Below, in pieces: positions 1 through 64,000 of a DNA stretch of 64,000 nt; the first letter of the stretch is position 1, and the number at the start of each line of letters is the position of its first letter. Source of the DNA: Solirubrobacteraceae bacterium (GTDB lineage Bacteria > Actinomycetota > Thermoleophilia > Solirubrobacterales > Solirubrobacteraceae); assembly GCA_030447275.1 (NCBI GenBank), contig JAUJPF010000020.1, positions 1-64,000 of the forward strand, written 5' to 3'. The position numbers and the translations under genes are program-made. Under the pieces are notes generated by a model. That model worked only from the letters and a program-made list of their open reading frames with translations, was not told the DNA's origin and ran no database searches.

Positions 1-1
1 G

Positions 2-799
2 ATCATCGGCCTCGCCGCCGCGGGCGAGGACCCCGGCGACGCGGCGGCGCAGTACCTCCGCGGCCAGGCGGGCCGGGTGAAGGACCTCGGCGACGTCGAG
101 CGGACGATCCTCGCCCTGCGCGCCGCGGGAGAGCCGGCCGACGACCTCGTCGAGACGCTGCTGCGCGCCCGCGAGCCCGACGGCTCGATCGAGGGGCTCG
201 TCAACCGCACCGCGTTCCTCGTCCTCGCGCTGCGCGTCTCGGGCCGCCCGGCCTCCGACCCCGCGGTGCGGGCCGCGGCGGCCTGGCTCGTGCGCGAGCA
301 GAACCGCGGCGGCGGCTTCGGGACCGCGGGGCGCGGGTCGCCGCCGAGCATCGACGAGACCGCCGCCGTGCTCCAGGCGCTCGTCCAGGCCGGGCGGCGG
401 CGCAGCAGCCCCGCGGTGCGCCGCGCCGGCGCCTGGCTCGTGCGCCGCCAGGGCCCCGACGGCGGGTTCCCGCTGAGCCCGGGCGCGCCCTCCAACGCCC
501 AGTCGACGGCCTTCGCGATCCAGGGCCTCGTCGCCACCGGCCGCGACCCCCGCCGCGTGCGCCGCGACCGCAGCCGGACGCCGATCGCCTACCTCAAGAG
601 CCTCCAGGCCGACGACGGCTCCATCCGCTACAACCGCACGAGCCGGCAGACGCCGACGTGGGTCACCGCCCAGGCGCTGGCCGCGCTCGTCCGCCGGCCG
701 CTCCCCGTCAGGCCCCCTCCGAAGGCCCGCGCTGCGCGCGAGCAAAGGCCGCCGTTCGCCGCGCTGCTCCTCGCCGTGCGGGCAGCGTTGTTCCCATGA
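2..799 (+). CDS. prenyltransferase/squalene-oxidase repeat protein, 5'-truncated by the window edge
   Basis: The reading frame is open from the second base of the window, so only the C-terminal ~265 residues are present. Three repeats of the alpha-alpha toroid family (squalene cyclases, protein prenyltransferase beta subunits) are visible: AAAWLVREQNRGGGFG, AGAWLVRRQGPDGGFP and YLKSLQADDGSIRY, each ending in the Q-x3-GG/GS pattern with a helix before it. No DxDD cyclase motif or zinc ligands appear in this part, so no enzyme activity can be assigned; related actinobacterial proteins are often secreted. The C-terminus is Pro/Arg-rich. Without the N-terminus the signal peptide and exact family remain open. 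Confidence 0.75.
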   Translation: MIGLAAAGEDPGDAAAQYLRGQAGRVKDLGDVERTILALRAAGEPADDLVETLLRAREPDGSIEGLVNRTAFLVLALRVSGRPASDPAVRAAAAWLVREQNRGGGFGTAGRGSPPSIDETAAVLQALVQAGRRRSSPAVRRAGAWLVRRQGPDGGFPLSPGAPSNAQSTAFAIQGLVATGRDPRRVRRDRSRTPIAYLKSLQADDGSIRYNRTSRQTPTWVTAQALAALVRRPLPVRPPPKARAAREQRPPFAALLLAVRAALFP

Positions 800-853
800 C
801 CCGCCTGGGGTAGCGTTGCCCCGACCATTCAGCGACGCTTGTAGGAGACGGCC

Positions 854-1405
854 ATGGCGCACACCCAGCTTGCCGACGTGAGCTCGGCCTCCGCGGTCTA
901 CGGCCGGGGGATGCTCACCGTCCGCGCCGCCGGCGAGGTGCCGGCGTCGTGCTGGCGGGCGCAGATCCGCCAGAGCATCATCGACATCTTCCCGCCGCAG
1001 TTCGAGGCCGTCCGCTTCCGCACGAACTCGATCTGCCTGCAGGTCGTGACGCCCTTCGTGGTGGAGCAGTCGTTCGAGCTGCCCACGGAACCCGGCGAGA
1101 GCGTCGTGCTGCACACCGCCGGCGGGGAGATGGAGGTGCCGGTCGAGCCCCGCGGCTTCAAGCCTGACCCGCGGCCGGCCGCCGAGTACGACGAGGCCGA
1201 GGGGCGCTCCTCGCGCCGCTTCGACCTCGAGGACGCGCTCGAGAAGGCGATCGCCAACCTGCCGCCGGTCGAGGATGCGGTCCCGGACTGGCTCGACACC
1301 ATCGAGGTCGTCGACATCGAGGTGCAGATCGGGGGGATCGCCGGCTCGCGCGACCTCGTCGTGCGCGTCCGCCGGCCACGCTCCAACAGGGGCGGCCAGG
1401 AGTAG
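854..1405 (+). CDS. unrecognised acidic protein, 183 aa
   Basis: A TAGGAG Shine-Dalgarno sequence at about 842-847 precedes ATG 854. The protein is soluble, with no signal peptide or membrane segment. The first ~100 residues are beta-rich. A charged Asp/Glu/Arg linker follows (about 105-135), then a C-terminal segment (about 150-178) with alternating hydrophobics, VVDIEVQIGGIAGSRDLVVR. I do not recognise the family. It lies 48 bp upstream of the transhydrogenase operon but is separated from it by a strong hairpin, so co-transcription is doubtful. Codon use matches its neighbours and there is no sign of transfer. Confidence 0.6.
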   Translation: MAHTQLADVSSASAVYGRGMLTVRAAGEVPASCWRAQIRQSIIDIFPPQFEAVRFRTNSICLQVVTPFVVEQSFELPTEPGESVVLHTAGGEMEVPVEPRGFKPDPRPAAEYDEAEGRSSRRFDLEDALEKAIANLPPVEDAVPDWLDTIEVVDIEVQIGGIAGSRDLVVRVRRPRSNRGGQE

Positions 1406-1421
1406 GCGCCGAGCCGCCGCC

Positions 1422-1450
1422 GGCCGGGGCCGTCGTATACGGTCCCGGCC
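1422..1450 (+). promoter_or_regulatory. hairpin directly before the pntAA start codon
   Basis: GGCCGGGGCCG (1422-1432) pairs with CGGTCCCGGCC (1440-1450) through 11 positions including one G-U, with loop TCGTATA. The ATG of pntAA follows three bases later. It could end transcription of the preceding gene, although no T-tract follows. It could instead be a DNA operator, or an RNA fold that occludes initiation. The loop contains TATAC, a possible -10 element. Confidence 0.5.
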
Positions 1451-1453
1451 CCA

Positions 1454-2572
1454 ATGCAGGTCGGAGTACCGAAGGAGACCGCCGAAGGCGAGCGTCGTGT
1501 TGCGCTCGTGCCGGAGGTCGTCAAGCGCCTGGCGTCCAAGGACGTGCAGGTCGTCGTCGAGCCGGGCGCCGGTCAAGGCGCCCTGCTGCCCGACGACGCC
1601 TTCACCGAGGCGGGGGCCACGATCGGCGACCCGTGGGGCGCCGACGTCGTCGCCAAGGTCGCCGCGCCGAGCCCCGAGGAGATCGGCCGGATCGGCAGCG
1701 ACACCATCCTCGTGGGGTTCCTCGCGCCGCTGACGGCGCCCGACTCCACGCGGGCGCTCGCCCAGGCGGGGACGACCGCGTTCGCGATGGAGGCGATCCC
1801 GCGGATCACCCGCGCCCAGTCGATGGACGCGCTCTCCTCGCAGTCGAACGTCGCCGGCTACAAGGCGGCGCTGCTCGCGGCCACCGAGCTCCAGCGCTTC
1901 TTCCCGATGTTGATGACCGCCGCCGGCACGATCCGCCCGGCGAAGGTGCTCGTCCTCGGCGCGGGCGTCGCCGGCCTCCAGGCGATCGCCACCACGCGGC
2001 GCCTCGGGGCCCAGGTCACGGGCTACGACGTCCGCCCGGAGGTCGCCGAGCAGGTCCGGTCGCTGGGGGCGAAGTTCCTCGACGTCGGCGTCGACGCCGC
2101 TGGCGAGGGCGGCTACGCGCGCGAGCTGACCGAGGACGAGCGCGCCGAGCAGCAGCGCGCGCTCCAGGAGGCGATCACGACCTTCGACGCGGTCGTCACC
2201 ACCGCGCTCGTCCCCGGGCGCCGCGCGCCGATCCTCGTCACCACCGACGCCGTCAACGGCATGAAGCCGGGCAGCGTCGTCATCGACCTCGCGGGGGAGA
2301 GCGGCGGCAACTGCGAGGTCTCGGTCGGCGGCGAGCGCGTGATCCACGACAACGTCACCGTCTACGCGCCGCTCAACCTGCCGTCGACGATGGCCGAGCA
2401 CGCCTCGCAGCTCTACGCGCGCAACGTGATGGCGCTGCTCGAGCTGTTCCTCGGCGAGGACGGCGCGGTCAGCCTCGACTTCGAGGACGAGATCATCGCC
2501 GGCGCGTGCGTCACGCGCGGGGGCGAGATCGTCCACGCCGGCGCGAAGAAGACCGTGGAGGCCGCGGCATGA
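1454..2572 (+). CDS. pntAA: NAD(P) transhydrogenase subunit alpha part 1 (dI, NAD(H)-binding)
   Basis: This is the soluble NAD(H)-binding component of the proton-translocating transhydrogenase, which passes hydride from NADH to NADP+ at the inner face of the membrane. The 372-aa protein starts with the family signature VGVPKETAEGERRVALVPE shared with alanine dehydrogenase. It has the Rossmann nucleotide site VLVLGAGVAGLQAIATTRRL near residue 171. The order pntAA-pntAB-pntB with overlapping stop and start codons is the split three-subunit form. The split architecture separates it from alanine dehydrogenase. There is no clear Shine-Dalgarno; a hairpin occupies the usual position. Confidence 0.95.
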   Translation: MQVGVPKETAEGERRVALVPEVVKRLASKDVQVVVEPGAGQGALLPDDAFTEAGATIGDPWGADVVAKVAAPSPEEIGRIGSDTILVGFLAPLTAPDSTRALAQAGTTAFAMEAIPRITRAQSMDALSSQSNVAGYKAALLAATELQRFFPMLMTAAGTIRPAKVLVLGAGVAGLQAIATTRRLGAQVTGYDVRPEVAEQVRSLGAKFLDVGVDAAGEGGYARELTEDERAEQQRALQEAITTFDAVVTTALVPGRRAPILVTTDAVNGMKPGSVVIDLAGESGGNCEVSVGGERVIHDNVTVYAPLNLPSTMAEHASQLYARNVMALLELFLGEDGAVSLDFEDEIIAGACVTRGGEIVHAGAKKTVEAAA

Positions 2573-2900
2573 GCGGGTTCATCCTTGCCGCGGGCGCCGA
2601 GGGCGGCTCGCAGATCCCGCTGATCATCGAGATCGCGATCGTCGTCCTCTCGGGCTTCCTCGGCTTCCAGCTCATCTCGAAGGTCCCCAACACGCTGCAC
2701 ACGCCGCTGATGAGCGGCACGAACGCGATCCACGGAATCGTCCTGCTCGGCGGCCTGCTCGTGATCGGCGTCGCCTCCGGCTTCGTCAACGACCTGATCC
2801 TCGTCATCGCGATCGCGTTCGGGACGATCAACGTCGTCGGCGGCTTCCTCGTGACCGACCGCATGCTCGAGATGTTCAAGGCGAAGAAGGACGACGAGCA

Positions 2901-2904
<4 letters not shown>
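2569..2904 (+). CDS. pntAB: NAD(P) transhydrogenase subunit alpha part 2 (membrane)
   Basis: This 111-residue membrane subunit supplies the alpha-side helices of the proton channel (dII). Three hydrophobic helices are visible, roughly residues 13-35, 45-66 and 70-92. The stretch SKVPNTLHTPLMSGTNAIHG is characteristic of PntAB. It overlaps pntAA by ATGA and pntB by GTGA, so translation of the three subunits is probably coupled. The length is normal for the short split subunit. Confidence 0.95.
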
Positions 2905-4310
<1,406 letters not shown>

Positions 4311-4412
4311 AGCGTACCGACGGATCACCACGCCACTCCGGGGTCGTCCGTAGCGTCCGCCGAGAAGCGGGCGCTGGAGGCTCGCGTACTAGCGCCCCGA
4401 GCTGGAGTACAG

Positions 4413-4464
<52 letters not shown>

Positions 4465-4561
4465 ACTGCCACACCCCTTCTCGCCCAGAGCGGCGCTGAC
4501 ACTGCCGTACGGGTCACTGGTCCAGACGCCTTGGTCGGCGGAGACGCCCTCTCCGACTTCG

Positions 4562-4567
4562 TAGAGT
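4562..4567 (+). promoter_or_regulatory. TAGAGT -10-like box, 7 nt before the DUF4917 start
   Basis: TAGAGT matches a TANNNT -10 hexamer and is followed by seven bases and then ATG 4575, with no Shine-Dalgarno. This is the layout of leaderless actinobacterial transcripts. No convincing -35 is visible. The same arrangement recurs before six other genes in this window. Confidence 0.4.
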
Positions 4568-4574
4568 TGTCAGG

Positions 4575-5579
4575 ATGGGCCATCCGATCAACGGCGACCT
4601 AGCCACGTGGGAAGACGTGGCCGCGGAATATCGGTGGCGCAACCTCCTCGTGGGCAACGGCCTCAGCGCCCACGTGTGGGAGCGATTTCACTACGACTCG
4701 CTCTACGACGAGGCATGTAATGGCGGATTCCTCGATCCAGACGACCAGTCGCTGTTCGAGGCCTTCGACACTGAGAACTTCGAGTTGGTGCTGTCGGCGC
4801 TGTCGACTTCGATCCAGACGCTCGATGCATTGGGCGAGGAAACCGACGACCTCTTCGCGCGTTACAACAGCGTCCAGGTAGCTCTCGGCGAGGCGGTGAG
4901 GGCTGTCCATCCTGAACTGATGGATTTCCCGGACGACACCCGCGCCGCCGTACGCGCGGCGCTGCGTGAACACCACTTCGTCTTCACAACGAGCTACGAC
5001 CTCATCCTGTATTGGGCGGCCGGCTACGGCGAGACGTTCTCCGGCTTCAAGGACTACTTCTGGTCACGCGGGCTGGAGTTTGAGTCGGACAACGTCGAAG
5101 TCACGGGCCCCGCCACTCGAATTCTCTAGCTCCACGGCGCCCTTCATCTCGTGGTCGACGGCCGCGGCGTAACGCGCAAGCAGAAGCGGACGATGTGGAA
5201 CTTGCTCGAGAAGTTCGGGATGCCGGATCCCGACGATCCGCAAACACGTCCGCTCCTGATCACGGAGGGCTCGTCCGACGACAAGGCCCGGGCAATCGTG
5301 AACAATGACTACCTCTCGTTCGCGCATAAACGGCTGCGCCGGCAGAAGCTCCCGCTCGTGATCTTCGGCCACAGCCTCAGTGACGAGGATCAGCACCTTG
5401 TGGATGCTCTCAACGTGCAACCCCGCCGCCCAATCGCGGTCAGCATGCGGCCGAAAACCCGTCTCGTCAACCGGCGCCGACAGGCCGAAATACGACGTGG
5501 CCTAGCGTCAGAGGACCTCTTCTTCTATGACGCTACGACCCATCCGCTCGGCGAAGCCGCGTTGCGGATCGCTCCGTGA
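4575..5579 (+). pseudogene. DUF4917/SIR2-like defence-type protein interrupted by an in-frame TAG
   Basis: A single reading frame of 335 codons runs through this interval with one internal stop, TAG at 5127-5129 (codon 185). On both sides the sequence follows the DUF4917 (SIR2-like fold) pattern: LLVGNGLS near residue 24, FTTSYDLILYW near 137, then RIL-stop-LHGALHL where the family has Tyr-Leu-His-Gly. Further on come EGSSDDKARAI near 231 and FGHSLSDED near 264. One C-to-G change (TAC to TAG) would explain the stop. DUF4917 genes commonly sit in defence islands, as here. Possibilities are a recent nonsense mutation, a sequencing error or readthrough; a recent mutation or an error is most likely because the downstream half is not eroded. 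Confidence 0.75.
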
Positions 5580-5780
5580 CTAGGTCGTCGGAGCGGCCGA
5601 TCAACGCCCCGGCGACCTCCCTGCTCGTGCCCTCGGCTCCCGAAGCGCCATGCCTGCTCGATCCGCACGCGAACCTAAGCGCGCTGCCGTCTACTCGCAA
5701 GTGCGTGGACGGGGTACGTAGGCGCATCTGCTTAGCGGCGCTCTAGGAAGGTCGCACGTGCAGTGTCGGTCGAACTTCTC

Positions 5781-5786
5781 TACCGT
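5781..5786 (+). promoter_or_regulatory. TACCGT -10-like box before the DUF262 gene
   Basis: TACCGT lies eight bases before ATG 5795, with no Shine-Dalgarno between. The 215 bp between the DUF4917 gene and this point contain no ORF I would support. Confidence 0.3.
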
Positions 5787-5794
5787 CCTCTTCC

Positions 5795-7660
5795 ATGCCC
5801 GAGCAGCGCTACGACGCCGGACGACAGACGATCGGTGCCCTCCTGTCGACGACCAGCCCACGAATCGAAGTTCCGGAGTGGCAGCGTTCCTACACATGGG
5901 ACACCCCACAGGTCGAAGCGTTCTGGCGTGACCTGATCGAGTTCGGGGACCACTACCCGGGCGACAACATCACGGGCGAGGAGTACTTCCTCGGTTCGAT
6001 CGTGCTGGTCGTCGGCGGCGCCACGAATCTTTTGCTTGACGGGCAGCAGCGGCTGGCGACCGCGACGATCCTCCTGTCCGTGTTGCGCGACGAACGCCGT
6101 AAGCACAAGGCCGATGCGGCGACGCGCCTCCAGAACAAGTACATCTCGGACTTCGACGACGCGACGCAGCAGACGACGTACGTCCTGACGCTCAACACCT
6201 ACGACCGAGACTTCTTCAGGGGCGAGGTGCAGGACGAGCCCGCAAATCCGCCCCAGCGACCTCTGCCGGCGCTGAAGTCGCACGCGCTGATGCGGAAAGC
6301 CCGCCATTTCTTCGAGGCGCGCATCCATGAGAACTCTCAGGATCTGGGGGGCGGCGACGCGTCGTTCCGTTGGAATCTGAGGATCCAGCGCGTGCTCTGC
6401 GATCACATGTCGGTCGTCGCTGTGACCTCGTCCGACGAAGACAACGCCGCGGCCGTCTTCGAGACGTTGAACGACCGGGGCATCGGGCTCTCGACCCCTG
6501 ACCTGCTGCGTAACTTGCTACTGCGCCGCGCTCAGGGCGGGGGCGCCCGCGACAGAATCGTTACCGCTTGGCAGACCATCCTGAAGACTGACGACGAGGC
6601 GAGCGTCGAGGAATACCTGCGGCACTTCTGGGTCAGCAAGCGCGGCGACGTGAAGGCGCGGAAGCTGTACCGCGAGATCAAGAGCAAGGTGATCGAGGAG
6701 GACATCGACTCGCTCGAGCTGTCCAACGAACTCGCGAACACGGCTCCGACTTATCTCGACATCGCCCGCGCCCGCGAGGATGACCAGGAACTCCAGGCGT
6801 CGCTCGCCGGCATGCGCGCTCTCGGGGCCAAAGCGCTCTACCCAGCGATGCTCTCCGGCTACGCGGCGATCGGCCAGGACGGCGATCAGTCGAAGCTGCG
6901 CGAGCTAGCGCATGCCCTTGTGTCGTTGTTCGTCCGCTACAACGTAATTGGCGGCCGCGAAACGACGGTCATGGAGAGCACGGTGTACAAGGTCGCCGCG
7001 GAGCTTCGAGAGAATCAGGACTTCGACGCGGCCATCGCCGGGCTAGCGGCGATCGCGCCTGACGCCAAGGACTTCGTAGAGCGTTTCAAGCGCGCGAGCA
7101 TCAGCCGGATCGCGACGGCCCGCTACTTGCTTCGTGAGATCGAGATCGCCAAGCGCAAGACGCAGGAAATGGACGTAAGTGGCACCGCACGGGTGCATGT
7201 CGAGCACATCTACCCGCAGACGCCGCAGGAAGGCCAGCGGTGGCCGAACCACGCCGCGGTCATCAACCGCCTCGGCAACCACACGCTCTTGGGGAAGCGG
7301 CTGAATACGAAGATCAAGAACGCCGACTTCCCGACCAAGAGGAAGGAGGCGTACGAACAGTCCGACATCCTCATGACCAAGGAGCTGTGCGGGTACGACG
7401 ACTGGAGCGCGGAGGCGATCGGGCAGCGCCAAGAAGAGCTGAGCGCCTGGATCATGAAGATCTGGCGCTTCCCGGGGGAGACGACCGACGGCGGCGACGG
7501 CGACGGTAAGGCGGTCGCCCAGGAAGAGCAGGTTGCCGCGGCAGACGGATCCACAGATGGCGCTGCAGCAAACGGGGGTACGACGGTAGGAACCGAGTCC
7601 GGGGATCCGCTGCCCGAGGACGAGGACGCGGAGCAGCTTCCGGAGGTTCCGCAGGGATAG
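5795..7660 (+). CDS. DUF262-DUF1524 (GmrSD-like) modification-dependent nuclease
   Basis: This 621-aa protein fuses two modules. The N-terminal DUF262 domain carries LLDGQQRLAT at about residues 80-89, the ParB/Srx-like nucleotide-hydrolysing signature. The C-terminal DUF1524 His-Me-finger nuclease carries VEHIYPQ at about 469-475, followed by the LGNHTLL and Asn-rich helix (LNTKIKNADF). This is the layout of single-chain type IV enzymes such as GmrSD, which cut phage DNA bearing modified cytosines. The last ~55 residues are acidic low complexity. It overlaps the vsr gene by one base, so the two are probably co-transcribed. The modification recognised cannot be read from the sequence. GC is clearly below the flanks, consistent with horizontal acquisition. 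Confidence 0.85.
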   Translation: MPEQRYDAGRQTIGALLSTTSPRIEVPEWQRSYTWDTPQVEAFWRDLIEFGDHYPGDNITGEEYFLGSIVLVVGGATNLLLDGQQRLATATILLSVLRDERRKHKADAATRLQNKYISDFDDATQQTTYVLTLNTYDRDFFRGEVQDEPANPPQRPLPALKSHALMRKARHFFEARIHENSQDLGGGDASFRWNLRIQRVLCDHMSVVAVTSSDEDNAAAVFETLNDRGIGLSTPDLLRNLLLRRAQGGGARDRIVTAWQTILKTDDEASVEEYLRHFWVSKRGDVKARKLYREIKSKVIEEDIDSLELSNELANTAPTYLDIARAREDDQELQASLAGMRALGAKALYPAMLSGYAAIGQDGDQSKLRELAHALVSLFVRYNVIGGRETTVMESTVYKVAAELRENQDFDAAIAGLAAIAPDAKDFVERFKRASISRIATARYLLREIEIAKRKTQEMDVSGTARVHVEHIYPQTPQEGQRWPNHAAVINRLGNHTLLGKRLNTKIKNADFPTKRKEAYEQSDILMTKELCGYDDWSAEAIGQRQEELSAWIMKIWRFPGETTDGGDGDGKAVAQEEQVAAADGSTDGAAANGGTTVGTESGDPLPEDEDAEQLPEVPQG

Positions 7661-8217
7661 TGACGCCGGCTGTCGAGGCGCGCTACGGTCGCGCCATCGC
7701 GAAGCTGGCAGCATCACCTCCGCCCTCATCGCCAGGCCGCTCGAGGAACATGGCGGCGATCCGTCGGCGAGACACTGCGCCCGAGCGGAGCGTCCGAAGC
7801 CTGCTGCACGGCCGCGGCCTTCGGTTTCGGGTCGATCTACCCGTCCGGCTTCCTGGCCAAAGACCCATCAGACCGGACGTCGCATTCACGCGCCAGCGTC
7901 TGGCGGTGTTCATCGATGGTTGCTTCTGGCACGGTTGCCCCGACCACGGCCGCCGGCCGTCGGTCCGCAACGGGCACTACTGGACACCGAAGCTCGCGGG
8001 CAACGTCGAGCGGGATCGTCGGCACACGTCAGCGCTCGAAGCCGCGGGATGGACGGTAGTGCGCTTCTGGGAGCACCAGCAACCCCATGCGGTCGCGGAC
8101 GAGGTTGCTGAGCTAGTCGCAGCGCTACGCCGAGAGGCTCAGCAGCCAGTCGTCGAGCCCAATGATGCGCCGTCGGTCAAGCTGCTCCTTGAGCAGCGCG
8201 GGTGTCCTCGGCAGTGA
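7660..8217 (+). CDS. vsr: very short patch repair endonuclease (Vsr)
   Basis: Vsr nicks next to T:G mismatches created by deamination of 5-methylcytosine at the site of a partner C5 methyltransferase. Visible motifs are RSRNMAAIRRRDTAPE (28-43), the catalytic Asp in RPDVAF (71-76), FIDGCFWHGCP (84-94) with the metal and zinc ligands, and the closing WTVVRFWEHQ. It matches the methyltransferase encoded nearby on the other strand. GTG 7660 overlaps the DUF262 stop; the first ~27 residues are extra, so an internal start is possible. The last 31 codons are antisense to the end of the restriction gene. Confidence 0.88.
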   Translation: MTPAVEARYGRAIAKLAASPPPSSPGRSRNMAAIRRRDTAPERSVRSLLHGRGLRFRVDLPVRLPGQRPIRPDVAFTRQRLAVFIDGCFWHGCPDHGRRPSVRNGHYWTPKLAGNVERDRRHTSALEAAGWTVVRFWEHQQPHAVADEVAELVAALRREAQQPVVEPNDAPSVKLLLEQRGCPRQ

Positions 8218-9168
8218 CGGCCGGCCGAGCTCGTGGACGACCGCAAGCGCCGACGGGCACACGTGCACGATCGCGTCAAAGAGGTACTGGTTCCCCTCCG
8301 TGTTTGTGGCGTTCGCGACCAGCCGCGCCGGATCGAATTCGTTGGTGATCCAGACGTACTCGAACGGCTCGCGGACCTCGTTCGCGGCCACGTACGTCAG
8401 AAAGTCCCCACGCATCTGCTTCTCGCGATCAGCGCGAACGGACCACTTCGCTGACACGAGGACGCGCCGACCACTAGAGGAGCCCACCCACAAGTCGACC
8501 TTCTCGGTCTTGTCGTCTGCACGCATTGCGCGGAAGCCAGGGATGGCCTCGATCGGCGTCTGTGTCCCGAGGTGCTCGGGGGGGACCGGCAGTCTCTTCA
8601 CGACACCAGCCAGCACGTCCTCGAAGCCGCGGCCAAGAAGGTTCTTGCGTTTGTTCTCAGACCCGATGTAGGTGCGGACCCGGCGAAGGACGTCCCGGAT
8701 CAAGTCGTCGTCGGGGCGTAGCCGAGGATCGGTAGGCAGCAGCGGCTCGATGAGTTCTCGCAGTTCGGGGTCGTCATCCGGAGCCGGCATCGCGTCTTCG
8801 TAGCGCGCGAGCTGATCGGACGCCCGCGCCCCCCGTCGGTCGCGCCGCGCGGCCTCTTCGTCCGCGACCCGCATGATCACCTGACGAAACATCCAGTCGA
8901 GATGCTCCGCGAGCTCGGTCGCGCTAACGCCGAACTGCTCGGCGAGCCATGCGTGAAACGCGAGCGCCCTGCCGTACCACGGCCGTCCGGGCTGCGCCTT
9001 ATCGGACTCGTAGCAGTGAGCTAGCCCGGTTGTCGCGTCCGCCCACAGCAACAGGCGGTAGACGTCCCTCCAAGCAGTCGACGGGTCGACCTCACGCTCC
9101 CCGAAGTACGCGTCGATTAGGCCGACCCGACTGGGCTGGCTGAAGGGCCCGACGTCTGCTGGGTTCAT
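8125..9168 (-). CDS. type II restriction endonuclease-like protein, partner of the C5 methyltransferase
   Basis: This 347-aa protein overlaps the methyltransferase stop by ATGA, so it is the second gene of a methylase-nuclease operon. A PD-(D/E)xK-like core is visible: GRGFEDVL (179-186), VDLWV (224-228) and VLVSAKWSVRADREKQ (237-252), where Asp225 and Lys241 would be metal-site residues. The segment SAKWSxRADRE recalls the BsaWI-type nuclease families, but I cannot fix the family or the target site. The first ~160 residues are helical. Its 3' end overlaps the convergent vsr gene by 93 bp. The function rests mainly on context plus the motif. Confidence 0.7.
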   Translation of the reverse strand: MNPADVGPFSQPSRVGLIDAYFGEREVDPSTAWRDVYRLLLWADATTGLAHCYESDKAQPGRPWYGRALAFHAWLAEQFGVSATELAEHLDWMFRQVIMRVADEEAARRDRRGARASDQLARYEDAMPAPDDDPELRELIEPLLPTDPRLRPDDDLIRDVLRRVRTYIGSENKRKNLLGRGFEDVLAGVVKRLPVPPEHLGTQTPIEAIPGFRAMRADDKTEKVDLWVGSSSGRRVLVSAKWSVRADREKQMRGDFLTYVAANEVREPFEYVWITNEFDPARLVANATNTEGNQYLFDAIVHVCPSALAVVHELGRPSLPRTPALLKEQLDRRRIIGLDDWLLSLSA

Positions 9169-10445
9169 ACGGCGACAGCAGGAGTTGCGTCCCGCCGCCG
9201 CGCTCCCAGCATGTCAGCTACTGCGCGGCCGACAGCTGCTCCGAGCAACGGCGGGACGGCGTTCCCGACCTGGCGGTAACGAGAGTGCCTGGCGCCGTTT
9301 TTGAGCTGACCCAGCGTCCCGGGAGGCGCCGTGGTGAAGTGGAACGTGTCCGGGAAGCTCTGGATCCGTGCGGCTTCCCGGACGGAGAGCCCGCGGGGGA
9401 CGCTGTAGTGGTAGGCGAAGTCGGCCTTCGTGTTGGCGGTCCAAGCTAGCCAGTCGGGATGCAACCGTCGGTAGGCGTAGTAGTGCCGCCGCGCTAACCG
9501 CTCGCCGTTGCCGGCCGGGCCCCACTTTCTCTCTCCGAGATGGCGGACCATCAGGCGTTCCGGCAGGTCGTAGACGTTGCCTCCCGGCGGGATGGCCTCA
9601 AGCCGCGCGACTGTGTCGTCGCGGATCCGCGAGGGGGCGTGGTCTTGCGGGCCGGCGCTGCGAACGCGCATCGCGCGCTGGAAGGCCGATGCCGGCTCCG
9701 TCGTGTACTCGTCGCCGGGCAGGACAAGGTCGCTGAGCGCTTGGGCGGCCGTGACAGCCCGCGCGTCGTCGGGATTGCGCAGCACCTCGGCCCAGTACGC
9801 GCGCTGCTCATCGGGGCGGAGGCCGCCGCATTGGCCGTTCCGCAGCAGTCGCGTGATCCCGGTCCCCGCCGGCAACTCTGGCGCGCCGAGACCGCGCTTC
9901 ACGCCGATGAAGACCAGTCGCGGACGGCGCTGGGGCGCGCCGAAGTCGCCCGCATCAAGCACCCCCGACGTCACGTCGTACTCACCGTCGAGGGACAGGT
10001 CCTCTTCGATCTGCTGTCGAACTGCGCCCCCCTTCAGCTGATCCATGCCAGGCACGTTCTCTAGCACCAGAGCCCTGGGGAGCAAGACCGACAGTAGATC
10101 GACGAACTCTCGGTACAGGCGGTTTCGCGGGTCGGCGAGCAGCCGGTCGTGGTTGCGCATCTGGCTGAACGCCTGACACGGCGGGCCTCCAGCCAGCAGG
10201 TCAAGTTCGCCGTCGACGGCATCGATGACCACCTCTCGGTTCTCGCGGTTCGTGAGATCGCCCTCAACGAGCCGTGTCGTCGGGAAGTTCAGGCGGTACG
10301 TCGCGCAGACGTCAGGATCATGGTCGGCTGCGGCAAGAACATCGAATCCGGCCTGCTCCAGGCCGCAGCTCAGCCCGCCGGCTCCTGCGAAGAGGTCGAC
10401 TGCGGTCAGGGGAGAGCGGACGGCGTCCATCGCTGCCGCCACCAT
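9165..10445 (-). CDS. DNA (cytosine-5) methyltransferase
   Basis: The motifs of C5 methyltransferases appear in order: I DLFAGAGGLSCGLEQAGF (17-34), IV GGPPCQAFS with the catalytic Cys at residue 90, VI LENVPG (129-133), VIII PQRRPR near 172, and X YRQVGNAVPP near the C-terminus. The variable region between VIII and IX, which reads the DNA target, is about 150 residues long. ATG 10445 is used here; ATG 10430 is equally possible because TATGGT, a -10-like hexamer, overlaps the first. The enzyme protects host DNA from the downstream restriction protein, and Vsr repairs its deamination products. No controller (C) protein gene is present. Confidence 0.92.
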   Translation of the reverse strand: MVAAAMDAVRSPLTAVDLFAGAGGLSCGLEQAGFDVLAAADHDPDVCATYRLNFPTTRLVEGDLTNRENREVVIDAVDGELDLLAGGPPCQAFSQMRNHDRLLADPRNRLYREFVDLLSVLLPRALVLENVPGMDQLKGGAVRQQIEEDLSLDGEYDVTSGVLDAGDFGAPQRRPRLVFIGVKRGLGAPELPAGTGITRLLRNGQCGGLRPDEQRAYWAEVLRNPDDARAVTAAQALSDLVLPGDEYTTEPASAFQRAMRVRSAGPQDHAPSRIRDDTVARLEAIPPGGNVYDLPERLMVRHLGERKWGPAGNGERLARRHYYAYRRLHPDWLAWTANTKADFAYHYSVPRGLSVREAARIQSFPDTFHFTTAPPGTLGQLKNGARHSRYRQVGNAVPPLLGAAVGRAVADMLGARRRDATPAVAV

Positions 10446-10779
10446 AGGTGCCAGAGCGGAAGGAAACGGTTCGGCGCCGCGCGCCCGGAAGCTCGCGCAG
10501 GGCTAAGTCACGCGGGGCTCGGCCTTGACCGCAGCCCCTGGTTCAGATGCTCGGGCGCCGCGGCGGGCGGGTGTCGGGACGTCGGGCTGGGCGAGGCCTC
10601 GCCTAGGTGCGGCCGTGCGCTGGGGGACGGTGGCGCGTCCGCATACGCGCCGGCCACCGCACGCGCCCCAGCGAGGTCCGCATCGCAACCCCAGCGACCG
10701 AGACCCACGCCGCCGGAACCGCCCGCTGGCGGAGGCCCCTTGCGCATCGCCCCCTCCAGTAGCCAAACTTCCCGTGGCG
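10446..10779. other. non-coding stretch at the right edge of the defence island
   Basis: I support no gene in these 334 bp; frames here are open only because of GC richness. The stretch must hold the methyltransferase promoter (minus strand) and the promoter for the small membrane protein. A perfect 14-bp palindrome lies at 10590-10603. No tRNA, integrase or direct repeat marking an attachment site was seen. Confidence 0.6.
10590..10603. repeat. 14-bp perfect palindrome GGCGAGGCCTCGCC
   Basis: The palindrome has no spacer and lies about 150 bp upstream of the methyltransferase start and 177 bp upstream of the small membrane gene. It could bind a dimeric regulator. At this GC content chance palindromes of this length do occur. 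Confidence 0.3.
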
Positions 10780-11139
10780 ATGTCCGGTCTGCCGCTCGCG
10801 ATCAAGGCGGCCGTCACCGTCCTCATGGTGGTGAGCATCTGGCGTGCCCTCTACGGCCCGCCGCCCGACCAGCGCGACGTGACCATCGCCCGCCTCTGGG
10901 GCGCGACCTCCGCCGTCCTCTACGCGGGCGCGATCTTCGCCCTCGCCGACGAGCGCTCCGGAGCCTGGCTGCTGCTCATCGCCGGCGTCGTCGCGCTGTG
11001 CCTGGCGTTCTGGCACGCCCGCGGCGACGACCCGGGCGACGATCCCGGAGACGACCCCGGAGACGACACCGGCCCGCTCGACTGGGACCGCTTCGACCGC
11101 GCGCGACGCGAGTGGGAACGACCGCGCGTCCCGGCGTAG
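10780..11139 (+). CDS. small three-helix membrane protein with a GDDP-repeat linker
   Basis: ATG 10780 gives a 119-aa protein (MSGLPLAIKAAV...). Three hydrophobic helices are seen at about residues 4-24, 38-58 and 64-81, so the frame upstream of this ATG, which is Arg/Pro-rich noise, was left out. After the last helix comes an Asp/Gly/Pro repeat (four 12-bp DNA units) and a charged tail rich in Trp and Arg. I do not recognise a family. It stands alone between the defence island and glpD. Confidence 0.6.
   Translation: MSGLPLAIKAAVTVLMVVSIWRALYGPPPDQRDVTIARLWGATSAVLYAGAIFALADERSGAWLLLIAGVVALCLAFWHARGDDPGDDPGDDPGDDTGPLDWDRFDRARREWERPRVPA
11023..11070 (+). repeat. 12-bp tandem repeat (4 units) encoding GDDP
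   Basis: Four imperfect units of GGCGACGACCCG-type sequence encode Gly-Asp-Asp-Pro three times and Gly-Asp-Asp-Thr once, inside the small membrane protein gene. It is probably a flexible acidic linker whose copy number can vary between strains. Confidence 0.85.
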
Positions 11140-11148
11140 CAGCGGCTG

Positions 11149-11244
11149 ATGCCGGTCGAGGCCGCAGTCGAGCACCGGACGCTGCGGGCGGACGACGAAG
11201 ACCCCGAGTACCTGTGGCGGATGGAGGCCTACGCCGGAGGGTGA
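11149..11244 (+). CDS. possible 31-aa peptide (or readthrough extension) after the membrane protein
   Basis: ATG 11149 opens 31 codons ending in TGA 11242-11244, in the same frame as the preceding gene and directly after its TAG (11137-11139). The peptide has a plausible composition (EDPEYLWRMEAYAGG) but no Shine-Dalgarno. It may be a short independent ORF, an extension lost through a stop mutation, or chance. Confidence 0.2.
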   Translation: MPVEAAVEHRTLRADDEDPEYLWRMEAYAGG

Positions 11245-11255
11245 CCGGCCCCGGC

Positions 11256-11261
11256 TAGGCT
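11256..11261 (+). promoter_or_regulatory. TAGGCT -10-like box before glpD
   Basis: TAGGCT precedes ATG 11273 by 11 bases and no Shine-Dalgarno is present, which suggests a very short or absent leader. Confidence 0.3.
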
Positions 11262-11272
11262 GCGCACCCGCG

Positions 11273-12949
11273 ATGATCGCCCGACAGGACGCCCTCCAGG
11301 CCCTCGCCGCCGACCACTTCGACATCGTCGTCATCGGCGGCGGGATCACCGGCGCGGGCGTCGCCCTCGACGCCGCCACCCGCGGCTACAGCGTCGCCCT
11401 CGTCGAGAGGGCCGACTACGCCAGCGGGACGTCCAGCCGGTCCTCCAAGCTCGTCCACGGCGGCCTGCGCTACCTCCAGAACTTCGACCTCGGCCTCGTA
11501 CGGGAAGCGCTGCTCGAGCGCCAGCTCATGGTCCAGCTCGCGCCGCACCTCGTGCACCCGCTGCCGCTCGTCGTCCCCGCCTTCGACAACCAGCGCCCCG
11601 ACCGCACCGTCGGCGCCGGCCTGCACCTCTACGACGTGATGAGCGTCGACAAGCTGCGCAGCCGCCGCCCGCGCCGCCTCCGCCGCCAGGAGGCCGAGCC
11701 GGCCGAGTGGAGCCCCGACCGCCACCGCACGATCGACGGCGACGAGGTCGTCCGTCTCATCCCCGCGCTCGAAGGCCGCAAGCCCACCGCGGGCTACCTC
11801 TTCTACGACTGCCAGACCGACGACAGCCGCCTCGTCTTCACCGTCCTCGGCGAGGCCGAGCGCTTCGGGACGGTCATGGCCAACGGCGTCGAGGTCCTCG
11901 AGCTGTGCGAGGAGCAGGGGCGCGCCGCCGGCGTCTCGGTCCGCGACGTCCACTCGGGCGAGGCGTTCACGATCCGCGCCGACAACGTCGTCAACGCCAC
12001 GGGCGTCTGGGCCGACCGCATCCGCCCCGAGGAGCTCCACGACGAAGCCGAGGTCCCGCGGATCCGCCCCAGCCGCGGCACCCACATCACGCTGCGCCAC
12101 GAGGACCTGCCACTCGTGGCCGGCGCGATCGTCCCCGCCGCCGGCGGTCGCTCGATCTTCGCGCTGCCGTGGCTCGGCCGCACGCTGATCGGGACCACCG
12201 ACAAGGACTACGACGGCGACAGCCTCGACCACATCCCGGCCTCCGGCGAGGACGTCGACTACCTGCTCGAGGCGTCCAACGCGTTCTTCGGGACCGCCCT
12301 CGACGCGGGCCACATCACGGGCGCGTACGCCGGCGTCCGGCCGCTCATCAGCACCGGCGACCCCAAGAAGTCGGTCGACATCTCGCGCAAGGCCGAGCTG
12401 TACGAGACCTCGAGCGGGATGATCACGATCACCGGCGGCAAGCTCACGACCTGGCGGCGGATGGCGAAGCTGGCCGTCGACCGGATGGTCGAGCGCGACA
12501 ACCGCGACGCCCCGTGCCGCACGCACGAGATCCCGCTCGGCTACGCCATCGCGCCGGACGACCTGCCACGGATCGAGGGCGTCCCCGAGCACGCCTACGG
12601 GGCGCTCGCCGGCCGCTACGGCCACGCCGCCCACGACGTCCTGCGCGTCGCCGAGGAGCGCGGGGAGCTGGCCCAGCCGATCGTCCCCGGGCTGCCCGAC
12701 CTGCTCGCCGAAGCGGCGCACGCCGCCCGCAAGGAGCAGGTCACGAGCGTCGGCGACGTCCTCTTCCGGCGCACCCGCCTGGGGCTCCTTGCCGCCCGCG
12801 AGCTCCAGGAGGATCCGGAGAAGGTCCGCCGCGTCGCCGAGGCCGCCGGCCGCGAGCTGGGATGGGACGAGCGCCGCGTCGACGCCGAGGTCGAGGGCTT
12901 CGCCGCCGAGGCCGCGGCCGAGGGCAGCGTCGTCACCCGGGCCACCTAA
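11273..12949 (+). CDS. glpD: glycerol-3-phosphate dehydrogenase (FAD-dependent)
   Basis: This 558-aa enzyme oxidises sn-glycerol 3-phosphate to dihydroxyacetone phosphate and delivers electrons to the membrane quinone pool. The FAD-binding motif DIVVIGGGITGAGVALDAA (17-35) and the second signature SGTSSRSSKLVHGGLRYL (51-68) are present. ITGGKLTTWRRMAK near residue 385 and the C-terminal helical domain with EQVTSVGDVLFRRTRLG near 487 are diagnostic of GlpD rather than other DAO-family oxidases. It is a stand-alone gene; glpK and glpF are not in the window. Length is normal. Confidence 0.95.
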   Translation: MIARQDALQALAADHFDIVVIGGGITGAGVALDAATRGYSVALVERADYASGTSSRSSKLVHGGLRYLQNFDLGLVREALLERQLMVQLAPHLVHPLPLVVPAFDNQRPDRTVGAGLHLYDVMSVDKLRSRRPRRLRRQEAEPAEWSPDRHRTIDGDEVVRLIPALEGRKPTAGYLFYDCQTDDSRLVFTVLGEAERFGTVMANGVEVLELCEEQGRAAGVSVRDVHSGEAFTIRADNVVNATGVWADRIRPEELHDEAEVPRIRPSRGTHITLRHEDLPLVAGAIVPAAGGRSIFALPWLGRTLIGTTDKDYDGDSLDHIPASGEDVDYLLEASNAFFGTALDAGHITGAYAGVRPLISTGDPKKSVDISRKAELYETSSGMITITGGKLTTWRRMAKLAVDRMVERDNRDAPCRTHEIPLGYAIAPDDLPRIEGVPEHAYGALAGRYGHAAHDVLRVAEERGELAQPIVPGLPDLLAEAAHAARKEQVTSVGDVLFRRTRLGLLAARELQEDPEKVRRVAEAAGRELGWDERRVDAEVEGFAAEAAAEGSVVTRAT

Positions 12950-12967
12950 GCTGCGCTACTTCGCAGC
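12950..12967 (+). terminator. short hairpin after glpD
   Basis: GCTGCG (12950-12955) pairs perfectly with CGCAGC (12962-12967) across CTACTT, directly after the glpD stop. It is a six-pair stem without a T-run, so termination is only a possibility. Confidence 0.3.
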
Positions 12968-13023
12968 GGCGGCCGTGTTCTGAGTCGGTCGCCCGAGCCC
13001 CCGTCGGAGGAACCGCCCTGCCC

Positions 13024-14856
13024 ATGCGTCGCCGTCTGATCCCCGCCTTCGCCCTTGCCGCCCTCGCGCTGCCGTCCAGCGCGGGCGCCGCGTGGTTCCC
13101 GGCCGAGTCGATCGACGGGCCGAGCGCGGACATCGTGTCGGTCGCCGACGTCGAGGTCGCCCGCGAGGGCATGGCCGCCGTCGCCTACCTCAAGCGCGAC
13201 GCCGGCCTCGAGCACCTCTTCCTCGCGCGGATGGTCGGCGGCGGCTGGGAGACGCCGGTCCGCATCGACAACGGCATCGTCTCCGCCGCGTCGCAGCCGG
13301 TGATCGCCGGCGCCAACCCCGACCGCCTCGCGGCGGCATGGATCAGCGGAGGCACGCTGTTCGCCGCGGTCCGCCCGCGGGGCGCGCCAGGCTTCGGCGC
13401 CCCGCGCGTGATCGCCGAGGGCGGCGTGAGCAACCCGGACATCGGGATGTCGATCAACGGCGCGACGTACATCTCGTACACGCAGAACGGCGACGTGAAG
13501 GTCGCCCGCGCCTCCCGCGACAGCCAGGACTTCGCCGTCATCCCGGCGCCGCTCGACTTCGACCCCGCGCGTGACGCCGGCGGCGGCAGCGACAGCCGCT
13601 CGCGCATCGCCGTCAGCGCCGACGGCAGCGCCGTCGCCGTGTGGGGCGAGCGCGGCTCCGACGGGCGCAACCACGTCTTCGGCCGCCGGATCTTCGAGGT
13701 TCGTCTCTCGACGGCGATCGAGGACCTCTCTCTCAGCGAGTTCGAGGGCCAGCGCGCGACCGACGCCGACCGGCCCGAGATCGACATCGAGGACGACTCG
13801 AGCTTCGCCCAGGTGGCCTTCCGCCAGCAGCTGGCCGAGGGCGGGCCGCGCGTGATCGGGCGCCGCCTCGTCGGCTCGCAGTTCGACCCGCCGTTCCCGA
13901 TCGACGCCGGCGTGCCGTCCAGCGCCGGGCGGATCACGCTGACCGGCCGCGGCGAGGGCATCACCGCCGCGCAGGGCACCGACAACCGCGTGCACGGCGC
14001 GGCGATCTGGAACAACAAGCTCGACCGCATGCAGCGCTGGGACGCCGACCCGAGCGGGATCCCGCCGCGCCCCGTCCCGCTGGCCGGCGAGAACGAGAAC
14101 GGCGCGCTCGTGTGGTTCGACGGCACGGGCACCGGCGACGCGACCGTCCGCGGCAGGCGCTTCGACGACATCCAGACCCTCACCCTCGAGCCCGAGGCGA
14201 CGCTGAGCAACCCGGCCTTCGGCGCGATCGACGTCGACGCCGGGCTCGCCGGCGGCTCCACCCGCGTCTCCGACCACGTCGTCGCGTTCGTCCAGGGCTC
14301 GGCGACCGAGCGGCGCCTCGTCGTCGCGGTCAACGACGACCCGCCGGCCCGGCCGCTCGGGCAGAACACCACGAACAAGCGCCGGCTCGAGCGCTTCAAG
14401 TGGGCGTCGGCCCGCGACCTGTGGGGCCCGATCACCTACCGCGTGTTCGTCGACGGGCGCCAGATCGCCGAGACGGGCGAGACGGCGCTGCCGTACCGCC
14501 CCGGCCTGGTCGGCGACGGCAGGCACTCGTGGAACGTCATCGCGATCGACCGGCGCGGCCAGCAGACCGCCGGCCCGCGCCGCACGATCCGGGTCGAGAA
14601 CACGCCGCCGGTGTTGCGCGCCTCGATCGGCCGCCGCGGCCGGTCGGTGTCGGTCCGCGTCCGCCGCTTCTCCGACCGCGGGGCCGGCGCGAGCGGCATC
14701 AACCGCATCGTCGTGAGCTTCGGCAACGGCCGCCGCGTGCAGATCGGCCGCCGCACGCGGTACACGTATCCGAACGGCGGCAGCTACACGCTGCGGATCA
14801 TCGGCGTCGACAAGGCCGGCACCCGCACCGAGATCAGGCGCGAGCTGCGCCTCTAG
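13024..14856 (+). CDS. secreted protein with repeated beta-strand units and Ig-like C-terminus
   Basis: The 610-aa protein has a Sec signal peptide (MRRRLIPAFALAALALPSSA, cleavage near AGA-AW). GGAGGAA at about 13006-13012 supports ATG 13024. Residues 25-440 contain recurring units of the VARAS, AAWIS and VAVWGER kind, as in proteins with beta-propeller-like blades. From about 445 come two Ig/fibronectin-like segments: YRVFVDGRQIAETGE, and TPPVLRASI followed by VVSFGNGRRV. I do not recognise a specific family; extracellular binding or structural roles are plausible. It is transcribed alone or with folP three bases downstream. Confidence 0.7.
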   Translation: MRRRLIPAFALAALALPSSAGAAWFPAESIDGPSADIVSVADVEVAREGMAAVAYLKRDAGLEHLFLARMVGGGWETPVRIDNGIVSAASQPVIAGANPDRLAAAWISGGTLFAAVRPRGAPGFGAPRVIAEGGVSNPDIGMSINGATYISYTQNGDVKVARASRDSQDFAVIPAPLDFDPARDAGGGSDSRSRIAVSADGSAVAVWGERGSDGRNHVFGRRIFEVRLSTAIEDLSLSEFEGQRATDADRPEIDIEDDSSFAQVAFRQQLAEGGPRVIGRRLVGSQFDPPFPIDAGVPSSAGRITLTGRGEGITAAQGTDNRVHGAAIWNNKLDRMQRWDADPSGIPPRPVPLAGENENGALVWFDGTGTGDATVRGRRFDDIQTLTLEPEATLSNPAFGAIDVDAGLAGGSTRVSDHVVAFVQGSATERRLVVAVNDDPPARPLGQNTTNKRRLERFKWASARDLWGPITYRVFVDGRQIAETGETALPYRPGLVGDGRHSWNVIAIDRRGQQTAGPRRTIRVENTPPVLRASIGRRGRSVSVRVRRFSDRGAGASGINRIVVSFGNGRRVQIGRRTRYTYPNGGSYTLRIIGVDKAGTRTEIRRELRL

Positions 14857-14858
14857 CG

Positions 14859-15722
14859 GTGGCGCCCCGCCGCACGCTGCGCGCCGGCTCGCGGACCTGC
14901 GAGCTCGGCGCCCGCCCGTGGCTGATGGGCGTCGTCAACGCGAGCCCCGACTCGTTCTCGGGCCCCGGGGGGGACGTGGAGGGAGCGGACATCGTCGATG
15001 TGGGCGGCGAGTCGGCGATCACCGGCCGGCCGCCGGTGGGCGTCGAGGAGGAGCTCGCCCGCGCCCTGCCGGTCGTGGAGCGCTATGCGAGCGCGGGGGC
15101 GCTCGTATCGGTCGACACGTACAAGCCGGCCGTCGCCGAGGCGGCGATCGCGGCCGGGGCGGCGATGGTCAACGACGTCAGCGGCCTGCGCCACCCCGCG
15201 CTCGCCGACGTCTGCGCGCGCACCGGCGCGGCGCTCGTCGTCATGCACACCCGCGCGGCGCCGAAGGAGCGCCTCCAGCACCCGGACGCCTACGACGACG
15301 TGGTGGCCGACGTCGTCGCCTTCCTCGAGGAGCGCGTGCAGGTGGCCCTCGACCACGGCGTCGCGCGCGAGCAGATCCTCGTCGACCCCGGTCCCGACTT
15401 CGCGAAGACGCCGGCGCAGACCGTCGCCGTCCTGCGCCGCCTCGACGCCGTGCACGAGCTCGGCTTCCCGCTGCTGCTGGCGATCTCGCGCAAGGACTTC
15501 ATCGGCGCGCTCACCGGCCGCTCGCCGGCCGAGCGCGGCGCCGGCACCTTGGCCGCGCTCGCGCACGGCGCCGACGCCGGGGCGCACGTCTTGCGTGTCC
15601 ACGACGTCGCCGCCGCCTCCGACTTCCTCGCTGTGCGCGCGGCGCTGCGCGGCGACCGCGAGGTTCCCTCAGACCTCGCGCTCGCCGACGAGCTGCGCCG
15701 CGAGCCGCCTAGTAGCGGCTGA
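14859..15722 (+). CDS. folP: dihydropteroate synthase
   Basis: The enzyme joins p-aminobenzoate to 6-hydroxymethyl-dihydropterin pyrophosphate in folate synthesis. Family motifs are GVVNASPDSFSG (near residue 25), DIVDVGGESAITGRPPVGVEEE (split, near 44), VSVDTYKPAVAEAA (near 82), VNDVSG, VVMHT, DPGPDFAKT and AISRKDFIG. The usual 15-20 residues between PDSFS and the GADI-DxGGES strand are missing, so this loop and helix are shorter than in typical enzymes. GTG 14859 lies three bases after the preceding stop. The rest of the folate pathway is not in the window. Confidence 0.85.
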   Translation: MAPRRTLRAGSRTCELGARPWLMGVVNASPDSFSGPGGDVEGADIVDVGGESAITGRPPVGVEEELARALPVVERYASAGALVSVDTYKPAVAEAAIAAGAAMVNDVSGLRHPALADVCARTGAALVVMHTRAAPKERLQHPDAYDDVVADVVAFLEERVQVALDHGVAREQILVDPGPDFAKTPAQTVAVLRRLDAVHELGFPLLLAISRKDFIGALTGRSPAERGAGTLAALAHGADAGAHVLRVHDVAAASDFLAVRAALRGDREVPSDLALADELRREPPSSG

Positions 15723-15868
15723 CGGTCCTCTTCGGCTTCTTGGCCTTCGCGGCGGGCGGATCTGGCCGGCTGGGGATCGAAGCGGATGATGCGCTCGGCG
15801 GCGGAGGCCGGGGCGACGGCGACGAGCGTCGCGGCGAGCGCGAGCAGCGATCAGGCGGCGCGAGACAT
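15709..15868 (-). CDS. small secreted basic peptide, frame-broken, antisense to the folP end
   Basis: On the minus strand GGGAAGG stands just before ATG 15868. Across frames one can follow MSRRLIA, then LALAATLVAVAPASAAE (a Sec signal peptide with an AxA site), then RIIRFDP, and finally PPAAKAKKPKRTVSRY ending at 15709. About 55 residues result, with a strongly basic tail. At least two single-base frame changes are needed. Its last 14 bp overlap the folP 3' end. No family is recognised. Confidence 0.35.
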
Positions 15869-16025
15869 GCCTTCCCGAACGTGCGGGACGCCACGAACTT
15901 GCTCTCTGTGGGGAGGAATCGCCGCCGCGCGCGCTAATGTCGCCAGCACACCGGCGAATCGCCGGTCGCTGTCGCAACGCGGCCGGATGCCGAACGATTC
16001 CAGCGTCCCCCCCAGGAGGATCCCC

Positions 16026-17397
16026 ATGGCCGTTCTCTCTCGCGACGCCCTCGAGGGCAGCCCGCTCGCAGACCTTCACGTGCTCGCCCGCGAGCTCGGC
16101 ATCGACGGCTTCCGCCGTCTGCGCAAGGCCGAGATCGTCGAGGCGATCATCGCCCGCCAGGCCGGCGAGGAGCCGGCCGCCGCCTACGACGCCGACGCGG
16201 CCGAGGCGGTCGAGGCCGGCGACGAGGTCGACGCCGACCTCGCCGCTCCGGTCTCCACGCCCGACGACCACGAGGACGAGGACGACGCGCCGCGGCGCCG
16301 CAGCCGGCGCGGCGGACGCCGCCGCCGCGGGAGCGCGCAGGCCGACGACGGCGACGCCACCGAGGCGGTCGCCGAGGCCGACGACTCCGACGACGACGAG
16401 GAGCGCCCCGCGCGCCGCTCGCGCGGCGGCCGGGGCGGCGCGCGGGCGCCGCGACGCCGACGCCGACCGCGGCGGCGACGCCGACGAGGCCGAGGACGTC
16501 ACCGCCGAGGGCACCGTCGAGCTGCTCGGCAACGGCTCGGGCTTTTTGCGCATCAGCCCGCCGGACCCCTCCGACGACGACGTCTACATCTCCGCCGCGC
16601 AGGTCCGCCGCTGCGAGCTCGTGACCGGCGACCGCGTCGCCGGCCCGGTGCGCGCGCCGCGGCGCTCGGAGCGCTACCCGTCGCTCGTCCGCGTCGACAC
16701 GATCAACGGCCGCTCGGCCGACGAGGTCGCCGAGGGGACGCCGTTCGACGAGCTGCCCGCCGCGTTCCCGAACGAGCGCCTGGCGCTCGGCTCCGACGAC
16801 GCGACGCTCAAGGCGATCGAGTGGCTCACGCCGATCGGGCGCGGCTCGCGCGCGACGATCGTCGGCGGCGCCCGCGCCGGCAAGACCGAGGCGCTGCGGC
16901 GGCTGGCCGGCGCGTTGTCGGCGCAGGAGGACCTCGAGGTGTCGGTCGTCCTCGCCGGCGTCCGGCCCGAGGAGGTCTCTGTGTGGCGCGAGGCCGGGGT
17001 GGAGGCGGCGACGACGCTGACCCTCGCCGCGTCGCCCGACGCGCAGGCGCAGGCCATCGAGCGTGCGGTCGACACCGCGAAGCGCGTCGCCGCGCGCGGC
17101 GGCAACGCGGTCGTGCTCGTGGACACGCTCAGCTACGTCGACGCCCGGGCGGCGCGGCGGATCCTCGCGCCCGCGCGCAACATCGTCGACGGTGGGTCGC
17201 TGACGATCGTCGCCACGGCGGACCTGCCGCTCGGCGGCGAGACCACGGTGATCGCCCTCGACGCGACGCTGACGTCGACCGGGCGCCTGCCGGCGCTCGA
17301 CCTCGTCGGCAGCGGCGCGCTGCGGCCGGAGCTGCTGGTCGGCGAGGCGGGCGCCGACGCGATCGCGCAGGCGCGCGCCGCCGCGCTCAGCGGCTAA
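16026..17397 (+). CDS. Rho-family protein lacking the catalytic Glu and RNA-translocation loops; one frameshift
   Basis: AGGAGGA at 16014-16020 gives a strong start at ATG 16026. Order of parts: Rho N-terminal SAP-like helix pair (LADLHVLARELGIDGFRRL, 15-33); a long acidic then Arg-rich linker (about 55-155); the Rho cold-shock RNA-binding domain (GNGSGFLRI, DDVYISAAQVRR); then a RecA-like ATPase with Walker A GGARAGKTEAL and Walker B VVLVDTLSY. The canonical LLIDERPEEV is VVLAGVRPEEV, so the catalytic Glu (E. coli E211) is replaced. The ~35-residue Q- and R-loop region between Walker B and the ARN-GGSLTI strand is reduced to ~15 residues, and the last ~45 residues of Rho are absent. A frame change at about 16425-16460 must be corrected. 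It is probably a specialised RNA-binding paralogue rather than a working terminator. Confidence 0.75.
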
Positions 17398-17936
17398 CGG
17401 CGGGCGTAGGCGACCTTGGACCAGCTCGGCTCGGGCGCGAGCTGGATCGCCTCGTCGTTGCGATCCGGCTGCACATAGCTGAACTGGAGCGAGCGATCGT
17501 CGAAGGAGATGCTCAGCTCGCCCTCCTTCACGCGCTGGTCGAGCCAGGCCGAGCGGAAGACCAGACGGCGCAGCCAGTGCACGAGGCTGCGGTCCGCCGG
17601 GCCGACCAGCTCGGGCCAGCAGTCGTTGACGTGCTCGCCGAGGCCGGAGGCGGGGTCCTGGATCTCGCCGTTGACGGCGAGGTTCACGAGGTCCTCGCGC
17701 TCCTGCTCGGCGAGGTGCTCGCGGACGAAGCCGAGCTTGCGCGCGGCCTGCTCGCAGCGCTCGCCGAAGTCGCGCTCGTTGAAGGTGAAGCGCAGCTCGC
17801 CGTACTCCAGGACGAAGTCCTCGCCGGAGTCGTAGTTGCCGCGTCGCTGATCGTTGGGAGTCGTGTCCATGCGAAGTGGGGCGGGTGTGACGCCGCCCTG
17901 CCCTGTCCTGCCCCGAGGCGTCGGCATCCTAGGCAT
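17394..17936 (-). CDS. unrecognised 180-aa protein
   Basis: GGGAGGAGG lies just upstream of ATG 17936 on the minus strand and fixes the start. After ~25 Arg/Pro/Gly residues the protein is mixed alpha-beta with aromatic strands (DFVLEYGELRFTFNERDF) and a helical part (EQEREDLVNLAVNGEI). No membrane segment or signal is seen. Its stop overlaps the convergent Rho-like gene by four bases. It is divergent from the SDR gene, with which it shares a 63-bp promoter interval. No function can be assigned. Confidence 0.65.
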   Translation of the reverse strand: MPRMPTPRGRTGQGGVTPAPLRMDTTPNDQRRGNYDSGEDFVLEYGELRFTFNERDFGERCEQAARKLGFVREHLAEQEREDLVNLAVNGEIQDPASGLGEHVNDCWPELVGPADRSLVHWLRRLVFRSAWLDQRVKEGELSISFDDRSLQFSYVQPDRNDEAIQLAPEPSWSKVAYARR

Positions 17937-17985
17937 GGTTCCTCCTCCCTTTCGCGGGTTGAAAGGGAAGTTGCATGAAGTTCCC

Positions 17986-17991
17986 TAGAGT
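17986..17991 (+). promoter_or_regulatory. TAGAGT -10-like box before the SDR gene
   Basis: TAGAGT is followed by eight bases and ATG 18000, with no Shine-Dalgarno, which suggests a leaderless transcript. Confidence 0.4.
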
Positions 17992-17999
17992 CGCCGCCC

Positions 18000-18749
18000 A
18001 TGGATCTCTCCGGCCGGACCATCGCGATCACAGGTGCCACCTCGGGGATCGGCGAGGCCACGGCCGTGATGGCGGCGCGCGCGGGCGCGGCGGTGGCGCT
18101 GGCCGGGCGGCGCGCCGATCGGCTCGAGGAGGTCGCGGCACGGATCGAGGAGGAGGGCGGGCGCGCGCTCGCCGTCCCGACCGACATCGCGGTCGACGAC
18201 GAGGCGCGCGCGTTCGTGCAGCAGGCCTACGAGCACCTCGGGCGGCTCGACGTCCTCGTCAACAACGCCGGCGTGATGCTCCTCGGGCCGGTGATGGGGG
18301 CCGACACGAGCGAGTGGCGGCGGATGATCGAGGTCAACTGCCTCGGCCTCTTGTGGTGCACGCACGCCGCGCTGCCGGTCATGGCCGAGCAGGGGACGGG
18401 CCACATCGTCAACGTCTCGTCGGTCGCCGGGCGCCGCGCGACGCTCGGTGCCGCCGTCTACAACCTGACGAAGTTCGGCGTCACCGCGTTCAGCGAGGCG
18501 CTGCGCCAGGAGGCGCTCTTCTCCGGCATCCGCGTCACCGCGATCGAGCCCGGCTTCGTCGAGACGGAGCTCCAGGGCCACAACGCCCACAAGGACGTGG
18601 TCATGCAGGCGACCGACAAGATGAAGGAGAAGATCGGGCAGATCCTGACGGCCGACGACATCGCCTCCTCGATCCTCTACGCCGTCTCGCAGCCCGACCA
18701 CGTCAACGTCAGCGAGGTCCTCATCGTCCCGCGGGGGCAGCCCGGTTGA
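18000..18749 (+). CDS. short-chain dehydrogenase/reductase
   Basis: This 249-aa classical SDR has the NAD(P) site TGATSGIGEAT (11-21), the NNAGV motif (about 88-92), the catalytic Ser in NVSSVAG (about 138-144) and the YNLTK Tyr-Lys pair (about 157-161). Arg residues after strand two (AGRRADR) suggest a preference for NADPH. The length and C-terminus resemble the YdfG-type serine/3-hydroxy-acid dehydrogenases, but the substrate cannot be read off. It is translationally coupled to the MOSC gene downstream. Confidence 0.9.
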   Translation: MDLSGRTIAITGATSGIGEATAVMAARAGAAVALAGRRADRLEEVAARIEEEGGRALAVPTDIAVDDEARAFVQQAYEHLGRLDVLVNNAGVMLLGPVMGADTSEWRRMIEVNCLGLLWCTHAALPVMAEQGTGHIVNVSSVAGRRATLGAAVYNLTKFGVTAFSEALRQEALFSGIRVTAIEPGFVETELQGHNAHKDVVMQATDKMKEKIGQILTADDIASSILYAVSQPDHVNVSEVLIVPRGQPG

Positions 18750-19483
18750 GCTCGCTGGCGGAGTGCCTCGAGCAGATCGTCGGCGCGGCGCCGCCCTCCG
18801 ACGACGCGGCGTCCGACTGGCTCGCCGCGCGCGGGCTCGGGCTCGTGAAGGTCGCCGACCCCGCCGGGTTCGCCTGGCCGGGGCGCTACCTCGGCCGCTG
18901 GCCGTCGGGGGAGTGGGTCGTGCTGTTCGGGGTGCCGCCCGGCGTGGTGTTCGGCTCGGTGGAGGGCGACGCGGTCGCGGAGGCCTACGTCGTCGCGGCG
19001 CACGAACCGGCGCCCCGGATCGTGGCGGCGCCGGCCGTGCCAGGCGTCGTCGAGCACGTCCTGATCGCGCCTGCCGCCGAGGCGCCGATGGTCGCCGCCG
19101 ACGCGATCGGAGCGGTGGCGGGGCGCGGGCTCGAAGGCGACCGCTACCACGACGGCGCGGGGACGTTCTCGCCGGGCGGCGGCAACGGCCGCGAGATCAC
19201 GCTGGTCGACGCGGCCGCGCTCGAGGCGGCGGGCGTGGCGCCGCTCGAGGCGCGGCGCAACGTCGTCGTGCGCGGGATCGACCTCGACGCGCTCATCGGC
19301 CGGCGCTTCCGCGTGGGGGAGGTCGAGTGCGTCGGCCGCCGCCGGTGCGAGCCGTGCGCGCACCTCCAGCGGCTGACGCGCCCCGGCGTGCTCCGCGCGC
19401 TCGTGCACCGCGGCGGGCTGCGCGCGGACGTGGTGGGCGGCGGCGTGCTGCGGGTGGGCGACGAGGTCGCTGTGCTGGGCTAG
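18746..19483 (+). CDS. MOSC-domain protein
   Basis: A TTG start at 18746 overlaps the SDR stop; no better start is visible. The ~100-residue N-terminal part is unassigned. The MOSC domain follows (residues ~110-245), seen in GRGLEGDRYHDGAGTFS, REITLVDAAALEA, RRNVVVRGIDLDALIGRRF and the Cys-bearing RRRCEPCAHLQRLTRPGVL, where the conserved Cys would bind a sulfur carrier or molybdopterin. MOSC proteins transfer sulfur or reduce N-hydroxylated compounds using molybdenum cofactor. No Moco genes are nearby. Confidence 0.8.
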   Translation: MSSLAECLEQIVGAAPPSDDAASDWLAARGLGLVKVADPAGFAWPGRYLGRWPSGEWVVLFGVPPGVVFGSVEGDAVAEAYVVAAHEPAPRIVAAPAVPGVVEHVLIAPAAEAPMVAADAIGAVAGRGLEGDRYHDGAGTFSPGGGNGREITLVDAAALEAAGVAPLEARRNVVVRGIDLDALIGRRFRVGEVECVGRRRCEPCAHLQRLTRPGVLRALVHRGGLRADVVGGGVLRVGDEVAVLG

Positions 19484-19521
19484 AGGGGGCGAGTCCGCGG
19501 TCCTGCGCGCCTCCTTCGCGC

Positions 19522-20241
19522 ATGACCGACGACGCCTCCACGATCCTGCTGGTCGAGGACGACGACGCGACGCGCTCGTTCCTCGCCGACAACCTCCTGG
19601 CCGACGGCCACGACGTCATCACCGCCGACTGCGCGCGTCACGGCTGGCGGCTGATGGAGACGAAGTTCCCCGACCTCGCGCTCGTCGACGTCGGGCTGCC
19701 CGACGGATCGGGGCTCGACCTCGTGCGCCGCGTGCGCGAGGCCGACGGCGTCGCGTCGCGCGTCGATCCGCTGCTGCCGATCCTCGTGCTCAGCGGGCGC
19801 CGCGGCGAGCTCGACCGGATCCGCGGATTCGAGAAGGGGTGCGACGACTACGTGGTCAAGCCGTTCTCGTACTCCGAGCTGCGCGCCCGCGTCTCCGCGC
19901 TGCTGCGCCGGGCGCACCGGCGGCCGGGGATGGGGCGGCTCCGCGTCGGGACGCTCGAGCTCGATCCGCCGTCGCGGGAGGTCACCGTCCGTGGGAAGCG
20001 CGTCGACCTCTCGCAGAAGGAGTTCGCGCTGCTCCGCGCCCTCGCCGCCGAGCCGCTGCGGGTGTTCACGAAGGAGGAGCTGCTGCGCGGCGTCTGGGGC
20101 TTCCGCTCGTTCGGCGTCACGCGCACGCTCGACTCGCACGCGTGCCGGCTGCGCCAGAAGCTCGGCCGCGACGGCGACCGGTACGTGGTCAACGTCTGGG
20201 GCGTCGGCTACCGGCTGGTCGACGGGCCGGTGGGCGCGTGA
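19522..20241 (+). CDS. OmpR-family response regulator
   Basis: This 239-aa regulator has a receiver domain with acidic pocket VEDDD (11-15), phospho-acceptor Asp56 in LALVDVGLPDG, and the switch Lys in DDYVVKPFS near 115. The C-terminal winged helix has the typical SQKEFALLRALA and RTLDSHACRLRQKLG helices. It overlaps the kinase gene by GTGA and precedes a Tad assembly block, so it probably controls the locus. GAGG-type Shine-Dalgarno signals are weak. Confidence 0.93.
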   Translation: MTDDASTILLVEDDDATRSFLADNLLADGHDVITADCARHGWRLMETKFPDLALVDVGLPDGSGLDLVRRVREADGVASRVDPLLPILVLSGRRGELDRIRGFEKGCDDYVVKPFSYSELRARVSALLRRAHRRPGMGRLRVGTLELDPPSREVTVRGKRVDLSQKEFALLRALAAEPLRVFTKEELLRGVWGFRSFGVTRTLDSHACRLRQKLGRDGDRYVVNVWGVGYRLVDGPVGA

Positions 20242-21110
20242 CCGGCGTGGTCGCCGTCGCCCTCGCGGCCCTCGGCGGAGCGGCCGCGCCGGACCCCGCC
20301 CTCGCGGCCCTCGCCACCCTCGCCGCGCTCGGCTGGCTGGGCGCCTTCGGCCTGCTCGCCGTCCTCCGCCGCCGGTCGGAGCTCGTCGCGCGCGCGGTCC
20401 ACGAGATCGCCGGGCCGCTCAACGCCGCCGGCCTCGCGCTCCACGCCGCCCGGCGCGAGCGCGGCGGCACAGCGCGGCTGGCCGCGATCGACCTCGAGCT
20501 GCGGCGTGCCGGCCGCGCGCTCGAGGATCTCGACGCCGCGCGCGCCGGCCGCGCGCGCGACCGCGCGAGGGCGGTCGACGTCGGTGCGCTGCTCGCCCAG
20601 CAGGCACTCGCGTGGCAGGGCTTCGCGGCGACCCACGACGCCTCGATGCGCGTCGCCGCGGGCTCGGGCCTCATCGTCCGGGGCGATGGCGTCCGCCTCG
20701 CCCAGGCGATGGGGAACCTCATCGCGAACGCGATCGAGCACGGCGGCTCGCGGATCGAGCTGCGCGCAGCGGCGCACGGCGATCGGGTGCGCGTCGAGGT
20801 GCGCGACGACGGCGACGGGCTCCCGGCGCCGATCCCGGCCCTCGTCCGCGGCGCCCGCGCCGGCCGCGGCCAGCGCGGGCGCGGCCTAGCGATCGCGTCG
20901 GACATCGCGCGCGGCCACGGCGGCCACCTCGGCCCGGCGCCGGCCGCCCGCGGGGCCTGCCTCGTCCTGGACCTGCCAGCGCTGCGGCCGGCCGCGTCGC
21001 AAGCGCAGCCCGCGCAATCGTCCCGCCGACCCGCCGCGTTCGCCGAGGTGGACCCGGAGGCGCCGACGGAGCCGGGCGGCAGGCCGCCGCCGTACGGAGC
21101 CCCCGCATGA
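20238..21110 (+). CDS. sensor histidine kinase, single membrane segment
   Basis: This 290-aa kinase has an N-terminal hydrophobic segment (about 22-43) and almost no extracytoplasmic domain. The phospho-acceptor is His55 in ARAVHEIAGPLNAAGLAL. The ATPase domain shows NLIANAIEHGG (N box), VRDDGDGLP (G1) and GRGLAIASDIARGHGGHLG (G2). The lack of a sensor domain suggests it reads a membrane or partner-protein state. A 45-residue Pro/Ala tail follows the domain. It is coupled to the regulator upstream and the CpaB-like gene downstream. Confidence 0.9.
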   Translation: MTGVVAVALAALGGAAAPDPALAALATLAALGWLGAFGLLAVLRRRSELVARAVHEIAGPLNAAGLALHAARRERGGTARLAAIDLELRRAGRALEDLDAARAGRARDRARAVDVGALLAQQALAWQGFAATHDASMRVAAGSGLIVRGDGVRLAQAMGNLIANAIEHGGSRIELRAAAHGDRVRVEVRDDGDGLPAPIPALVRGARAGRGQRGRGLAIASDIARGHGGHLGPAPAARGACLVLDLPALRPAASQAQPAQSSRRPAAFAEVDPEAPTEPGGRPPPYGAPA

Positions 21111-21791
21111 GCGCTTCAGCCCGCCGCCGCCGGGCGCTCGTCCTCGCCGGGCTCGCGCTCCTGCTCGGCGGGCTGGCGGCCTCCGACGTGGCCGGGCGCG
21201 AGGCTGCGCTCGACCGGCGGCTCGGCCCGACCGTGCCGGTGGTCGTCGCGCGCGCTCCGCTCGCGGCGGGCGACCGCGTCGACCCGCGCCGGCTCGCCGT
21301 CCGTCACGTCCCCGCGCGGTTCGCGCCCCGGCTGCGCCTTCGCGGCCCCGCCGCAGCTCGCGGGCCAGCGGCTGCGGGCCGGCGTCGCCGCCGGCGCCGA
21401 CGTGACGGCGTCGACCCTCGCCGACCCGGCCGAGCCGCCCGCGGGCGCGCCGGTCACACGGGGCCAGCGCGTCGCCGAGGTCGTCGCGGCCGGTCCGCCC
21501 GACAGCGTCGTCGCGGGGTCCCGCGTCGACGTCCTCGTCACACGCGAGCCGCGGCCCGGGGCGCCGGGCGGGACCGACCTCGCGCTCGAGGACGTCGAGG
21601 TCCTCGCGGCGACCCCCGCGCCCGCGGACTCCGGCCCGCCGCGGATCGCCGCCTCGCTGCGCGTGACGCTCCGCCAGGCCGTCTACCTCGCCGCCGCCCA
21701 GAGCTTCGCGCGCGAGCTGCGCCTGCTGCCCCGCGCGCACGGCGACCGGCGCCGCACGGGCCCCGTCAGCTACGGCGCCGACCTGGGCTGA
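21107..21791 (+). CDS. CpaB/RcpC-like SAF-domain pilus assembly protein, one frameshift
   Basis: ATG 21107 overlaps the kinase stop. One N-terminal membrane helix (about 9-27) is followed by the SAF domain start VPVVVARAPLAAGDRVDPRRL and VRHVPARFAP. The frame then changes near 21330-21345 and continues as FAAPPQLAGQRLRAGVAA, DVTASTLADP and VDVLVTREPR to 21791. This is the CpaB pattern of Tad (Flp) pilus loci, where the protein acts in the outer part of the assembly. Total length is about 228 aa. The downstream tadA-tadB-tadC genes support the assignment. Confidence 0.75.
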
Positions 21792-21858
21792 TCGTCCACT
21801 GGACCGCCGCCCTCGCTCAAGACTCCCGGTGGGCTACCGACAGCACGGATCGATCCCC

Positions 21859-23157
21859 ATGAACGTGCGCGCGCTCTCCATCCTCTCCGTCGCCGTCGCC
21901 GCGAGCTTCGCTCCGGCCGCCGCCGCTGACGCCGCGACCACGCGGACGACGTACCCCACGATCACGAAGATCGACCCGCTGAACCTCGGCATCGGCGAGA
22001 CGATGACGATCACCGGGCGCGGCTTCCGGTCGGGCAAGAACCTCAACACCGTCGTGTTCAAGCGCGACGGTCAGCGCGCGATCTTCGCCAAGGCGGTGAC
22101 CGCCACGACGGCCCGGATCCGCGTCGTCGTGCCCGAGAAGGTCCGGCCGTTCCTGAACACGCGCTCCGGCGCCGAGCTTCCGACGAAGTTCCGCATCCGC
22201 GTGCTCGCCCGCCGCTTCGGCAAGCGCTACACCGCCCTCTCCGCCTCGCCGGTCATCGCCCCGATCGCGAAGACCGTCGTCGGCCCCGGCGGCGCCGGCA
22301 CGGCGAACCCCGCCGGCGGCCCGCCGCCCGACTGCGACGGGGACAAGATCGTCGACGACCTCGACGGCGACGACGACAACGACCACATGAGCGACGCGTT
22401 CGAGACGGCCATCGGTACCCACCGCTGCAAGCTCGACACCGACGGCGACAGCATGTCGGACTTCTGGGAGTACCAGTCGGCGCTCGACCTCAACCTCAGA
22501 GCGCTGCCGTACCCGGGCAAGCGGCCGTACCCGAACCCGCTCCACGCCGACCAGAACGTCGACTACGACGGCGACGGCATGCTCGGCTGGCAGGAGCACG
22601 CGATGTGGGTCAAGTACGGGAACGCCGCCACGTCCCTGAACTACAGCGCCGGCACCCAGCGCAGCGAGCCGGCCTCGGGCCTGACCGACGACCGGCGCGA
22701 CGTCGACGCCGACGGCCTCTACAACCACCTCGAGGCCAACGGCCGGATGCAGCGCAGCTGGTGGGCGACGTTCATGGAGGACGAGAACCCCTACCCGGTC
22801 GAGTACGCCGACCTCGACTTCCTCGACGCCGACAGCGACGGCGACGGGCGCCTCGACGGCGAGGACGACCTCGACCACGACGGCTACGCGAACATCGACG
22901 ACTACGACCGCCGCAAGCCGCTGCCCGACAAGTTCGACGCGAGCGAGGATCCCCGGCCGCGGTGGGTCCAGCCGCACAACCCGTGTCTGCCGGATCCCGA
23001 GTCGCCGACGTGCTCGCTGTACATCACCACGACGCTCGACGATGCCTGGGCGCCGTTCAAGGAGCTGGGGATGGGCCCGGCGGGCGACATCCCGATCAAC
23101 GCCCAGTACCCGCGGCCGCTGCCCTGGCCGCCGCCGCCGATCACGCCCGCGCCGTAG
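21859..23157 (+). CDS. secreted IPT/TIG-domain protein with Asp-rich calcium-type repeats
   Basis: ATG 21859 gives a 432-aa protein with a Sec signal peptide (cleavage near AAAADAA). Residues 30-140 form an IPT/TIG Ig-like domain (ITKIDPLNLGIGETMTITG). From ~155 come at least five thrombospondin-type-3-like calcium motifs: DCDGDKIVDDLDGDDDND, DTDGDSMSDFWE, DYDGDGMLGWQE, DVDADGLYNHLE and DADSDGDGRLDGEDDLDHDG. The C-terminus is Pro-rich. Sitting inside the Tad block, it may be a surface adhesin or matrix component displayed with the pilus; that link is inference from position. Confidence 0.8.
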   Translation: MNVRALSILSVAVAASFAPAAAADAATTRTTYPTITKIDPLNLGIGETMTITGRGFRSGKNLNTVVFKRDGQRAIFAKAVTATTARIRVVVPEKVRPFLNTRSGAELPTKFRIRVLARRFGKRYTALSASPVIAPIAKTVVGPGGAGTANPAGGPPPDCDGDKIVDDLDGDDDNDHMSDAFETAIGTHRCKLDTDGDSMSDFWEYQSALDLNLRALPYPGKRPYPNPLHADQNVDYDGDGMLGWQEHAMWVKYGNAATSLNYSAGTQRSEPASGLTDDRRDVDADGLYNHLEANGRMQRSWWATFMEDENPYPVEYADLDFLDADSDGDGRLDGEDDLDHDGYANIDDYDRRKPLPDKFDASEDPRPRWVQPHNPCLPDPESPTCSLYITTTLDDAWAPFKELGMGPAGDIPINAQYPRPLPWPPPPITPAP

Positions 23158-23190
23158 CTGCGCCGCCAGAACGCACAACGCTTCGCCGAG

Positions 23191-23216
23191 GGGGCGAGTC
23201 CGCAAGGGCTCGCCCC
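23191..23216 (+). terminator. hairpin terminator after the calcium-repeat protein gene
   Basis: GGGGCGAG (23191-23198) pairs perfectly with CTCGCCCC (23209-23216) and is followed by TTCT. The tadA GTG at 23227 is only 11 bases downstream, so the hairpin may also be a partial attenuator before tadA. Confidence 0.6.
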
Positions 23217-23226
23217 TTCTGCGTGT

Positions 23227-24411
23227 GTGAACCCCACCGCCCGCGCCGGCGCGCTCGAGGCCCTCGCCGCCGCGCTGCGCGAGCGGCTGCTGACCGACGC
23301 CGACGAGACCGGCGCGGAGCCGGCGGCGCGCGTCCGCGCGCTCGTCGACCGCGAGGCCGGCATGCTCGACGCCGCCGCGCGCGACGAGCTGGTCCGCCGC
23401 GTGGCCGAGCGCTCGTTCGGGCTCGGGCCGCTCGAGCCGCTGCTGGCCGACGCCGCGGTCGACGAGATCATGGTCAGCGGCGCCGGGCGCGTGTGGGTCG
23501 AGCGCGGCGGCCGGGTGGAGGAGACCGCCGTGCGGTTCGCCGGCGACGCCGAGCTGCGCCACGCGATCGAGCGGATCCTCGCGCCCCTCGGGCGGCGCGT
23601 CGACGAGGCCGAGCCGCTGTGCGACGCGCGGCTCCCCGACGGGTCGCGGGTCAACGTCGTGATCCCGCCGCTCGCGCTCGACGGCGCCGCGCTCACGATC
23701 CGGCGCTTCCGCCGCCGCGGGCTCGCGCCGGCCGACCTCGTGGCGTCCGGCTCGTGGTCGCCGCCGCTGCACGACCTGCTGCGCGCGGCGGTCCGCGGGC
23801 GGATGAACGTCCTCGTCAGCGGCGGAACCGGGTCGGGGAAGACGACGACGCTCAACGCGCTCTCCGCGTTCGTCTGCGAGCGCGAGCGAATCGTGACGAT
23901 CGAGGACGCCGCGGAGCTGCGGCTTCGCCAGCCCCACGTCGTCCGCCTCGAGGCGCGCCCGCCGTCGCTCGAGGGGCGCGGCGAGGTGACGATCCGCCAG
24001 CTCGTCCGCAACGCGCTGAGGATGCGCCCCGACCGGATCGTCGTCGGCGAGGTCCGCGGGGCCGAGGCGCTCGACATGCTGAGCGCGATGTCCAGCGGCC
24101 ACGACGGCTCGCTCTCCACCGTCCACGCCGGCTCGCCCGAGGAGGCCCTGCGCCGCGTCGAGACGCTCGCGCTCATGGCCGGCCTCGGACTGCCGCACGA
24201 AGCCGTCCGCGAGCAGGTCGCGGCGGCCATCGACCTCGTCGTCCATCAGGCGCGCGTGCCGGGAGGCGCGCGCGCCGTCGTGTCGGTCGCCGAGGTCGTG
24301 CGCGTGGCCGCGGGCCCGGCGGCGCGCGAGGTGTACGCGCTGCGCGACGGCCGCCCGGTGTGGCGCGCGGGAGCGCTCGCGGAGCGGCTCGGCGTAGCGG
24401 GGGCGGCGTGA
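23227..24411 (+). CDS. tadA: Tad/Flp pilus secretion ATPase TadA (CpaF)
   Basis: This 394-aa hexameric traffic ATPase powers pilus polymerisation on the inside of the membrane. The CpaF-specific start SFGLGPLEPLLADAAVDEIMV (first 20: SFGLGPLEPLLADAAVDEIM) lies near residue 60. Walker A GGTGSGKTTT is at about 198-207, the Asp box near IEDAAELRL, Walker B RPDRIVVGEVRGAEALDML near 270, and the His box SGHDGSLSTVHA near 293. The frame is intact. It is followed directly by tadB and tadC. No prepilin, prepilin peptidase or TadZ gene is in the window. Confidence 0.93.
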   Translation: MNPTARAGALEALAAALRERLLTDADETGAEPAARVRALVDREAGMLDAAARDELVRRVAERSFGLGPLEPLLADAAVDEIMVSGAGRVWVERGGRVEETAVRFAGDAELRHAIERILAPLGRRVDEAEPLCDARLPDGSRVNVVIPPLALDGAALTIRRFRRRGLAPADLVASGSWSPPLHDLLRAAVRGRMNVLVSGGTGSGKTTTLNALSAFVCERERIVTIEDAAELRLRQPHVVRLEARPPSLEGRGEVTIRQLVRNALRMRPDRIVVGEVRGAEALDMLSAMSSGHDGSLSTVHAGSPEEALRRVETLALMAGLGLPHEAVREQVAAAIDLVVHQARVPGGARAVVSVAEVVRVAAGPAAREVYALRDGRPVWRAGALAERLGVAGAA

Positions 24412-24415
24412 CGGC

Positions 24416-25260
24416 GTGACGGCGGCCTCCGCCATGGCCGCGCTCGCCGGCGCGCTCGGCGTGCTCGCCGCGTGGGAAGCGCTCGCCGCTGTGGACCAGC
24501 GGCTGGCCGCGCGCGCGGTCGGGCGCTGGTTCGCGCCGCTGCGCGCCGACCGGGAGCCGAGCGCCGTCGAGCGGCGCCGGCTCGCCGCGGTGGCCGCCGG
24601 CGCGCTGTGCGCGGCGGGCTGGCTGGTCGCCGGGCCGCTTCCGGCGCTCGCCCTCGGCGCCGCCGGGCCGTGGGCCGCGAACCGCGCGCTCGCGCTCCGC
24701 CCGCGGCGGCGCCGAGCAGAGCTGGCCGCGGCCGCGCCCGCCGTCGCGCGCGCGCTCGCCGACGCGCTGGCAGGCGGCCACTCCGTCCGCGGAGCGATCG
24801 CCGCCGCCGCGGCCGGCGGAGGGCTCACCGGCGCCGCGGGCGCGGAGCTGCGCGCGCGGCGGCGGGAGCCCTCGACGCGGGCGCCGTCACCGACGACGTT
24901 CTCGACGTGCTGCGCCGCCGCTCCGCCGACCCCGGCTGGGACACGCTCGTCGCCGCGATCCTCCTCCAGCGCGACGCGGGCGGCGACCTCGCGCGCCTGC
25001 TCCGCGGCCTCGCCGAGCGGCTCGAGGGCGCCCGCCGCGCCGAAGCCGACGCGCGCTCGGCGACCGCGCAGGCGCGCTTCACGGCGTGGCTCGTCGCCGC
25101 GCTCCCGGCGGGCGCGGCGGTCCTCGCCGAGCTTGGCTCCCCCGGCTCCATCGCCTCGCTGATCGCGGAGCCGCTCACGGCGGCGCTCCTCACCGCGTCC
25201 GCCGTCCTCCAGGTCACCGCGATCCTCGCCGTGCGGAGGATCGCGAGGGTGGTCGGATGA
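24416..25260 (+). CDS. tadB: TadB-like type II secretion F-domain membrane protein, one frameshift
   Basis: The N-terminal half (from GTG 24416) has two hydrophobic segments and the GspF-like stretch AAPAVARALADALAGGHSVR. The frame changes near 24845-24875, and the second half continues with GALDAGAVTDDVLDVLRRR, GGDLARLLRGLAERLEGARR and two C-terminal helices ending at 25260. Together they make about 280 aa, the TadB length. TadB forms the inner-membrane platform for the pilus with TadC. It overlaps tadC by ATGA. Confidence 0.75.
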
Positions 25261-26108
25261 GCGCCGCGCCCCTCCTCGCCGCCGCCGCCGGGGTCTTCGT
25301 CGCCGTGGCGATCGTCGACGCCGCGACGCTGCGCGTCGAGGGGCGGCGGGCCGTTCCCGCCCGGGACCGGGGGAAGACGGTCACGGTCGTGCTCGCCGTC
25401 CTCGCCCGGATCGGGCGCCGGGCCGGCGCGGCCGTGCCGCCGCAGGACCTCGCGGCGCGCCTCGCCGCGGCCGGCGCGCCGCTCGGACTGGCCGTCGCCG
25501 ACCTGATGGCGTTGAAGGCCGGTACCGCGCTCGCTAGCGGCGGGTTCGCCGCGCTGACGCTCGGGACGCTCGCGCCCGGGCGGCTCGGCGTCGTCGTCAT
25601 GGTGGCGGCGCCGGCTGCTCGGCTTCCTCGCGCCGGACCTCGCCCTGCGGCGCGCCGCCCGCCGCCGGGCCGACGCGATCGCGCTCGAGCTGGCCGACGT
25701 CGCCGAGCTGCTGCGCGTCGCGGTCGATGCCGGGCTGACGCCGATGCGCGCGCGGTGGCCGAGGTCGGGCGCCGCCATCCCGGCCTGCTCGCCGCGGAGC
25801 TGCGGTCACTCGCCGCGCGCACCGCGCTCGGCGTCCGCGCGCGCGGACGCCCTCGACGGGCTCGCCGCCCGGGCCCCCGTCCCCGGCGTCCACGCGCTCG
25901 TCGCCGCGCTCGGCCGCGCCGACCGCCACGGCGCGCCGCTCGGCCCGGCACTGGGGGCGCTGGCCGCCGAGGCGCGCGGCGACCGCGCCCGCCGCGTCCG
26001 CGACAGCGCGGCCGGGCCGCGCCGAAGATCCAGCTCGTCGTCGCGCTGCTGCTCGTGCCCGCCGTCCTGCTGATGGTCGCCGCGGCGCTCGTGGCCGCGC
26101 TGCTCTGA
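25257..26108 (+). CDS. tadC: TadC-like membrane platform protein, several frameshifts
   Basis: ATG 25257 begins a membrane protein whose parts lie in all three frames. The N-terminal helix and GKTVTVVLAVLARIGRRAG are followed by LAPDLALRRAARRRAD, ELADVAELLRVAVDAGLTP, AVAEVGRRHPGLLAAELR and LGRADRHGAPLGPALGALA. The end is PKIQLVVALLLVPAVLLMVA, the usual C-terminal helix. Frame changes fall near 25610, 25745, 25850 and 26010. The order and motifs are those of GspF-family TadC, so the breaks look technical. It closes the Tad block. Confidence 0.7.
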   Translation: MSAAPLLAAAAGVFVAVAIVDAATLRVEGRRAVPARDRGKTVTVVLAVLARIGRRAGAAVPPQDLAARLAAAGAPLGLAVADLMALKAGTALASGGFAALTLGTLAPGRLGVVVMVAAPAARLPRAGPRPAARRPPPGRRDRARAGRRRRAAARRGRCRADADARAVAEVGRRHPGLLAAELRSLAARTALGVRARGRPRRARRPGPRPRRPRARRRARPRRPPRRAARPGTGGAGRRGARRPRPPRPRQRGRAAPKIQLVVALLLVPAVLLMVAAALVAALL

Positions 26109-26143
26109 ACCGGCGTCGCGCGCGACTCTGCCACCCTCCGCCG

Positions 26144-26803
26144 GTGCCCGACGACGACTGGCAGACGGTCGACCGGTACTTCGCCGACCTGCTCGTCGAG
26201 CCGGACCCGGCGCTCGACGCCGCCCTCGACGCGGGCGCCGCCGCGGGGCTGCCCGCCCACGAGGTCTCGCCGCTCCAGGGCAAGCTCCTCCACCTCCTGG
26301 CCCGCGTGGTCGGCGCGCGGCGGATCCTCGAGCTCGGGACGCTCGCGGGCTACAGCACGATCTGGCTCGCCCGCGCGCTCCCGCCCAACGGCGAGCTGAT
26401 CACGCTCGAGCGCGACCCAAGCGCCGCCGAGGTCGCCCGAGCAAGCATCGACCGCGCCGGGCTCGGCGAGCGCGTCACCATCACCGTCGGCCCCGCGCTC
26501 GACTCATTGCCCGGCCTCGACGGCCCGTTCGACCTCGTCTTCCTCGACGCCGACAAGCGCAGCAACGCCGCGTACCTCGACCACGCGCTCAGGCTCGCGC
26601 GGCCCGGCACCCTGATCGTCGCCGACAACGTCGTCCGCAACGGCGCCGTCGCCGACGCCACGAGCGACGACCCGAGCGTCCGCGGCGTCCGCGCGTTCGC
26701 CGAGGCGCTCGCAAGCGACCCGCGCGTCGACGCGACCGCGATCCAGACCGTCGGGACGAAGGGCCACGACGGCTTCGTCGTGGCCCTCGTCACCGCGACG
26801 TAA
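26144..26803 (+). CDS. class I SAM-dependent O-methyltransferase (catechol type)
   Basis: This 219-aa protein starts at GTG 26144. The SAM site ILELGTLAGYSTIWLA is at about 63-78, the acidic loop LERDP near 92, and the metal-binding LVFLDADKR and VADNVVRNG motifs mark the caffeoyl-CoA/catechol O-methyltransferase family (Pfam Methyltransf_3). The substrate is unknown; bacterial members methylate diverse catechols. It is convergent with the DUF3352 lipoprotein gene, whose stop is eight bases away. Confidence 0.88.
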   Translation: MPDDDWQTVDRYFADLLVEPDPALDAALDAGAAAGLPAHEVSPLQGKLLHLLARVVGARRILELGTLAGYSTIWLARALPPNGELITLERDPSAAEVARASIDRAGLGERVTITVGPALDSLPGLDGPFDLVFLDADKRSNAAYLDHALRLARPGTLIVADNVVRNGAVADATSDDPSVRGVRAFAEALASDPRVDATAIQTVGTKGHDGFVVALVTAT

Positions 26804-26810
26804 GTCCCGC

Positions 26811-28373
26811 CTACCTCACCCCGACGACGAGCCGGCCGCGCGCGGTTTCGCCCTCGCGCTTCGTGCCCGCGACCAGCGTCGTCAGCTTGTCGAGCCCCTT
26901 CCTGATCTGCGCGACGTTCTTGTCGTCGCCGGCGCCCGTCGCGTCGACCAGGCTCCGGATTGGCTCGAAGTCCACGAAGAACGTCGGCTCGAGCCCGCCG
27001 CCGAGCGCGCCCGCGGCGTCCTTGAACGCCTGGTTCTCGCCGAGCGGGTCGGTGGTGCGCAGGGTCTGCTCGAGCGCGGGATCGGTCACCGCGACGATGA
27101 ACCGGTCGTCGTCGGTGAGCGCCATGTGGATCGGCAGCGGCAGCTGCGGCGCCGTCAGCGTCACGCCGGTGTCGACGCCGCCGCGGTTGAGCGGCCGCGA
27201 CCGCACGTTGGCGACGCGCTCGAGGAACGTCGCGAGCCGCGGGATCGACCGCCGCGTGGCCGCAGCGTCCTTGGTCGTCGCCACGAGGCCGCCGCCGAGC
27301 TCGGCCGGCTTGTCGCCGAAGACGAAGAACCCGACGTCGCCCATCCACGCGGCCAGGTCGCGCCGCGGGTCGATGCCGAGCTGCGCCTCGAGCTGGTCGA
27401 GGAGCTGCTCGGGGTCCTGGCCGCCGAGCGCGCCGAGCTGCGTGAACTGCTCGATCGCGCGCTGGAGCTGGCCGCCGAAGTCCGCGACGCCCGCCGCTGC
27501 CCACGAGCTCGCGGGCAGCTGGGAGAAGACCTTGCCCGGACCGCCGGGGCCCACGGCCTCGCCGTCGACACCCAGGGAGGTGGAGTCGACCTTGATCGCG
27601 TTCGCGTCGCCGTCGAGCCCGGCCGCGAACGTCTCGCCGAGGCCGCTCAGCGCCTGCCGCGCCGCCGCGCCCTGCGGCCCGAGCCCGCTGAAGAGCTGGG
27701 AGAGCCGGACGTAGACGAACCCGACCTTGTCCTCCTCGACCGACTTGCGGGCCTTGTCGTACTCCGAGCTCTCGCTCAGCGACTCGCCCTCGCGCGCGTC
27801 GATCGCGCCCTTGAGCGCGGCGTCGCTGCCGAACACCGCGTAGTCGTCGATGATCGCGACGCCCTCGTCGTCGCTCGTGTCGACGAGGTACTTCGTGTCG
27901 CGGTGCGTCCGCTCGACGACCTGCGGCTTCTCGCCGTCCTCGCCCGCCCTCCGCAGCGAGCGCTCGAGGAACTCCTTCGCCTTGTCGGCGTCCTCGGTCG
28001 GCATGACGAGCCCCACGGGCGAGTCGCCGCCGGTGCGCAGCCCGACGAGGAAGAACGCCGCGCGGTCGCCGAGCCACGGCTCGATGTCGTCGGCGTACTT
28101 GAAGCTCTTGTCGTTCTCGCGCGCCTCCTTCTCGATCGCGCGCTTGATCGCGCCGCCGGGATCCTCCTCACCGGAGAGCTTCTGCGCGAGCTCCTCGACG
28201 TCGTCGCCGGGCTTGAGATTGGCCTCGACGTACACGGGCGCGCGCGCGGGGACCAGCGCGGCGGGGTCGGCGGAGGGGTCCCCGCCCGAGCCGCCGCACG
28301 CGGCGAGGACGGTGACGGCGGCGGCGGCGAGCAGGCCGGCGGCGGAACGGAGAAGTCGAGCGGAGAGCGACAT
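26811..28373 (-). CDS. DUF3352 lipoprotein
   Basis: ATG 28373 gives 520 aa with a lipoprotein signal peptide; the lipobox LAACGG places the lipidated Cys at residue 26. The body follows the DUF3352 pattern: VPARAPVYVEANLKP, DIEPWLGDRAAFFLVG, YAVFGSDAALKGAID, then a second half with PWLGD-like WMGDVGFFVFGD and QAFKDAAGAL. The two halves look like an internal duplication. DUF3352 proteins are surface lipoproteins of unknown role. The gene runs away from mraZ, with 331 bp between. Confidence 0.85.
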   Translation of the reverse strand: MSLSARLLRSAAGLLAAAAVTVLAACGGSGGDPSADPAALVPARAPVYVEANLKPGDDVEELAQKLSGEEDPGGAIKRAIEKEARENDKSFKYADDIEPWLGDRAAFFLVGLRTGGDSPVGLVMPTEDADKAKEFLERSLRRAGEDGEKPQVVERTHRDTKYLVDTSDDEGVAIIDDYAVFGSDAALKGAIDAREGESLSESSEYDKARKSVEEDKVGFVYVRLSQLFSGLGPQGAAARQALSGLGETFAAGLDGDANAIKVDSTSLGVDGEAVGPGGPGKVFSQLPASSWAAAGVADFGGQLQRAIEQFTQLGALGGQDPEQLLDQLEAQLGIDPRRDLAAWMGDVGFFVFGDKPAELGGGLVATTKDAAATRRSIPRLATFLERVANVRSRPLNRGGVDTGVTLTAPQLPLPIHMALTDDDRFIVAVTDPALEQTLRTTDPLGENQAFKDAAGALGGGLEPTFFVDFEPIRSLVDATGAGDDKNVAQIRKGLDKLTTLVAGTKREGETARGRLVVGVR

Positions 28374-28574
28374 AGGACGCGCAACGTACCAGCGCCCCAG
28401 GCCGTCCCACGGGGGGCGGCGCATTCTCAACCGTCGCGCAACGCGCCGCCCAGGCCCGCGATCGGCAACGGTGCTTGCGCCGATCGGCCCGTTCCGTCCG
28501 GCACGCTCTCCCACCCCAGATCCCCAGCGTCGGTGCCGGTGTTTCGTCCGCCGCGATCTCGTTTCAGCGCCAAT

Positions 28575-28620
28575 GTGGGAGATCGGGTGCAAAGTGGGTT
28601 GCGAAGTGGGAGAGAGTGGG
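28575..28620 (+). promoter_or_regulatory. MraZ-box-like GTGGG direct repeats upstream of mraZ
   Basis: GTGGG occurs at 28575, 28594, 28606 and 28616, with a TCGGG at 28583; the last two are exactly 10 bp apart (five-base spacers). MraZ of E. coli represses its own dcw operon by binding TGGG repeats with this spacing. The position ~90 bp before mraZ fits autoregulation. The rest of 28374-28574 shows no gene. Confidence 0.65.
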
Positions 28621-28639
28621 GTACCGTCGCGACAGCGAA

Positions 28640-28676
28640 CCGGGGTGGAGGGGCTCCTCCCACTCCTCCACCCCGG
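28640..28676 (+). promoter_or_regulatory. 12-bp perfect inverted repeat in the mraZ leader
   Basis: CCGGGGTGGAGG (28640-28651) pairs perfectly with CCTCCACCCCGG (28665-28676) across 13 bases, 29 bp before the mraZ GTG. There is no T-run, so an RNA regulatory hairpin or operator is likelier than a terminator. A structured leader called the mraW motif is known in Actinobacteria; I cannot tell whether this belongs to it. Confidence 0.6.
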
Positions 28677-28704
28677 CTCGTGAACCCCCACCACGCACCT
28701 GCAT

Positions 28705-29136
28705 GTGGCCAGCTTCCGCGGCACCTTCGACTACACCCTCGACGCCAAGAACCGGCTCACGGTTCCCGCGCGCTTCCGCGCGGTGCTCGCGGACGGAGTG
28801 GTGATGTCGAAGGCCACCGACCCCTGCGTGCAGCTCTGGGTCCCGACCGACTACGAGGGCTTCACGAGCGCCGCGCTCGCCCCGCTCAACCGCGCGAGCC
28901 CCGACGCCCGCAAGCTCCGCCGCTTCTTCGCCGCCAACTCCCATGACACCGAGCTGGATTCGGCGGGGCGGGTTTCGTTCCCCCCGTTCCTGCTCGAGCA
29001 CGCGGGCCTGAAGAAGGACGTCGTCGTCACCGGCGCCGACGACTGCCTCGAGATCTGGGACCGCGGCGAGTGGTCCCGTTACAACGACGCGCTCGCGGCC
29101 GAGGCCGACGAGATCACCTCCCGCCTGACCGCCTGA
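28705..29136 (+). CDS. mraZ: transcriptional regulator MraZ
   Basis: MraZ represses the division and cell-wall cluster from its first promoter. The 143-aa protein holds the two SpoVT/AbrB-like halves, each with the DxxGR core: first SFRGTFDYTLDAKNRLTVPA (3-22), then the second copy with ELDSAGRVSFPP near residue 83. It starts at GTG 28705; an ATG two bases upstream is out of frame. The GTGGG repeats upstream are its likely operator. Confidence 0.95.
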   Translation: MASFRGTFDYTLDAKNRLTVPARFRAVLADGVVMSKATDPCVQLWVPTDYEGFTSAALAPLNRASPDARKLRRFFAANSHDTELDSAGRVSFPPFLLEHAGLKKDVVVTGADDCLEIWDRGEWSRYNDALAAEADEITSRLTA

Positions 29137-29140
29137 CGCC

Positions 29141-30109
29141 ATGCTCTTGGAGATGACCCGAGCCGCCCATGTCCCCGTCCTGCTCGACGAGGTCGTCGAC
29201 GTGCTCGATCCGCAACCGGGCGAGACCGCCGTCGACTGCACCTTCGGCGGGGGCGGGCACGCGCGCGCGGTGGCCAACCGCCTCGGCCCGACCGGCCTGC
29301 TCATCGCGATCGACCGCGACCCGATCGCGGAGGAGCGCTTCGCGGACCTCGCCGCCGACGTCGCGTGCCAGACCCGCTTCATCCGCGCGTCGTTCGCCGA
29401 GGGCCTCGAGGTCCTCGCGCAGGAGGAGTCGCGCGCGGATCTCGTCTACGTGGACCTCGGGATGTCGTCGATGCAGCTCGACACGCTCGAGCGCGGCTTC
29501 TCCTACGTCTACGACGCGCCGCTCGACATGCGGATGGACCCCACGCAGGGCCTGACCGCGCGCGACGTCGTCAACGAGTGGGAGGAGCGCGCGCTCATCA
29601 CCGCGCTCAAGGAGCTGGGCGAGGAGCGCTACGCACGCCAGATCGCCCGCGCCATCGTGCGCCGCCGGCGCAAGAAGCCGCTCGAGACGACGCAGGAGCT
29701 CGTCGACGTCGTGTCATCGGCGATCCCTACCCCGGCGCGCTTCGGTGGCGGCCATCCCGCCAAGCGGACGTTCCAAGCCGTCCGGATCGTCGTGAACGAT
29801 GAGCTCGGCCAGCTCGATCGCGCTTTGCCTCTTGCCTGGGACATCCTCCGCCCTGGTGGCCGTTTTGCAGGAATCTCATTCCATTCACTGGAAGACCGGC
29901 GCGTGAAGCGGTTCCTCGCCGACCGTGCCCGCGGGTGCGTCTGCCCGCCGGAGCTTCCGGTCTGCGTCTGCGGCCACGAGCCCGAGGCCGACCTGCTCAC
30001 GCGCGGAGGGATCGTCCCCGCCGCCGACGAGGTCGCTGCCAACCCCCGCTCGAAGTCGGCCCGCCTGCGCGCCGCACGGAAGCTGTCCGACCTGGAGGTC
30101 CACCCCTAG
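29141..30109 (+). CDS. rsmH: 16S rRNA (cytosine-1402-N4)-methyltransferase RsmH
   Basis: RsmH (MraW) methylates C1402 in the decoding centre. Motifs: HVPVLLDEVVDVL (10-22), the SAM site VDCTFGGGGHARAV, YVDLGMSSMQLDTLERGFSY, and SFHSLEDRRVKRFL near the C-terminus followed by a Cys-rich zinc-like stretch CVCPPELPVCVCG. ATG 29141 is used; ATG 29153 (MTRAAHVPV) is possible and nearer the usual length. It ends one base into the ftsL start. Confidence 0.95.
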   Translation: MLLEMTRAAHVPVLLDEVVDVLDPQPGETAVDCTFGGGGHARAVANRLGPTGLLIAIDRDPIAEERFADLAADVACQTRFIRASFAEGLEVLAQEESRADLVYVDLGMSSMQLDTLERGFSYVYDAPLDMRMDPTQGLTARDVVNEWEERALITALKELGEERYARQIARAIVRRRRKKPLETTQELVDVVSSAIPTPARFGGGHPAKRTFQAVRIVVNDELGQLDRALPLAWDILRPGGRFAGISFHSLEDRRVKRFLADRARGCVCPPELPVCVCGHEPEADLLTRGGIVPAADEVAANPRSKSARLRAARKLSDLEVHP

Positions 30110-30888
30110 TGGCCGCTCAGCCCGCACCCGCAACCGCACCGCGCCCGCGCACGCCCACGCGGCCGCGTCTGCGCCCCGCCCCGCCGCCGCGGCGGTGAGC
30201 GGCCCGGCCCGCGCTCGCACCGCCGCGCGCCCGGCCGCCGGCGCCGCCGCGCTTCCGGGCCTCGGGCTCCAGCGGGTCCTCGACGCGCTGCGCACCCTCC
30301 CGACGCGCGCTGGCTCGACCGCCTGCTGCGCGGCCAGGGCTGGATCATCCTGATCGGCGGCGCGCTGATGGGCATCGTCGCCATGCAGGTGACGCTGCTC
30401 GAGATGAACTCGGGGATCGGCCAGTCGATCGAGCGCGCCGGCACGCTCGAGCGCCAGAACGCGGAGCTGCGCGCCGACGTGTCGAAGCTCTCGATGGAGG
30501 AGCGCATCGCCTCGGTGGCCGGCGAGCACGGCCTCGTCATGCCCAACAGCCGGCGACGTGCGCTACGTCACGGTCCGCGGCGAGCGCGACGCGCGCAAGG
30601 CCGCCGCCGTCATGCGCGCGCCCCCGTCGACGACCTCGCCATCGGCGGCTGGCCGCCACGGCCACGGCCGATCCGGCCACCGGCGCCACCACCGCTCCCG
30701 TCGATCCCTCCACCGGGACGGCGACGACCGCTCCCCCGGCGACCGCCACCGCACCGCCCGCCGACGGCACGACCGGCGCCACCGCGCCCGCCACGGGCAC
30801 GACCGCGGCGGCCGGCGCCGCCAGGGCCACCGCGGCGCCCACCACCGCCACGCCGACAGCGGCGCCGGGGCGGGGTAAGTGGCGCTGA
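30109..30888 (+). CDS. ftsL: FtsL-like septum protein with Thr/Ala-rich tail, several frameshifts
   Basis: The gene is followed across frames from GTG 30109. A Pro/Arg/Ala-rich cytoplasmic start is followed by RWLDRLLRGQ, one membrane helix (GWIILIGGALMGIVAMQVTL) and a coiled coil (ERAGTLERQNAELRADVSKL). Then come GLVMPNAGDVRYVTVRG and a long Ala/Thr/Pro tail ending near 30888. Frame changes lie near 30185, 30300, 30550 and 30620. The position between rsmH and ftsI, one helix and a coiled coil are the signature of FtsL. The extracytoplasmic low-complexity tail of about 75 residues is unusual. Confidence 0.7.
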
Positions 30889-32542
30889 TCCAGGAGCGGA
30901 TCGGCCTTCTCTTCGCCGCGTTCCTGCTGCTCCTGCTGTTCGCGGGGCTGCGGGCGATGTACCTGGGGACGATCAAGGCGGGCTCGCTGCGCAACGCGGC
31001 GGTCACCCAGCAGGACCAGCGCGTCACCGTGCCCGCGCGGCGCGGCGAGATCTTCGACCGCCGCGGCACGGAGCTGGCCGTCACCGAGCCGGCGGAGGAC
31101 GTGTCGGCCACGCCGTACCTCGTCAAGGATCCGGGCGGCGTGGCCAAGAAGATCGCGCCGCTGCTGCGCAAGCCCGAGGCCGCGGTCCTCAAGTCGCTGA
31201 CCCGTCGCGACACCGGCTTCGTCTACCTCGCGCGCGGCCTGCCGAGCACGCAGGCGCGCAAGGTCCACAAGCTCGGCATCGCCGGGCTCGCCTTCGAGCC
31301 GGCGAACCGGCGCGTCTACCCGCGCGAGTGGCTGGCGTCGCAGGTGATCGGCACCGTCGGCACCGACGGCAAGGGGCTCTCCGGGCTCGAGTACGCCTAC
31401 GACAAGCGCCTGCACGGCGTCGACGGCAAGCGCCACATCATCCGCGACGCGCTGGGCAAGCCGATCAGCGTCCGCGACCCGGTGCCCGCCCGCCCCGGCT
31501 CGCGCATCGAGCTGGCGATCGACGCGACGATCCAGGACAAGACCGAGGAGGTCCTCGCCGAGCTCGGCCAGAAGTTCCGCCCCAAGGGCGCGACGGCGGT
31601 CGTCATGGACCCGCGCAACGGCGAGGTCGTCGCTCTCGCCAACTGGCCGCGCGTCGACGCCAACGACGTCGGCGGCGCGCCGGACTACGCGCCAGAACCG
31701 CGCCGTCGGCTTCAACTACGAGCCGGGCTCCACCTTCAAGGCGTTCACCGTCGCCGGCGCGCTCGAGGACCGGAAGGTCACGCCGGACACGATGTTCGGC
31801 CTGCCGCCGCAGATCCAGGTCGCCGACCGGACGATCGGCGAGTCGCATCCGCGCGGCTACGTCTCGCTCTCGACGGCCGACATCCTCGCCCAGTCGAGCA
31901 ACGTCGGCGCGATCCTGATCGGCAAGGACGAGCTCGGCGCCAAGCGCTTCGACCACTGGGTGCGCCGGTTCGGGTTCGGGCGCAAGACCGGCGTCGACCT
32001 GCCGGGCGAGGAGACGGGCCAGGTGCTGCGCGCTCGGCAAGTACTCCGGCTCGTCGATGGGCAACCTGCCGATCGGCCAGGGCGTCAGCGTCACGCCGAT
32101 GCAGATGGCGAGCGCGTACGCGGCGATCGCCAACGGCGGCGTCCTGCGCCCGGCACGGATCGTACGCACCGTCGACGGCCGCCGGCCGCCGCTCGCGCGC
32201 GGCAAGCGCGTGATCTCCTCGAAGACCGCGCTCGCGCTGCGGATCATGCTCAAGGGCGTGCTCGCGCCGGGCGGCACCGCGAGCGAGGCGGCGGTCGAGG
32301 GCTACGAGCTGGCGGGCAAGACCGGCACCGCGAACAAGGTCGACGAGACGAGCGGCGAGTACTCCGAGAGCCGCTACGTCGCGTCCTTCGTCGGCTTCGC
32401 CCCCGCCGAGAACCCGCGGCTGCTCGTCTCGGTCATGGTCGACGAGCCCAACGGCGCGATCTACGGCGGCGAGGTCGCGGCCCCCGCGTTCCAGTCGATC
32501 ATGCAGTTCGCCCTGCCGTATCTCCGCATCCCGCCGGAGTAG
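30879..32542 (+). CDS. ftsI: peptidoglycan transpeptidase FtsI (PBP3), two frameshifts
   Basis: Class B penicillin-binding protein for septal cross-linking. One N-terminal helix (about 8-27), the PBP dimer domain (RRGEIFDRRGTELAV, then VYPREWLASQVIGTVG) and the transpeptidase domain with SxxK in EPGSTFKAF, SxN in SSNVGAI and KTG in AGKTGTANK are all present. Frame changes near 31690 and 32030 must be bridged; all catalytic motifs then fall in order over ~555 residues. The gene is essential in known bacteria, so the breaks are probably errors in the sequence. Confidence 0.88.
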
Positions 32543-32545
32543 CCT
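32540..32545 (+). promoter_or_regulatory. TAGCCT -10-like box before murE
   Basis: TAGCCT (including the ftsI stop codon) lies seven bases before ATG 32553 with no Shine-Dalgarno; it may be an internal leaderless promoter in the dcw cluster. Confidence 0.3.
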
Positions 32546-32552
32546 CGACCGC

Positions 32553-33947
32553 ATGCTCCTCGGGGATGTGCTCGCCGTCGAGGCCGCGCCCGTCGAGATC
32601 ACCGGCCTGGCGTACGACAACCGCAGGGCGGAGGCCGGGACGCTGTTCTTCTGCGTCCGCGGCTTCACGCGCGACGGCCACGACTTCGCCTCCGACGCGG
32701 TCGCCCGCGGCGCCGCGGCGCTCGTCGTCGACCACCCGCTGGGGCTCGGGGCGCCGGAGGTCGTCGTCGACGACGTGCGCGCCGCGATGGCGCCCGCCGC
32801 CGCGCGCTTCCACGGCGACCCCACCGCCGACCTGCGCATGGCCGGCGTGACCGGCACGAACGGCAAGACGACGACGTGCTTCATCCTGCGCGAGCTGCTC
32901 GAGGCGGGTGGCGCCCAGACCGGCCTCCTGGGGACGGTGACGTCGTTCGTCGGCGGCGAGGAGCGGGCGACGGAGCGCACGACGCCGGAGGCGATCGACC
33001 TCCAGGGCACCTTCGCCGAGATGCGCGCGGGCGGCGACGCGGCGTGCGCGATGGAGGTTTCCTCCCACGCGCTCGCGCTCGGCCGTGCGGACGCCATCCA
33101 CTGGGACGTCGCCGTGTTCACGAACTTGTCTCAGGACCACCTCGACTTCCACCCGTCGATGGAGGACTACTTCCGCGCCAAGCGGCGGCTGTTCGACGCC
33201 GGGCCGCGGGTGAAGGTGATCAACGTCGATGACGAGTGGGGCCGGCGGCTGGCCGCCGACCACTCGGACGCGATCACGTACTCGCTGCGCGACGTCGAGG
33301 ACCTCGAGATCGACTTCACCGGCTCGCGCTTCACGTTCGAGGGGACCCGGTTCGCGACGCCGCACCCCGGCGCGTTCAACGTCCTCAACGCGCTGGCGGC
33401 GATGCACGCTGCGCGGGCGCTCGGCGTCGCCGACGACACGATCGCGCGGGCGCTCGCGACCGCGGGGCGCGTGCCCGGGCGGTTCGAGCCGGTCGACGAG
33501 GCGCAGGACTTCGCCGTCATCGTCGACTACTCGCACACGCCGGACTCGCTGGCCAACGTGCTGCGCGCTGCGCGCGGCCTCGCCGGCGAGCGGGTGATCT
33601 GCGTGTTCGGCTGCGGCGGCGACCGCGACCGCGCGAAGCGGCCGGTCATGGGGCGGATCGCCGGCGAGCTGGCCGACGTCCAGATCGTGACGAGCGACAA
33701 CCCGCGCTCCGAGGATCCGCTGGCGATCATCGACGAGATCACCGCGGGGATGGACGACGAGGCCGTCGTCGAAGTCGATCGGCGCGCGGCGATCCGCGAG
33801 GCGATCCGCGCCGCGGCGGCGGGCGACGTCGTCGTCATCGCCGGCAAGGGCCACGAGCAGGGCCAGGAGTTCGCCGGCGGCCGCAAGGAGCCGTTCGACG
33901 ACGTCACCGTCGCCCGGGAGGCGCTGCGTGCGCGCGTGGACGCCTGA
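32553..33947 (+). CDS. murE: UDP-MurNAc-L-Ala-D-Glu:meso-DAP ligase MurE
   Basis: This 464-aa ligase adds the third stem-peptide residue. ATP site GVTGTNGKTTTC (about 98-109), substrate signature EVSSHALALGRAD (near 170), the metal/ATP motif VIVDYSHTPDSL (near 326) and DNPRSEDP (near 387) are present. The DNPR sequence is the meso-diaminopimelate recognition motif, so the wall is DAP-type, not lysine-type. It overlaps murF by 20 bp. Confidence 0.96.
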   Translation: MLLGDVLAVEAAPVEITGLAYDNRRAEAGTLFFCVRGFTRDGHDFASDAVARGAAALVVDHPLGLGAPEVVVDDVRAAMAPAAARFHGDPTADLRMAGVTGTNGKTTTCFILRELLEAGGAQTGLLGTVTSFVGGEERATERTTPEAIDLQGTFAEMRAGGDAACAMEVSSHALALGRADAIHWDVAVFTNLSQDHLDFHPSMEDYFRAKRRLFDAGPRVKVINVDDEWGRRLAADHSDAITYSLRDVEDLEIDFTGSRFTFEGTRFATPHPGAFNVLNALAAMHAARALGVADDTIARALATAGRVPGRFEPVDEAQDFAVIVDYSHTPDSLANVLRAARGLAGERVICVFGCGGDRDRAKRPVMGRIAGELADVQIVTSDNPRSEDPLAIIDEITAGMDDEAVVEVDRRAAIREAIRAAAAGDVVVIAGKGHEQGQEFAGGRKEPFDDVTVAREALRARVDA

Positions 33948-35142
33948 GCGCGTCGCCGAGGCCGCCGGGGCGGAGATCGTCGGCGCGCGCAGCGACCACG
34001 GGCCGTCACGCGCCGTCATCGACTCCCGCGAGGTCGGTCCGGGCGACCTGTTCGTCGGGCTGCGCGGCGCGAACGTCGACGGCGCGGAGTTCGTCGAGCA
34101 GGCCCTCGAGCGCGGCGCGTGGGGCGCGATCCACGGCGACGGCGCGCTCGCGGCGCTCCAGCGGCTCGCGACCGCGTGGCGCCGCGAGCTCGGCGCCGAC
34201 GTGATCGGCGTGACCGGCTCGACCGGCAAGACGTCGACGAAGGACGTCATCGCCGCGATGGTCGGTCAGCAGCGGCCGGTGGTCGCCACGCGCGGCAACT
34301 ACAACACCGAGATCGGGCTGCCGCTCACGATCCTCGAGGCGCCCGCGGGGACGGAGGTGCTCGTGCTCGAGATGGCGATGCGCGGGCACGGCCAGATCGC
34401 CGAGCTGGCGCGGATCGCCGAGCCCGACGTGGCGGTGGTCACCAACGTGGGCCCGGTCCACCTCGAGCAGATGGGGTCGCTCGAGGCGATCGCCGCCGAG
34501 AAGGCCGCGGTGATCGCCGAGCTGAGGCCGGGAGGGACCGCCGTGGTCCCGCGCGACGAACCGCTGTTGGTGCCGCACCTGCGCGACGACGTGGCCGTGG
34601 TCGAGTTCGGCCCGGGGGACGACCTGGGCGACATCGAGCTGCCGTTCCCCTCGGCGCACATGAAGCTGAACGCCGCCGCAGCGCTCGCCGCCGCCCGCGC
34701 GGTCGGGGTCGAGCCGCGGGGGACGATCGAGGTGGCGCTCAGCGACCTGCGCGGCCAGCGGCTCGAGCTGCCCGGAGGCCTGACCATCGTCAACGACTGC
34801 TACAACGCCAACCCGATGTCGATGCGCGCCGCCCTCGACGACCTCGCCGCCGCCGCGCCCGGCCGGCGCGTCGCCGTGCTCGGCGACATGCTCGAGCTGG
34901 GCCCGGACTCCGAGCGCTTCCATCGGGAGATCGGCGAGCACGCGCGCGAGCGCGGCGTCGAGCTGCTCGTGACCGTCGGCCCGCGCGCCGCCGCCATGGA
35001 CGGCGACCAGGCGGTGGCCGACGCCGCCGAGGCTGCTGCGCTCCTCCCCGAGCTGCTCGCCGACGGCGACACGGTGCTCGTGAAGGGGTCGCGCGGGGTC
35101 GGGCTCGAGGTCGTCGCCGAAGCTCTGCAGCAGACGGCCTGA
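33928..35142 (+). CDS. murF: UDP-MurNAc-tripeptide:D-Ala-D-Ala ligase MurF
   Basis: MurF finishes the cytoplasmic pentapeptide precursor. It is 404 aa, starting at GTG 33928 inside the murE end. N-terminal domain signature IDSREVGPGDLFVGLRG (31-47), ATP site GVTGSTGKTSTKD (about 94-106), the EMAMRGHGQIAEL loop, and NDCYNANPMSMRAAL near 288 are diagnostic. DdlA/B for D-Ala-D-Ala is not in the window. Confidence 0.96.
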   Translation: MRAWTPERVAEAAGAEIVGARSDHGPSRAVIDSREVGPGDLFVGLRGANVDGAEFVEQALERGAWGAIHGDGALAALQRLATAWRRELGADVIGVTGSTGKTSTKDVIAAMVGQQRPVVATRGNYNTEIGLPLTILEAPAGTEVLVLEMAMRGHGQIAELARIAEPDVAVVTNVGPVHLEQMGSLEAIAAEKAAVIAELRPGGTAVVPRDEPLLVPHLRDDVAVVEFGPGDDLGDIELPFPSAHMKLNAAAALAAARAVGVEPRGTIEVALSDLRGQRLELPGGLTIVNDCYNANPMSMRAALDDLAAAAPGRRVAVLGDMLELGPDSERFHREIGEHARERGVELLVTVGPRAAAMDGDQAVADAAEAAALLPELLADGDTVLVKGSRGVGLEVVAEALQQTA

Positions 35143-35143
35143 C

Positions 35144-36145
35144 ATGGGCGAGCTCCGCACCGGGATGGGCGAGATCCTCATCGGCGGGACCGGCGCGCTG
35201 CTCATCTGCATCTTCCTCAGCCCGAAGTTCATCGCGTTCCTGCGCAACCGCGAGTTCGGCCAGAACATCCGCGAGGAGGGGCCGGAGGGCCACCACGAGA
35301 AGGCGGGCACGCCGACGATGGGCGGGATCATCATCTTCACCGCCGTCTCGGTCCCGTTCCTGATCCTCACCGACTACGACTGGCGGGCCATCGGCGTCTT
35401 CGGCGCGGCCATCGCGTGCGCGCTGCTCGGCTTCGCCGACGACTATACGAAGATCATCAAGCGCCGGTCGCTCGGGCTGCGCGCGCGGACGAAGCTCGGC
35501 GTGACGATCGCCATCAGCATCGGGCTGTGGTGGATCGCCACCGAGCAGGCCGACCTGCCCGAGACGCTGCGCTTCCGGCTGATCGACTACCAGATCGACC
35601 TCGGGATGCTGGGCGGCATCCCGTACCTGATCCTCATCTACCTGGTCGTCGCCGGGACGACGAGCGCGGTCAACCTGACCGACGGCCTCGACGGGCTCGC
35701 GGCGGGCTGCGCAGCCGCGGTGCTGCTCGCCTACATCGGGATCACGTTCATCACCGCGGGCCAGAAGGACCTCGCGCTGCTCGCCGGCTGCCTCGTCGGG
35801 GCGTGCATCGGCTTCTTGTGGTTCAACGCGTTCCCGGCGACGATCTTCATGGGGGACACCGGGTCGCTCGGATTGGGCGGAGCGATAGCCGGGCTCGCGG
35901 TCATGACGAAGACCGAGCTGATGCTGATCCTCATCGGCGGGATCTTCGTGGTCGAGGCGCTCAGCGTGCTGATCCAGGTCTTCTCGTTCCAGACCTTCCG
36001 CAAGCGGGTCTTCCTCATGGCCCCGATCCACCACCACTTCGAGCTCATGGCGTGGTCGGAGACGAAGATCATCCTGCGCTTCTGGATCCTCGCCGCGATC
36101 TGCAGCGCGATCGGCTTCACGCTGTACCAGCAGTCGATCGCGTGA
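35144..36145 (+). CDS. mraY: phospho-MurNAc-pentapeptide transferase MraY
   Basis: This 333-aa polytopic membrane enzyme (about ten helices) moves phospho-MurNAc-pentapeptide onto undecaprenyl phosphate, making lipid I. Signatures: EGHHEKAGTPTMGGIIIF-type loop (near 48), FADDYTKI (Asp-Asp metal site, near 98), NLTDGLDGLAAG (near 177), GDTGSLGLGG and MAPIHHHFELMAW (the HHH motif, near 290). It starts one base after the murF stop and overlaps murD by GTGA. Confidence 0.96.
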   Translation: MGELRTGMGEILIGGTGALLICIFLSPKFIAFLRNREFGQNIREEGPEGHHEKAGTPTMGGIIIFTAVSVPFLILTDYDWRAIGVFGAAIACALLGFADDYTKIIKRRSLGLRARTKLGVTIAISIGLWWIATEQADLPETLRFRLIDYQIDLGMLGGIPYLILIYLVVAGTTSAVNLTDGLDGLAAGCAAAVLLAYIGITFITAGQKDLALLAGCLVGACIGFLWFNAFPATIFMGDTGSLGLGGAIAGLAVMTKTELMLILIGGIFVVEALSVLIQVFSFQTFRKRVFLMAPIHHHFELMAWSETKIILRFWILAAICSAIGFTLYQQSIA

Positions 36146-37413
36146 GCGGCCGCCCGCCGCTCGAGCCCGGTCCGTATCTCGTCGTCGGGCTCGCGCGCAG
36201 CGGGATCGCCGCGCTGGAGGCGCTGCGGGCCCGCGGCCACGACGCGGCCGGCGTCGACAAGCGCCAGGGGCAGGACGGCCTCGACGAGCTCGACGACGCC
36301 GCGGTCGTCGTCAAGTCGCCCGGGGTCCCGCAGGAGGCGGAGGTGATCGTCGAGGCCCGGCGGCGCGGGCTGACGGTGATGGGCGAGCTCGAGCTGGCGT
36401 GGCGCCTGCTGCCCAACCGGTTCGTCGCGGTGACCGGCACGAACGGCAAGACGACCACGGTCGCGCTGCTCGGCCACATCCTGGGGGAGCGCGCCGTCGT
36501 CGCCGGCAACGTCGGGACGGCGCTGTCGTCGCTCGAGGTCGACGAGGACGTGATCGTCGTCGCCGAGGCCTCGTCGTTCCAGCTCGAGGACACGCTCGCC
36601 TTCGCGCCGGAGGTCGCGGCGCTCGTCAACCTCGGCTCCGACCACCTCGATCGCCACGGGACGCTCGCGGCCTACCGCGAGGCGAAGCTGCGGGCGTTCG
36701 TGCGCCAGGGGCCCGACCAGGTCGCGGTGCTGCCCGACGGGCTGAGCGCGCCGGGCGAGGCGCGGCGGATCCGCTTCGGCGGCGCCGAGACCGCCGACCT
36801 GCGCCTGGCGGGCGGCTGGCTGTGGTGGCAGGGCGAGCGGCTGCTCGCCGTCGAGGAGGTGCGGCTGCGGGGCGCGCACAACGTGCAGAACGCGATGGCC
36901 GCGTCGGCCGTCGCGCTCACGCTCGACGCCGGGCGCGAGGAGATCGTCGCCGGCCTGCGGACCTTCGCCGGCGTCCCGCACCGGCTGGAGGAGGTCGCCA
37001 CCCACGACGGCGTGCTCTACGTCAACGACTCGAAGGCCACGAACGTCGAGTCGACGATCGTGGCGCTGCGGGCGTTCCCGTCCGGGGTGCGGCTCATCCT
37101 GGGCGGCCGTGGCAAGGGCCAGGACTTCAGCCCGCTGCGCGGGCTCGTCGCCGAGCGCTGCGCGTCGGTGCACCTCATCGGCGAGTCGGGCGATCGCATC
37201 GCTGACGCTCTGCGATCGCTGGAGGCTCGGCAGAGCCGAACCTCCGCGAGCGCCTTCACGCACCTGGATGGCGACCTCAGGCGCGCGGTCGACCACGCCC
37301 GCAGCCTCGCCCGCCCCGGCGACGTCATCCTCCTCTCGCCCGCGTGCGCGAGCTACGACCAGTACGCCGACTTCGAGGAGCGCGGCGAGCACTTCCGGAG
37401 GATCGTGGGCTGA
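36142..37413 (+). CDS. murD: UDP-MurNAc-L-Ala:D-Glu ligase MurD
   Basis: MurD adds D-glutamate as the second stem residue. The 423-aa protein has the N-terminal Rossmann start YLVVGLARSGIAALEALRA, the ATP site AVTGTNGKTTTVALLG (about 95-110), EASSFQLEDT (near 134), NLGSDHLDRHG and YVNDSKATNVEST (near 293). GTG 36142 overlaps the mraY stop. It is intact. Confidence 0.95.
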   Translation: MSGRPPLEPGPYLVVGLARSGIAALEALRARGHDAAGVDKRQGQDGLDELDDAAVVVKSPGVPQEAEVIVEARRRGLTVMGELELAWRLLPNRFVAVTGTNGKTTTVALLGHILGERAVVAGNVGTALSSLEVDEDVIVVAEASSFQLEDTLAFAPEVAALVNLGSDHLDRHGTLAAYREAKLRAFVRQGPDQVAVLPDGLSAPGEARRIRFGGAETADLRLAGGWLWWQGERLLAVEEVRLRGAHNVQNAMAASAVALTLDAGREEIVAGLRTFAGVPHRLEEVATHDGVLYVNDSKATNVESTIVALRAFPSGVRLILGGRGKGQDFSPLRGLVAERCASVHLIGESGDRIADALRSLEARQSRTSASAFTHLDGDLRRAVDHARSLARPGDVILLSPACASYDQYADFEERGEHFRRIVG

Positions 37414-37431
37414 CGCGGCGAAGGGGGTCCG

Positions 37432-38688
37432 GTGAGCCGCCGCCGCTCGCCGCCTCGCAAGGCCGCCGAGCAGTCCATCGAACACCGCATCCTGCTGACC
37501 GCCACGCTCTGCCTGCTGGCGGGCGGCGCCGTCATGGTCTACAGCGCCTCGAGCGCGCGCACGCTGCTGACCGGCCAGGGCGACGGCACGATGTACCTCG
37601 TCAAGTACCTGACCTACGGCGCGATCGGCTTCGTGGCGCTCCACCTGGCGACGCGGCTGCACCTCGACGTCGTCCGCCGCGCGACGCCGATCCTGCTCGG
37701 CGTCGCCTTCGTCCTCTGCGCGCTCGTCAAGGTGCCGGGCATCGGCATCGAGGTCAACGGCGCGACCCGCTGGCTCGGCGCCGGCCCGATCCAGTTCCAG
37801 CCGTCGGAGCTGATGAAGCTCGCGCTCGTGCTCTACGCCGTCCACCTGCTCGCGCTGCGCCCGAAGGTCGTGCAGAGCGTGCGCGAGGTGGCGAGCCCGC
37901 TGCTGCTCGTCGCCGGCGGCGCGGCCGTCCTCATCGCGTCGCAGCCCGACCTCGGCACCGCGCTCGTCTGCTCGTTCGCGATGGCGGCGCTGCTCGTCGC
38001 CGCGGGGATGCCGGTCCGCGTGCTGGCCATCCTCGGCGGCACGGCCGTCGCGGCGATCCTGCTGTTCGCCATGGCCGCGCCGTACCGCCGCGCGCGGCTG
38101 ACGTCGTTCCTCGACCCGTGGTCGCAGGCCGGCGACGCCGGGTTCCAGTCGGTCCAGGGGCAGATCGCGCTCGGCTCGGGCGGCGTCTTCGGGCGCGGGC
38201 TCGGCGAGTCGGTGCAGAAGATCTTCTACCTCCCCGAGGCCCACACCGACTTCATCCTCGCGGTGATCGGCGAGGAGCTGGGCGTGGTCGGCGTCCTCGG
38301 CCTGCTCTTCCTCTACGGGCTGATCGCGTTCGCCGGGCTGCGCGTCGCGAAGACGGCACGCGGGCCGTACGCGCAGCTGCTGGCCACCGGCGTGACCTCG
38401 CTCATCCTGTGCCAGGCGCTGCTCAACGTCTTCACCGTCCTCGGGCTCGCGCCGCTGACGGGCGTGCCGCTGCCGTTCATCTCCTCGGGGTCGTCGTCGC
38501 TGCTCGTGCTCCTGGCCGCGATGGGTCTGCTGCTGAACGTCGCGGGCGGGGGGCGGAGCGACCTGAAGGCGCTCCGGACGCCGGATAGGGCACGATCGGG
38601 CGATGCAGCGAAGCGTGGTGATCGCAGCGGGCGGGACGGCGGGCCACGTCGTGCCGGCGCTGGCGGTCGCCGAAGCGCTGCGAGCTGA
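37432..38688 (+). CDS. ftsW: septal lipid II polymerase FtsW
   Basis: This 418-aa SEDS-family glycosyltransferase polymerises lipid II at the septum with FtsI. About ten helices are visible. FtsW/RodA signatures: VMVYSASSARTL near 34, WLGAGPIQFQPSELMKLAL (near 113), the catalytic-region FLDPWSQAGDAGFQSVQ (near 223), EAHTDFILAVIGEELG and PLPFISSGSSSL. The ~45-residue Arg/Gly/Ala tail is encoded where the gene overlaps murG by 86 bp, an unusually long overlap. Confidence 0.95.
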   Translation: MSRRRSPPRKAAEQSIEHRILLTATLCLLAGGAVMVYSASSARTLLTGQGDGTMYLVKYLTYGAIGFVALHLATRLHLDVVRRATPILLGVAFVLCALVKVPGIGIEVNGATRWLGAGPIQFQPSELMKLALVLYAVHLLALRPKVVQSVREVASPLLLVAGGAAVLIASQPDLGTALVCSFAMAALLVAAGMPVRVLAILGGTAVAAILLFAMAAPYRRARLTSFLDPWSQAGDAGFQSVQGQIALGSGGVFGRGLGESVQKIFYLPEAHTDFILAVIGEELGVVGVLGLLFLYGLIAFAGLRVAKTARGPYAQLLATGVTSLILCQALLNVFTVLGLAPLTGVPLPFISSGSSSLLVLLAAMGLLLNVAGGGRSDLKALRTPDRARSGDAAKRGDRSGRDGGPRRAGAGGRRSAAS

Positions 38689-39667
38689 CGGGCACCGGGT
38701 CACGTTCGTCGGCGGGGAGCGGGCCGAGGCCGAGCTGGTCCCAGCTGCGGGCTTCGAGCTGCGGCCGATCAGCGTCCGCGGCCTGAGCCGCACCAACCCG
38801 TTCGCCGCGGCGGGCGCCGGCGCCCTCGCCGCGCGCGCGACCGCGGCGGCGGCGCGGATCCTGCGCGCCGAGCGGGCCGACGCCGTGCTCGGGGGCGGCG
38901 GCTACGTCGCCGGGCCGGTCGGACTCGCCGCCGTGGGGCGCCGGATCCCGCTCGTGCTCGCCGAGGCCGACAGCCACCTCGGCATCGCCAACCGGATGCT
39001 CGCGCCGTTCGCGCGGCGCGTCTGCCTCGCGTTCCCGCTCGGGGGCCGCGACGGCGGCAGGTACCTCGTGACCGGGCGGCCGGTGCCGCCGCCGGCCACC
39101 GACCTCGACGCGGCCCGCGCGCGGTTCGGGCTGGGGGAGGACGACCGCTGTGTGCTCGTGTTCGGGGGCTCGCTCGGCGCCCTCTCGATCAACGAGGCCT
39201 CCGTCGAGGCGTTCGCCGACGCGCCGTACCGCGTGCTGCACGCCGCGGGCCGGCGCGACTACGAGGCGCTCCGCTCGCGCGTGCCCGGCGACCACTACGC
39301 GCTCGAGCCCTACCTCGACCGGTTCGGCGAGGCGCTGCTCGCCGCCGACCTCGCGGTGGCCCGCGCCGGAGGGTCGGTGTTCGAGATCGCCGCCCACGGC
39401 ACGCCGGCGATCCTCGTCCCCTATCCCCACGCCACCGCCGAACACCAGACGGGCAACGCACGGTGGATGGAGCGGGCGGGGGCGGCGATCGTGGTGGCCG
39501 ACGCCGACCTGACGGCGGAACGGCTGCGGCGCGAGGTCGACGCGCTGCTCGGTGACCCGGGTCGGCTGGCGGCGATGGCCGCCGCGTCGCGCGCGCTCGC
39601 GCGCGCCGACGCCGCCGCCGCGATCGCTCGCGAAGTCGTCGCCGCTGCGGGAGTATCCGCGCCATGA
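38603..39667 (+). CDS. murG: UDP-GlcNAc:lipid I transferase MurG
   Basis: MurG turns lipid I into lipid II on the cytoplasmic face. The 354-aa GT-B enzyme shows AAGGTAGHVVPALAVAEAL (8-26), the GGGGYVAGPVGLAA donor loop (near 97), VFGGSLGALSINEA (near 189), and ARAGGSVFEIAAHGTPAILV (near 253) followed by HQTGNARWM. It starts inside ftsW and overlaps the methyltransferase gene by ATGA. Confidence 0.95.
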   Translation: MQRSVVIAAGGTAGHVVPALAVAEALRADGHRVTFVGGERAEAELVPAAGFELRPISVRGLSRTNPFAAAGAGALAARATAAAARILRAERADAVLGGGGYVAGPVGLAAVGRRIPLVLAEADSHLGIANRMLAPFARRVCLAFPLGGRDGGRYLVTGRPVPPPATDLDAARARFGLGEDDRCVLVFGGSLGALSINEASVEAFADAPYRVLHAAGRRDYEALRSRVPGDHYALEPYLDRFGEALLAADLAVARAGGSVFEIAAHGTPAILVPYPHATAEHQTGNARWMERAGAAIVVADADLTAERLRREVDALLGDPGRLAAMAAASRALARADAAAAIAREVVAAAGVSAP

Positions 39668-40275
39668 GCAAGCTAGGCGCACGAGTCTTCGCGGCGATGT
39701 ACGACCGGATGCTGGCCGGCACCGAGGAGGCCGGCCTGCGCGACCACCGCCGCGCGATCGTCTCCCAGGCGCGCGGCCGGGTGCTCGAGATCGGCGCCGG
39801 GACCGGTCTGAACCTCGAGCACTACGGGCCCGAAGCGACCGATCTCGTGCTGACCGAGCCCGAGGAGCCGATGGCGCGCCGGCTGCGCGCGCGGCTGACG
39901 CGCGGCGAGGTCGTCGAGGCCCCCGCCGACCGCCTGCCGTTCGCAGACGACTCGTTCGACACCGTCGTCTCGACGCTCGTCCTGTGCACGGTTCCCGACC
40001 AGGAGCGGGCGCTTGAAGAGATTCGCCGCGTGCTGAAGCCCGACGGCCGGCTGCTGTTCCTCGAGCACGTGCGCTCGCACGACGCGAAGGTGGCCAGGTG
40101 GCAGGACCGGCTGCTGCCCGCGTGGCGGTTCGTCGGGCACGGCTGCCACCCGAACCGCGACACCGCGGCGGCCCTCGCGCGCGCCGGCTTCGCGGTCGAG
40201 CTGGAGTCGTGGCGGATGCCGAAGGCGCCGGCGATCGTCAGGCCGGCGATCGAGGGCGTCGCCCGGCCTGGATGA
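39664..40275 (+). CDS. class I SAM-dependent methyltransferase inserted between murG and murC
   Basis: This 203-aa METTL7/UbiE-like methyltransferase has the SAM site [17 protein letters not shown] (39-55), the acidic residue in VLTEPEEPM, and [19 protein letters not shown], then LFLEHVRS. It is joined by ATGA overlaps to both murG and murC, so it is co-translated with the lipid II genes. This is not a standard dcw member. A lipid, small-molecule or precursor substrate is possible; none can be named. Confidence 0.85.
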
Positions 40276-41543
40276 GCGACTGGAGCGGCCGCCGGCTGCA
40301 CGTCGTCGGGATCGCGGGCGCGGGGATGAGCGCGTACGCGATCGTCTGCCGGGCGCTCGGGGCGGCGGTCACCGGCTCCGACCGGGCCGAGTCGCCGTAC
40401 CTGGAGCGGGTGCGCGCGGCGGGGATCGAGGCGGCGATCGGGCACGCCGCCGCCAACGTCCCGGCGGGCGAGGGCGTCGAGGTCGTGGTGTCGACGGCGA
40501 TCCCCGCGTCCAACCCGGAGCTGGAGGCGGCGCGCGAGCGGGGGCTGCGCGTCCTCTCGCGCGCCGACCTGCTCGCCGAGCTGACGCGGCTGAAGCGCAC
40601 GATCGCCGTCGCGGGCGCCCACGGCAAGACGACGACGTCGTCGATGGTGGCCCACGCGCTGCTCGGGTGCGGGCTCGATCCCGCCTACGTCATCGGCGGG
40701 ACGCTCTCGACGACTCAGACGAATGCCGCGTGGGGGAGCGGCGAGTGGCTCGTGGTCGAGGCCGACGAGTCGGACCGGTCGTTCCTCGCGATCGACGTCG
40801 ACGTCGCCGTGGTGACGAACGTCGAGCTCGACCACCACACCGAGTGGCCGTCGCTCGCCGCGCTGCGCGACGCGTTTCGCCAGTTCCTCGACGGCGCCCC
40901 CCTCGCGGTGCTGCCGCCGGAGCTGCTGCCGCTTCGCGGTGCGGGTCGCAGCGTCGAGTTCGGCGGGTGGGCGGGGCCGGAGCTGGCGGTGCCGGGCGGG
41001 CACAACCGCAGCAACGCGGCGGCGGCGCTCGAGGCGGCGGTGCTGGCGGGGGCGCCGCGCGAGCAGGCGGCCGCTGCGCTGGCGACGTTCGGCGGCGCCG
41101 GGCGGCGCTTCGAGACGCTCGGGCGCACCGCGAGCGGCGCCGTCGTCGTCGACGACTACGCCCACCACCCGACCGAGGTGGCCGCCACGATCGCCGCGGC
41201 CCGCGAGCTCGGCTTCGGGCGGGTCGTCGCGATCTTCCAGCCGCACCTCTACTCGCGCACCCAGCACCTGTTCCGCCGCTTCGGCGAGGCGCTTGCGGCG
41301 GCCGACCTGCCCGCGGTGCTCGAGGTCTACCCGGCGCGCGAGCGCGCCGGGGACTTCCCGGGCGTGAGCGGGCGGCTGATCGCCGAGGCGGCGGCCGACG
41401 CCGGCGGCGGGAAGCGCGTGCTCTGGCTGCCGGACTTCGACGCGGCGGAGCGGGTGCTGCGCGCGGAGCTTCGCGAGGGGGACGTCCTGCTCGTGCTCGG
41501 CGCGGGCGACGTCGACGCGCTGGGGCGCCGCCTGCTATCGTGA
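40272..41543 (+). CDS. murC: UDP-MurNAc:L-Ala ligase MurC
   Basis: MurC adds L-alanine, the first stem residue. It is 423 aa with the Rossmann start [15 protein letters not shown], the ATP site [17 protein letters not shown] (near 115), [11 protein letters not shown] (near 161), [13 protein letters not shown] and [12 protein letters not shown] (near 294). It is complete. MurB, which usually makes its substrate from a neighbouring gene, is not in the cluster. Confidence 0.95.
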
Positions 41544-41554
41544 TATCTCGATAT
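41536..41554. promoter_or_regulatory. AT-rich nested palindrome at the start of the RHH/HTH gene
   Basis: TATCG (41536-41540) mirrors CGATA (41549-41553), and ATATC (41543-41547) mirrors GATAT (41550-41554) across two bases. The ATG at 41553 lies in the palindrome and there is no Shine-Dalgarno. In DNA this GC-rich, such an AT-rich palindrome before a DNA-binding protein suggests an autoregulatory operator, or a -10 region for a leaderless message. Confidence 0.45.
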
Positions 41555-41951
41555 GTCAGGCCGAACGCCGCTGTACGTCCGCCTTCCCAGCGCCCACGCC
41601 GAGCGGCTCGACCGCGCGGCGTTCGAGCTCAAGGCCTCCAAGCAGGACATCGTGAGCGGGCTCATCGGCCGCTACGTCGGCCCGGACTCGACCGACCGGC
41701 TGCGCCGCGTCGTCATCGAGGCGGGCGAGGACGCGATCGCCACCGGGAGCCACTCGTTCACGCCCGCCGCGCCGACCGAGGTGCTCACCCTCGCCCAGGT
41801 CGCCGAGCTCCTCCTCATCGACGAGGACGCCGCGCAGGAGCTCGCCGACGCGCGCGAGCTCCCCGGCCGGCGGATCGGCGACGAGTGGCGCTTCTCGCGC
41901 ACGGCGGTCCTGCGCTGGCTCGCCGGCGACGCGCCGACGGTGGGGTTCTAG
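41553..41951 (+). CDS. two-module DNA-binding protein (RHH-like plus excisionase-type HTH) in the dcw cluster
   Basis: This 132-aa protein appears to join two DNA-binding modules. Residues 5-42 resemble a ribbon-helix-helix ([20 protein letters not shown], then [13 protein letters not shown]). Residues 75-128 form an HTH_17/excisionase-like winged helix ([20 protein letters not shown], then [19 protein letters not shown]). It lies between murC and clpP, two bases from the clpP start, so it probably regulates clpP or the cluster. I do not know a described homologue in this position. Confidence 0.75.
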
Positions 41952-41953
41952 CC

Positions 41954-42577
41954 GTGCCGCTCGTCCCCGTCGTCGTCGAGCAGGACGCGCGCGGCGAGCG
42001 CTCGTTCGACATCTACTCGCGCCTGCTGCGCGAGCGCGTCGTCTTCATCGGCACCGCCGTCGATGACCAGGTCGCGAACCTCGTCGTCGCCCAGCTGCTG
42101 CACCTCGAGGCCGACGACCCTGACAAGGACATCTCGATCTACATCAACTCGCCCGGTGGCGTCGTGTACGCGGGCTTCGCGATCTACGACGCGATGCAGT
42201 TCATCAAGCCCGACGTGCAGACGACCTGCGTCGGCATCGCGATGTCGATGGGCTCGCTGCTGCTCGCGGGCGGTACGAAGGGGAAGCGGTTCGCGCTGCC
42301 GAACAGCCGGATCCTCAGCCACCAGCCCCACGGCGGGTTCCAGGGCCAGGCCACCGACATCCAGATCCACGCGCAGGAGGCGCTCGCGCTGCGCCAGCGG
42401 ATGGTCGAGATCTACGCCGAGCACACCGGCCGCGCCGAGGACGAGATCCGCGAGGACATCGAGCGCGACCGCTTCTTCACGCCCGAGCAGGCGGTCGAGT
42501 ACGGGCTGATCGACTCCGTCCTCGCGACCCGGTCGCACAAGAACGGCAACGGGAACGGGAACGGCGCCCGGAGCTGA
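41954..42577 (+). CDS. clpP: ATP-dependent Clp protease proteolytic subunit
   Basis: ClpP forms the degradation chamber used by ClpX/ClpC. From GTG 41954 the protein is 207 aa. The catalytic triad is Ser98 in GIAMSMGS, His123 in [10 protein letters not shown] and Asp172 in [26 protein letters not shown] is intact. The C-terminus is an unusual Asn-Gly repeat (KNGNGNGNG). The location among murC, ftsQ and ftsZ, instead of next to tig/clpX, is uncommon. Residues before [10 protein letters not shown] may be a short propeptide. Confidence 0.93.
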
Positions 42578-42622
42578 CGCGGCGGGAGGATTCGCGGGCG
42601 CGGCGGCGAATGCCCGGGGTGG

Positions 42623-43465
42623 ATGCGCCGCCTGTCCACCCTCCCGCGCAGCGGGTGGCTGTTCGTCGCCGCCTGCGCGGTCGCCGTCCTCGTCGCCGCA
42701 GCCCTCTGGCTGCGCGACTCGCCCCTGGTCGAGGTCTCCGAGGTGTCGGTCACCGGCGCGAGCGGGCCCGACGCGCCGAAGATCGAGGCCGCGCTGCGCT
42801 CGGTGGCGCGCGACATGACCACGCTGCACGTCCGCGAGGACGAGCTGCGCCAGGCCGTCGACGCGTTCCCGACGGTCGGCCACCTCGAGATCCAGAGCGA
42901 CTTCCCGCACGCGCTGCGCATCGAGGTCGTCGAGCGCGAGCCGGTCGCCGTCGTGGCCCGCGGCGACGACCGGATGCCGGTCACCGCCGGCGGCACGCTC
43001 CTGCGCGGCGCGACGGCGCCGGACGACCTGCCGCTCATCGAGGACGCTCGCGACGAGCGCGTGCTCCGGCTGCTCGGCACCGCACCCCGGCCGCTCCTGC
43101 GCCGCGCCGATCGCGCCTTCACCGGCTCACGCGGGCTGACCGTGCGCATGGCCGACGGCCCCGAGGTCTACTTCGGCAGCGCGACCGATCTCGCAGCCAA
43201 GTGGTCGGCCGCCGCGCGGGTCCTGGCGGACCCCACGGCGGAGGGTGCGACCTACATCGACGTCCGCGTGCCGGAGCGCACGGCGGCCGGCGGCCTGGCG
43301 CCCATCGAGGACGAAGAGGAGCCGACGGGGGAGCCGGTCCCGGGCGCGACGAATCCCGTTCCGCATCCCGCCGCGCCGCCCGCCGAGGACCCGGCGGCCG
43401 CCGCTCCGGTCGACCCGGCGGCGCCCGCACCGGCGTCGCCCACGACGCCCGCCCCGGTCCCCTGA
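42623..43465 (+). CDS. ftsQ: cell division protein FtsQ
   Basis: FtsQ links early and late division proteins. The 280-aa protein has a short cytoplasmic start, one membrane helix (WLFVAACAVAVLVAAALWL, 12-30) and a POTRA domain beginning VEVSEVSVTGASG (36-48) with FPTVGHLEIQSDFPHALRIE-type strands (near 81-100). The beta domain follows to ~232, and a Pro/Ala-rich extracytoplasmic tail ends the protein. Its place directly before ftsZ supports the call. Confidence 0.88.
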   Translation: MRRLSTLPRSGWLFVAACAVAVLVAAALWLRDSPLVEVSEVSVTGASGPDAPKIEAALRSVARDMTTLHVREDELRQAVDAFPTVGHLEIQSDFPHALRIEVVEREPVAVVARGDDRMPVTAGGTLLRGATAPDDLPLIEDARDERVLRLLGTAPRPLLRRADRAFTGSRGLTVRMADGPEVYFGSATDLAAKWSAAARVLADPTAEGATYIDVRVPERTAAGGLAPIEDEEEPTGEPVPGATNPVPHPAAPPAEDPAAAAPVDPAAPAPASPTTPAPVP

Positions 43466-43471
43466 GCGTAC

Positions 43472-43490
43472 CCTCGACCTCGAGTCGAGG
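43472..43490 (+). terminator. hairpin after ftsQ
   Basis: CCTCGAC (43472-43478) pairs perfectly with GTCGAGG (43484-43490) across CTCGA, seven bases after the ftsQ stop. No T-run follows; it may reduce readthrough into ftsZ, which then uses its own promoter. Confidence 0.45.
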
Positions 43491-43573
43491 TGGACTGCAC
43501 CGGAACGCCGTTTCTCCTGCTCACGTCGAGGGTTGCCCGATCTGCAACAGCCGTTGCAGCGCTAGACTCCGCG

Positions 43574-43601
43574 TTGACTTTCGTCGTAGCCCGTGCATAC
43601 C
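43574..43601 (+). promoter_or_regulatory. candidate ftsZ promoter
   Basis: TTGACT (43574-43579) is a near-consensus -35; CATACC at 43596-43601 after 16 bases is a weak -10. It lies ~70 bp before ATG 43671 in a 205-bp gap, which would allow strong separate ftsZ transcription. Confidence 0.4.
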
Positions 43602-43670
43602 GTGGCTTGCGCCCTTGGGCGCTCCTCGCGCTGGAAACTCTCAACGCTAACTCAAGGGTCGGACGTCACC

Positions 43671-44753
43671 ATGGAATCGAGCGGCAGCTACCTCGCCGTC
43701 ATCAAAGTCGTCGGAGTCGGCGGCGGCGGCACCAATGCGGTCAACCGCATGGTCGACGCGGGTCTGCGTGGCGTCGAGTTCATCGCCGCGAACACCGACG
43801 CGCAGGCGCTGGCCATGTGCGACGCCGACATCAAGCTGAACATCGGCCACGAGCTGACGAAGGGCCTCGGCGCCGGCGCGAACCCCGACGTCGGCACGGG
43901 CGCCGCGCACGAGTCGCGCGACGACATCAAGGAGGCGCTCAAGGGCGCCGACATGGTCTTCGTCACCGCGGGCGAGGGCGGCGGCACCGGCACCGGCGCC
44001 GCGCCGGTCATCGCCGAGATCGCCAAGGAGGAGATCGGCGCGCTGACGGTCGGCGTCGTCACGAAGCCGTTCGGCTTCGAGGGCACGCAGCGCACGCGCC
44101 AGGCCGAGGAGGGCATCGCGCGCCTGCGCGAGGTGGTCGACACGCTGATCGTCATCCCGAACGAGAAGCTGCTGTCGATCGTCGAGCGGCGCACGTCGAT
44201 CCTCGACGCGTTCCGGCTGGCCGACGACGTCCTGCGCCAGGGCGTCCAGGGCATCACCGACCTGATCACCATCCCGGGCCTCATCAACCTCGACTTCGCC
44301 GACGTCCGGACGATCATGTCCGACGCCGGCTCGGCGCTGATGGGCATCGGCCTGGGCTCGGGCGAGAGCCGCGCGGCCGAGGCGGCGAAGACGGCGATCG
44401 CCTCGCCGCTGCTCGAGGAGTCGGTCGACGGCGCCACCGGCGTGCTGCTGAACATCACCGGTGGTCGCGACCTCGGCCTGTTCGAGGTCAACGAGGCGGC
44501 CGAGATCATCTCGAGCGCGTCGAGCGCCGAGTCGAACATCATCTTCGGCGCCGTCATCGACGAGACGATGGGCGAGGACGTCCGCGTCACCGTCATCGCC
44601 ACCGGCTTCGATCGCGCCGGCCGCTCGCGCGTCCGCGACGAGCTGCGGGCGCCGCGCCGCGACCGCGAGGTCCGGCTCGACGACCGTCAGCGCTCGTCGC
44701 TCGAGATCAGCGACGACGAGATCGACATCCCGCCGTTCCTCCGCGACCGCTGA
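43671..44753 (+). CDS. ftsZ: cell division GTPase FtsZ
   Basis: FtsZ polymerises into the division ring. The 360-aa protein starts at ATG 43671 ([19 protein letters not shown]); an upstream in-frame ATG adds 26 residues that do not look like FtsZ. The tubulin GTP-binding signature [12 protein letters not shown] lies at 101-112, and the T7 catalytic loop region [13 protein letters not shown] near 205. The C-terminal peptide [12 protein letters not shown] would bind SepF/FtsW partners. No ftsA is present, as usual in Actinobacteria. Confidence 0.97.
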
Positions 44754-44779
44754 GAACGCGGTACCACGGGGAAGTCGGG

Positions 44780-44803
44780 CCCCGAAGATCATCACTTTCG
44801 GGG
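44780..44803 (+). terminator. hairpin after ftsZ
   Basis: CCCCGAA (44780-44786) pairs perfectly with TTCGGGG (44797-44803) across ten bases, 26 bp after the ftsZ stop. It may be an intrinsic terminator without a U-tract, or part of the leader of the 47-aa ORF. Confidence 0.5.
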
Positions 44804-44815
44804 ATTGCACTGGGT

Positions 44816-44840
44816 CTGCCGAGCGTGGGAGGGTCGGCAG
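44816..44840 (+). promoter_or_regulatory. hairpin presenting the Shine-Dalgarno of the 47-aa ORF in its loop
   Basis: CTGCCGA (44816-44822) pairs perfectly with TCGGCAG (44834-44840). The 11-base loop GCGTGGGAGGG contains the GGGAGGG ribosome-binding site, and GTG 44842 begins one base after the stem. This geometry could control ribosome access by a protein or small RNA. Confidence 0.5.
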
Positions 44841-44841
44841 T

Positions 44842-44985
44842 GTGCAACAGCCGATCAAGATGACCACGGATGAACTGGCCGAGCACCTGTCGCTTCTGAC
44901 GGTGGCGTCGCGCGAGGACCTCGACGAGCTCCTCACCGACCTGCTCTGCCACGTCTATCGGACCAAGGACTCCCAGAACAGCTAG
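44842..44985 (+). CDS. 47-aa small acidic helical protein downstream of ftsZ
   Basis: GTG 44842 is set by GGGAGGG about eight bases upstream; ATG 44860 is a second option. The peptide is amphipathic helical (TTDELAEHLSLLTVASREDL, then DELLTDLLCHVYRT), has one Cys and no membrane segment. I know no family. It lies 88 bp after ftsZ behind two hairpins, so it may have its own control. Confidence 0.55.
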   Translation: MQQPIKMTTDELAEHLSLLTVASREDLDELLTDLLCHVYRTKDSQNS

Positions 44986-45028
44986 CGGGCGAGGCGCGTC
45001 GCGCCCCGCCCGCCCCGTGCTGTGCGGT

Positions 45029-46402
45029 TCAGCGCTGCGTCCGCGGGCCGCCGCGCGCCCACGCGTCGGCCGGCACGCCGAAGCGGCCGCTGACGGTCCC
45101 ACGCATCTGCTGCTCGTACCAGCGGTCCCACCCGGGGCCGGTCTGGAACGTGAACCCGTAGCTCCCCGCGCAGTGCAGGAACACGTCGCCGCAGTTCGGG
45201 AACGCGTTCGCCCACTGCGGCGTCCAGTCGCGGTACACGGCCTCGACGCCGTGGAGCCACTCGTGCAGGAGGATGCTGCTCGCCGGCTCGACCCCGCCGC
45301 CGAAGCGCCCGTGGTTGTAGGGCAGCGTGACCATCGCGTAGGTGGCCCCGTTGGTGCCGTCGGTGTACCGGGCCTGCGGCGTCCCGATCAGGCGGGCGGT
45401 CGCGAGGCCGAGGCCGGTGGAGCCGACGCCGGACAGGTTCGGCCCCTGCTTGGTGCCGTCGTCGTTGCGCCAGACGGCGATGACCGAGTCGTACCTGCCC
45501 TCCGGCGCGTACGCGTCGAGCTCCTGGCGGATGTCGCTCGGCCCGAGGTAATGGCCGCTGCCCTCCGGCGTCAGCGACGAGATGGGCCGCCTGATCTCCG
45601 CGATGAAGAGCCTGACCTTCATCCGCTGCCCCGAGAGCGACCGCGCCTTCGAGGCGAACTCCCGCGCCGTCTGGCGCACGTGATCGACCGTCGACTTCGA
45701 GCCGTCGGGCTTGGTCATGCTGGCGCTCAGCGGCGTGCCCGAGACGGCGCGACCGTCGGGGAACGTCATCGCCGGCAGCTGCGTGTTCACGTAGACGAGG
45801 ACGAGGACCTTCCAGTCGCGGTCCGGCGGCGGGTGGTTGCCGTTGGTCTTGTCGGCGACGAGATTCTTGAGCTGCTCGTAGCCGTTCCAGCGCCCGCCGC
45901 CGTACTGGCTGAGGTCGCAGTCGAACGGCTGGGCGACGCGGTTGAACACCTCCATGACCGCGAGCGTGACCCACGGGTCGCGGCAGTCGGCGAGCCGCGT
46001 GCGGACCTTCGCCACGAGGTCGTCGAACGTCGTCCACCGCGCGCGGCCGTACAGGTAGGGGTCGCACGCCTTGCCGACCGCGTTGTGGTCGGTGTTGATC
46101 ACCCGCCGGATGGCGGCGGTGACCCACGGGTCGCTGCACGACGAGTAGCGCTGCTGCCCGGGCTCGATGCCGCTGTAGGCGTTGGGCGAGCGGCGGCTGT
46201 GGCTCGAGACGGCGGCGACGCGCCCGCGCCCGCTGGACTCGACGACGAACGGGTGGTTCTTCGCGAAGCGGCTCGCGACCCGCGCCCCGTCGTCCTTGCG
46301 GGCCTTCTCGGCGTCGTCGCCGACGAGGACGACGACGAGCACTGCAGCGGCGACGGTCGCGAGGAGCGCCGCCGCGAGGATTGACCATCTGCGTGATGAC
46401 AT
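45029..46402 (-). CDS. membrane-anchored or secreted protein with an HExxH metallopeptidase-like motif
   Basis: The 457-aa protein starts at ATG 46402 and has one N-terminal membrane helix (about 7-27) with a basic start, so it is anchored or secreted. Repeated segments SCSDPWVTAAIRRVIN and DCRDPWVTLAVMEVFN (about 85-150) suggest a duplicated Cys/Trp module. A later part contains LLHEWLHGVEAVYRDW (near 378), an HExxH zinc-site motif, and the Cys pair NCGDVFLHCAG after it. Metallopeptidase function is plausible, not shown. It is divergent from gcvT. Confidence 0.65.
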   Translation of the reverse strand: MSSRRWSILAAALLATVAAAVLVVVLVGDDAEKARKDDGARVASRFAKNHPFVVESSGRGRVAAVSSHSRRSPNAYSGIEPGQQRYSSCSDPWVTAAIRRVINTDHNAVGKACDPYLYGRARWTTFDDLVAKVRTRLADCRDPWVTLAVMEVFNRVAQPFDCDLSQYGGGRWNGYEQLKNLVADKTNGNHPPPDRDWKVLVLVYVNTQLPAMTFPDGRAVSGTPLSASMTKPDGSKSTVDHVRQTAREFASKARSLSGQRMKVRLFIAEIRRPISSLTPEGSGHYLGPSDIRQELDAYAPEGRYDSVIAVWRNDDGTKQGPNLSGVGSTGLGLATARLIGTPQARYTDGTNGATYAMVTLPYNHGRFGGGVEPASSILLHEWLHGVEAVYRDWTPQWANAFPNCGDVFLHCAGSYGFTFQTGPGWDRWYEQQMRGTVSGRFGVPADAWARGGPRTQR

Positions 46403-46410
46403 TTGCGGCG

Positions 46411-46416
46411 ACCCTA
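46411..46416 (-). promoter_or_regulatory. TAGGGT -10-like box for the HExxH protein gene
   Basis: On the minus strand TAGGGT is eight bases before ATG 46402, with TTGCAA 18 bases further upstream as a fair -35. No Shine-Dalgarno lies between; a leaderless message is likely. Confidence 0.45.
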
Positions 46417-46507
46417 ATCAGAAAACTAGAGTCATTGCAAGGTTCGCCCTTTGCGAACGTTGAGGACTCACCGCCCGCAGCGGAGCCGGAGCGGCGGTTC
46501 CCGTTGG

Positions 46508-46513
46508 TAGCCT
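46508..46513 (+). promoter_or_regulatory. TAGCCT -10-like box before gcvT
   Basis: TAGCCT is followed by ten bases and ATG 46524. The 121-bp divergent gap holds no recognisable glycine riboswitch. Confidence 0.3.
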
Positions 46514-46523
46514 CGACGGGCCG

Positions 46524-47594
46524 ATGGCCGCGTCCGCCGACACGCTCAAGCGCACCCCGCTCCACGAGCGTCACGTCGAGGCCGGCGCGAAGATGGTGCC
46601 GTTCGCGGGCTGGCACATGCCAGTCCAGTACGGGGGCATCCGGCAGGAGCACATCGCGGTGCGTCGCGGCGCCGGCGTCTTCGACGTCAGCCACATGGGC
46701 GAGATCGAGACGCGCGGCCCCGGCGCGGCGGCGTTCCTCCAGCGTCTGCTGTCCAACGACGTCGAGAAGATCGCCGTCGGCGCCGCGCAGTACAGCGTCC
46801 TCTGCCGCGACGACGGCGGGGTGCTGGACGACCTCTTCACCTACCGGCTGGCCGACGACCGCTACCTGACGGTCACGAACGCCTCCAACCACGACAAGGA
46901 CCTCGCCTGGTTCGAGCGCCACGCGCGCGACGCGGCGGACGTGGAGGTCGTAGACCGGCATGCCGACTACGCGATGCTCGCCGTCCAGGGCGCCGACGCC
47001 CGCGGGATCGTGACCGAGGCGCTCGGCGGCGAGCTGCCCGAGCGCTTCCGCAGCGCCGACCTCGACGGGGTGCTGGTCGCCGGCACGGGCTACACGGGCG
47101 AGGACGGCGTCGAGCTGCTGCTCCCGCCCGGCGAGGCGGTGCGGGTGTGGGACGCGGTGGTCGAGCGCGGCGCGACGCCGGCCGGCCTCGCGGCGCGCGA
47201 CACGCTGCGCCTCGAGGTCTGCTTCCACCTCTACGGCAACGACCTGATGGAGGAGCGCGGCCCGATCGAGGCCGGGCTGGGCTGGTGCTGCAAGGAGGCC
47301 ACCGGCTTCGTCGGCGCCGACGCGGTGCGCGCGGCGCGCGAGGCCGGCCCGCGCGAGAAGCTCGTCCCCTTCGTGATGACGGGGCCCGGCATCGCCCGCC
47401 AGGGCAACGAGGTCGCCGGCGGCGGCGTCGTCACGAGCGGGACGCTCTCGCCCTGCCTCGAGGTCGGGATCGGCATGGCCTACCTGCCCGCCGAGCGCGC
47501 CCAGCCGGGCACCGAGTTCGAGATCGACGTCCGCGGCAAGACCCGCTCCGCGCGGGTGGAGCGCAGGCCCCTGTACCGACCCGAGGAGAGCTAG
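46524..47594 (+). CDS. gcvT: glycine cleavage T protein (aminomethyltransferase)
   Basis: GcvT moves the aminomethyl one-carbon unit from lipoyl-GcvH to tetrahydrofolate and releases ammonia. The 356-aa protein starts LKRTPLHERHVEAGAKMVPFA-like (TPLHERHVEAGAKMVPFAGW, 11-30), then GVFDVSHMGEIETRGPGA (near 49), the folate-site Asp in QYSVLCRDDGGVLDD (near 91), and GYTGEDGVELLLP near 190. It begins the gcvT-gcvH-gcvPA-gcvPB operon. Confidence 0.95.
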   Translation: MAASADTLKRTPLHERHVEAGAKMVPFAGWHMPVQYGGIRQEHIAVRRGAGVFDVSHMGEIETRGPGAAAFLQRLLSNDVEKIAVGAAQYSVLCRDDGGVLDDLFTYRLADDRYLTVTNASNHDKDLAWFERHARDAADVEVVDRHADYAMLAVQGADARGIVTEALGGELPERFRSADLDGVLVAGTGYTGEDGVELLLPPGEAVRVWDAVVERGATPAGLAARDTLRLEVCFHLYGNDLMEERGPIEAGLGWCCKEATGFVGADAVRAAREAGPREKLVPFVMTGPGIARQGNEVAGGGVVTSGTLSPCLEVGIGMAYLPAERAQPGTEFEIDVRGKTRSARVERRPLYRPEES

Positions 47595-47981
47595 ATGGCC
47601 GAGGCCTCGTACCCCGAGGAGCTGCTGTACCACCCGGAGCACGACTGGGTGCGCTTCGACGGGGACATCGCCACCTTCGGGATCACCTGGTTCGCGCAGG
47701 ACGCCCTCGGCGAGGTCGTCTTCTTCGACCCCCCGGAGGTCGGCTCCAGCACCACCGCGGGAGAGTCCTACGCTGAGGTCGAGTCGGTCAAGGCGGTCTC
47801 CGACGTGATCGCGCCCCTCAGCGGCGAGATCGTCGAGGTCAACACCGCCCTGGGCGACGACCCGGAGAAGATCAACGACGACCCGTACGGGGAGGGCTGG
47901 CTGGTGAAGGTCAGCCTCTCCGACCCGGCCGAGAAGGACTCGCTCCTCGACCAGGCCTCGTACGTACAGACCTTGGAATGA
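47595..47981 (+). CDS. gcvH: glycine cleavage H protein
   Basis: GcvH is the lipoyl carrier shuttling the aminomethyl group between P, T and L proteins. It is 128 aa, with the lipoylation Lys66 in ESVKAVSDVIAPLSGEIVEV (63-82) and NDDPYGEGWLVKV near the C-terminus. It starts right after the gcvT stop and overlaps gcvPA by ATGA. The L protein and lipoate genes are not in the window. Confidence 0.96.
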   Translation: MAEASYPEELLYHPEHDWVRFDGDIATFGITWFAQDALGEVVFFDPPEVGSSTTAGESYAEVESVKAVSDVIAPLSGEIVEVNTALGDDPEKINDDPYGEGWLVKVSLSDPAEKDSLLDQASYVQTLE

Positions 47982-49345
47982 GCCGCTACACCGCCGTCAC
48001 CCCCGAAGACCTGCGCGAGATGCTCGCGACGATCGGCGTGGGCTCGATCGACGAGCTCTTCGACCGCCAGGTGCCCGCCGGCGTGCGCCTCGACCGCGCG
48101 CTGGACCTCCCCGAGGGGCTGCCCGAGCAGGCCGTCTACGAGCACCTGCGCGACCTGGCGGCGAAGAACACCTCGACCGAGGACGAGATCACGTTTCTCG
48201 GCGCCGGCATGTACGACACGTACGTCCCGGCGATCGTCGACATGCTCCAGGAGCGCTCGGAGTTTCTGACGCCCTACACCCCGTACCAGCCGGAGATCTC
48301 GCAGGGCGGGCTCCAGGTCATGTTCGAGTACCAGACGGCGATCAGCGAGCTGACGGCGCTGCCCGTCTCCAACGCGTCGGTGTACGACGGCCCTAGCGCG
48401 CTCGCCGCCGCCGGCTACCTGGCCAAGCTCGCCAACGGCAAGAAGCGGTTCGTGATCAGCGCCGGCGTGCACCCGCACAGCCTCGAGACGCTGCGCACGA
48501 AGGCCCACGGCTACGAGATGGAGGTCGTCGAGGTCCCGCTGCGCGACGGCGTCACCGACCCGGAAGCGTGGGCGGCGGCGATCGACATGGACACCGCTGC
48601 GGTGTTCGTCCAGCAGCCGAACTTCCTCGGGGCGGTCGAGGACGTCGAAGCGCTCGCGGCCGCTGCCAAGGCGTCGCCCGCCGTGGTCGTCGCCGCGGTC
48701 GACCCGCTGACGCTCGGGATCCTCAAGCCGCCCGGCGAGTGCGGCGTCGACGTCGCGGTCGGCGAGGGCCAGCAGCTCGGAAACAAGCCCGACTTCGGCG
48801 GGCCGTCCTTCGGGTTCTTCGCGGCGACCGAGGCCTACCTGCGCCGGATGCCCGGCCGCATCGCCGGCGAGACCCGCGACGTCGACGGCAACCGCGGCTT
48901 CGTCCTCACGCTCCAGACCCGCGAGCAGCACAGCCGCCGCGAGCGGGCGACGTCGAACATCTGCACCTCGCAGGCGCTCAACGCGCTCGCCGGCGTCGTC
49001 TACCTCAGCTGGCTCGGGCGGCGCGGGATCGTCGAGCTGGGCGAGCAACTGCTCCAGCGCACGGCGTACGCGCGCGACCGGCTCGCCGCCCTCGACGGCG
49101 TCGAGCTGCTGCACGAGCAGCCGGTGGTCCGCGAGTTCGCCGTCCGGTTGGCCGCGCCGGTGGCCACGGTCATCGAGCGCTGCCAGGACAAGGGCGTCAA
49201 CCCCGGCTTCGCGCTGGAGGGCGACGGGCTGCTCGTCGCGCTGACCGAGCGCCGCTCGCGTGCGGACATCGACCGCCTGGCGGACGTGCTCGGCGCCGCG
49301 GTCGCCGCGGAGCGCTCGGCCGCCGCGGTCGAGGTGGGCGCGTGA
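47978..49345 (+). CDS. gcvPA: glycine dehydrogenase (decarboxylating) subunit 1
   Basis: The N-terminal half-subunit of the split, two-chain P protein, which decarboxylates glycine on pyridoxal phosphate. The 455-aa chain begins with TPEDLREMLATIGVGSIDEL (8-27) and has FLGAGMYDTYVPAIVDML (near 68) and YTPYQPEISQGGLQVMFEYQ (near 97), all typical of GcvPA. It lacks the PLP lysine, which belongs to gcvPB, as expected. It overlaps gcvPB by GTGA. Confidence 0.95.
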   Translation: MSRYTAVTPEDLREMLATIGVGSIDELFDRQVPAGVRLDRALDLPEGLPEQAVYEHLRDLAAKNTSTEDEITFLGAGMYDTYVPAIVDMLQERSEFLTPYTPYQPEISQGGLQVMFEYQTAISELTALPVSNASVYDGPSALAAAGYLAKLANGKKRFVISAGVHPHSLETLRTKAHGYEMEVVEVPLRDGVTDPEAWAAAIDMDTAAVFVQQPNFLGAVEDVEALAAAAKASPAVVVAAVDPLTLGILKPPGECGVDVAVGEGQQLGNKPDFGGPSFGFFAATEAYLRRMPGRIAGETRDVDGNRGFVLTLQTREQHSRRERATSNICTSQALNALAGVVYLSWLGRRGIVELGEQLLQRTAYARDRLAALDGVELLHEQPVVREFAVRLAAPVATVIERCQDKGVNPGFALEGDGLLVALTERRSRADIDRLADVLGAAVAAERSAAAVEVGA

Positions 49346-50820
49346 GCGACACCGTCACGATCTTCGAGAAGGGCCGGGAGGGCCGCCGCGCGTTCGTCGC
49401 GCCCAAGCTCGACGTCCCCGAGCGGCCCAAGGACGAGCTGCTGCCCGCGCGCTTCCGGCGCGCCGAGGCGCCGCGGCTGCCGGAGATGCTCGAGCCCGAG
49501 ATCGTCCGCCACTACGTGAACCTGTCGAAGCGCAACTTCGACCTCGACTCGGGCTTCTATCCGCTCGGCTCGTGCACGATGAAGCACAACCCGCGCCTGC
49601 ACGAGCGCGTGGCTGGGCTGCCCGGCTTCGGGCGGCTGCACCCGCTCCAGGACCCGCGGCGCGCCAGGGTGCGCTCGAGCTGATGTGGAATCTCGAGCGA
49701 GCGCTCTCGGAGGTTTCCGGCCTGCCCCACGTCTCGCTCCAGCCGAGCGCCGGCTCCACGGCGAGCTGGCCGGCGTGCTGCTCGCGCGCCTATCACGAGG
49801 ACCGCGGGCAGACGCGCCGCAAGGTCCTGACGCCCGACACCGCCCACGGCACGAACCCTGCGACGGTCACGATGGCCGGCCTGGAGGTCGTGAAGGTCGG
49901 GACGAACGCCGATGGCGGCGTCGACCTCGACGACCTGCGTGCGAAGGTCGACGACGACGTCGCGCTGCTCATGCTCACGAACCCGAACACGCTCGGACTC
50001 TTCGACCCGAACATCGAGGAGATCGCGAAGATCGTCCACGACGTCGGGGCGATCCTCTACTACGACGGCGCGAACCTGAACGCGGTGATGGGGCGGACGC
50101 GGCCCGGCGACATGGGCTTCGACATCGTCCACTTCAACCTGCACAAGACGTTCACGCAGCCGCACGGCGGCGGCGCCTGGGGAGCAGGCCGATCGCGGTG
50201 CTCAGACCGGATCCAGCCGTACCTCATGGTGCCGCGGATCGTGCGCTCGGCCGGCGACGGGAACGGGACGGCGCCGTCGTTCGCGCTGTCGAGCGACGCG
50301 CCGAAGGCGATCGGCCGCCTGCGCGGGTTCCAGGAACTTCGGCACGTTCGTGCGCTCGTACGCCTACATCCGCTCGCTCGGGGCCGAGGGGCTCAAGGAC
50401 GCGTCGGAGACCGCGGTGCTCAACGCGAACTACCTGCTGGCGCGGCTGCGCGAGGAGTGCGGGGACCTGCTGCCGGTGGCCTTCGGGGAGAGGGGCTGCC
50501 TGCACGAGTTCTGCCTGTCCGGCGCGCCGATGAAGCGCGAGCTCCAGATCAAGACGCTCGACCTCGCCAAGCGCCTGCTCGACCACGGCTTCCACCCGCC
50601 GACCGTCTACTTCCCGCTGCTCGTCGAGGAGGCGCTGCTCGTCGAGCCGACCGAGACGGAGACGAAGGAGACGCTCGACGCCTTCGCCGAGGCCGTCGGC
50701 GCGATCCTGCGCGAGGCGCGTGAGGACCCGGAGGTCGCGCGCAACGCGCCGTACGACACGCCGGTCCGGCGCCTCGACGAGGCGGGCGCGGCCAAGCGGC
50801 CTGTCATCCGCCAGCAGTGA
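49342..50820 (+). CDS. gcvPB: glycine dehydrogenase (decarboxylating) subunit 2, at least five frameshifts
   Basis: The C-terminal, PLP-binding half-subunit. Reading across frames gives YPLGSCTMKHNPRLHE, GALELMWNLERAL, SLQPSAGS, RAYHEDRGQ, DTAHGTNPATVTMAGLE, LTNPNTLGLFD and FNLHKTFTQPHGGG, where the PLP-binding lysine is in HKTF. Then come FVRSYAYIRSLGAEGLK, LNANYLLARLREE and the end at 50820. Frame changes fall near 49665, 49755, 49790, 50180-50200 and 50325. The sequence on both sides of each is well conserved and each is explained by one missing base in a GC run. The upstream operon genes are intact, so consensus errors are more likely than decay. Confidence 0.85.
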
Positions 50821-52004
50821 GCCTCTGGGAGGACCTCGTCTGGCGGGGTCTCGTCCAGGATCGGTCGCAGGGCCTCGGCGCCTCCGCGCTCGCCGCCCCG
50901 ATCACGCTCTACGCGGGCTACGACCCGACGGCGCCCTCCCTGCACGCCGGCAACCTCCAGCTCATCATCACGATGCGGAGGTTCCGCGACGCGGGGCACC
51001 GGGTCATCGCGCTCGCCGGCGGCGGCACCGGGCTGATCGGTGACCCGAGCGGCAAGAACGCCGAGCGGGCGCTGCACGACGAGGCGACCATCGAGGCGTG
51101 GGCGACGCGGATCGAGGCGCAGATCCGCCGGCTGCTCGGCGACGACGCCATCTACGAGAACAACCGGTCATGGCTCGAGCCGCTGACGGCGATCGATCTG
51201 CTGCGCGACGTCGGAAAGCACTTCCCGATGGGCTACATGCTGGCGAAGGAGTCGGTGAAGACGCGCGTGCACGGGGAGGGCATGACGTTCACCGAGTTCG
51301 CGTACATGCTGCTCCAGGCCTACGACTACGCGCAGCTCTACGAGCGCCACGAGTGCCGGCTCCAGATCGGCGGCAGCGATCAGTGGGGGAACATCACGGC
51401 AGGTGTGGAGTTCCTGAAGCGGACGCAGCGCCACGGCGCGTACGGCATGACCACGCCGCTGCTGCTGCGGGCCGACGGGCAGAAGTTCGGCAAGAGCGAG
51501 GAGGGCGCGATCTGGCTCGACCCCGAGCGGACGTCGCCCTACGCGTTCTTCCAGTTCTTCCTCAACACCGCGGACGACCAGGTCGGGACGCTGCTGCGCC
51601 GGCTGACGCTCCTCTCGCGCGACGAGATCGAGGAGCTCGAGGCGGCGCCGCCGGAGTCGCGGACGGCCCAACGGGCGCTCGCCGAGCACCTGGTCGGGAT
51701 CGTGCACGGCGACGAGGGGCTCCGCGAGGCGCGCGAGCAGACCGAGGCGCTGTTCGGCGGGCGGGGCGAGGCCGAGGCCGTGCCGGTGGCGCGCGACGCC
51801 TTGTCGAGCTGGCCGGCGGTGTTCGTCGCCGCCGGGCTCGTGTCGTCGCTGTCGGAGGCGCGGCGCCTGATCAAGGGCGGCGGGCTCTACGCGGGGGAGG
51901 AGCGCGTGACGGAGGCGACGCCCCTGCCTGAGCTCGGGGCCGACGACGTGCTGCTGCTGCGCAAGGGAAAGCGCGAGCGCCGCGCCGTGCGACCGGAGAC
52001 TTGA
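50817..52004 (+). CDS. tyrS: tyrosyl-tRNA synthetase
   Basis: Class I aminoacyl-tRNA synthetase, 395 aa. The first signature is YDPTAPSLHAGNLQLI, so the HIGH box reads HAGN (residues 43-46). The Tyr-specific AYMLLQAYDY and QIGGSDQWGN motifs follow, then KFGKS (KMSKS box, near 223). A C-terminal S4 RNA-binding domain (SSLSEARRLIKGGGLYAG) is present. GTG 50817 overlaps gcvPB, so it is transcribed with the gcv operon or reads from within it. Confidence 0.95.
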   Translation: MSLWEDLVWRGLVQDRSQGLGASALAAPITLYAGYDPTAPSLHAGNLQLIITMRRFRDAGHRVIALAGGGTGLIGDPSGKNAERALHDEATIEAWATRIEAQIRRLLGDDAIYENNRSWLEPLTAIDLLRDVGKHFPMGYMLAKESVKTRVHGEGMTFTEFAYMLLQAYDYAQLYERHECRLQIGGSDQWGNITAGVEFLKRTQRHGAYGMTTPLLLRADGQKFGKSEEGAIWLDPERTSPYAFFQFFLNTADDQVGTLLRRLTLLSRDEIEELEAAPPESRTAQRALAEHLVGIVHGDEGLREAREQTEALFGGRGEAEAVPVARDALSSWPAVFVAAGLVSSLSEARRLIKGGGLYAGEERVTEATPLPELGADDVLLLRKGKRERRAVRPET

Positions 52005-52026
52005 TTGACATCCAATTCGCGCTCGG

Positions 52027-53388
52027 ATGGGCCCCGGCGGCGCCCTGATCCTGAGCCGGATCTTCGACCTCGAGGGCGGGCAGGCGTTCGACCCTGCGGA
52101 CGCGGCGACGTGCCGCGAGGTGCCGGGAGCGAACCTGGAGATCCGCAACCTGCGCGTGACCCGAGGCAGGGAGCGTGATGAGGGTGGCGGCATCGAGATC
52201 GATGACGGCGCTGGGAACTGCGACGGGGATCCGGACAACACCGACTTCGACGGTCGGCTCACCGTGCGGGAAAGCGCGATCACCAACAACTTCTCGGGCG
52301 ACAGTGAGGGCGGAGGCATCTACAGCGAAGGCGAGGTGTCGCTGATCAACAGCCTCGTGGCGAGCAACAGCACCCGAGGCGATGCCAAGGGCGCGGGCAT
52401 CAGAAGCAACGACAGCCTCTCCCTCCTGAACACGACGTTCGCCGGCAACCATGCCGCTGGTCAGTTCGGAAGTTCAGGGGGCGCGCTTTCCCTCGGCGAC
52501 GACGGCGTGGAGACGGCGCCTGCGGGCAACGAGATCACGGGCGTGACCGACGCGATGAACGTGACGATCGCGTTCAACGAGGCCGACACCATCGGTGGCG
52601 GCGTCCATTTCGATGGCCCTAACCGTGTCGGCGTCAGCCCGGTGTTCACCGTCAGGAACACGATCATCGCTGACAACACGGGCGCCAACGGAGGACCGAA
52701 CTGCACCTCCGGCGCGCTGGTCGACTCCCGTGGCAACAACCTCGAGGACGGTGACGGTTGCGGTTTCGACGGTCCCGGTGACAAGACGAACACCGATGCG
52801 GGTCTGCTCGGGCGCGCCAACAACGGCGGTCCTACGGACACGCTGGCGCTGGCTGCGTTCAGCCCGGCGATCGACGCCGGCACCAACGAGGGGTGCCCGG
52901 CTACCGACCAGCGACTCGTGACGCGGCCTCAGGGTGCGCGCTGCGACATCGGCGCGTACGAGTTCGTGCCGCCTCCGCCGGGGGAGGAGCAGCCGCCGAC
53001 GCCGCCGACGGTGATCCGTGAGACGGTGCTGGTGCCGACGGCGTTCCCGCGGGTCAACCCGCGCGGCCTGACGCTGAGGGTCCGTAAGGACCGGCCGACG
53101 CGGCGTTCGCTGCGGCTGCGCTCGAACGGGCGCGTGCTCCTGCCGGCGGGTCTCACCGCCGCCCAGGCGTGCACGTTCGGCTTCGTCGCCGTGCAGCTCA
53201 AGGCGAACGGCAAGACCGTCTCGACGCGCATCACGCAGATCCGCAGGAACTGCCGGTACACGTCGTCGGTGACGTTCAACGCGCTGTCGCGGATCCGCGG
53301 CCGGACCCTCACGGTCCGCGCCCGGTTCTTCGGCAACGACCGGCTGCGGACGCGCTTCTCGGCGAAGCGCAACGCCGGTCGCGCGTAG
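52027..53388 (+). CDS. parallel beta-helix surface-type protein without signal peptide
   Basis: The 453-aa product is a right-handed beta-helix of the choice-of-anchor Q type. It has repeated turns such as LTVRESAITNNFSG, VSLINSLVASNSTRG, LSLLNTTFAGNHA and FTVRNTIIADNTGANGGP-like units, then the family ending QGARCDIGAYEFVPPP. A C-terminal Arg-rich beta domain (~340-453) has two Cys residues that could pair. Homologues are secreted, but here the frame opens only 22 bases after tyrS, with an in-frame TGA at 52006, so the signal peptide and first turns are missing. It is either an N-truncated remnant or a mis-assembled junction. Confidence 0.65.
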   Translation: MGPGGALILSRIFDLEGGQAFDPADAATCREVPGANLEIRNLRVTRGRERDEGGGIEIDDGAGNCDGDPDNTDFDGRLTVRESAITNNFSGDSEGGGIYSEGEVSLINSLVASNSTRGDAKGAGIRSNDSLSLLNTTFAGNHAAGQFGSSGGALSLGDDGVETAPAGNEITGVTDAMNVTIAFNEADTIGGGVHFDGPNRVGVSPVFTVRNTIIADNTGANGGPNCTSGALVDSRGNNLEDGDGCGFDGPGDKTNTDAGLLGRANNGGPTDTLALAAFSPAIDAGTNEGCPATDQRLVTRPQGARCDIGAYEFVPPPPGEEQPPTPPTVIRETVLVPTAFPRVNPRGLTLRVRKDRPTRRSLRLRSNGRVLLPAGLTAAQACTFGFVAVQLKANGKTVSTRITQIRRNCRYTSSVTFNALSRIRGRTLTVRARFFGNDRLRTRFSAKRNAGRA

Positions 53389-53417
53389 GACCCGGTAACG
53401 GCCAGGTCGCCGGCGCC

Positions 53418-53912
53418 CTAGCGGGCGTCGGCGACCGACGGCCACTCCTCGAGCGGCGCGTCGGAGAGCTTCTTCTCGACGTTCGCCTTCGACGTCGCCG
53501 CCGAAAACATCGCCTGGAGCCAGTCGTTGATGCCCGCCGTCGCCAGCACGCTGGCGACGATGCGGCCCTCGCGCGGCCGGATGACCCGCAGCCCGACGAG
53601 GCCGAGCGAGCTCCAGGTGCCGAGGCACCGGGTGCAGGTCACGAGCTCGCCGACGGCGTACTGGAGCCGGCTGCCCTTGGGCCGCCCGTCACTCTCGTCG
53701 ACGAGCGGTGCCCGCGCCCACGAGCCGACCTTCTCCTTGGCCAGCGCCTTGCAGAGGCTTAACGAGGCGAGCCCGAGCACGGGCAGCTCGGCCGCGGCCG
53801 GCGCGTCGGTGCGGCTGCACGCCAGCACGCCGGCCAGCCGCGCCAGCCAGGCGGCGTTGATCGCCGCGTAGTCGAGCGGGTGCGTCGGGGTCTCGTCGAT
53901 GCTTTCGGCCAT
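53418..53912 (-). CDS. DUF1360-like protein
   Basis: This 164-aa protein has moderately hydrophobic helices (about 20-32, 43-58, 94-108, 120-135) and the Cys motif VTCTRCLGTWSSLGLVGLRV, resembling the CxxCxGxW pattern of DUF1360 (small membrane proteins of unknown role, often in sporeformers). The C-terminal INDWLQAMF agrees with the family's SDFLQ segment. It is the last gene of a minus-strand run that begins at 55630. Confidence 0.6.
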   Translation of the reverse strand: MAESIDETPTHPLDYAAINAAWLARLAGVLACSRTDAPAAAELPVLGLASLSLCKALAKEKVGSWARAPLVDESDGRPKGSRLQYAVGELVTCTRCLGTWSSLGLVGLRVIRPREGRIVASVLATAGINDWLQAMFSAATSKANVEKKLSDAPLEEWPSVADAR

Positions 53913-53964
53913 CCCGTGCCGCTACCCCGGCACGGGAGGCCGCGAACTTCCGGTGTTGCCGGGG

Positions 53965-54271
53965 CTACACGTCGTCGACGACGTAGTACCAGGTGCCGTC
54001 GGTGCCGAGCAGCGGCACGTCGCCGTAGATGTCGTCGTCGGGCCCGCCGTGGCAGATCGGGCCGCTCGACTCCAGGCACGTTGTCGGCTTGATGCAGATC
54101 ACGCCGTTGTCGTTCTGGTCCTTCTTCGTGCCCTGGTTCACGAGCGCGGCGGGGGGCAGGGGTCATGTCGTCGGGGCAGACGACGTCGGCGGCCGCAGGC
54201 GAGGCGGCGGAGGCGGCAAACAGGCCCGCGACCGCGGCAGCGGACGCGAGCAGGGAAACGGTGCGGCGCAA
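53965..54271 (-). CDS. small secreted protein, one frameshift
   Basis: TTG 54271, with GGAG eight bases upstream, starts a Sec signal peptide (RRTVSLLASAAAVAGLFAAS, cleavage near AAA-D) followed by VVCPDDMTPAP. A frame change near 54150-54156 leads to LVNQGTKKDQNDNGVICIKP, CLESSGPICHGGPDDDIYGD and YYVVDDV, ending at 53965. Total ~100 aa, acidic, with four Cys residues that could form two disulfides. No known family. It lies between the surface paralogue and the DUF1360 gene. Confidence 0.6.
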
Positions 54272-54308
54272 AGCGATCGCTCCTTGATCGGTGGCCCTCT
54301 GCCTCCCG

Positions 54309-54328
54309 CGTCACCGGGCCAGGTGACG
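54309..54328. promoter_or_regulatory. inverted repeat upstream of the small secreted gene
   Basis: CGTCACC (54309-54315) pairs perfectly with GGTGACG (54322-54328) across six bases, about 40 bp upstream of TTG 54271 (minus strand). Beyond it an AT-rich patch contains TACACT on the minus strand, a fair -10. Attenuator, operator or weak terminator of the gene upstream are all possible. Confidence 0.35.
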
Positions 54329-54381
54329 GAGCCGACCAGTGTAAACGCTTTAAAGCAGAGTAATGAAGCCCAGTTCGTGGT

Positions 54382-55630
54382 CTACTGGGGAACCTCGAAC
54401 TCGACCATCACGCCGTCGAGGATCGGGAGCGGCGCGACGTCGGTCGCGTACCCGAAGCGCGCGACGAGCCCGTTGAGCGCGGCCTGCGTCCACGTCGACG
54501 GCGTCAGCGGCTTGGCGGCGTCGCGGCTGAGCGTGTTGTTGGCCGTGAACGAGCCGCTCTTGACGATGCTCTCGGTCGTGCCGTCGAAGATCGAGAGCTT
54601 CGCGGCGTTGGCCTGGCTCGCCGTCGAGTGGATCGTGATGTAGCCGTGCGCCGAGCGGATGCACGTCTCCGTCGTGTTGGCCAGCGTCATCTCGGCGTAG
54701 CTGCTGGCCTTGGCGGTGACCTGCTGGATGAAGTCGGTCGTCGTGTTCAGCGGGATCTCGTCGAGGCGCTGCCACGACATCGCGTCGATCGCGGTGCCGT
54801 CGTTGTCCTGGAAGCTCGCGGCGCCCACGTGGGTGCCCATCCCGTTCGAGGCTCAGCGACCGGACGCGCCCGTCGCCGAGCGGGTACTGGGTCCCGTTGC
54901 TGCTTGTCAGGATGTCGTCGTAGTGGGCCGTGAACGTGTCGGTGACCCGGGTCCCGAAGTAGGTCTGGGAGATCGTGGTGGCGGTGCCGGCGACGGTCGC
55001 ACCGGGCTGGTTGGCCTCGTCGATCTGCCAGGCGGCGGCGTGCGTGGCGGTCCCGACGGCATAGCGGATCTCCACGACCTGCCAGGGCCAAGCGGTCACG
55101 GTCGCGTCCGCCGTCGCCACGACAGGGGTGCCGCCCGTCGCTCCCGTGATCGCCACGGCGAGCTTCTGCGACGCGGCCACGTAGCGGAGATGGAGGCTCG
55201 CCCCGCCGCGGCGGACAGCGAGGAGCTGCTGCACGTTCGCCGCCGGCAGGCTGTTCAGCCGCAGCGCGAAGCGCACGACCTGCGTCGGCTGCGCGGGAGT
55301 GACGAACAGGTACGCGTGGCCGGCCGCGGCCGCGGCCGCCACCTTCAGCGAGTAGCCGCCCGTCCGTGCGACGGTGCCGTCGACCGACGCGCCGGTCCCC
55401 GCCGCGAAGAGACTGTCCGAGCTGTAGGGCAGCCGGCCGTACTCGAGGCCGGTCGTGTAGCCGCCGGTCACCGTCTGGTTCGGGCAGGTGAAGAACGACG
55501 CTTTCGTCGCGAACGTGCTCGCGGAGTTCGCCGTGGTGCTGGAGAACGCCGAGATCGTGTGGCCGACCAGCGCCGCCGCGCAGCAGGCGGCGACGGCGGC
55601 GATCGCGATCTTCAGCGCGGCGGCCTGCAT
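54382..55630 (-). CDS. secreted protein, paralogue A of a divergent pair, with TasA-type N-terminus; one frameshift
   Basis: ATG 55630 gives ~415 aa. The N-terminal helix (IAIAAVAACCAAALVGHT) is followed by SAFSSTTANSASTFATKASF, which resembles the SAFSATTSNAGNEF start of the TasA-like protein nearby and so may be a SipW-type substrate. The body is a beta-sandwich-like (LamG-type) domain: AYLFVTPAQPTQVVRFALRL, AVAITGATGGTP and TFTAHYDDILTSS. The frame changes near 54845 and the second domain (LDEIPLNTTTDFIQQ, NGLVARFGYATD, PLPILDGVMVEFEV) ends at 54382. It is homologous over its whole length to the gene at 55761. Role unknown; a cell-surface component is likely. Confidence 0.75.
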
Positions 55631-55760
55631 CTCATGCGTAGTCGGAGGGCGTCCAGCGATGCACAGGAACCTGGACAGATGTTCGATCGGACCCGCGCCA
55701 CCTCGCCGCCGATACGCACGGAAGTCCAACGGGCACGGATGCCCCAGCGAAGGAGGAGTC

Positions 55761-56933
55761 GTGTCCCGGAGGATCGCTGCCATTGGTGGAGTGCTCGTCG
55801 CGCTCGCCGCACCGAGTGCCGCTGCTGCGGCGTGTCCCACAACCCCGCTGGCGCCTGCCGCGCTGACCGGCTTCGAGCACGGTCGCGCCGGCTACAGCGC
55901 CACCAACCTCATTCCGAGCGGCACCGGGGCATCGGTCACACCCGCCGCGGCGCGCAACGGCGCGTACGGGCTGCGCGTGAACGCGACCGGCGCCGCCGGC
56001 AACGAGTGGTTCATGTGGCCCACCGCCCCCCGGGCCGGCGTCGCGCGGTTCGCGATGAAGCTCGACGCCGCTCCCGCCGCCGACGTGGCCGAGCTGTTCC
56101 GGATGGACACGTACTCCAAGTCGGCCGTGCGCATCGGCTTCGACTCGTCCTCGCAGTCGCTGCGCCTGACGCTCAACTCGGCCGCGGGCGGCAGCGCCGC
56201 CGTGACCGGGCCGGCGCTGGCCACGGGTGCCTGGCACATCGTCGACGTCCGCTACGACGTGGGCGCCGGGCACTCCGCCGACTGGTCGGTGGACGGCGTC
56301 GCGCAGCCCTCGGCCGCCGTGGCCGGCGGGCTTGAGTCGCTGCACTACGCGCGCTTCGGCACGATCACGTCCGACACGTTCACCGCGCACTACGACGACG
56401 TGCTCCTGTCGCACGCAGCGGCCGACTACCCGGTCGGCGACGGCCGCGTCGGGGTCCTGCGCCCGAACGGCTCGACCGCGTCGAGCAGCGCGCTGCGCGA
56501 CGACGACGGATCGACGGTGGACGCCGGCTCGTGGGCGCGGCTCGACGAGATCCCGGCCACGTCGACGGTCGACTTCCTCCAGCAGACCGCGGCGTCCGCC
56601 TCGAGCTACGCGCAGATCGCGTTCGAGGACACCGCGGAGCCGTGCGCGCGGGCGGTGCGCGGCTACTTCACCACGCACTCCCAGGCCACGAACAACGCCA
56701 ACAACGCGAAGCTCAGCGTGTTCGACGGCGCGCGCGAGTCGGTGATCAGGTCCGGCGACTGGGCCGCGAACAACGCCTACAGCCGCGACTACAGCGCGAC
56801 GGTCGCGCCGCAGGCGGAGTGGAGCCAGCCGGCGCTCAACGGACTCGTCGCGCGGTTCGGCTACTCGACCGACGTCAAGCCGCTGCCGATCCTCGACGGC
56901 GTGCTGATCGAGTACGAGGTCGCCCAGCCCTAG
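55761..56933 (+). CDS. secreted protein, paralogue B of the divergent pair
   Basis: AAGGAGGAG at 55750-55758 sets GTG 55761 (390 aa). The signal peptide is an ordinary Sec type (RRIAAIGGVLVALAAPSAAA, then AACP). The body matches paralogue A: VARFAMKLDAAPAADV, TFTAHYDDVLLSH, YPVGDGRV, LDEIPATSTVDFLQQ, ASSYAQIAF, NAKLSVFDGARES, NGLVARFGYSTD and PLPILDGVLIEYEV. It is intact, so it also serves to confirm the frame break in A. The 130-bp gap between the two starts must hold both promoters. No enzyme motif is seen. Confidence 0.8.
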   Translation: MSRRIAAIGGVLVALAAPSAAAAACPTTPLAPAALTGFEHGRAGYSATNLIPSGTGASVTPAAARNGAYGLRVNATGAAGNEWFMWPTAPRAGVARFAMKLDAAPAADVAELFRMDTYSKSAVRIGFDSSSQSLRLTLNSAAGGSAAVTGPALATGAWHIVDVRYDVGAGHSADWSVDGVAQPSAAVAGGLESLHYARFGTITSDTFTAHYDDVLLSHAAADYPVGDGRVGVLRPNGSTASSSALRDDDGSTVDAGSWARLDEIPATSTVDFLQQTAASASSYAQIAFEDTAEPCARAVRGYFTTHSQATNNANNAKLSVFDGARESVIRSGDWAANNAYSRDYSATVAPQAEWSQPALNGLVARFGYSTDVKPLPILDGVLIEYEVAQP

Positions 56934-56940
56934 AACGGCC

Positions 56941-56972
56941 GCGGGGCCGGGTGGATCTCCACCCGGCCCCGC
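56941..56972. terminator. bidirectional terminator between paralogue B and the TasA-like gene
   Basis: GCGGGGCCGGGTGGA (56941-56955) and TCCACCCGGCCCCGC (56958-56972) form a perfect 15-bp stem with a two-base spacer. It stands between converging genes that end at 56933 (plus) and 57000 (minus). Confidence 0.8.
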
Positions 56973-56999
56973 TCGCCGCCCTCGGAGGTCAGCGACGCG

Positions 57000-57655
57000 C
57001 TAGGCGTCCTGCGCCTCCCAGGTGAACGTCTGGGTGTGGGTCTTGTTGGCCGCGCTCTGGTCGTTCGCGACGGTGACGTCGAACCGGTAGACGTGCGCCT
57101 CGGGGTTCGTCCACGGCTCGGCGTGCCGCCCGGGGCGTCGGAGATGCCGCCGGTCCACGTCGTCGGGTACTGGTCCATCCGGGCGTTGAACAGGACGCCG
57201 TTCGCGCCCGCGCCGTTGCCGCCGCCGTACGTCGCGCCGTCGGCGACGAAGCTCGAGCCCGCCCTGTCGGTGCACGCCATGTTCGTAGGCATGCGGCGCC
57301 CGAGAACGTGCCGCGGGTCACCTTGAGGTCGAGGTACTGGTTGAGGCCGCTGCCGGCCGTCGCCGCGCCGTAGAGGCGCACGTTCGAGGTCAGCGTGCCG
57401 GTGTAGCTCACCGTGATGCACTTCGAGACGGTATCGCCGGGGCCGGCGCCGGTCATGCTGAACATCGCGGTGCCGCTGTCGTTGTCGCTCAGCGCGACCG
57501 AGCCGGTCTGGAACTCGTTGCCGGCGTTGCTCGTCGTCGCGCTGAAGGCCGACCACGTGGCCAGGCCGGCGATCGACGCGATCACGCCGATCAGGAACAC
57601 GATCAGCGCGGACTTGGTCTTGCGGTCGAGCGGGGCTCGCTGGGGGAGTGGCCAT
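57000..57655 (-). CDS. TasA/camelysin-like surface fibre protein, about three frameshifts
   Basis: GGAGAAGGA precedes ATG 57655. After a frame change near 57640 comes LDRKTKSALIVFLIGVIASI, a membrane-like signal, and the typical SAFSATTSNAGNEFQTGSV-type junction followed by ALSDNDSGTAMFSMTGAGPG. The mature domain (CITVSYTGTLTSNVRLYGAA) continues after breaks near 57295 and 57130 with MPTNMACTDRAGSSFVADGA, ARMDQYPTTWTGGISDAPGG and VYRFDVTVANDQSAANKTHT to the end at 57000. About 215 aa. In Bacillus such proteins form matrix fibres and are cut by the dedicated peptidase SipW; a SipW-like gene is divergent 122 bp away. Confidence 0.75.
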
Positions 57656-57684
57656 GGCGTCCTTCTCCGCGTAGGCGGGGAACT

Positions 57685-57706
57685 GCCCCACGTCGTTCGG
57701 TGGGGC
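57685..57706. promoter_or_regulatory. inverted repeat in the tasA-like/sipW-like divergent region
   Basis: GCCCCAC (57685-57691) pairs perfectly with GTGGGGC (57700-57706) across eight bases. It would lie in the leader of the TasA-like gene, 30 bp before its start. It may be an operator shared by the two divergent transcripts or an RNA hairpin. It does not match the c-di-GMP riboswitch core. Confidence 0.45.
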
Positions 57707-57777
57707 TTGCATGCTTTGGTCGGCGGAAATCGTGTGAGCTTGAGAATTCCGCTGAGCGGTCGATTACGGGGCCGATC

Positions 57778-58271
57778 GTGCGACCCGTCCCCACGCACCT
57801 CGCCCACGCCGGGCTCACGGCGCTGTGCGCATTCGTCCTGCTCGTGCTGGGCGGCGTCGCGCTGGCCAAGCCGCTCGGCTACCGCGTCCTCGTCGACCAC
57901 AGCGACTCGATGGCCCTGCCATTCGCGGCATGACGTCCTCGTCAGCGAGGTCGTACCGCCGCGCAAGGCGAAGGTCGGCGACGTCGTGAGCTTCCACAGC
58001 CCGGACGCGGGCCGGCTCGTGACGCACCGCGTCGTCTCGCGGCGCCTCGAGCGGGGCGGGCGCTGGGCGTTCGTCACGCGCGGCGACGCGAACACCGGCG
58101 TCGAGCGCTGGGGGTCGCGACGGACGGGCGGGTCGGGCGCGTCGCGAAGCGGCTGCCGAAGGCCGGGTACGCGATCGGGTGGCTCGGGCAGCCGATCGGG
58201 CGGTTCCTCCTGGTGGCGGTCGGCGGGATCGCGCTCGCGGCCTGCTCGCGCGCAGGATCTGGAGCCTGTGA
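57778..58271 (+). CDS. SipW-like (ER-type, Ser/His) signal peptidase I, about three frameshifts
   Basis: From GTG 57778 an N-terminal helix (LTALCAFVLLVLGGVALA) is followed by YRVLVDHSDSM, with the catalytic Ser in SDSM. After a frame change near 57915 it continues HDVLVSEVVPPRKAKVGDVV, SFHSPDAGRLVTHRVVSRR and AFVTRGDANTGVERWG. The His in THRVV replaces the Lys of usual bacterial enzymes and is diagnostic of the S26B/SipW group. Breaks near 58110 and 58235 lead to KRLPKAGYAIGWLGQPIG and a final helix ending ARRIWSL at 58271. About 165 aa. It presumably cleaves the TasA-type substrates on both sides. The stop overlaps the next start (TGATG). Confidence 0.78.
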
Positions 58272-59287
58272 TGCGGCGCCGCCTCCTCCAGGCGCTCCCG
58301 GTCGTCGTCGTGGTCGTCGCCGTCCCGCTCGGCCTGGCCGTCGCCCGCGACGGCGACGCCCCGGTCCGCGCCGCCGCCAGCAAGCGCGGCCGGCGTGATG
58401 GACGACGACGGGGGCACGCCGATGTTCGCGCTGACGGCGCTCGCGCCGGGGCGGTCGACGTCGCGTTGCATCCGCCTCCGCTACGCCGGCGACGGTGACG
58501 GCAGCGTCCGTCTCGACGGACGGATCCGGGGCACGACGCTCGCCTTCCGGATCGCGCTGGTCGTCGAGCGGGGAGCGGGGGATCCTTCGAGCACTGCCGC
58601 GGGTTCCGCGGCGAGCGGGTGTTCGCCGGGACGCTCGCTGAGTTCGCCGCGGCGGACGGACGTGCGTGGCGGGCCGCCGACGGCGACGCCGCCACCTACC
58701 GCTTCACCGCCACCGCGGCATCGGACCTCCCCGAGCGCGACGACCACGCGGCGGCGACGTTCACGTGGCATGCGACGGCGGTCCCTGCCGCATGGTCCCG
58801 GTGGTCCCGGCGGCCCGGGCGGCCCGGCGGCCCGGGCGGCGGCCCGCCGGCTCCCGCGGGCGTGCCCGGCGGGCGGCCGGGGCCGGTCGCGCCGGGAACG
58901 CCTGGTGCGGGCGGCGGTACGCGCGGTCCCGACGCCCGCGGCGGCCGCGCTGCTCGCGGCGGCGACCGCGGGCGCGGCGGCGTCTCGGGCGGCGGAGCCG
59001 GCGATCGCGGCGGGCTCGGTGGCTCTGGCGCCGGCGGCGCCGGCGGCCCCGGGGCGCCCGCCGATGCACCCGGCGGGCTCCGGCGCGCGTTCGACGCGCT
59101 CGCCGCGGCGGCCGTCGACGTCGGCGAGCGCGCGGCGTTCCCGCTCGTGCTGCTGCTCGTCATCGGGATCTTTCTGGCGGCGCAGCACCGCATCGACCAG
59201 CGCGATCCGAAGCTCGCGCTCGCGCCCGTGCACGCGGAGACCGACCTCCCCTTCACCCCGCTGCGCCTCGGAGGGCCGGGCGAATGA
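58271..59287 (+). CDS. second TasA-like protein with Gly/Pro-rich stalk and C-terminal membrane anchor; frameshifts
   Basis: ATG 58271 begins a signal segment (RRRLLQALPVVVVVVAVPLG). After a break near 58390 comes the TasA-like core (DDDGGTPMFALTALAPGRST, SRCIRLRYAGDGDGSVRLDG). After a break near 58575 come GSFEHCRGFRGERVFAGTL and DAATYRFTATAASDLPERDD with AAATFTWHA, matching the TasA-like protein's closing TQTFTWEA. A ~100-residue Gly/Pro/Ala-rich stretch follows (about 190-280), then one helix (AFPLVLLLVIGIFLAAQH) and a short cytoplasmic tail. This looks like an anchor or cap for a fibre. It is coupled to sipW upstream and to the diguanylate cyclase downstream (ATGA). Confidence 0.7.
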
Positions 59288-60843
59288 GGGTCCGGACCGC
59301 CGACGCGACCCACGAGCTCGTCCCGCTCGCCGACCGCATGCGCTACATGCGGATCTTCCGCCTGCTCGCGGCGCTCGCGGTCGTCGGCGCCTGCGTCGCG
59401 CTGCCCGAGCTCCGCCGCGAGCCGCTCGCCGTCGCGCTGGGCGTCACCGGCGGCTACCTCGGGGTGTCGCTCGCCGGCGAGGCGATCTGGCGGATGGTCT
59501 CGCGCCGCGCGCTGCCGCTGTTCGGGGCGCTCGTCGTCCTCGACGCGGTGTACCTCGCGTGGAGCGCGTACCTGCTGGTCGACGCCGACGCTCCTCTGCG
59601 CTTCGTCGTGCTGTTCCACCTCGTCGCGGTCGCGCTGCTCGCGTCGTTCCGAACCGGCCTCAAGCTCGCGCTGTGGCACTCCCTGCTGCTGCTCGCCGTC
59701 TTCCACGCGCAGGAGGCGGGGGTGCTGGAGTCCGCCGGCGGCGGCGAGGCCGTCGCCCTCGGCGGCCTCGAGTACCGCACGCTGCTCGCGCAGGCCGTCG
59801 CGTACTGGCTCGTCGCGATCGCCACCGCGAGCTTCGGCGCGGCCAACGAGCGCGAGCTGCGCCGCCGGCGCTACGACCTCGAAGCCCTTGGCGGACTGGC
59901 CGAGCGGCTCGAGCGCGCGGCCCACGCCGGCGGGGTCGCCGCGACGCTCGCGGACGCCGTGGCCGACGACTTCGGATTCGAGCGGGTCGCCTTCTTCGGG
60001 GCGCCCGAGCGCAAGCTCGAGCTGCTCGCCGGGCGCGGGCTCGTGCCGTTCGCGCTCGACGGCGGCCTGGAGCCGCGGGCCGACGGCGCGCTCGCGCACG
60101 CCGCCGAGAGCGCGCAGCCGCTGCTCGTCGCGGGGTTCGAGCCCGCCGACGAGCCCGCGCTGGCCGCCGCGATGCCCGAGCCGGGCAACCTCGTCTTCGT
60201 CCCGCTGCACGCGGACGGCCGGACGGTCGGCGTCATGGTCTGCGAGCACGCGCTGCGGCGCGGGTCGCGGCTGGAGCGGCGCGTCGTGTCGATGCTCGAG
60301 CGGTACGGCTCGCAGGCGGGGCTCGCCCTGACCAACGCGTGGCTGGTCGACCGCCTGAAGCGCTCGGCGACGACCGACGGCCTGACCGGCGTCGCCAACC
60401 GGCGCGCGTTCGACGAGACGTTCGCACGCGAGCTCGCGCGGGCGGCGCGCGCCGACGACCCGCTGAGCCTCGTCCTCGTCGACCTCGACCGCTTCAAGCT
60501 GCTGAACGACACGCATGGCCACCTCGCGGGCGACGACGTCCTGCGCGCGGTGGCGAGCTGCCTCGAGGACGAGGTCCGCATCGGCGACAGCGTCGCGCGC
60601 TACGGCGGAGAGGAGTTCGCGGTCGTCCTCCCGGGGCTCGACGCCGCCGACGCCCTCGCGGCCGCCGAGCGGCTGCGCACGCGCGTCGCCGCGCTGGAGC
60701 TCGGGGCGGCCGTCACCGTCAGCGCCGGCGTCTCGTCGTTCCCGCTCCACGCGAACGAGCCGCTCGGGCTCATCCGCGCCGCCGACGCCGCGCTCTACGC
60801 GTCCAAGCGCGACGGCCGCGACCGCGTCACGGTCGCGGGCTGA
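59284..60843 (+). CDS. membrane diguanylate cyclase (5-6 TM, GAF, GGDEF)
   Basis: This 519-aa protein has five or six N-terminal helices (about 25-180), a GAF-like domain (about 200-345; VADDFGFERVAFFGAPERKL, then LVFVPLHADGRTVGVMVCEH) and a GGDEF domain starting DGLTGVANRRAFDE. The active site is GGEEF at 441-445, and RIGD five residues before it is a product-inhibition I-site, so it should make c-di-GMP with feedback control. It overlaps the anchor protein gene by ATGA, which ties c-di-GMP production to the surface-fibre operon. No EAL or PilZ gene is nearby. Confidence 0.92.
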   Translation: MRVRTADATHELVPLADRMRYMRIFRLLAALAVVGACVALPELRREPLAVALGVTGGYLGVSLAGEAIWRMVSRRALPLFGALVVLDAVYLAWSAYLLVDADAPLRFVVLFHLVAVALLASFRTGLKLALWHSLLLLAVFHAQEAGVLESAGGGEAVALGGLEYRTLLAQAVAYWLVAIATASFGAANERELRRRRYDLEALGGLAERLERAAHAGGVAATLADAVADDFGFERVAFFGAPERKLELLAGRGLVPFALDGGLEPRADGALAHAAESAQPLLVAGFEPADEPALAAAMPEPGNLVFVPLHADGRTVGVMVCEHALRRGSRLERRVVSMLERYGSQAGLALTNAWLVDRLKRSATTDGLTGVANRRAFDETFARELARAARADDPLSLVLVDLDRFKLLNDTHGHLAGDDVLRAVASCLEDEVRIGDSVARYGGEEFAVVLPGLDAADALAAAERLRTRVAALELGAAVTVSAGVSSFPLHANEPLGLIRAADAALYASKRDGRDRVTVAG

Positions 60844-61600
60844 CGGCGCCCAGCAGCCGCCGGGTGACGCCGGCGATCGTCCGCACGCCCGCGCCGAAGC
60901 GCAGGCCGTCGGTCAGGACGACGAGCGCCATGCGCCGGCCGTCCGCCGTCTCGAGCAGCGCCCCCTGGTTGACGAGCCTGCGCCGCCAGCCGCCCTTGAA
61001 GAACGTCGTGTAGCCGCGCCGGCGCGCGGCCGGCGCGATCCCCCACGTCTGCTTCGGGACGACCGACGACAGCAGTCGCCGTGCGTACGCGCGGTGGCGG
61101 CGCGGGACGAGGCGGTCGAAGCGCCGGAAGAAGCGCGCCTGGTCGGCGGCGGTGATCTCGACCTCCGACCACGTGCCGTTCAGCCTGAGCCGCCGCATGC
61201 CCGCCGCGCGGCCGACGTCGGTCAGGCCGGCGTCGCCGACGAGCGCGTGGATGCGCGACGCGGCGCGGCTGCCGGAGACGACGATCATCGGCGCGAGGAT
61301 GCGGTGGACGGCCGGGGGGACCGGGCGGTTGCGCAGCCGCCGCAGGTAGGCGACGAGCAGCATCGCCTTCGTCTGGCTGGCCGAGCGGTGGTGGCGCGCG
61401 CCGCCGCGCGCGTACAGCCGGCCGCGCGTGTCGATCACCGCCCACGAGACGCGCGCGCCGGGCGTGCGCTCGCGCTCCTTCGCGTAGGCGCGCGCGGCGT
61501 GCAGCCCGTCCGCCGCCGGGATCGTCCGCGAGTGCGCCGCCGGCGCCGCGCAGAGGACCAGCGCACAACTAGCCAACCGGATCCAGGTCGATGCGTTCAT
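60827..61600 (-). CDS. secreted beta-lactamase-like serine hydrolase
   Basis: ATG 61600 gives a 257-aa protein with a Sec signal peptide (ASTWIRLASCALVLCAAPAA, cleavage near AHS-R). A serine-hydrolase SxxK motif, SQTK (75-78), starts a helix (KAMLLVAYLRRLR). SGSRAASRIHALVG and FFKGGWRRRLVNQGALLE correspond to the second and KTG-like (KGG) elements of class A beta-lactamase and D,D-peptidase folds. It may be a peptidase, a lactamase or an inactive relative. It is convergent with the diguanylate cyclase, overlapping by 17 bp. Confidence 0.75.
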   Translation of the reverse strand: MNASTWIRLASCALVLCAAPAAHSRTIPAADGLHAARAYAKERERTPGARVSWAVIDTRGRLYARGGARHHRSASQTKAMLLVAYLRRLRNRPVPPAVHRILAPMIVVSGSRAASRIHALVGDAGLTDVGRAAGMRRLRLNGTWSEVEITAADQARFFRRFDRLVPRRHRAYARRLLSSVVPKQTWGIAPAARRRGYTTFFKGGWRRRLVNQGALLETADGRRMALVVLTDGLRFGAGVRTIAGVTRRLLGAVSPRP

Positions 61601-61643
61601 GTTCGCGAAGGGCCACTGACCACCCACGGAGGAAGGGGTACTC

Positions 61644-61805
61644 ATGATCGGTCTTCTCATCGCCATTCTGGTGGCAGCCGTCGTCTTCTGGCTGTGCACC
61701 GCCCTCGGGCTCCCGGTCATCGTCGCCGCCATCGCGGCGATCCTCGTGCTGCTCGTCGGCTTCCCGTCGACCGGCGGGTACGGGTTCCGGGGCGCACGCC
61801 GGTAG
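61644..61805 (+). CDS. 53-aa hydrophobic membrane peptide
   Basis: GGAGGAAGG at 61628-61636 is a strong Shine-Dalgarno for ATG 61644. The product has two closely spaced hydrophobic helices (about 3-21 and 23-41) and a Gly/Arg tail (GGYGFRGARR). It resembles small proteins annotated only as hypothetical in Actinobacteria. It is divergent from the serine hydrolase, with 43 bp between the starts. Confidence 0.6.
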   Translation: MIGLLIAILVAAVVFWLCTALGLPVIVAAIAAILVLLVGFPSTGGYGFRGARR

Positions 61806-61812
61806 CACCCAC

Positions 61813-61853
61813 GAAGCGGGGCGGCCGCCAGTCTGCCGGCGGCCGCCGGCTTC
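61813..61853 (+). terminator. long hairpin before trpS
   Basis: GAAGC (61813-61817) and GCTTC (61849-61853) enclose two copies of the palindrome GGCGGCCGCC (61820-61829 and 61838-61847), which pair across eight bases. It lies eight bases after the 53-aa gene stop and probably terminates it. Confidence 0.65.
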
Positions 61854-61886
61854 GCGTCGCCCCGCGCCGCGCTGCGCTGCGGCAAG

Positions 61887-62897
61887 ATGCGCGGGATCGT
61901 GCGGATCTTCAGCGGCATCCAGCCGACCGGGCGCAAGCACCTCGGCAACTACATCGGCGCGATCACGCAGTACGTGGCCGGGCAGGATCGCGGCAATCCC
62001 GCGATCTACTGCATCGTCGACCTGCACGCGACGACGGTCGCCTACGACCCCGCGGAGCTGCGCGAGCGGGTGCTCGACACGACCGCGATCCTCATCGCCG
62101 CCGGGCTCGATCCCGACCGCTGCGTCCTCTTCCGGCAGGGCGACGTCGCCGAGCACACCGAGCTGTGCTGGCTGCTGTCGAGCGTCACCGAGCTGGGGCG
62201 CCTCAACCGCATGCACCAGTTCCGCGACAAGTCGGTGGCCCAGCGCGAGCTCGTCAGCGCGGGGCTGCTCATGTACCCGGTGCTCCAGGCCGCCGACGTG
62301 CTCGTCTACCGCGCGCACGAGGTCCCGGTCGGCGAGGACCAGCGCGAGCACCTCGAGCTGATGCGCGACGTCGCGGAGCGGTTCAACGCGCGCTACGGGG
62401 ACCTGCTCGTGGTCCCGAAGCACCGCATCCCGGAGGTGGGCGCCCGCGTGCGCGACCTCCAGGAGCCGGAGCGGAAGATGTCGACGACGGGCGGGACGCC
62501 GCAGGGGACGGTCCTCGTGCTCGACGAGCCGAACGTCGTCCTGAAGAAGTTCAAGCGGGCTGTGACCGACTCCGAGGACCCGCCGACGATCCGCCGCGGG
62601 GCGGGCAAGGCGGGCATCACGAACCTGATCGAGATCCTCGCCTCGGTGCGCGGCAGCGAGCCCGCCGACGTCGAGAGGGACTTCGCGAACGCCCGCTACG
62701 GCGACTTCAAGGTCGCCGTCGGCGAGGAGGTCGCGGCGTGGCTGGCGCCGGTGCGCGAGCGCTACGAGGCGCTGCGGGCCGACGAGGACGCGCTGGAGGG
62801 CGCGCTCGCCGCCGGCGCCGGCAAGGCCCGCGCGCTGGCCTCGGAAACCCTCCGCGACGTGCGGCGCGCGATGGGCGTCGGGCCACCCGGCGGCTGA
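61887..62897 (+). CDS. trpS: tryptophanyl-tRNA synthetase
   Basis: Class I synthetase, 336 aa. FSGIQPTGRKHLGNYIGAI (8-26) holds the HIGH box as HLGN, PVGEDQREHLELMRDVA is the Trp-family core near 147, and the KMSKS loop is KMSTTGGTP (near 193). This is the TrpRS rather than TyrRS arrangement. The C-terminal helical domain is complete. No T-box leader is present. Confidence 0.95.
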   Translation: MRGIVRIFSGIQPTGRKHLGNYIGAITQYVAGQDRGNPAIYCIVDLHATTVAYDPAELRERVLDTTAILIAAGLDPDRCVLFRQGDVAEHTELCWLLSSVTELGRLNRMHQFRDKSVAQRELVSAGLLMYPVLQAADVLVYRAHEVPVGEDQREHLELMRDVAERFNARYGDLLVVPKHRIPEVGARVRDLQEPERKMSTTGGTPQGTVLVLDEPNVVLKKFKRAVTDSEDPPTIRRGAGKAGITNLIEILASVRGSEPADVERDFANARYGDFKVAVGEEVAAWLAPVRERYEALRADEDALEGALAAGAGKARALASETLRDVRRAMGVGPPGG

Positions 62898-62949
62898 GTC
62901 GGCACGGCGCGGCGCACTCTCGCCGCGATATGCGCCCGATGCTCCGCAC

Positions 62950-63894
62950 GTGCCTCCACGCCCGACCGCCGAGCGTCGACTTCGTCGTCCTATCGACGAC
63001 AAACTCGACGCTCGCGCGGCGTGGGCAGCGGCGGCGAGCCTCGGAATCCTCTCCCTCGACGAGTTGCGGGCCTGTGGGCTGTCGCGGACGGCGATCCACA
63101 AACGGGTCGCTGCGGGGCGCCTGCACGTCGTCTACCGCGGGGTCTACGCGGTCGGGCACCCGGGTCTCACGCCCGAGGCGCGGATCCTCGCCGCCGTGAA
63201 AGCTTGTGGGCCCTCCGCCGTCGCCAGCCATCGCGGCGCCGCGTGGCTGTACGGACTGATCGACGAGGTGCCGTGCCCCGAGGTGACGGTCGTCGGCGCC
63301 GGCACACGGCTGCACCGGGGGATCCGCGTGCACCGCACCGCGGCGCTCGAAGCCGTGGACCGGCGGCGATGGAAGGGGATTCCGGTGACGTCGCCGGCGC
63401 GGACGCTGCTCGACTGCGCGGCGGTGGTGCCGGAGCCGACCGTGAGGAGGCTGGTGAGGGAGGCGTTCGCCAAGCGCCTGGTCACCCTCGACGAGCTCAT
63501 CGGGATCCTCCGCCGCCTCGGGCCGCGGCGCGGTTCGCGGCGGTTCGCGATGGTCGTCGCCAGCGGTTTCGTCCCCACGCGCAGCGTGCTCGAGGACGTC
63601 GTCCTCGACCTGTTCGACCGGGGCGGGCTGGCCCGGCCGGACGTCAACGTCGGGCTGCGACTCGGCGGCCGCGTCGTCGTCCCCGACTTCCGCTGGCCGT
63701 CCGCGCAGCTCGTCGTCGAGGCCGACGGGCGCGCGTTCCATGACCACAAGATCGCCCGCGAGGACGACGCGGCGCGCCAGGCGCTGCTCGAGGCCCACGG
63801 TGAGCGCGTCCTGAGAGTGACGTGGGAGCAGGCGATGAAGCGGCCCGAGCAGACGCTCGCGCGGCTCCGAGCGGCCGGCGCGCCGGGCGCGTGA
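62950..63894 (+). CDS. AbiEi-type HTH plus DUF559 (Vsr-like nuclease fold) protein
   Basis: The 314-aa frame begins at GTG 62950. The first ~22 residues are encoded by the palindromic repeat, so the true start may be internal, near LDARAAWAAAASLGIL. Residues 35-75 are an AbiEi antitoxin-like winged helix (ILSLDELRACGLSRTAIHKR, VVYRGVYAVGHPG). The central part has the AbiEi VTSPARTLLDCAAVV segment. The C-terminal DUF559 domain shows VVPDFRWPSAQLVVEADGRA, FHDHKIAREDDAARQ and VLRVTWEQ, the Vsr/PD-(D/E)xK-like core. No AbiEii toxin partner follows. The flanking palindromes suggest mobility or special regulation; function unknown. Confidence 0.8.
   Translation: MPPRPTAERRLRRPIDDKLDARAAWAAAASLGILSLDELRACGLSRTAIHKRVAAGRLHVVYRGVYAVGHPGLTPEARILAAVKACGPSAVASHRGAAWLYGLIDEVPCPEVTVVGAGTRLHRGIRVHRTAALEAVDRRRWKGIPVTSPARTLLDCAAVVPEPTVRRLVREAFAKRLVTLDELIGILRRLGPRRGSRRFAMVVASGFVPTRSVLEDVVLDLFDRGGLARPDVNVGLRLGGRVVVPDFRWPSAQLVVEADGRAFHDHKIAREDDAARQALLEAHGERVLRVTWEQAMKRPEQTLARLRAAGAPGA
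62965..63019. repeat. palindromic repeat, copy 1 (at the 5' end of the AbiEi-DUF559 gene)
   Basis: CGAGCGTCGACTTCGTCGTC (62970-62989) faces GACGACAAACTCGACGCTCG (62995-63014), 18 of 20 positions pairing with a five-base centre. It is 84% identical over 50 bp to copy 2 at the other end of the gene. It is read through as the first ~20 codons of the gene when the GTG at 62950 is used. Confidence 0.85.
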
Positions 63895-63948
63895 CCGCCG
63901 ACCGTCGAGTTCGTCGTCGATACGACGACGAAGTCGACGCTCGGCGGG
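63894..63948. repeat. palindromic repeat, copy 2 (directly after the AbiEi-DUF559 stop)
   Basis: CGACCGTCGAGTTCGTCGTC (63899-63918) faces GACGACGAAGTCGACGCTCG (63924-63943), 18 of 20 positions pairing with a five-base centre. It begins at the stop codon of the gene. The remaining 50 bp to the window end show no gene. Confidence 0.85.
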
Positions 63949-64000
63949 TTGGGGGTGGTCGTCGGGGCCCGCCGCTAGCCTCCCGGCGCAGTGTCCGCGG

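Follow-up and report, generated by a model that had tools for sequence, protein, structure and literature searches.

A SipW/TasA-like locus in a Solirubrobacteraceae genome pairs a conserved surface-protein tail with a dedicated diguanylate cyclase

The locus described here raises the question of what a membrane diguanylate cyclase is doing beside a SipW-like signal peptidase and two TasA-like proteins, in a 64,000-nucleotide stretch of DNA (the window) from a Solirubrobacteraceae bacterium. All four genes are present: a divergent gene for a secreted TasA-like protein, then sipW, a gene for an anchored TasA-like protein, and a gene for a membrane GAF-GGDEF cyclase (Table 1). A preliminary description had the last three chained by stop/start overlaps, and we confirm both junctions (TGATG at 58270-58274 between sipW and the anchor gene, and a 4-base ATGA at 59284-59287 between the anchor and cyclase genes); the second TasA-like protein, with its SipW-type N-terminus, is indeed encoded divergently. 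A sipW gene, a TasA-like anchor and a cyclase occur together again in Geodermatophilus, Blastococcus, Kineosporia and others, and the three are intact in a cultured Geodermatophilus. Because of this recurrence, the gene order in the window is not a matter of chance, and the proposal of an actinobacterial design with a gene order conserved in relatives held up on checking.

Table 1. Positions of the features of the locus in the window.
Feature	Position	Strand	Evidence
Secreted TasA-like (camelysin-like) protein, candidate fibre subunit	57000..57655	-	SipW-type N-terminus AFSATTSNAGNEFQTGSVALSDNDSGTAMF, donor-strand-like segment; PF12389 18.6 bits
Divergent intergenic region, presumed promoters	57656..57777	.	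Position between divergent coding regions only
SipW-like (ER/archaeal-type) signal peptidase, GTG start	57778..58272	+	TIGR02228 56 bits; Ser/His/Asp motifs; relatives intact
Anchored TasA-like stalk protein	58271..59287	+	Match to HMM of secreted TasA-like proteins; homologue model
Conserved C-terminal TM segment FPLVLLLVIGIFLAAQ	59138..59185	+	Tail alignment, profile hits
Conserved cytosolic tail HRIDQRDPKLALAPVHAETDLPF...	59186..59284	+	Alignment of 34 tails
Cognate diguanylate cyclase, 519 aa, intact	59284..60843	+	PF00990, PF01590; ATGA overlap with anchored gene

Reading the first three genes in the window means crossing frame breaks, and the bit scores given for them are those of pieced-together readings. 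So read, the peptidase reaches 56 bits against TIGR02228, the ER/archaeal-type signal peptidase I, where the cut-off is 51.85. Its catalytic Ser (SDSM) and His (THR) motifs are present, in different frames, and so is the Asp motif (GDAN). It scores 39.2 bits against NF046067, the Bacillus SipW equivalog, below the cut-off of 190; by these scores it is SipW-like and not the Bacillus equivalog. The product of the fourth gene is, judged by domain score and GG(D/E)EF motif, a diguanylate cyclase (PF00990, GGDEF, 143.6 bits; PF01590, GAF, 39 bits), in which membrane helices, a long signalling helix, the GAF domain and the GGDEF domain follow one another. The active-site motif is GGEEF and the RxxD I-site is intact; looked at for MASE or another described membrane sensor domain of cyclases, the N-terminal ~205 residues gave no Pfam match outside GAF/GGDEF and no PDB sequence match at E up to 1.

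The secreted protein, again as a pieced-together reading, scores 18.6 bits against PF12389 (TasA/camelysin), below the cut-off of 22.5, and a paralogue elsewhere in the same genome (on C87) scores 24.5 bits; a sequence search with the core of the window protein found no PDB relatives. The anchored protein is made up of a signal, a TasA-like core, a Gly/Pro stalk, a C-terminal TM segment and a cytosolic tail, and its core is matched by an HMM of secreted TasA-like proteins (2e-11). A structure model of its Geodermatophilus homologue consists of a beta-sandwich, a stalk, a TM segment and an inner helix, and matches TasA best (5of2, Z 9.0, rmsd 3.2, 123 aligned; 5of1, Z 8.9). A Foldseek search taken by itself found no TasA match of significant E value for the anchored ectodomain. 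The alignment to TasA begins at TasA residue 43, past the donor residues 28-38 (PMC9674648). The N-terminal donor segment was found in all 12 secreted proteins and in none of the 16 anchored proteins examined.

It had been suggested that fibre export and c-di-GMP synthesis are hard-wired in one transcript at this locus. The cluster is conserved, but what stays with the cyclase among relatives is the C-terminal TM-tail of the anchored protein, not SipW or the fibre. A search of named genomes with the membrane domain of the cyclase alone returned 45 loci; at 40 of them a neighbouring gene encodes a surface protein that ends in this TM-tail. In 37 of the 45 the tail gene lies directly upstream on the same strand, and the order can be reversed with the pairing kept, as at L049, L051 and L068. 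Two exceptions (L040 and L054) have a cyclase without a tail, as checking confirmed. The tail consensus is FLxxQxRxDRRDPKLALAP...LxF; across 34 tails carried by unrelated ectodomains, Q36 and D43 are invariant and F32, D40, P44, K45, L46, A49 and F59 nearly so. In 14 whole genomes, each of the 16 tails lies next to one of the 16 cyclase domains, and none of either is left unpaired. Among 399 genomes of the class, the tail was found in 5, the cyclase domain in 5 and both in 4, and both unpaired cases sit at contig ends. The tail-cyclase module is distributed far beyond Thermoleophilia.

In a test of 22 pairs and ~45 tail columns, tail distances also correlate with those of the cyclase's membrane domain, at rho 0.56. 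Controlling for GGDEF leaves a partial correlation of 0.53 (permutation p 0.0005), whereas that of tail and GGDEF, controlling for the membrane domain, is -0.04; linkage of adjacent DNA could contribute to the covariation. The ectodomains on the shared tail are TasA-like, Ig-repeat, NHL, fn3 or WxL-like. SipW occurs at 15 of the 17 loci with a TasA-like ectodomain and at 0 of the other loci tabulated. Most tail-cyclase pairs lack it, and for this reason we rejected it as the cyclase's constant partner. Judged by sequence comparison, the constant unit among relatives is the tail plus the cyclase, rather than SipW-TasA. Since Ig-repeat, NHL, fn3 and WxL-like ectodomains also come with the pair, and do so without SipW, the module is more likely a receptor with a dedicated enzyme than just fibre export joined to c-di-GMP synthesis.

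The module, apparently widespread in actinobacteria, would then consist of a dedicated membrane diguanylate cyclase and a surface protein whose C-terminal TM-tail is common to all members, and the locus in the window would be a member whose surface protein is a TasA-like stalk. The secreted TasA-like subunit would be matured by SipW and, by analogy with Bacillus TasA, may polymerise through a donated N-terminal strand. As the anchored protein has an apparently TasA-like core and no donor segment, it would be located at an end of the putative fibre, where it could serve as acceptor or base. Its TM segment and DPKLALAP tail would touch the membrane domain of the cyclase, and through this contact attachment or load of the fibre could alter c-di-GMP output. 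With moderate confidence, we favour this outside-in reading: as a receptor associated with the fibre, the anchored protein would control its dedicated cyclase through the tail. The GAF and membrane domains of the cyclase could also sense something other than the anchored protein.

In this genome, c-di-GMP could feed back on a second sipW/TasA operon (on C87), which is preceded by a c-di-GMP-I riboswitch (59.3 bits). No riboswitch was found anywhere in the window or at the 25 linked loci tested. A riboswitch-sipW link was rejected as a general rule: the c-di-GMP-I loci viewed in relatives lie upstream of genes for pilins, CAP-domain proteins and further secreted proteins. Since none of them precedes sipW/TasA, the C87 case stands alone.

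The signal might instead run inside-out, with a local c-di-GMP pool from the cyclase governing display, release or assembly of its partner and the tail serving as a docking site, not a sensor input. This fits the same pairing and tail conservation, and the riboswitch does provide a c-di-GMP output onto another sipW/TasA operon. At the loci viewed, however, the genes beside the pair do not consistently include a c-di-GMP-binding effector, a protease or a second domain, and the cyclase has membrane and GAF input domains of its own; we consider this direction unlikely. Shared C-terminal anchors are frequent on surface proteins, and together with the 4-base overlap this would suit translational coupling for dosage alone, the tail being a mere anchoring or sorting signal that makes no contact with the cyclase. 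A general anchor would be expected on proteins lacking a cyclase too, yet the 14 genomes contain no unpaired tail; the survival of pairing in reversed order and the covariation of tail and membrane domain also argue against simple co-expression, which we regard as improbable.

The frame breaks bear on whether the window copy works at all. There are about seven within the first three genes and none in the cyclase: about three frame changes in the secreted TasA-like gene, changes near 57919-57929 and 58104 in sipW, and changes near 58386 and 58569-58583 in the anchor gene. Breaks elsewhere in the window affect ftsI (at 30300, 31687 and 32030) and gcvPB (at 50333) and, since these genes of the same assembly are broken as well, those of the locus are probably sequence errors. 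A decaying copy, in which sipW and the two TasA-like genes have become pseudogenes and only the cyclase still functions, would fit the local density of breaks, ~7 in 1.6 kb where coding sequence across the window has ~0.16 per kb, but seems improbable, given clustered breaks also in ftsI and gcvPB and, elsewhere in the assembly, in EF-G and uvrA, and catalytic motifs and coding signal retained on either side of each break.

If the anchored protein does act as a receptor, it suggests an undescribed route by which a cell may sense the state of its own surface proteins; little is known of how Gram-positive bacteria sense surface attachment and the state of the matrix and link these to c-di-GMP. 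The pair offers a concrete candidate receptor and enzyme, found in soil actinobacteria that are in culture, and its conserved tail predicts where the two would touch. The putative fibre system is of the TasA type, and its anchored member appears to be without the strand that polymerisation requires. More tentatively, there might be a general actinobacterial family of adhesion receptors in which diverse surface proteins, including an acceptor-only TasA-type fibre base, connect through one conserved TM-tail to a dedicated cyclase; the cell would thereby sense the matrix directly from outside in, mechanically or by its occupancy, and c-di-GMP would act back on fibre operons through riboswitches. 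In the open-access literature searched, neither the SipW-anchor-cyclase cluster nor the tail-cyclase pair is described, such absence being weak evidence.

Among known families, Peptidase_M73/camelysin (PF12389) and the SipW-cognate signal (TIGR04088) give weak to clear matches among the secreted TasA-like proteins of this genome, unlike the anchored protein of the window, which has no Pfam or NCBIfam match and no SipW-cognate N-terminus. The Bacillus subtilis tapA-sipW-tasA operon likewise combines a SipW-type peptidase with secreted TasA and has stop/start overlaps, and the mature TasA begins with a donor-strand segment (PMC9674648, PMC10151520). As the preliminary description observed, the gene content differs: TapA is absent, and the cluster instead includes a TasA-like anchored protein, here recognised as donor-less, and a dedicated cyclase with its tail partner, a pair also found without SipW. 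TapA donates an N-terminal strand to the first TasA, whereas a strand of this kind is missing from the anchored protein. Bacillus cereus sipW-calY1-calY2 resembles the locus in having SipW with two TasA-like proteins; that operon, as described, contains no anchored stalk with a conserved inner tail and no cyclase (PMC10151520).

For the proposed control of a membrane cyclase by an envelope partner, there are counterparts in Gram-negative bacteria. Pseudomonas YfiBNR is a system in which the membrane cyclase is controlled in this way. Yersinia HmsC/HmsD is another (PMC8846402). In both, the partners are periplasmic or outer-membrane proteins, whereas the putative receptor described here is a single-pass surface protein that combines a swappable ectodomain with a conserved TM-tail.

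The window carries a cluster of genes for a secreted TasA-like protein, a SipW-type signal peptidase, an anchored TasA-like stalk protein and a membrane GAF-GGDEF cyclase (Table), in an actinobacterial assembly of 3.94 Mb that comprises 97 contigs and is 78% complete. The cluster is conserved: Geodermatophilus and Blastococcus keep the order secreted TasA-like, sipW, anchored TasA-like, cyclase, while the gene order is different in Kineosporia, Kineococcus and others, which carry the same set. The window cyclase, a single unbroken frame of 519 aa, has a GAF domain and a GGDEF domain whose motif reads GGEEF; it also has an RxxD I-site. A pieced-together reading of the signal peptidase scores 56 bits against TIGR02228, over the cut-off, and 39.2 bits against the Bacillus SipW equivalog, far under the cut-off of that model. 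Beside the locus lie two divergent, mutually similar secreted proteins.

Table. Features of the window
Feature	Positions	Strand	Remark
ftsI	30109-32542		frame-broken
gcvPB	49342-50820		frame-broken
Pair of secreted proteins	54350-56933	divergent	plus-strand protein without Pfam match; minus-strand copy frame-broken
Secreted TasA-like gene	first in 57000-60843	minus
sipW	second in 57000-60843	plus
sipW / anchored gene overlap	58270-58274		TGATG
Anchored TasA-like stalk gene	third in 57000-60843		after sipW
Anchored gene / cyclase overlap	59284-59287		ATGA
Cyclase gene	last in 57000-60843		after anchored gene

About seven frame changes must be crossed to read the first three genes of the locus. 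Since ftsI and gcvPB are also broken in the window, a sign of indel errors in the assembly, and EF-G and uvrA are broken on other contigs, sequence error is the simplest cause. These same breaks count against true decay of the window copy, a possible explanation favored by a break density at the locus that exceeds the window mean (0.16 per kb). Because the window genes are broken, our structural claims rest on relatives with intact frames.

In the model predicted for G. obscurus, the anchored protein folds into a beta-sandwich at residues 51-185, followed by a disordered Pro-rich stalk, a transmembrane helix at 321-341 and an inner helix at 343-358. Foldseek alone returned nothing significant for this model; among re-aligned chains, the top match was TasA 5of2 (Z 9.0, rmsd 3.2, 123 residues), with TasA 5of1 at Z 8.9 and the fibre form of TasA, 8aur, at Z 7.8, which points to a fold similar to that of TasA in this one homologue. 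The alignment begins at TasA residue 42-43, and the donor strand in TasA fibres spans residues 28-38 (PMC9674648). A donor-matching segment following the signal peptide (type AFSATTxNxGNxWxxGSV) occurs in 12 of 12 secreted TasA-like proteins and in 0 of 16 anchored ones.

The N-terminal membrane domain of the cyclase has no match in Pfam or, by sequence, in the PDB; the cyclase model (pLDDT 88) places membrane helices ahead of a long helix (162-211), GAF and GGDEF. As sole query, this domain found 7 of 146 family genomes, in which the neighbors of the cyclase are very different proteins, yet all end in an identical type of transmembrane segment and cytosolic tail. Across 399 class genomes, the domain occurs in five and the tail in five, four being common to both, and the two single-partner genomes (G056 and G053) have theirs at contig ends. 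A scan of named genomes yielded 45 loci with the domain, from Solirubrobacteraceae, Acidimicrobiaceae, Geodermatophilus, Blastococcus, Kineococcus, Kineosporia, Cellulomonas, Motilibacter, Nitriliruptoraceae and one Limnocylindrales MAG, among others. The tail adjoins the cyclase in 40 (37 directly upstream on the same strand, 3 downstream); three of the remaining five are at the end of a contig (L039, L047 and L070), leaving L040 and L054 as true exceptions. In 14 whole genomes, all 16 tails and 16 cyclase domains are paired. The pairing is close to strict. At L054 (4400-10245), the tail-less cyclase sits between tad-pilus-like genes, and the membrane domain may therefore also serve a pilus. 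Two other contigs of the window's assembly, C57 (L114:1239-7715) and C63 (L015:1-2994), encode giant surface proteins that combine Ig repeats with the shared tail; since C57 stops inside such a gene and C63 begins inside one, followed by a paralogous cyclase, the two may adjoin.

Across 22 pairs, tail distances follow those of the membrane domain (correlation 0.56) more closely than those of GAF (0.33) or GGDEF (0.23) from the same gene. After control for GGDEF, the partial correlation of tail and membrane domain is 0.53 (permutation p 0.0005); after control for the membrane domain, that of tail and GGDEF is -0.04. This covariation fits physical contact between tail and membrane domain, although there are few pairs and linkage of neighboring DNA may add to it.

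The ectodomains of the tail-bearing partners are interchangeable: they comprise Big_13 Ig repeats, NHL propellers, fn3 domains, a sub-threshold WxLIP domain or a TasA-like domain. A profile built solely from secreted TasA-like proteins matches most SipW-type anchored proteins, the window's at 2e-11. SipW is found at 15 of 17 loci with a TasA-like ectodomain; it is absent from the tabulated loci with other ectodomains, though some of these loci are short. The TasA-like label takes three changes on the cyclase tree, and well-supported branches force at least two of them, as ectodomain exchange would predict. The window cyclase clusters with that of L039 (support 88/75), where sipW lies directly 3' of the cyclase. 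The L039 contig, home of the closest relative of the window cyclase, also carries a c-di-AMP riboswitch (5136-5299, 73.6 bits).

The source organism has a second sipW operon, on contig C87 (L001:204-2546, about 68.2-70.6 kb), in which a c-di-GMP-I riboswitch (59.3 bits) precedes two TasA-like genes, separated by a gene without family match, and then sipW. It is possibly a c-di-GMP-controlled fibre operon, through which c-di-GMP could plausibly act on fibre production in this organism. The combination was not found as a pattern among relatives, nor was a riboswitch found in the tail-cyclase loci examined. c-di-GMP-I riboswitches occur in 89 of 146 family genomes (L084-L111), ahead of genes for pilin-like, CAP-domain and other secreted proteins.

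We propose that TasA-like proteins would form fibres for which the anchored protein would be the acceptor, and that its tail would touch the cyclase and signal from outside to inside, with a putative feedback step. We prefer outside-in sensing, since tail and enzyme are constant but the ectodomain is variable, as in receptors with one common signaling output. It is also possible that local c-di-GMP from the cyclase governs the surface protein, or that the two are simply co-expressed.

We did not find the SipW-anchor-cyclase cluster or the tail-cyclase pair described in the open-access literature, which is weak evidence of absence. The tapA-sipW-tasA and sipW-calY systems differ from the window cluster in gene content (PMC10151520). 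Envelope partners that control a membrane cyclase are already known, as in HmsC/HmsD (PMC8846402).

What the first reader, a model, noticed from the sequence alone, without database searches (positions are those of the whole stretch)
62965..63948. AbiEi-HTH/DUF559 gene bracketed by two near-identical 45-bp palindromes
Both ends of this single gene carry the same unusual structure: 20-bp arms, 18/20 paired, five-base centre, plus matching ACCGC outer bases. The two copies are 84% identical over 50 bp, directly repeated and 929 bp apart. The first copy even supplies the first ~20 codons. The encoded protein joins a winged helix (able to bind such a palindrome) to a Vsr-fold nuclease domain. Known AbiEi antitoxins pair with AbiEii toxins; none is here. 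Palindromes tied to a nuclease recall REP/RAYT systems, but the enzyme class is different. This could be a self-mobilising or self-regulating single-gene unit.
Basis: partly seen in the sequence, partly recalled or inferred. Interest (0 to 1): 0.75.

Follow-up and report, generated by a model that had tools for sequence, protein, structure and literature searches.

The report
Nuclease gene with cognate dispersed palindromes
In these soil bacteria, genes fusing an antitoxin-type DNA-binding module to a DNA-cutting domain often sit beside their own short palindrome, which is also scattered through that one genome, so each gene looks like the engine of a private family of small mobile repeats, a job previously known only for an unrelated enzyme.

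Summary
The gene at 62950-63894 (AbiEi fold plus an EDxHD/Vsr-type DUF559 nuclease) lies between two copies of a ~47-bp imperfect palindrome. The copies are inverted (94% over 49 bp) rather than direct (82%). The palindrome recurs at about 14 other places in this Solirubrobacterales MAG and in none of 145 other genomes of the family. The genome holds about ten divergent paralogues. At least six have their own, different palindrome upstream, and each of these is a separate dispersed family. Palindromes taken from 27 homologous genes in other genomes are repeated elsewhere in their own genome in 24 cases and, apart from one congeneric pair, in no other genome searched. Seven AbiEi-only antitoxin genes, mostly with a toxin partner, gave 0 of 7 dispersed. 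Solo copies sit between convergent genes (25/47, p=3e-9) and avoid divergent promoter regions, so they are not a regulon. At the window locus most relatives have trpS next to scpA, an empty site for the ~1-kb unit. Best reading: a REP/RAYT-like arrangement built on an unrelated nuclease. Binding, cutting and mobilisation are inferred, not shown. I found no open-access description of it.

The parts
62966..63014 (+). upstream palindrome (orientation +), overlaps codons ~6-22 of the gene
   Evidence: 16-copy family alignment A3, 4 base pairs with compensatory changes
62950..63894 (+). AbiEi-fold + DUF559/EDxHD nuclease gene, 314 aa (GTG start)
   Evidence: Pfam AbiEi_4 1.6e-8, DUF559 1.1e-7; AF2 pLDDT 90.5; Foldseek AbiEi 6y8q 1.9e-5, I-Bth0305I 3r3p and Vsr 1cw0 probability 1.0
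63028..63153 (+). winged-helix AbiEi_4 region (residues 27-68)
63682..63867 (+). DUF559/MTES_1575 nuclease region; invariant D246, E257, D259, H264, D273 (E215 lies just before it)
63895..63947 (-). downstream palindrome, inverted relative to the upstream one, starts right after the stop codon
61887..62897 (+). trpS, left flank; next to scpA in most relatives (empty site)
63991..64000 (+). start of scpA (right flank, continues beyond the window; ScpA Pfam 1.4e-20)

Best explanation
The gene and its palindromes are one instance of a REP/RAYT-like arrangement built on a different enzyme. SHOWN: each of many AbiEi-DUF559 genes has its own ~35-60-bp imperfect palindrome overlapping or just upstream of its 5' end, in about a quarter of testable cases also at its 3' end, and that same palindrome is scattered, mostly as solo copies between genes, through that genome and no other searched. 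INFERRED: the AbiEi module binds the palindrome, one monomer per arm; the fused Vsr/EDxHD nuclease nicks or cuts at or near it; host replication or repair then copies the palindrome, and now and then the whole palindrome-gene-palindrome unit, into new intergenic places. The gene-adjacent copy probably also serves as an autoregulatory operator.
For: Dispersal: ~14 solo sites of the window palindrome in G000, 0 of 145 other family genomes. De novo repeat search: of the listed families with three or more members, the dispersed long palindromes are those linked to AbiEi-DUF559 genes; the other dispersed family followed up is a c-di-AMP riboswitch. Six of ten paralogues in this genome have a dispersed cognate family. 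Diagonal gene:repeat specificity: 11/13 and 13/14. Upstream inverted repeat in 39/77 homologues against 0.6% of 340 control windows, p=7e-17; homologous palindrome also at the 3' end in 13/46. Control: AbiEi-only antitoxin genes 0/7 dispersed. Empty trpS-scpA site. A gene remnant beside one dispersed copy in G035 (L185). Fold: AbiEi plus I-Bth0305I/Vsr; nuclease residues invariant in 19 proteins. Dyad kept by compensatory changes. AbiEi binds two 23-bp inverted repeats separated by 3 bp (PMC7319586), the geometry seen here.
Against: No binding, cleavage or transposition has been measured. No target-site duplication or exact insertion boundary could be defined: the relatives are different species and the intergenic DNA is not alignable, and one solo site could be compared on one side only. 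Four of ten paralogues here, G029, G054 and G200 have no dispersed family, and about half of the homologues have no strong upstream inverted repeat. Correlation between protein and palindrome similarity is weak (rho 0.10, p about 0.02). The seven control genes come from other classes with different base composition.
Confidence: 0.7

Rival explanations
1. The palindromes are only regulatory operators: the AbiEi module represses its own gene and, through the dispersed copies, a regulon.
For: AbiEi antitoxins autoregulate through paired inverted repeats of the same size and position (PMC7319586); the gene-adjacent palindrome lies at a fixed distance upstream of the winged helix.
Against: Solo copies: 25/47 between convergent genes (background 15.7% by length) and 2/47 between divergent genes (background 27.5%). 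Operators of AbiEi-only antitoxins are not dispersed, 0/7. A second copy at the 3' end is not expected of an operator. Repeat families are private to single genomes.
Confidence: 0.12
2. Homing-like selfish nuclease: the palindrome is the cleavage target, solo copies are unoccupied targets, and break repair copies the gene into them.
For: The catalytic domain is nearest to the homing endonuclease I-Bth0305I among solved structures together with Vsr; the gene is bracketed by palindromes in the window and in 13/46 others; the unit is absent at the orthologous locus in relatives; a gene remnant lies at one dispersed copy.
Against: The gene lies between two complete palindromes, not inside one split palindrome. 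Solo copies far outnumber gene-bearing ones, and their flanks share no sequence, so there is little homology to drive homing.
Confidence: 0.1
3. The repeats were spread by another resident enzyme, such as a RAYT, and the AbiEi-DUF559 genes merely landed in them.
For: One Y1 transposase gene exists in the genome.
Against: That Y1 gene has its own, different repeat, GGGGACTGTCCCC. Chance landing does not explain the one-to-one gene:repeat relation over ten paralogues and 27 genes of other genomes.
Confidence: 0.04
4. A defence or restriction device in which the nuclease uses genomic palindromes as self-marks or titration sites.
For: PADLOC AbiEi models match the N-terminal part, and weak matches to PDC-S37 and Hhe fall in the nuclease domain.
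Against: No toxin, methylase or defence partner adjoins the gene (flanks are trpS and scpA); the weak matches are shared nuclease folds only; repeat families are private to one genome and number only ~2-25.
Confidence: 0.04

Closest known systems
REP elements with RAYT/TnpAREP (REPtrons)
   Same: A gene, usually single copy, sits beside imperfect palindromes that are otherwise dispersed between genes of one genome; the repeat is specific to its gene; a conserved internal mismatch gives the palindrome an orientation; copies may flank the gene.
   Different: The enzyme is not a Y1 HUH tyrosine nuclease but an AbiEi winged helix fused to an EDxHD/Vsr-type nuclease. No GTAG-type tetranucleotide. 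Copy numbers are lower (about 2-25 against hundreds).
AbiE type IV toxin-antitoxin (AbiEi antitoxin)
   Same: Whole AbiEi fold; inverted repeats of the same length and arrangement just upstream of the gene.
   Different: No AbiEii toxin; fused nuclease domain; palindrome dispersed through the genome and often also at the 3' end.
EDxHD homing endonuclease I-Bth0305I and Vsr endonuclease
   Same: Fold and invariant acidic/His residues of the C-terminal domain.
   Different: Not in an intron or intein; fused to AbiEi; no linked cytosine methylase seen beside the window gene.
MITEs and insertion sequences with terminal inverted repeats
   Same: Inverted 49-bp ends around one ~1-kb gene, with many short non-coding copies.
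   Different: No DDE, serine, tyrosine or HUH recombinase; each end is itself a full palindrome; no target duplication detected.

Membership tests
REP/RAYT (REPtron) | Y1 HUH (PF01797) enzyme encoded beside the repeats | tested here: not met
   The gene is AbiEi_4 + DUF559; the only Y1 gene found in the genome is elsewhere with another repeat
REP/RAYT (REPtron) | conserved tetranucleotide (mostly GTAG) at the foot of the palindrome | tested here: not met
   consensus of 16 copies; definition from PMC8266576
REP/RAYT (REPtron) | dispersed, mainly intergenic palindromes, cognate to one gene | tested here: met
REP/RAYT (REPtron) | protein cleaves the single-stranded palindrome | not testable with these tools
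   needs biochemistry
AbiE type IV toxin-antitoxin | AbiEi fold | tested here: met
   Foldseek 6y8q_A E 1.9e-5 over 202 columns; PADLOC AbiEi 1.1e-27
AbiE type IV toxin-antitoxin | adjacent AbiEii (PF08843) toxin | tested here: not met
   flanks are trpS and scpA
AbiE type IV toxin-antitoxin | promoter inverted repeats bound by the antitoxin | tested here: inconclusive
   geometry matches; binding untested
EDxHD/Vsr nuclease | fold and catalytic residues | tested here: met
   3r3p and 1cw0 at probability 1.0; D246, E257, D259, H264, D273 invariant in 19 proteins
EDxHD/Vsr nuclease | nuclease activity | not testable with these tools
   needs biochemistry
Insertion sequence | terminal inverted repeats | tested here: met
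   49 bp, 94%
Insertion sequence | target-site duplication and a precise empty site | tested here: inconclusive
   empty trpS-scpA locus found, but the intergenic DNA is not alignable
Insertion sequence | known transposase family | tested here: not met

The most novel reading that the evidence does not exclude
An independently evolved class of palindrome-mobilising system: an AbiEi-type winged helix fused to a Vsr/EDxHD nuclease recognises and spreads its own cognate palindrome. It is the functional counterpart of REP/RAYT with an unrelated catalytic mechanism, and it has radiated into many orthogonal gene-repeat pairs across Thermoleophilia and some other Actinomycetota.
Probability: 0.6. Interest if true: 0.92.

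Novelty: categorically new. Interest (0 to 1): 0.86.

Why it matters
REP-like palindromes are widespread in bacteria, and the one enzyme known to go with them is an HUH tyrosine nuclease whose dissemination mechanism is still unsolved. A second, unrelated enzyme class with its own cognate palindromes would show that such repeats evolved more than once. It would give many orthogonal protein-DNA pairs for testing how they spread, and would recast part of the large DUF559 and solitary-AbiEi annotation, now read as antitoxin or unknown, as mobile-repeat machinery. Cultured hosts exist (Conexibacter arvalis DSM 23288, Solirubrobacter phytolaccae KCTC 29190).

Tried and rejected
Chance: rejected, 0 expected in shuffles. 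Known RNA or riboswitch at the palindrome: only sub-threshold miRNA hairpin matches. RAYT as the mover: the one Y1 gene has a different repeat. Plain operators or regulon: rejected on the location of solo copies and on the AbiEi-only control. A first control using upstream windows of all genes was confounded by coding paralogues and was replaced by the intergenic de novo search. An attempt to orient loci by longest frame failed in this high-GC DNA and was redone. The broad A1 alignment was too divergent for the genome-contig scan; A2 was used. A sequence search of PDB found nothing. Literature: no paper linking DUF559 or AbiEi nuclease fusions to dispersed palindromes was found; subscription papers and preprints outside PMC could not be searched.

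Full report
OBSERVATION. They match better as inverted repeats (94% over 49 bp) than as direct ones (82% over 56). The orientation is set by a conserved internal C.C mismatch (A3 columns 12/36: GTCGACTT...AACTCGAC), visible in the alignment of 16 copies. In the window the pattern occurs only there, 0 expected. The ORF 62950-63894 encodes AbiEi_4 + DUF559/MTES_1575. Upstream is trpS, downstream scpA, with no AbiEii toxin.

THE PALINDROME IS A DISPERSED REPEAT OF THIS GENOME ONLY. In G000 (3.94 Mb MAG, 78% complete) the pattern occurs at ~12 sites at up to 3 mismatches, ~14 solo sites with diverged copies. None of the other 145 genomes of the family has one. None of the solo sites is near an AbiEi-DUF559 gene. 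The 16 aligned copies share a ~47-bp core and nothing in the flanks. Four base pairs show compensatory double changes (5/500 shuffles reach this).

IT IS A RULE, NOT ONE GENE. G000 has about ten AbiEi_4-DUF559 genes. Most have a different inverted repeat just upstream of the winged helix. When the upstream regions are searched in the genome, those at C60, C11:160481, C81, C87 and C40, like the window's own, are each dispersed families; C33, C11:142076, C82 and C90 are not. A de novo search for intergenic repeats in 1.68 Mb of the genome recovers the same families (14, 12, 5 and 4 members). Among the listed families of three or more members, the other long palindrome is a local cluster at C33:180-184 kb, and the other dispersed family I followed up is a c-di-AMP riboswitch.

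ONE GENE, ONE REPEAT, ACROSS GENOMES. Thirteen palindromes beside homologous genes of 13 relatives were searched in 14 genomes. Every hit was in the genome of origin; 11 of 13 had extra copies. Fourteen palindromes from named or public genomes (Conexibacter, Solirubrobacter and others) gave 13/14 dispersed, again diagonal except for a congeneric Solirubrobacter pair with related palindromes. Among 77 homologues found in GTDB, 39 have a strong inverted repeat (score >=11) upstream against 0.6% of 340 control windows (Mann-Whitney p 7e-17). Thirteen of 46 testable ones have a homologous palindrome at the 3' end as well, often overlapping the stop codon, so the bracketed form in the window is recurrent. 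Many palindromes share an outline: outer arm, TT, inner arm, TAT-like centre, inner arm, AA, outer arm. The nearest homologues in the family have related arms, e.g. L204/L143 GTCGAGTGTCGAGTT...AAGTCGACACTCGAC, but the overall protein-palindrome correlation is weak (Mantel rho 0.10, 48/2000 permutations).

CONTROL. Seven AbiEi_4 genes without a nuclease domain from other Actinomycetota, with upstream inverted repeats and mostly followed by an AbiEii-like gene (Pfam-confirmed for two), gave only the self match, 0/7. Nuclease-fused genes from other classes gave: L369/G274 and L375/G367 (frameshifted gene) dispersed; L364/G219 bracketed; L362/G279 local tandem copies; L368/G200 none. Counting 32/42 nuclease-fused genes with copies elsewhere against 0/7, the one-sided hypergeometric probability is about 2e-4 (worked out by hand; the groups differ in taxonomy and base composition).

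LOCATION OF SOLO COPIES. Of 47 classifiable solo copies (own and other genomes), 25 lie between convergent genes (15.7% of intergenic length; p 3e-9) and 2 between divergent genes (27.5% of gaps; p 5e-5) (four non-solo loci removed by hand between the two calls). This is REP-like and argues against a regulon. Gene calls were made with a simple GC-frame script, so individual assignments may err.

EMPTY SITE. In most relatives trpS and scpA are neighbours, with gaps of 41-239 bp in those examined; in the same-genus genome G001 the gap has no palindrome. In G000 the ~1-kb palindrome-gene-palindrome unit lies between them. A few relatives (e.g. G007, G022, G043, G050) have other longer gaps there. 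Exact boundaries cannot be set because the intergenic DNA is not alignable. In G035 a dispersed copy lies beside a 49-aa remnant of the gene (L185), suggesting that whole units also arrive and decay.

PROTEIN. AlphaFold2 (pLDDT 90.5) with Foldseek gives a whole AbiEi fold (6y8q, E 1.9e-5) and a C-terminal domain like I-Bth0305I (3r3p) and Vsr (1cw0), both probability 1.0 though with modest E-values of 2.5e-3 and 4.8e-3. E215, D246, E257, D259, H264 and D273 are invariant in 19 divergent homologues. All 19 match DUF559 and 18 match AbiEi_4. Residues 1-20, which the palindrome encodes, are low-confidence in the model.

MECHANISM. AbiEi is known to bind two 23-bp inverted repeats separated by 3 bp in its own promoter (PMC7319586); the downstream copy here is 25-3-25. 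I therefore infer that two AbiEi modules bind the arms and place two nuclease domains at the palindrome, and that nicking or cutting leads to copying of palindromes into other intergenic sites. Binding is well supported by precedent. Cutting is supported by conserved residues and fold. Copying is inferred from distribution only. Autoregulation by the gene-adjacent copy is likely in addition.

KNOWN OR NEW. It works like a REPtron (PMC8266576) but is not one: no Y1 enzyme, no GTAG. It is not an AbiE toxin-antitoxin: no toxin. No paper in the searchable library connects DUF559 or AbiEi-nuclease fusions to dispersed palindromes. Subscription literature was not searchable, so priority is not certain.

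Noticed in passing
G000:C82:79185-79508 (L312): A Y1 (RAYT-like) transposase gene with its own GGGGACTGTCCCC repeats upstream, a true REP-type comparator in the same genome.
   Followed up: partly
G000:C51:59111-59252 and six further copies (C11, C40, C51, C57, C94): Seven-copy dispersed intergenic family; the copy tested is a c-di-AMP (ydaO) riboswitch in Rfam, so this genome seems to carry many of them.
   Followed up: partly
window 8002-8106 +: A second, weak DUF559 match in the window in a 235-aa frame, without an AbiEi domain or a strong palindrome.
   Followed up: no
G000:C33:180723-184241: Local cluster of four near-identical GC-rich hairpins (CGAGGGGCCCGGC...), probably terminators.
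   Followed up: no
L262 (CAMCUD010000007.1): Record titled Bifidobacterium breve MAG carries a Thermoleophilia-type AbiEi-DUF559 gene with palindrome; the title is probably wrong.
   Followed up: no
L185 (G035:C11:160159-160217): A dispersed palindrome with a 49-aa remnant (63% identical) of the cognate gene beside it: a decayed unit.
   Followed up: partly
L382/L392/L396 (G279:C3:30458-30679): Four tandem copies of a palindrome downstream of an AbiEi-nuclease gene outside Thermoleophilia.
   Followed up: no
trpS-scpA gap in G007, G022, G043, G050: Several relatives carry other 1-3 kb insertions at the same trpS-scpA locus; content not examined.
   Followed up: no
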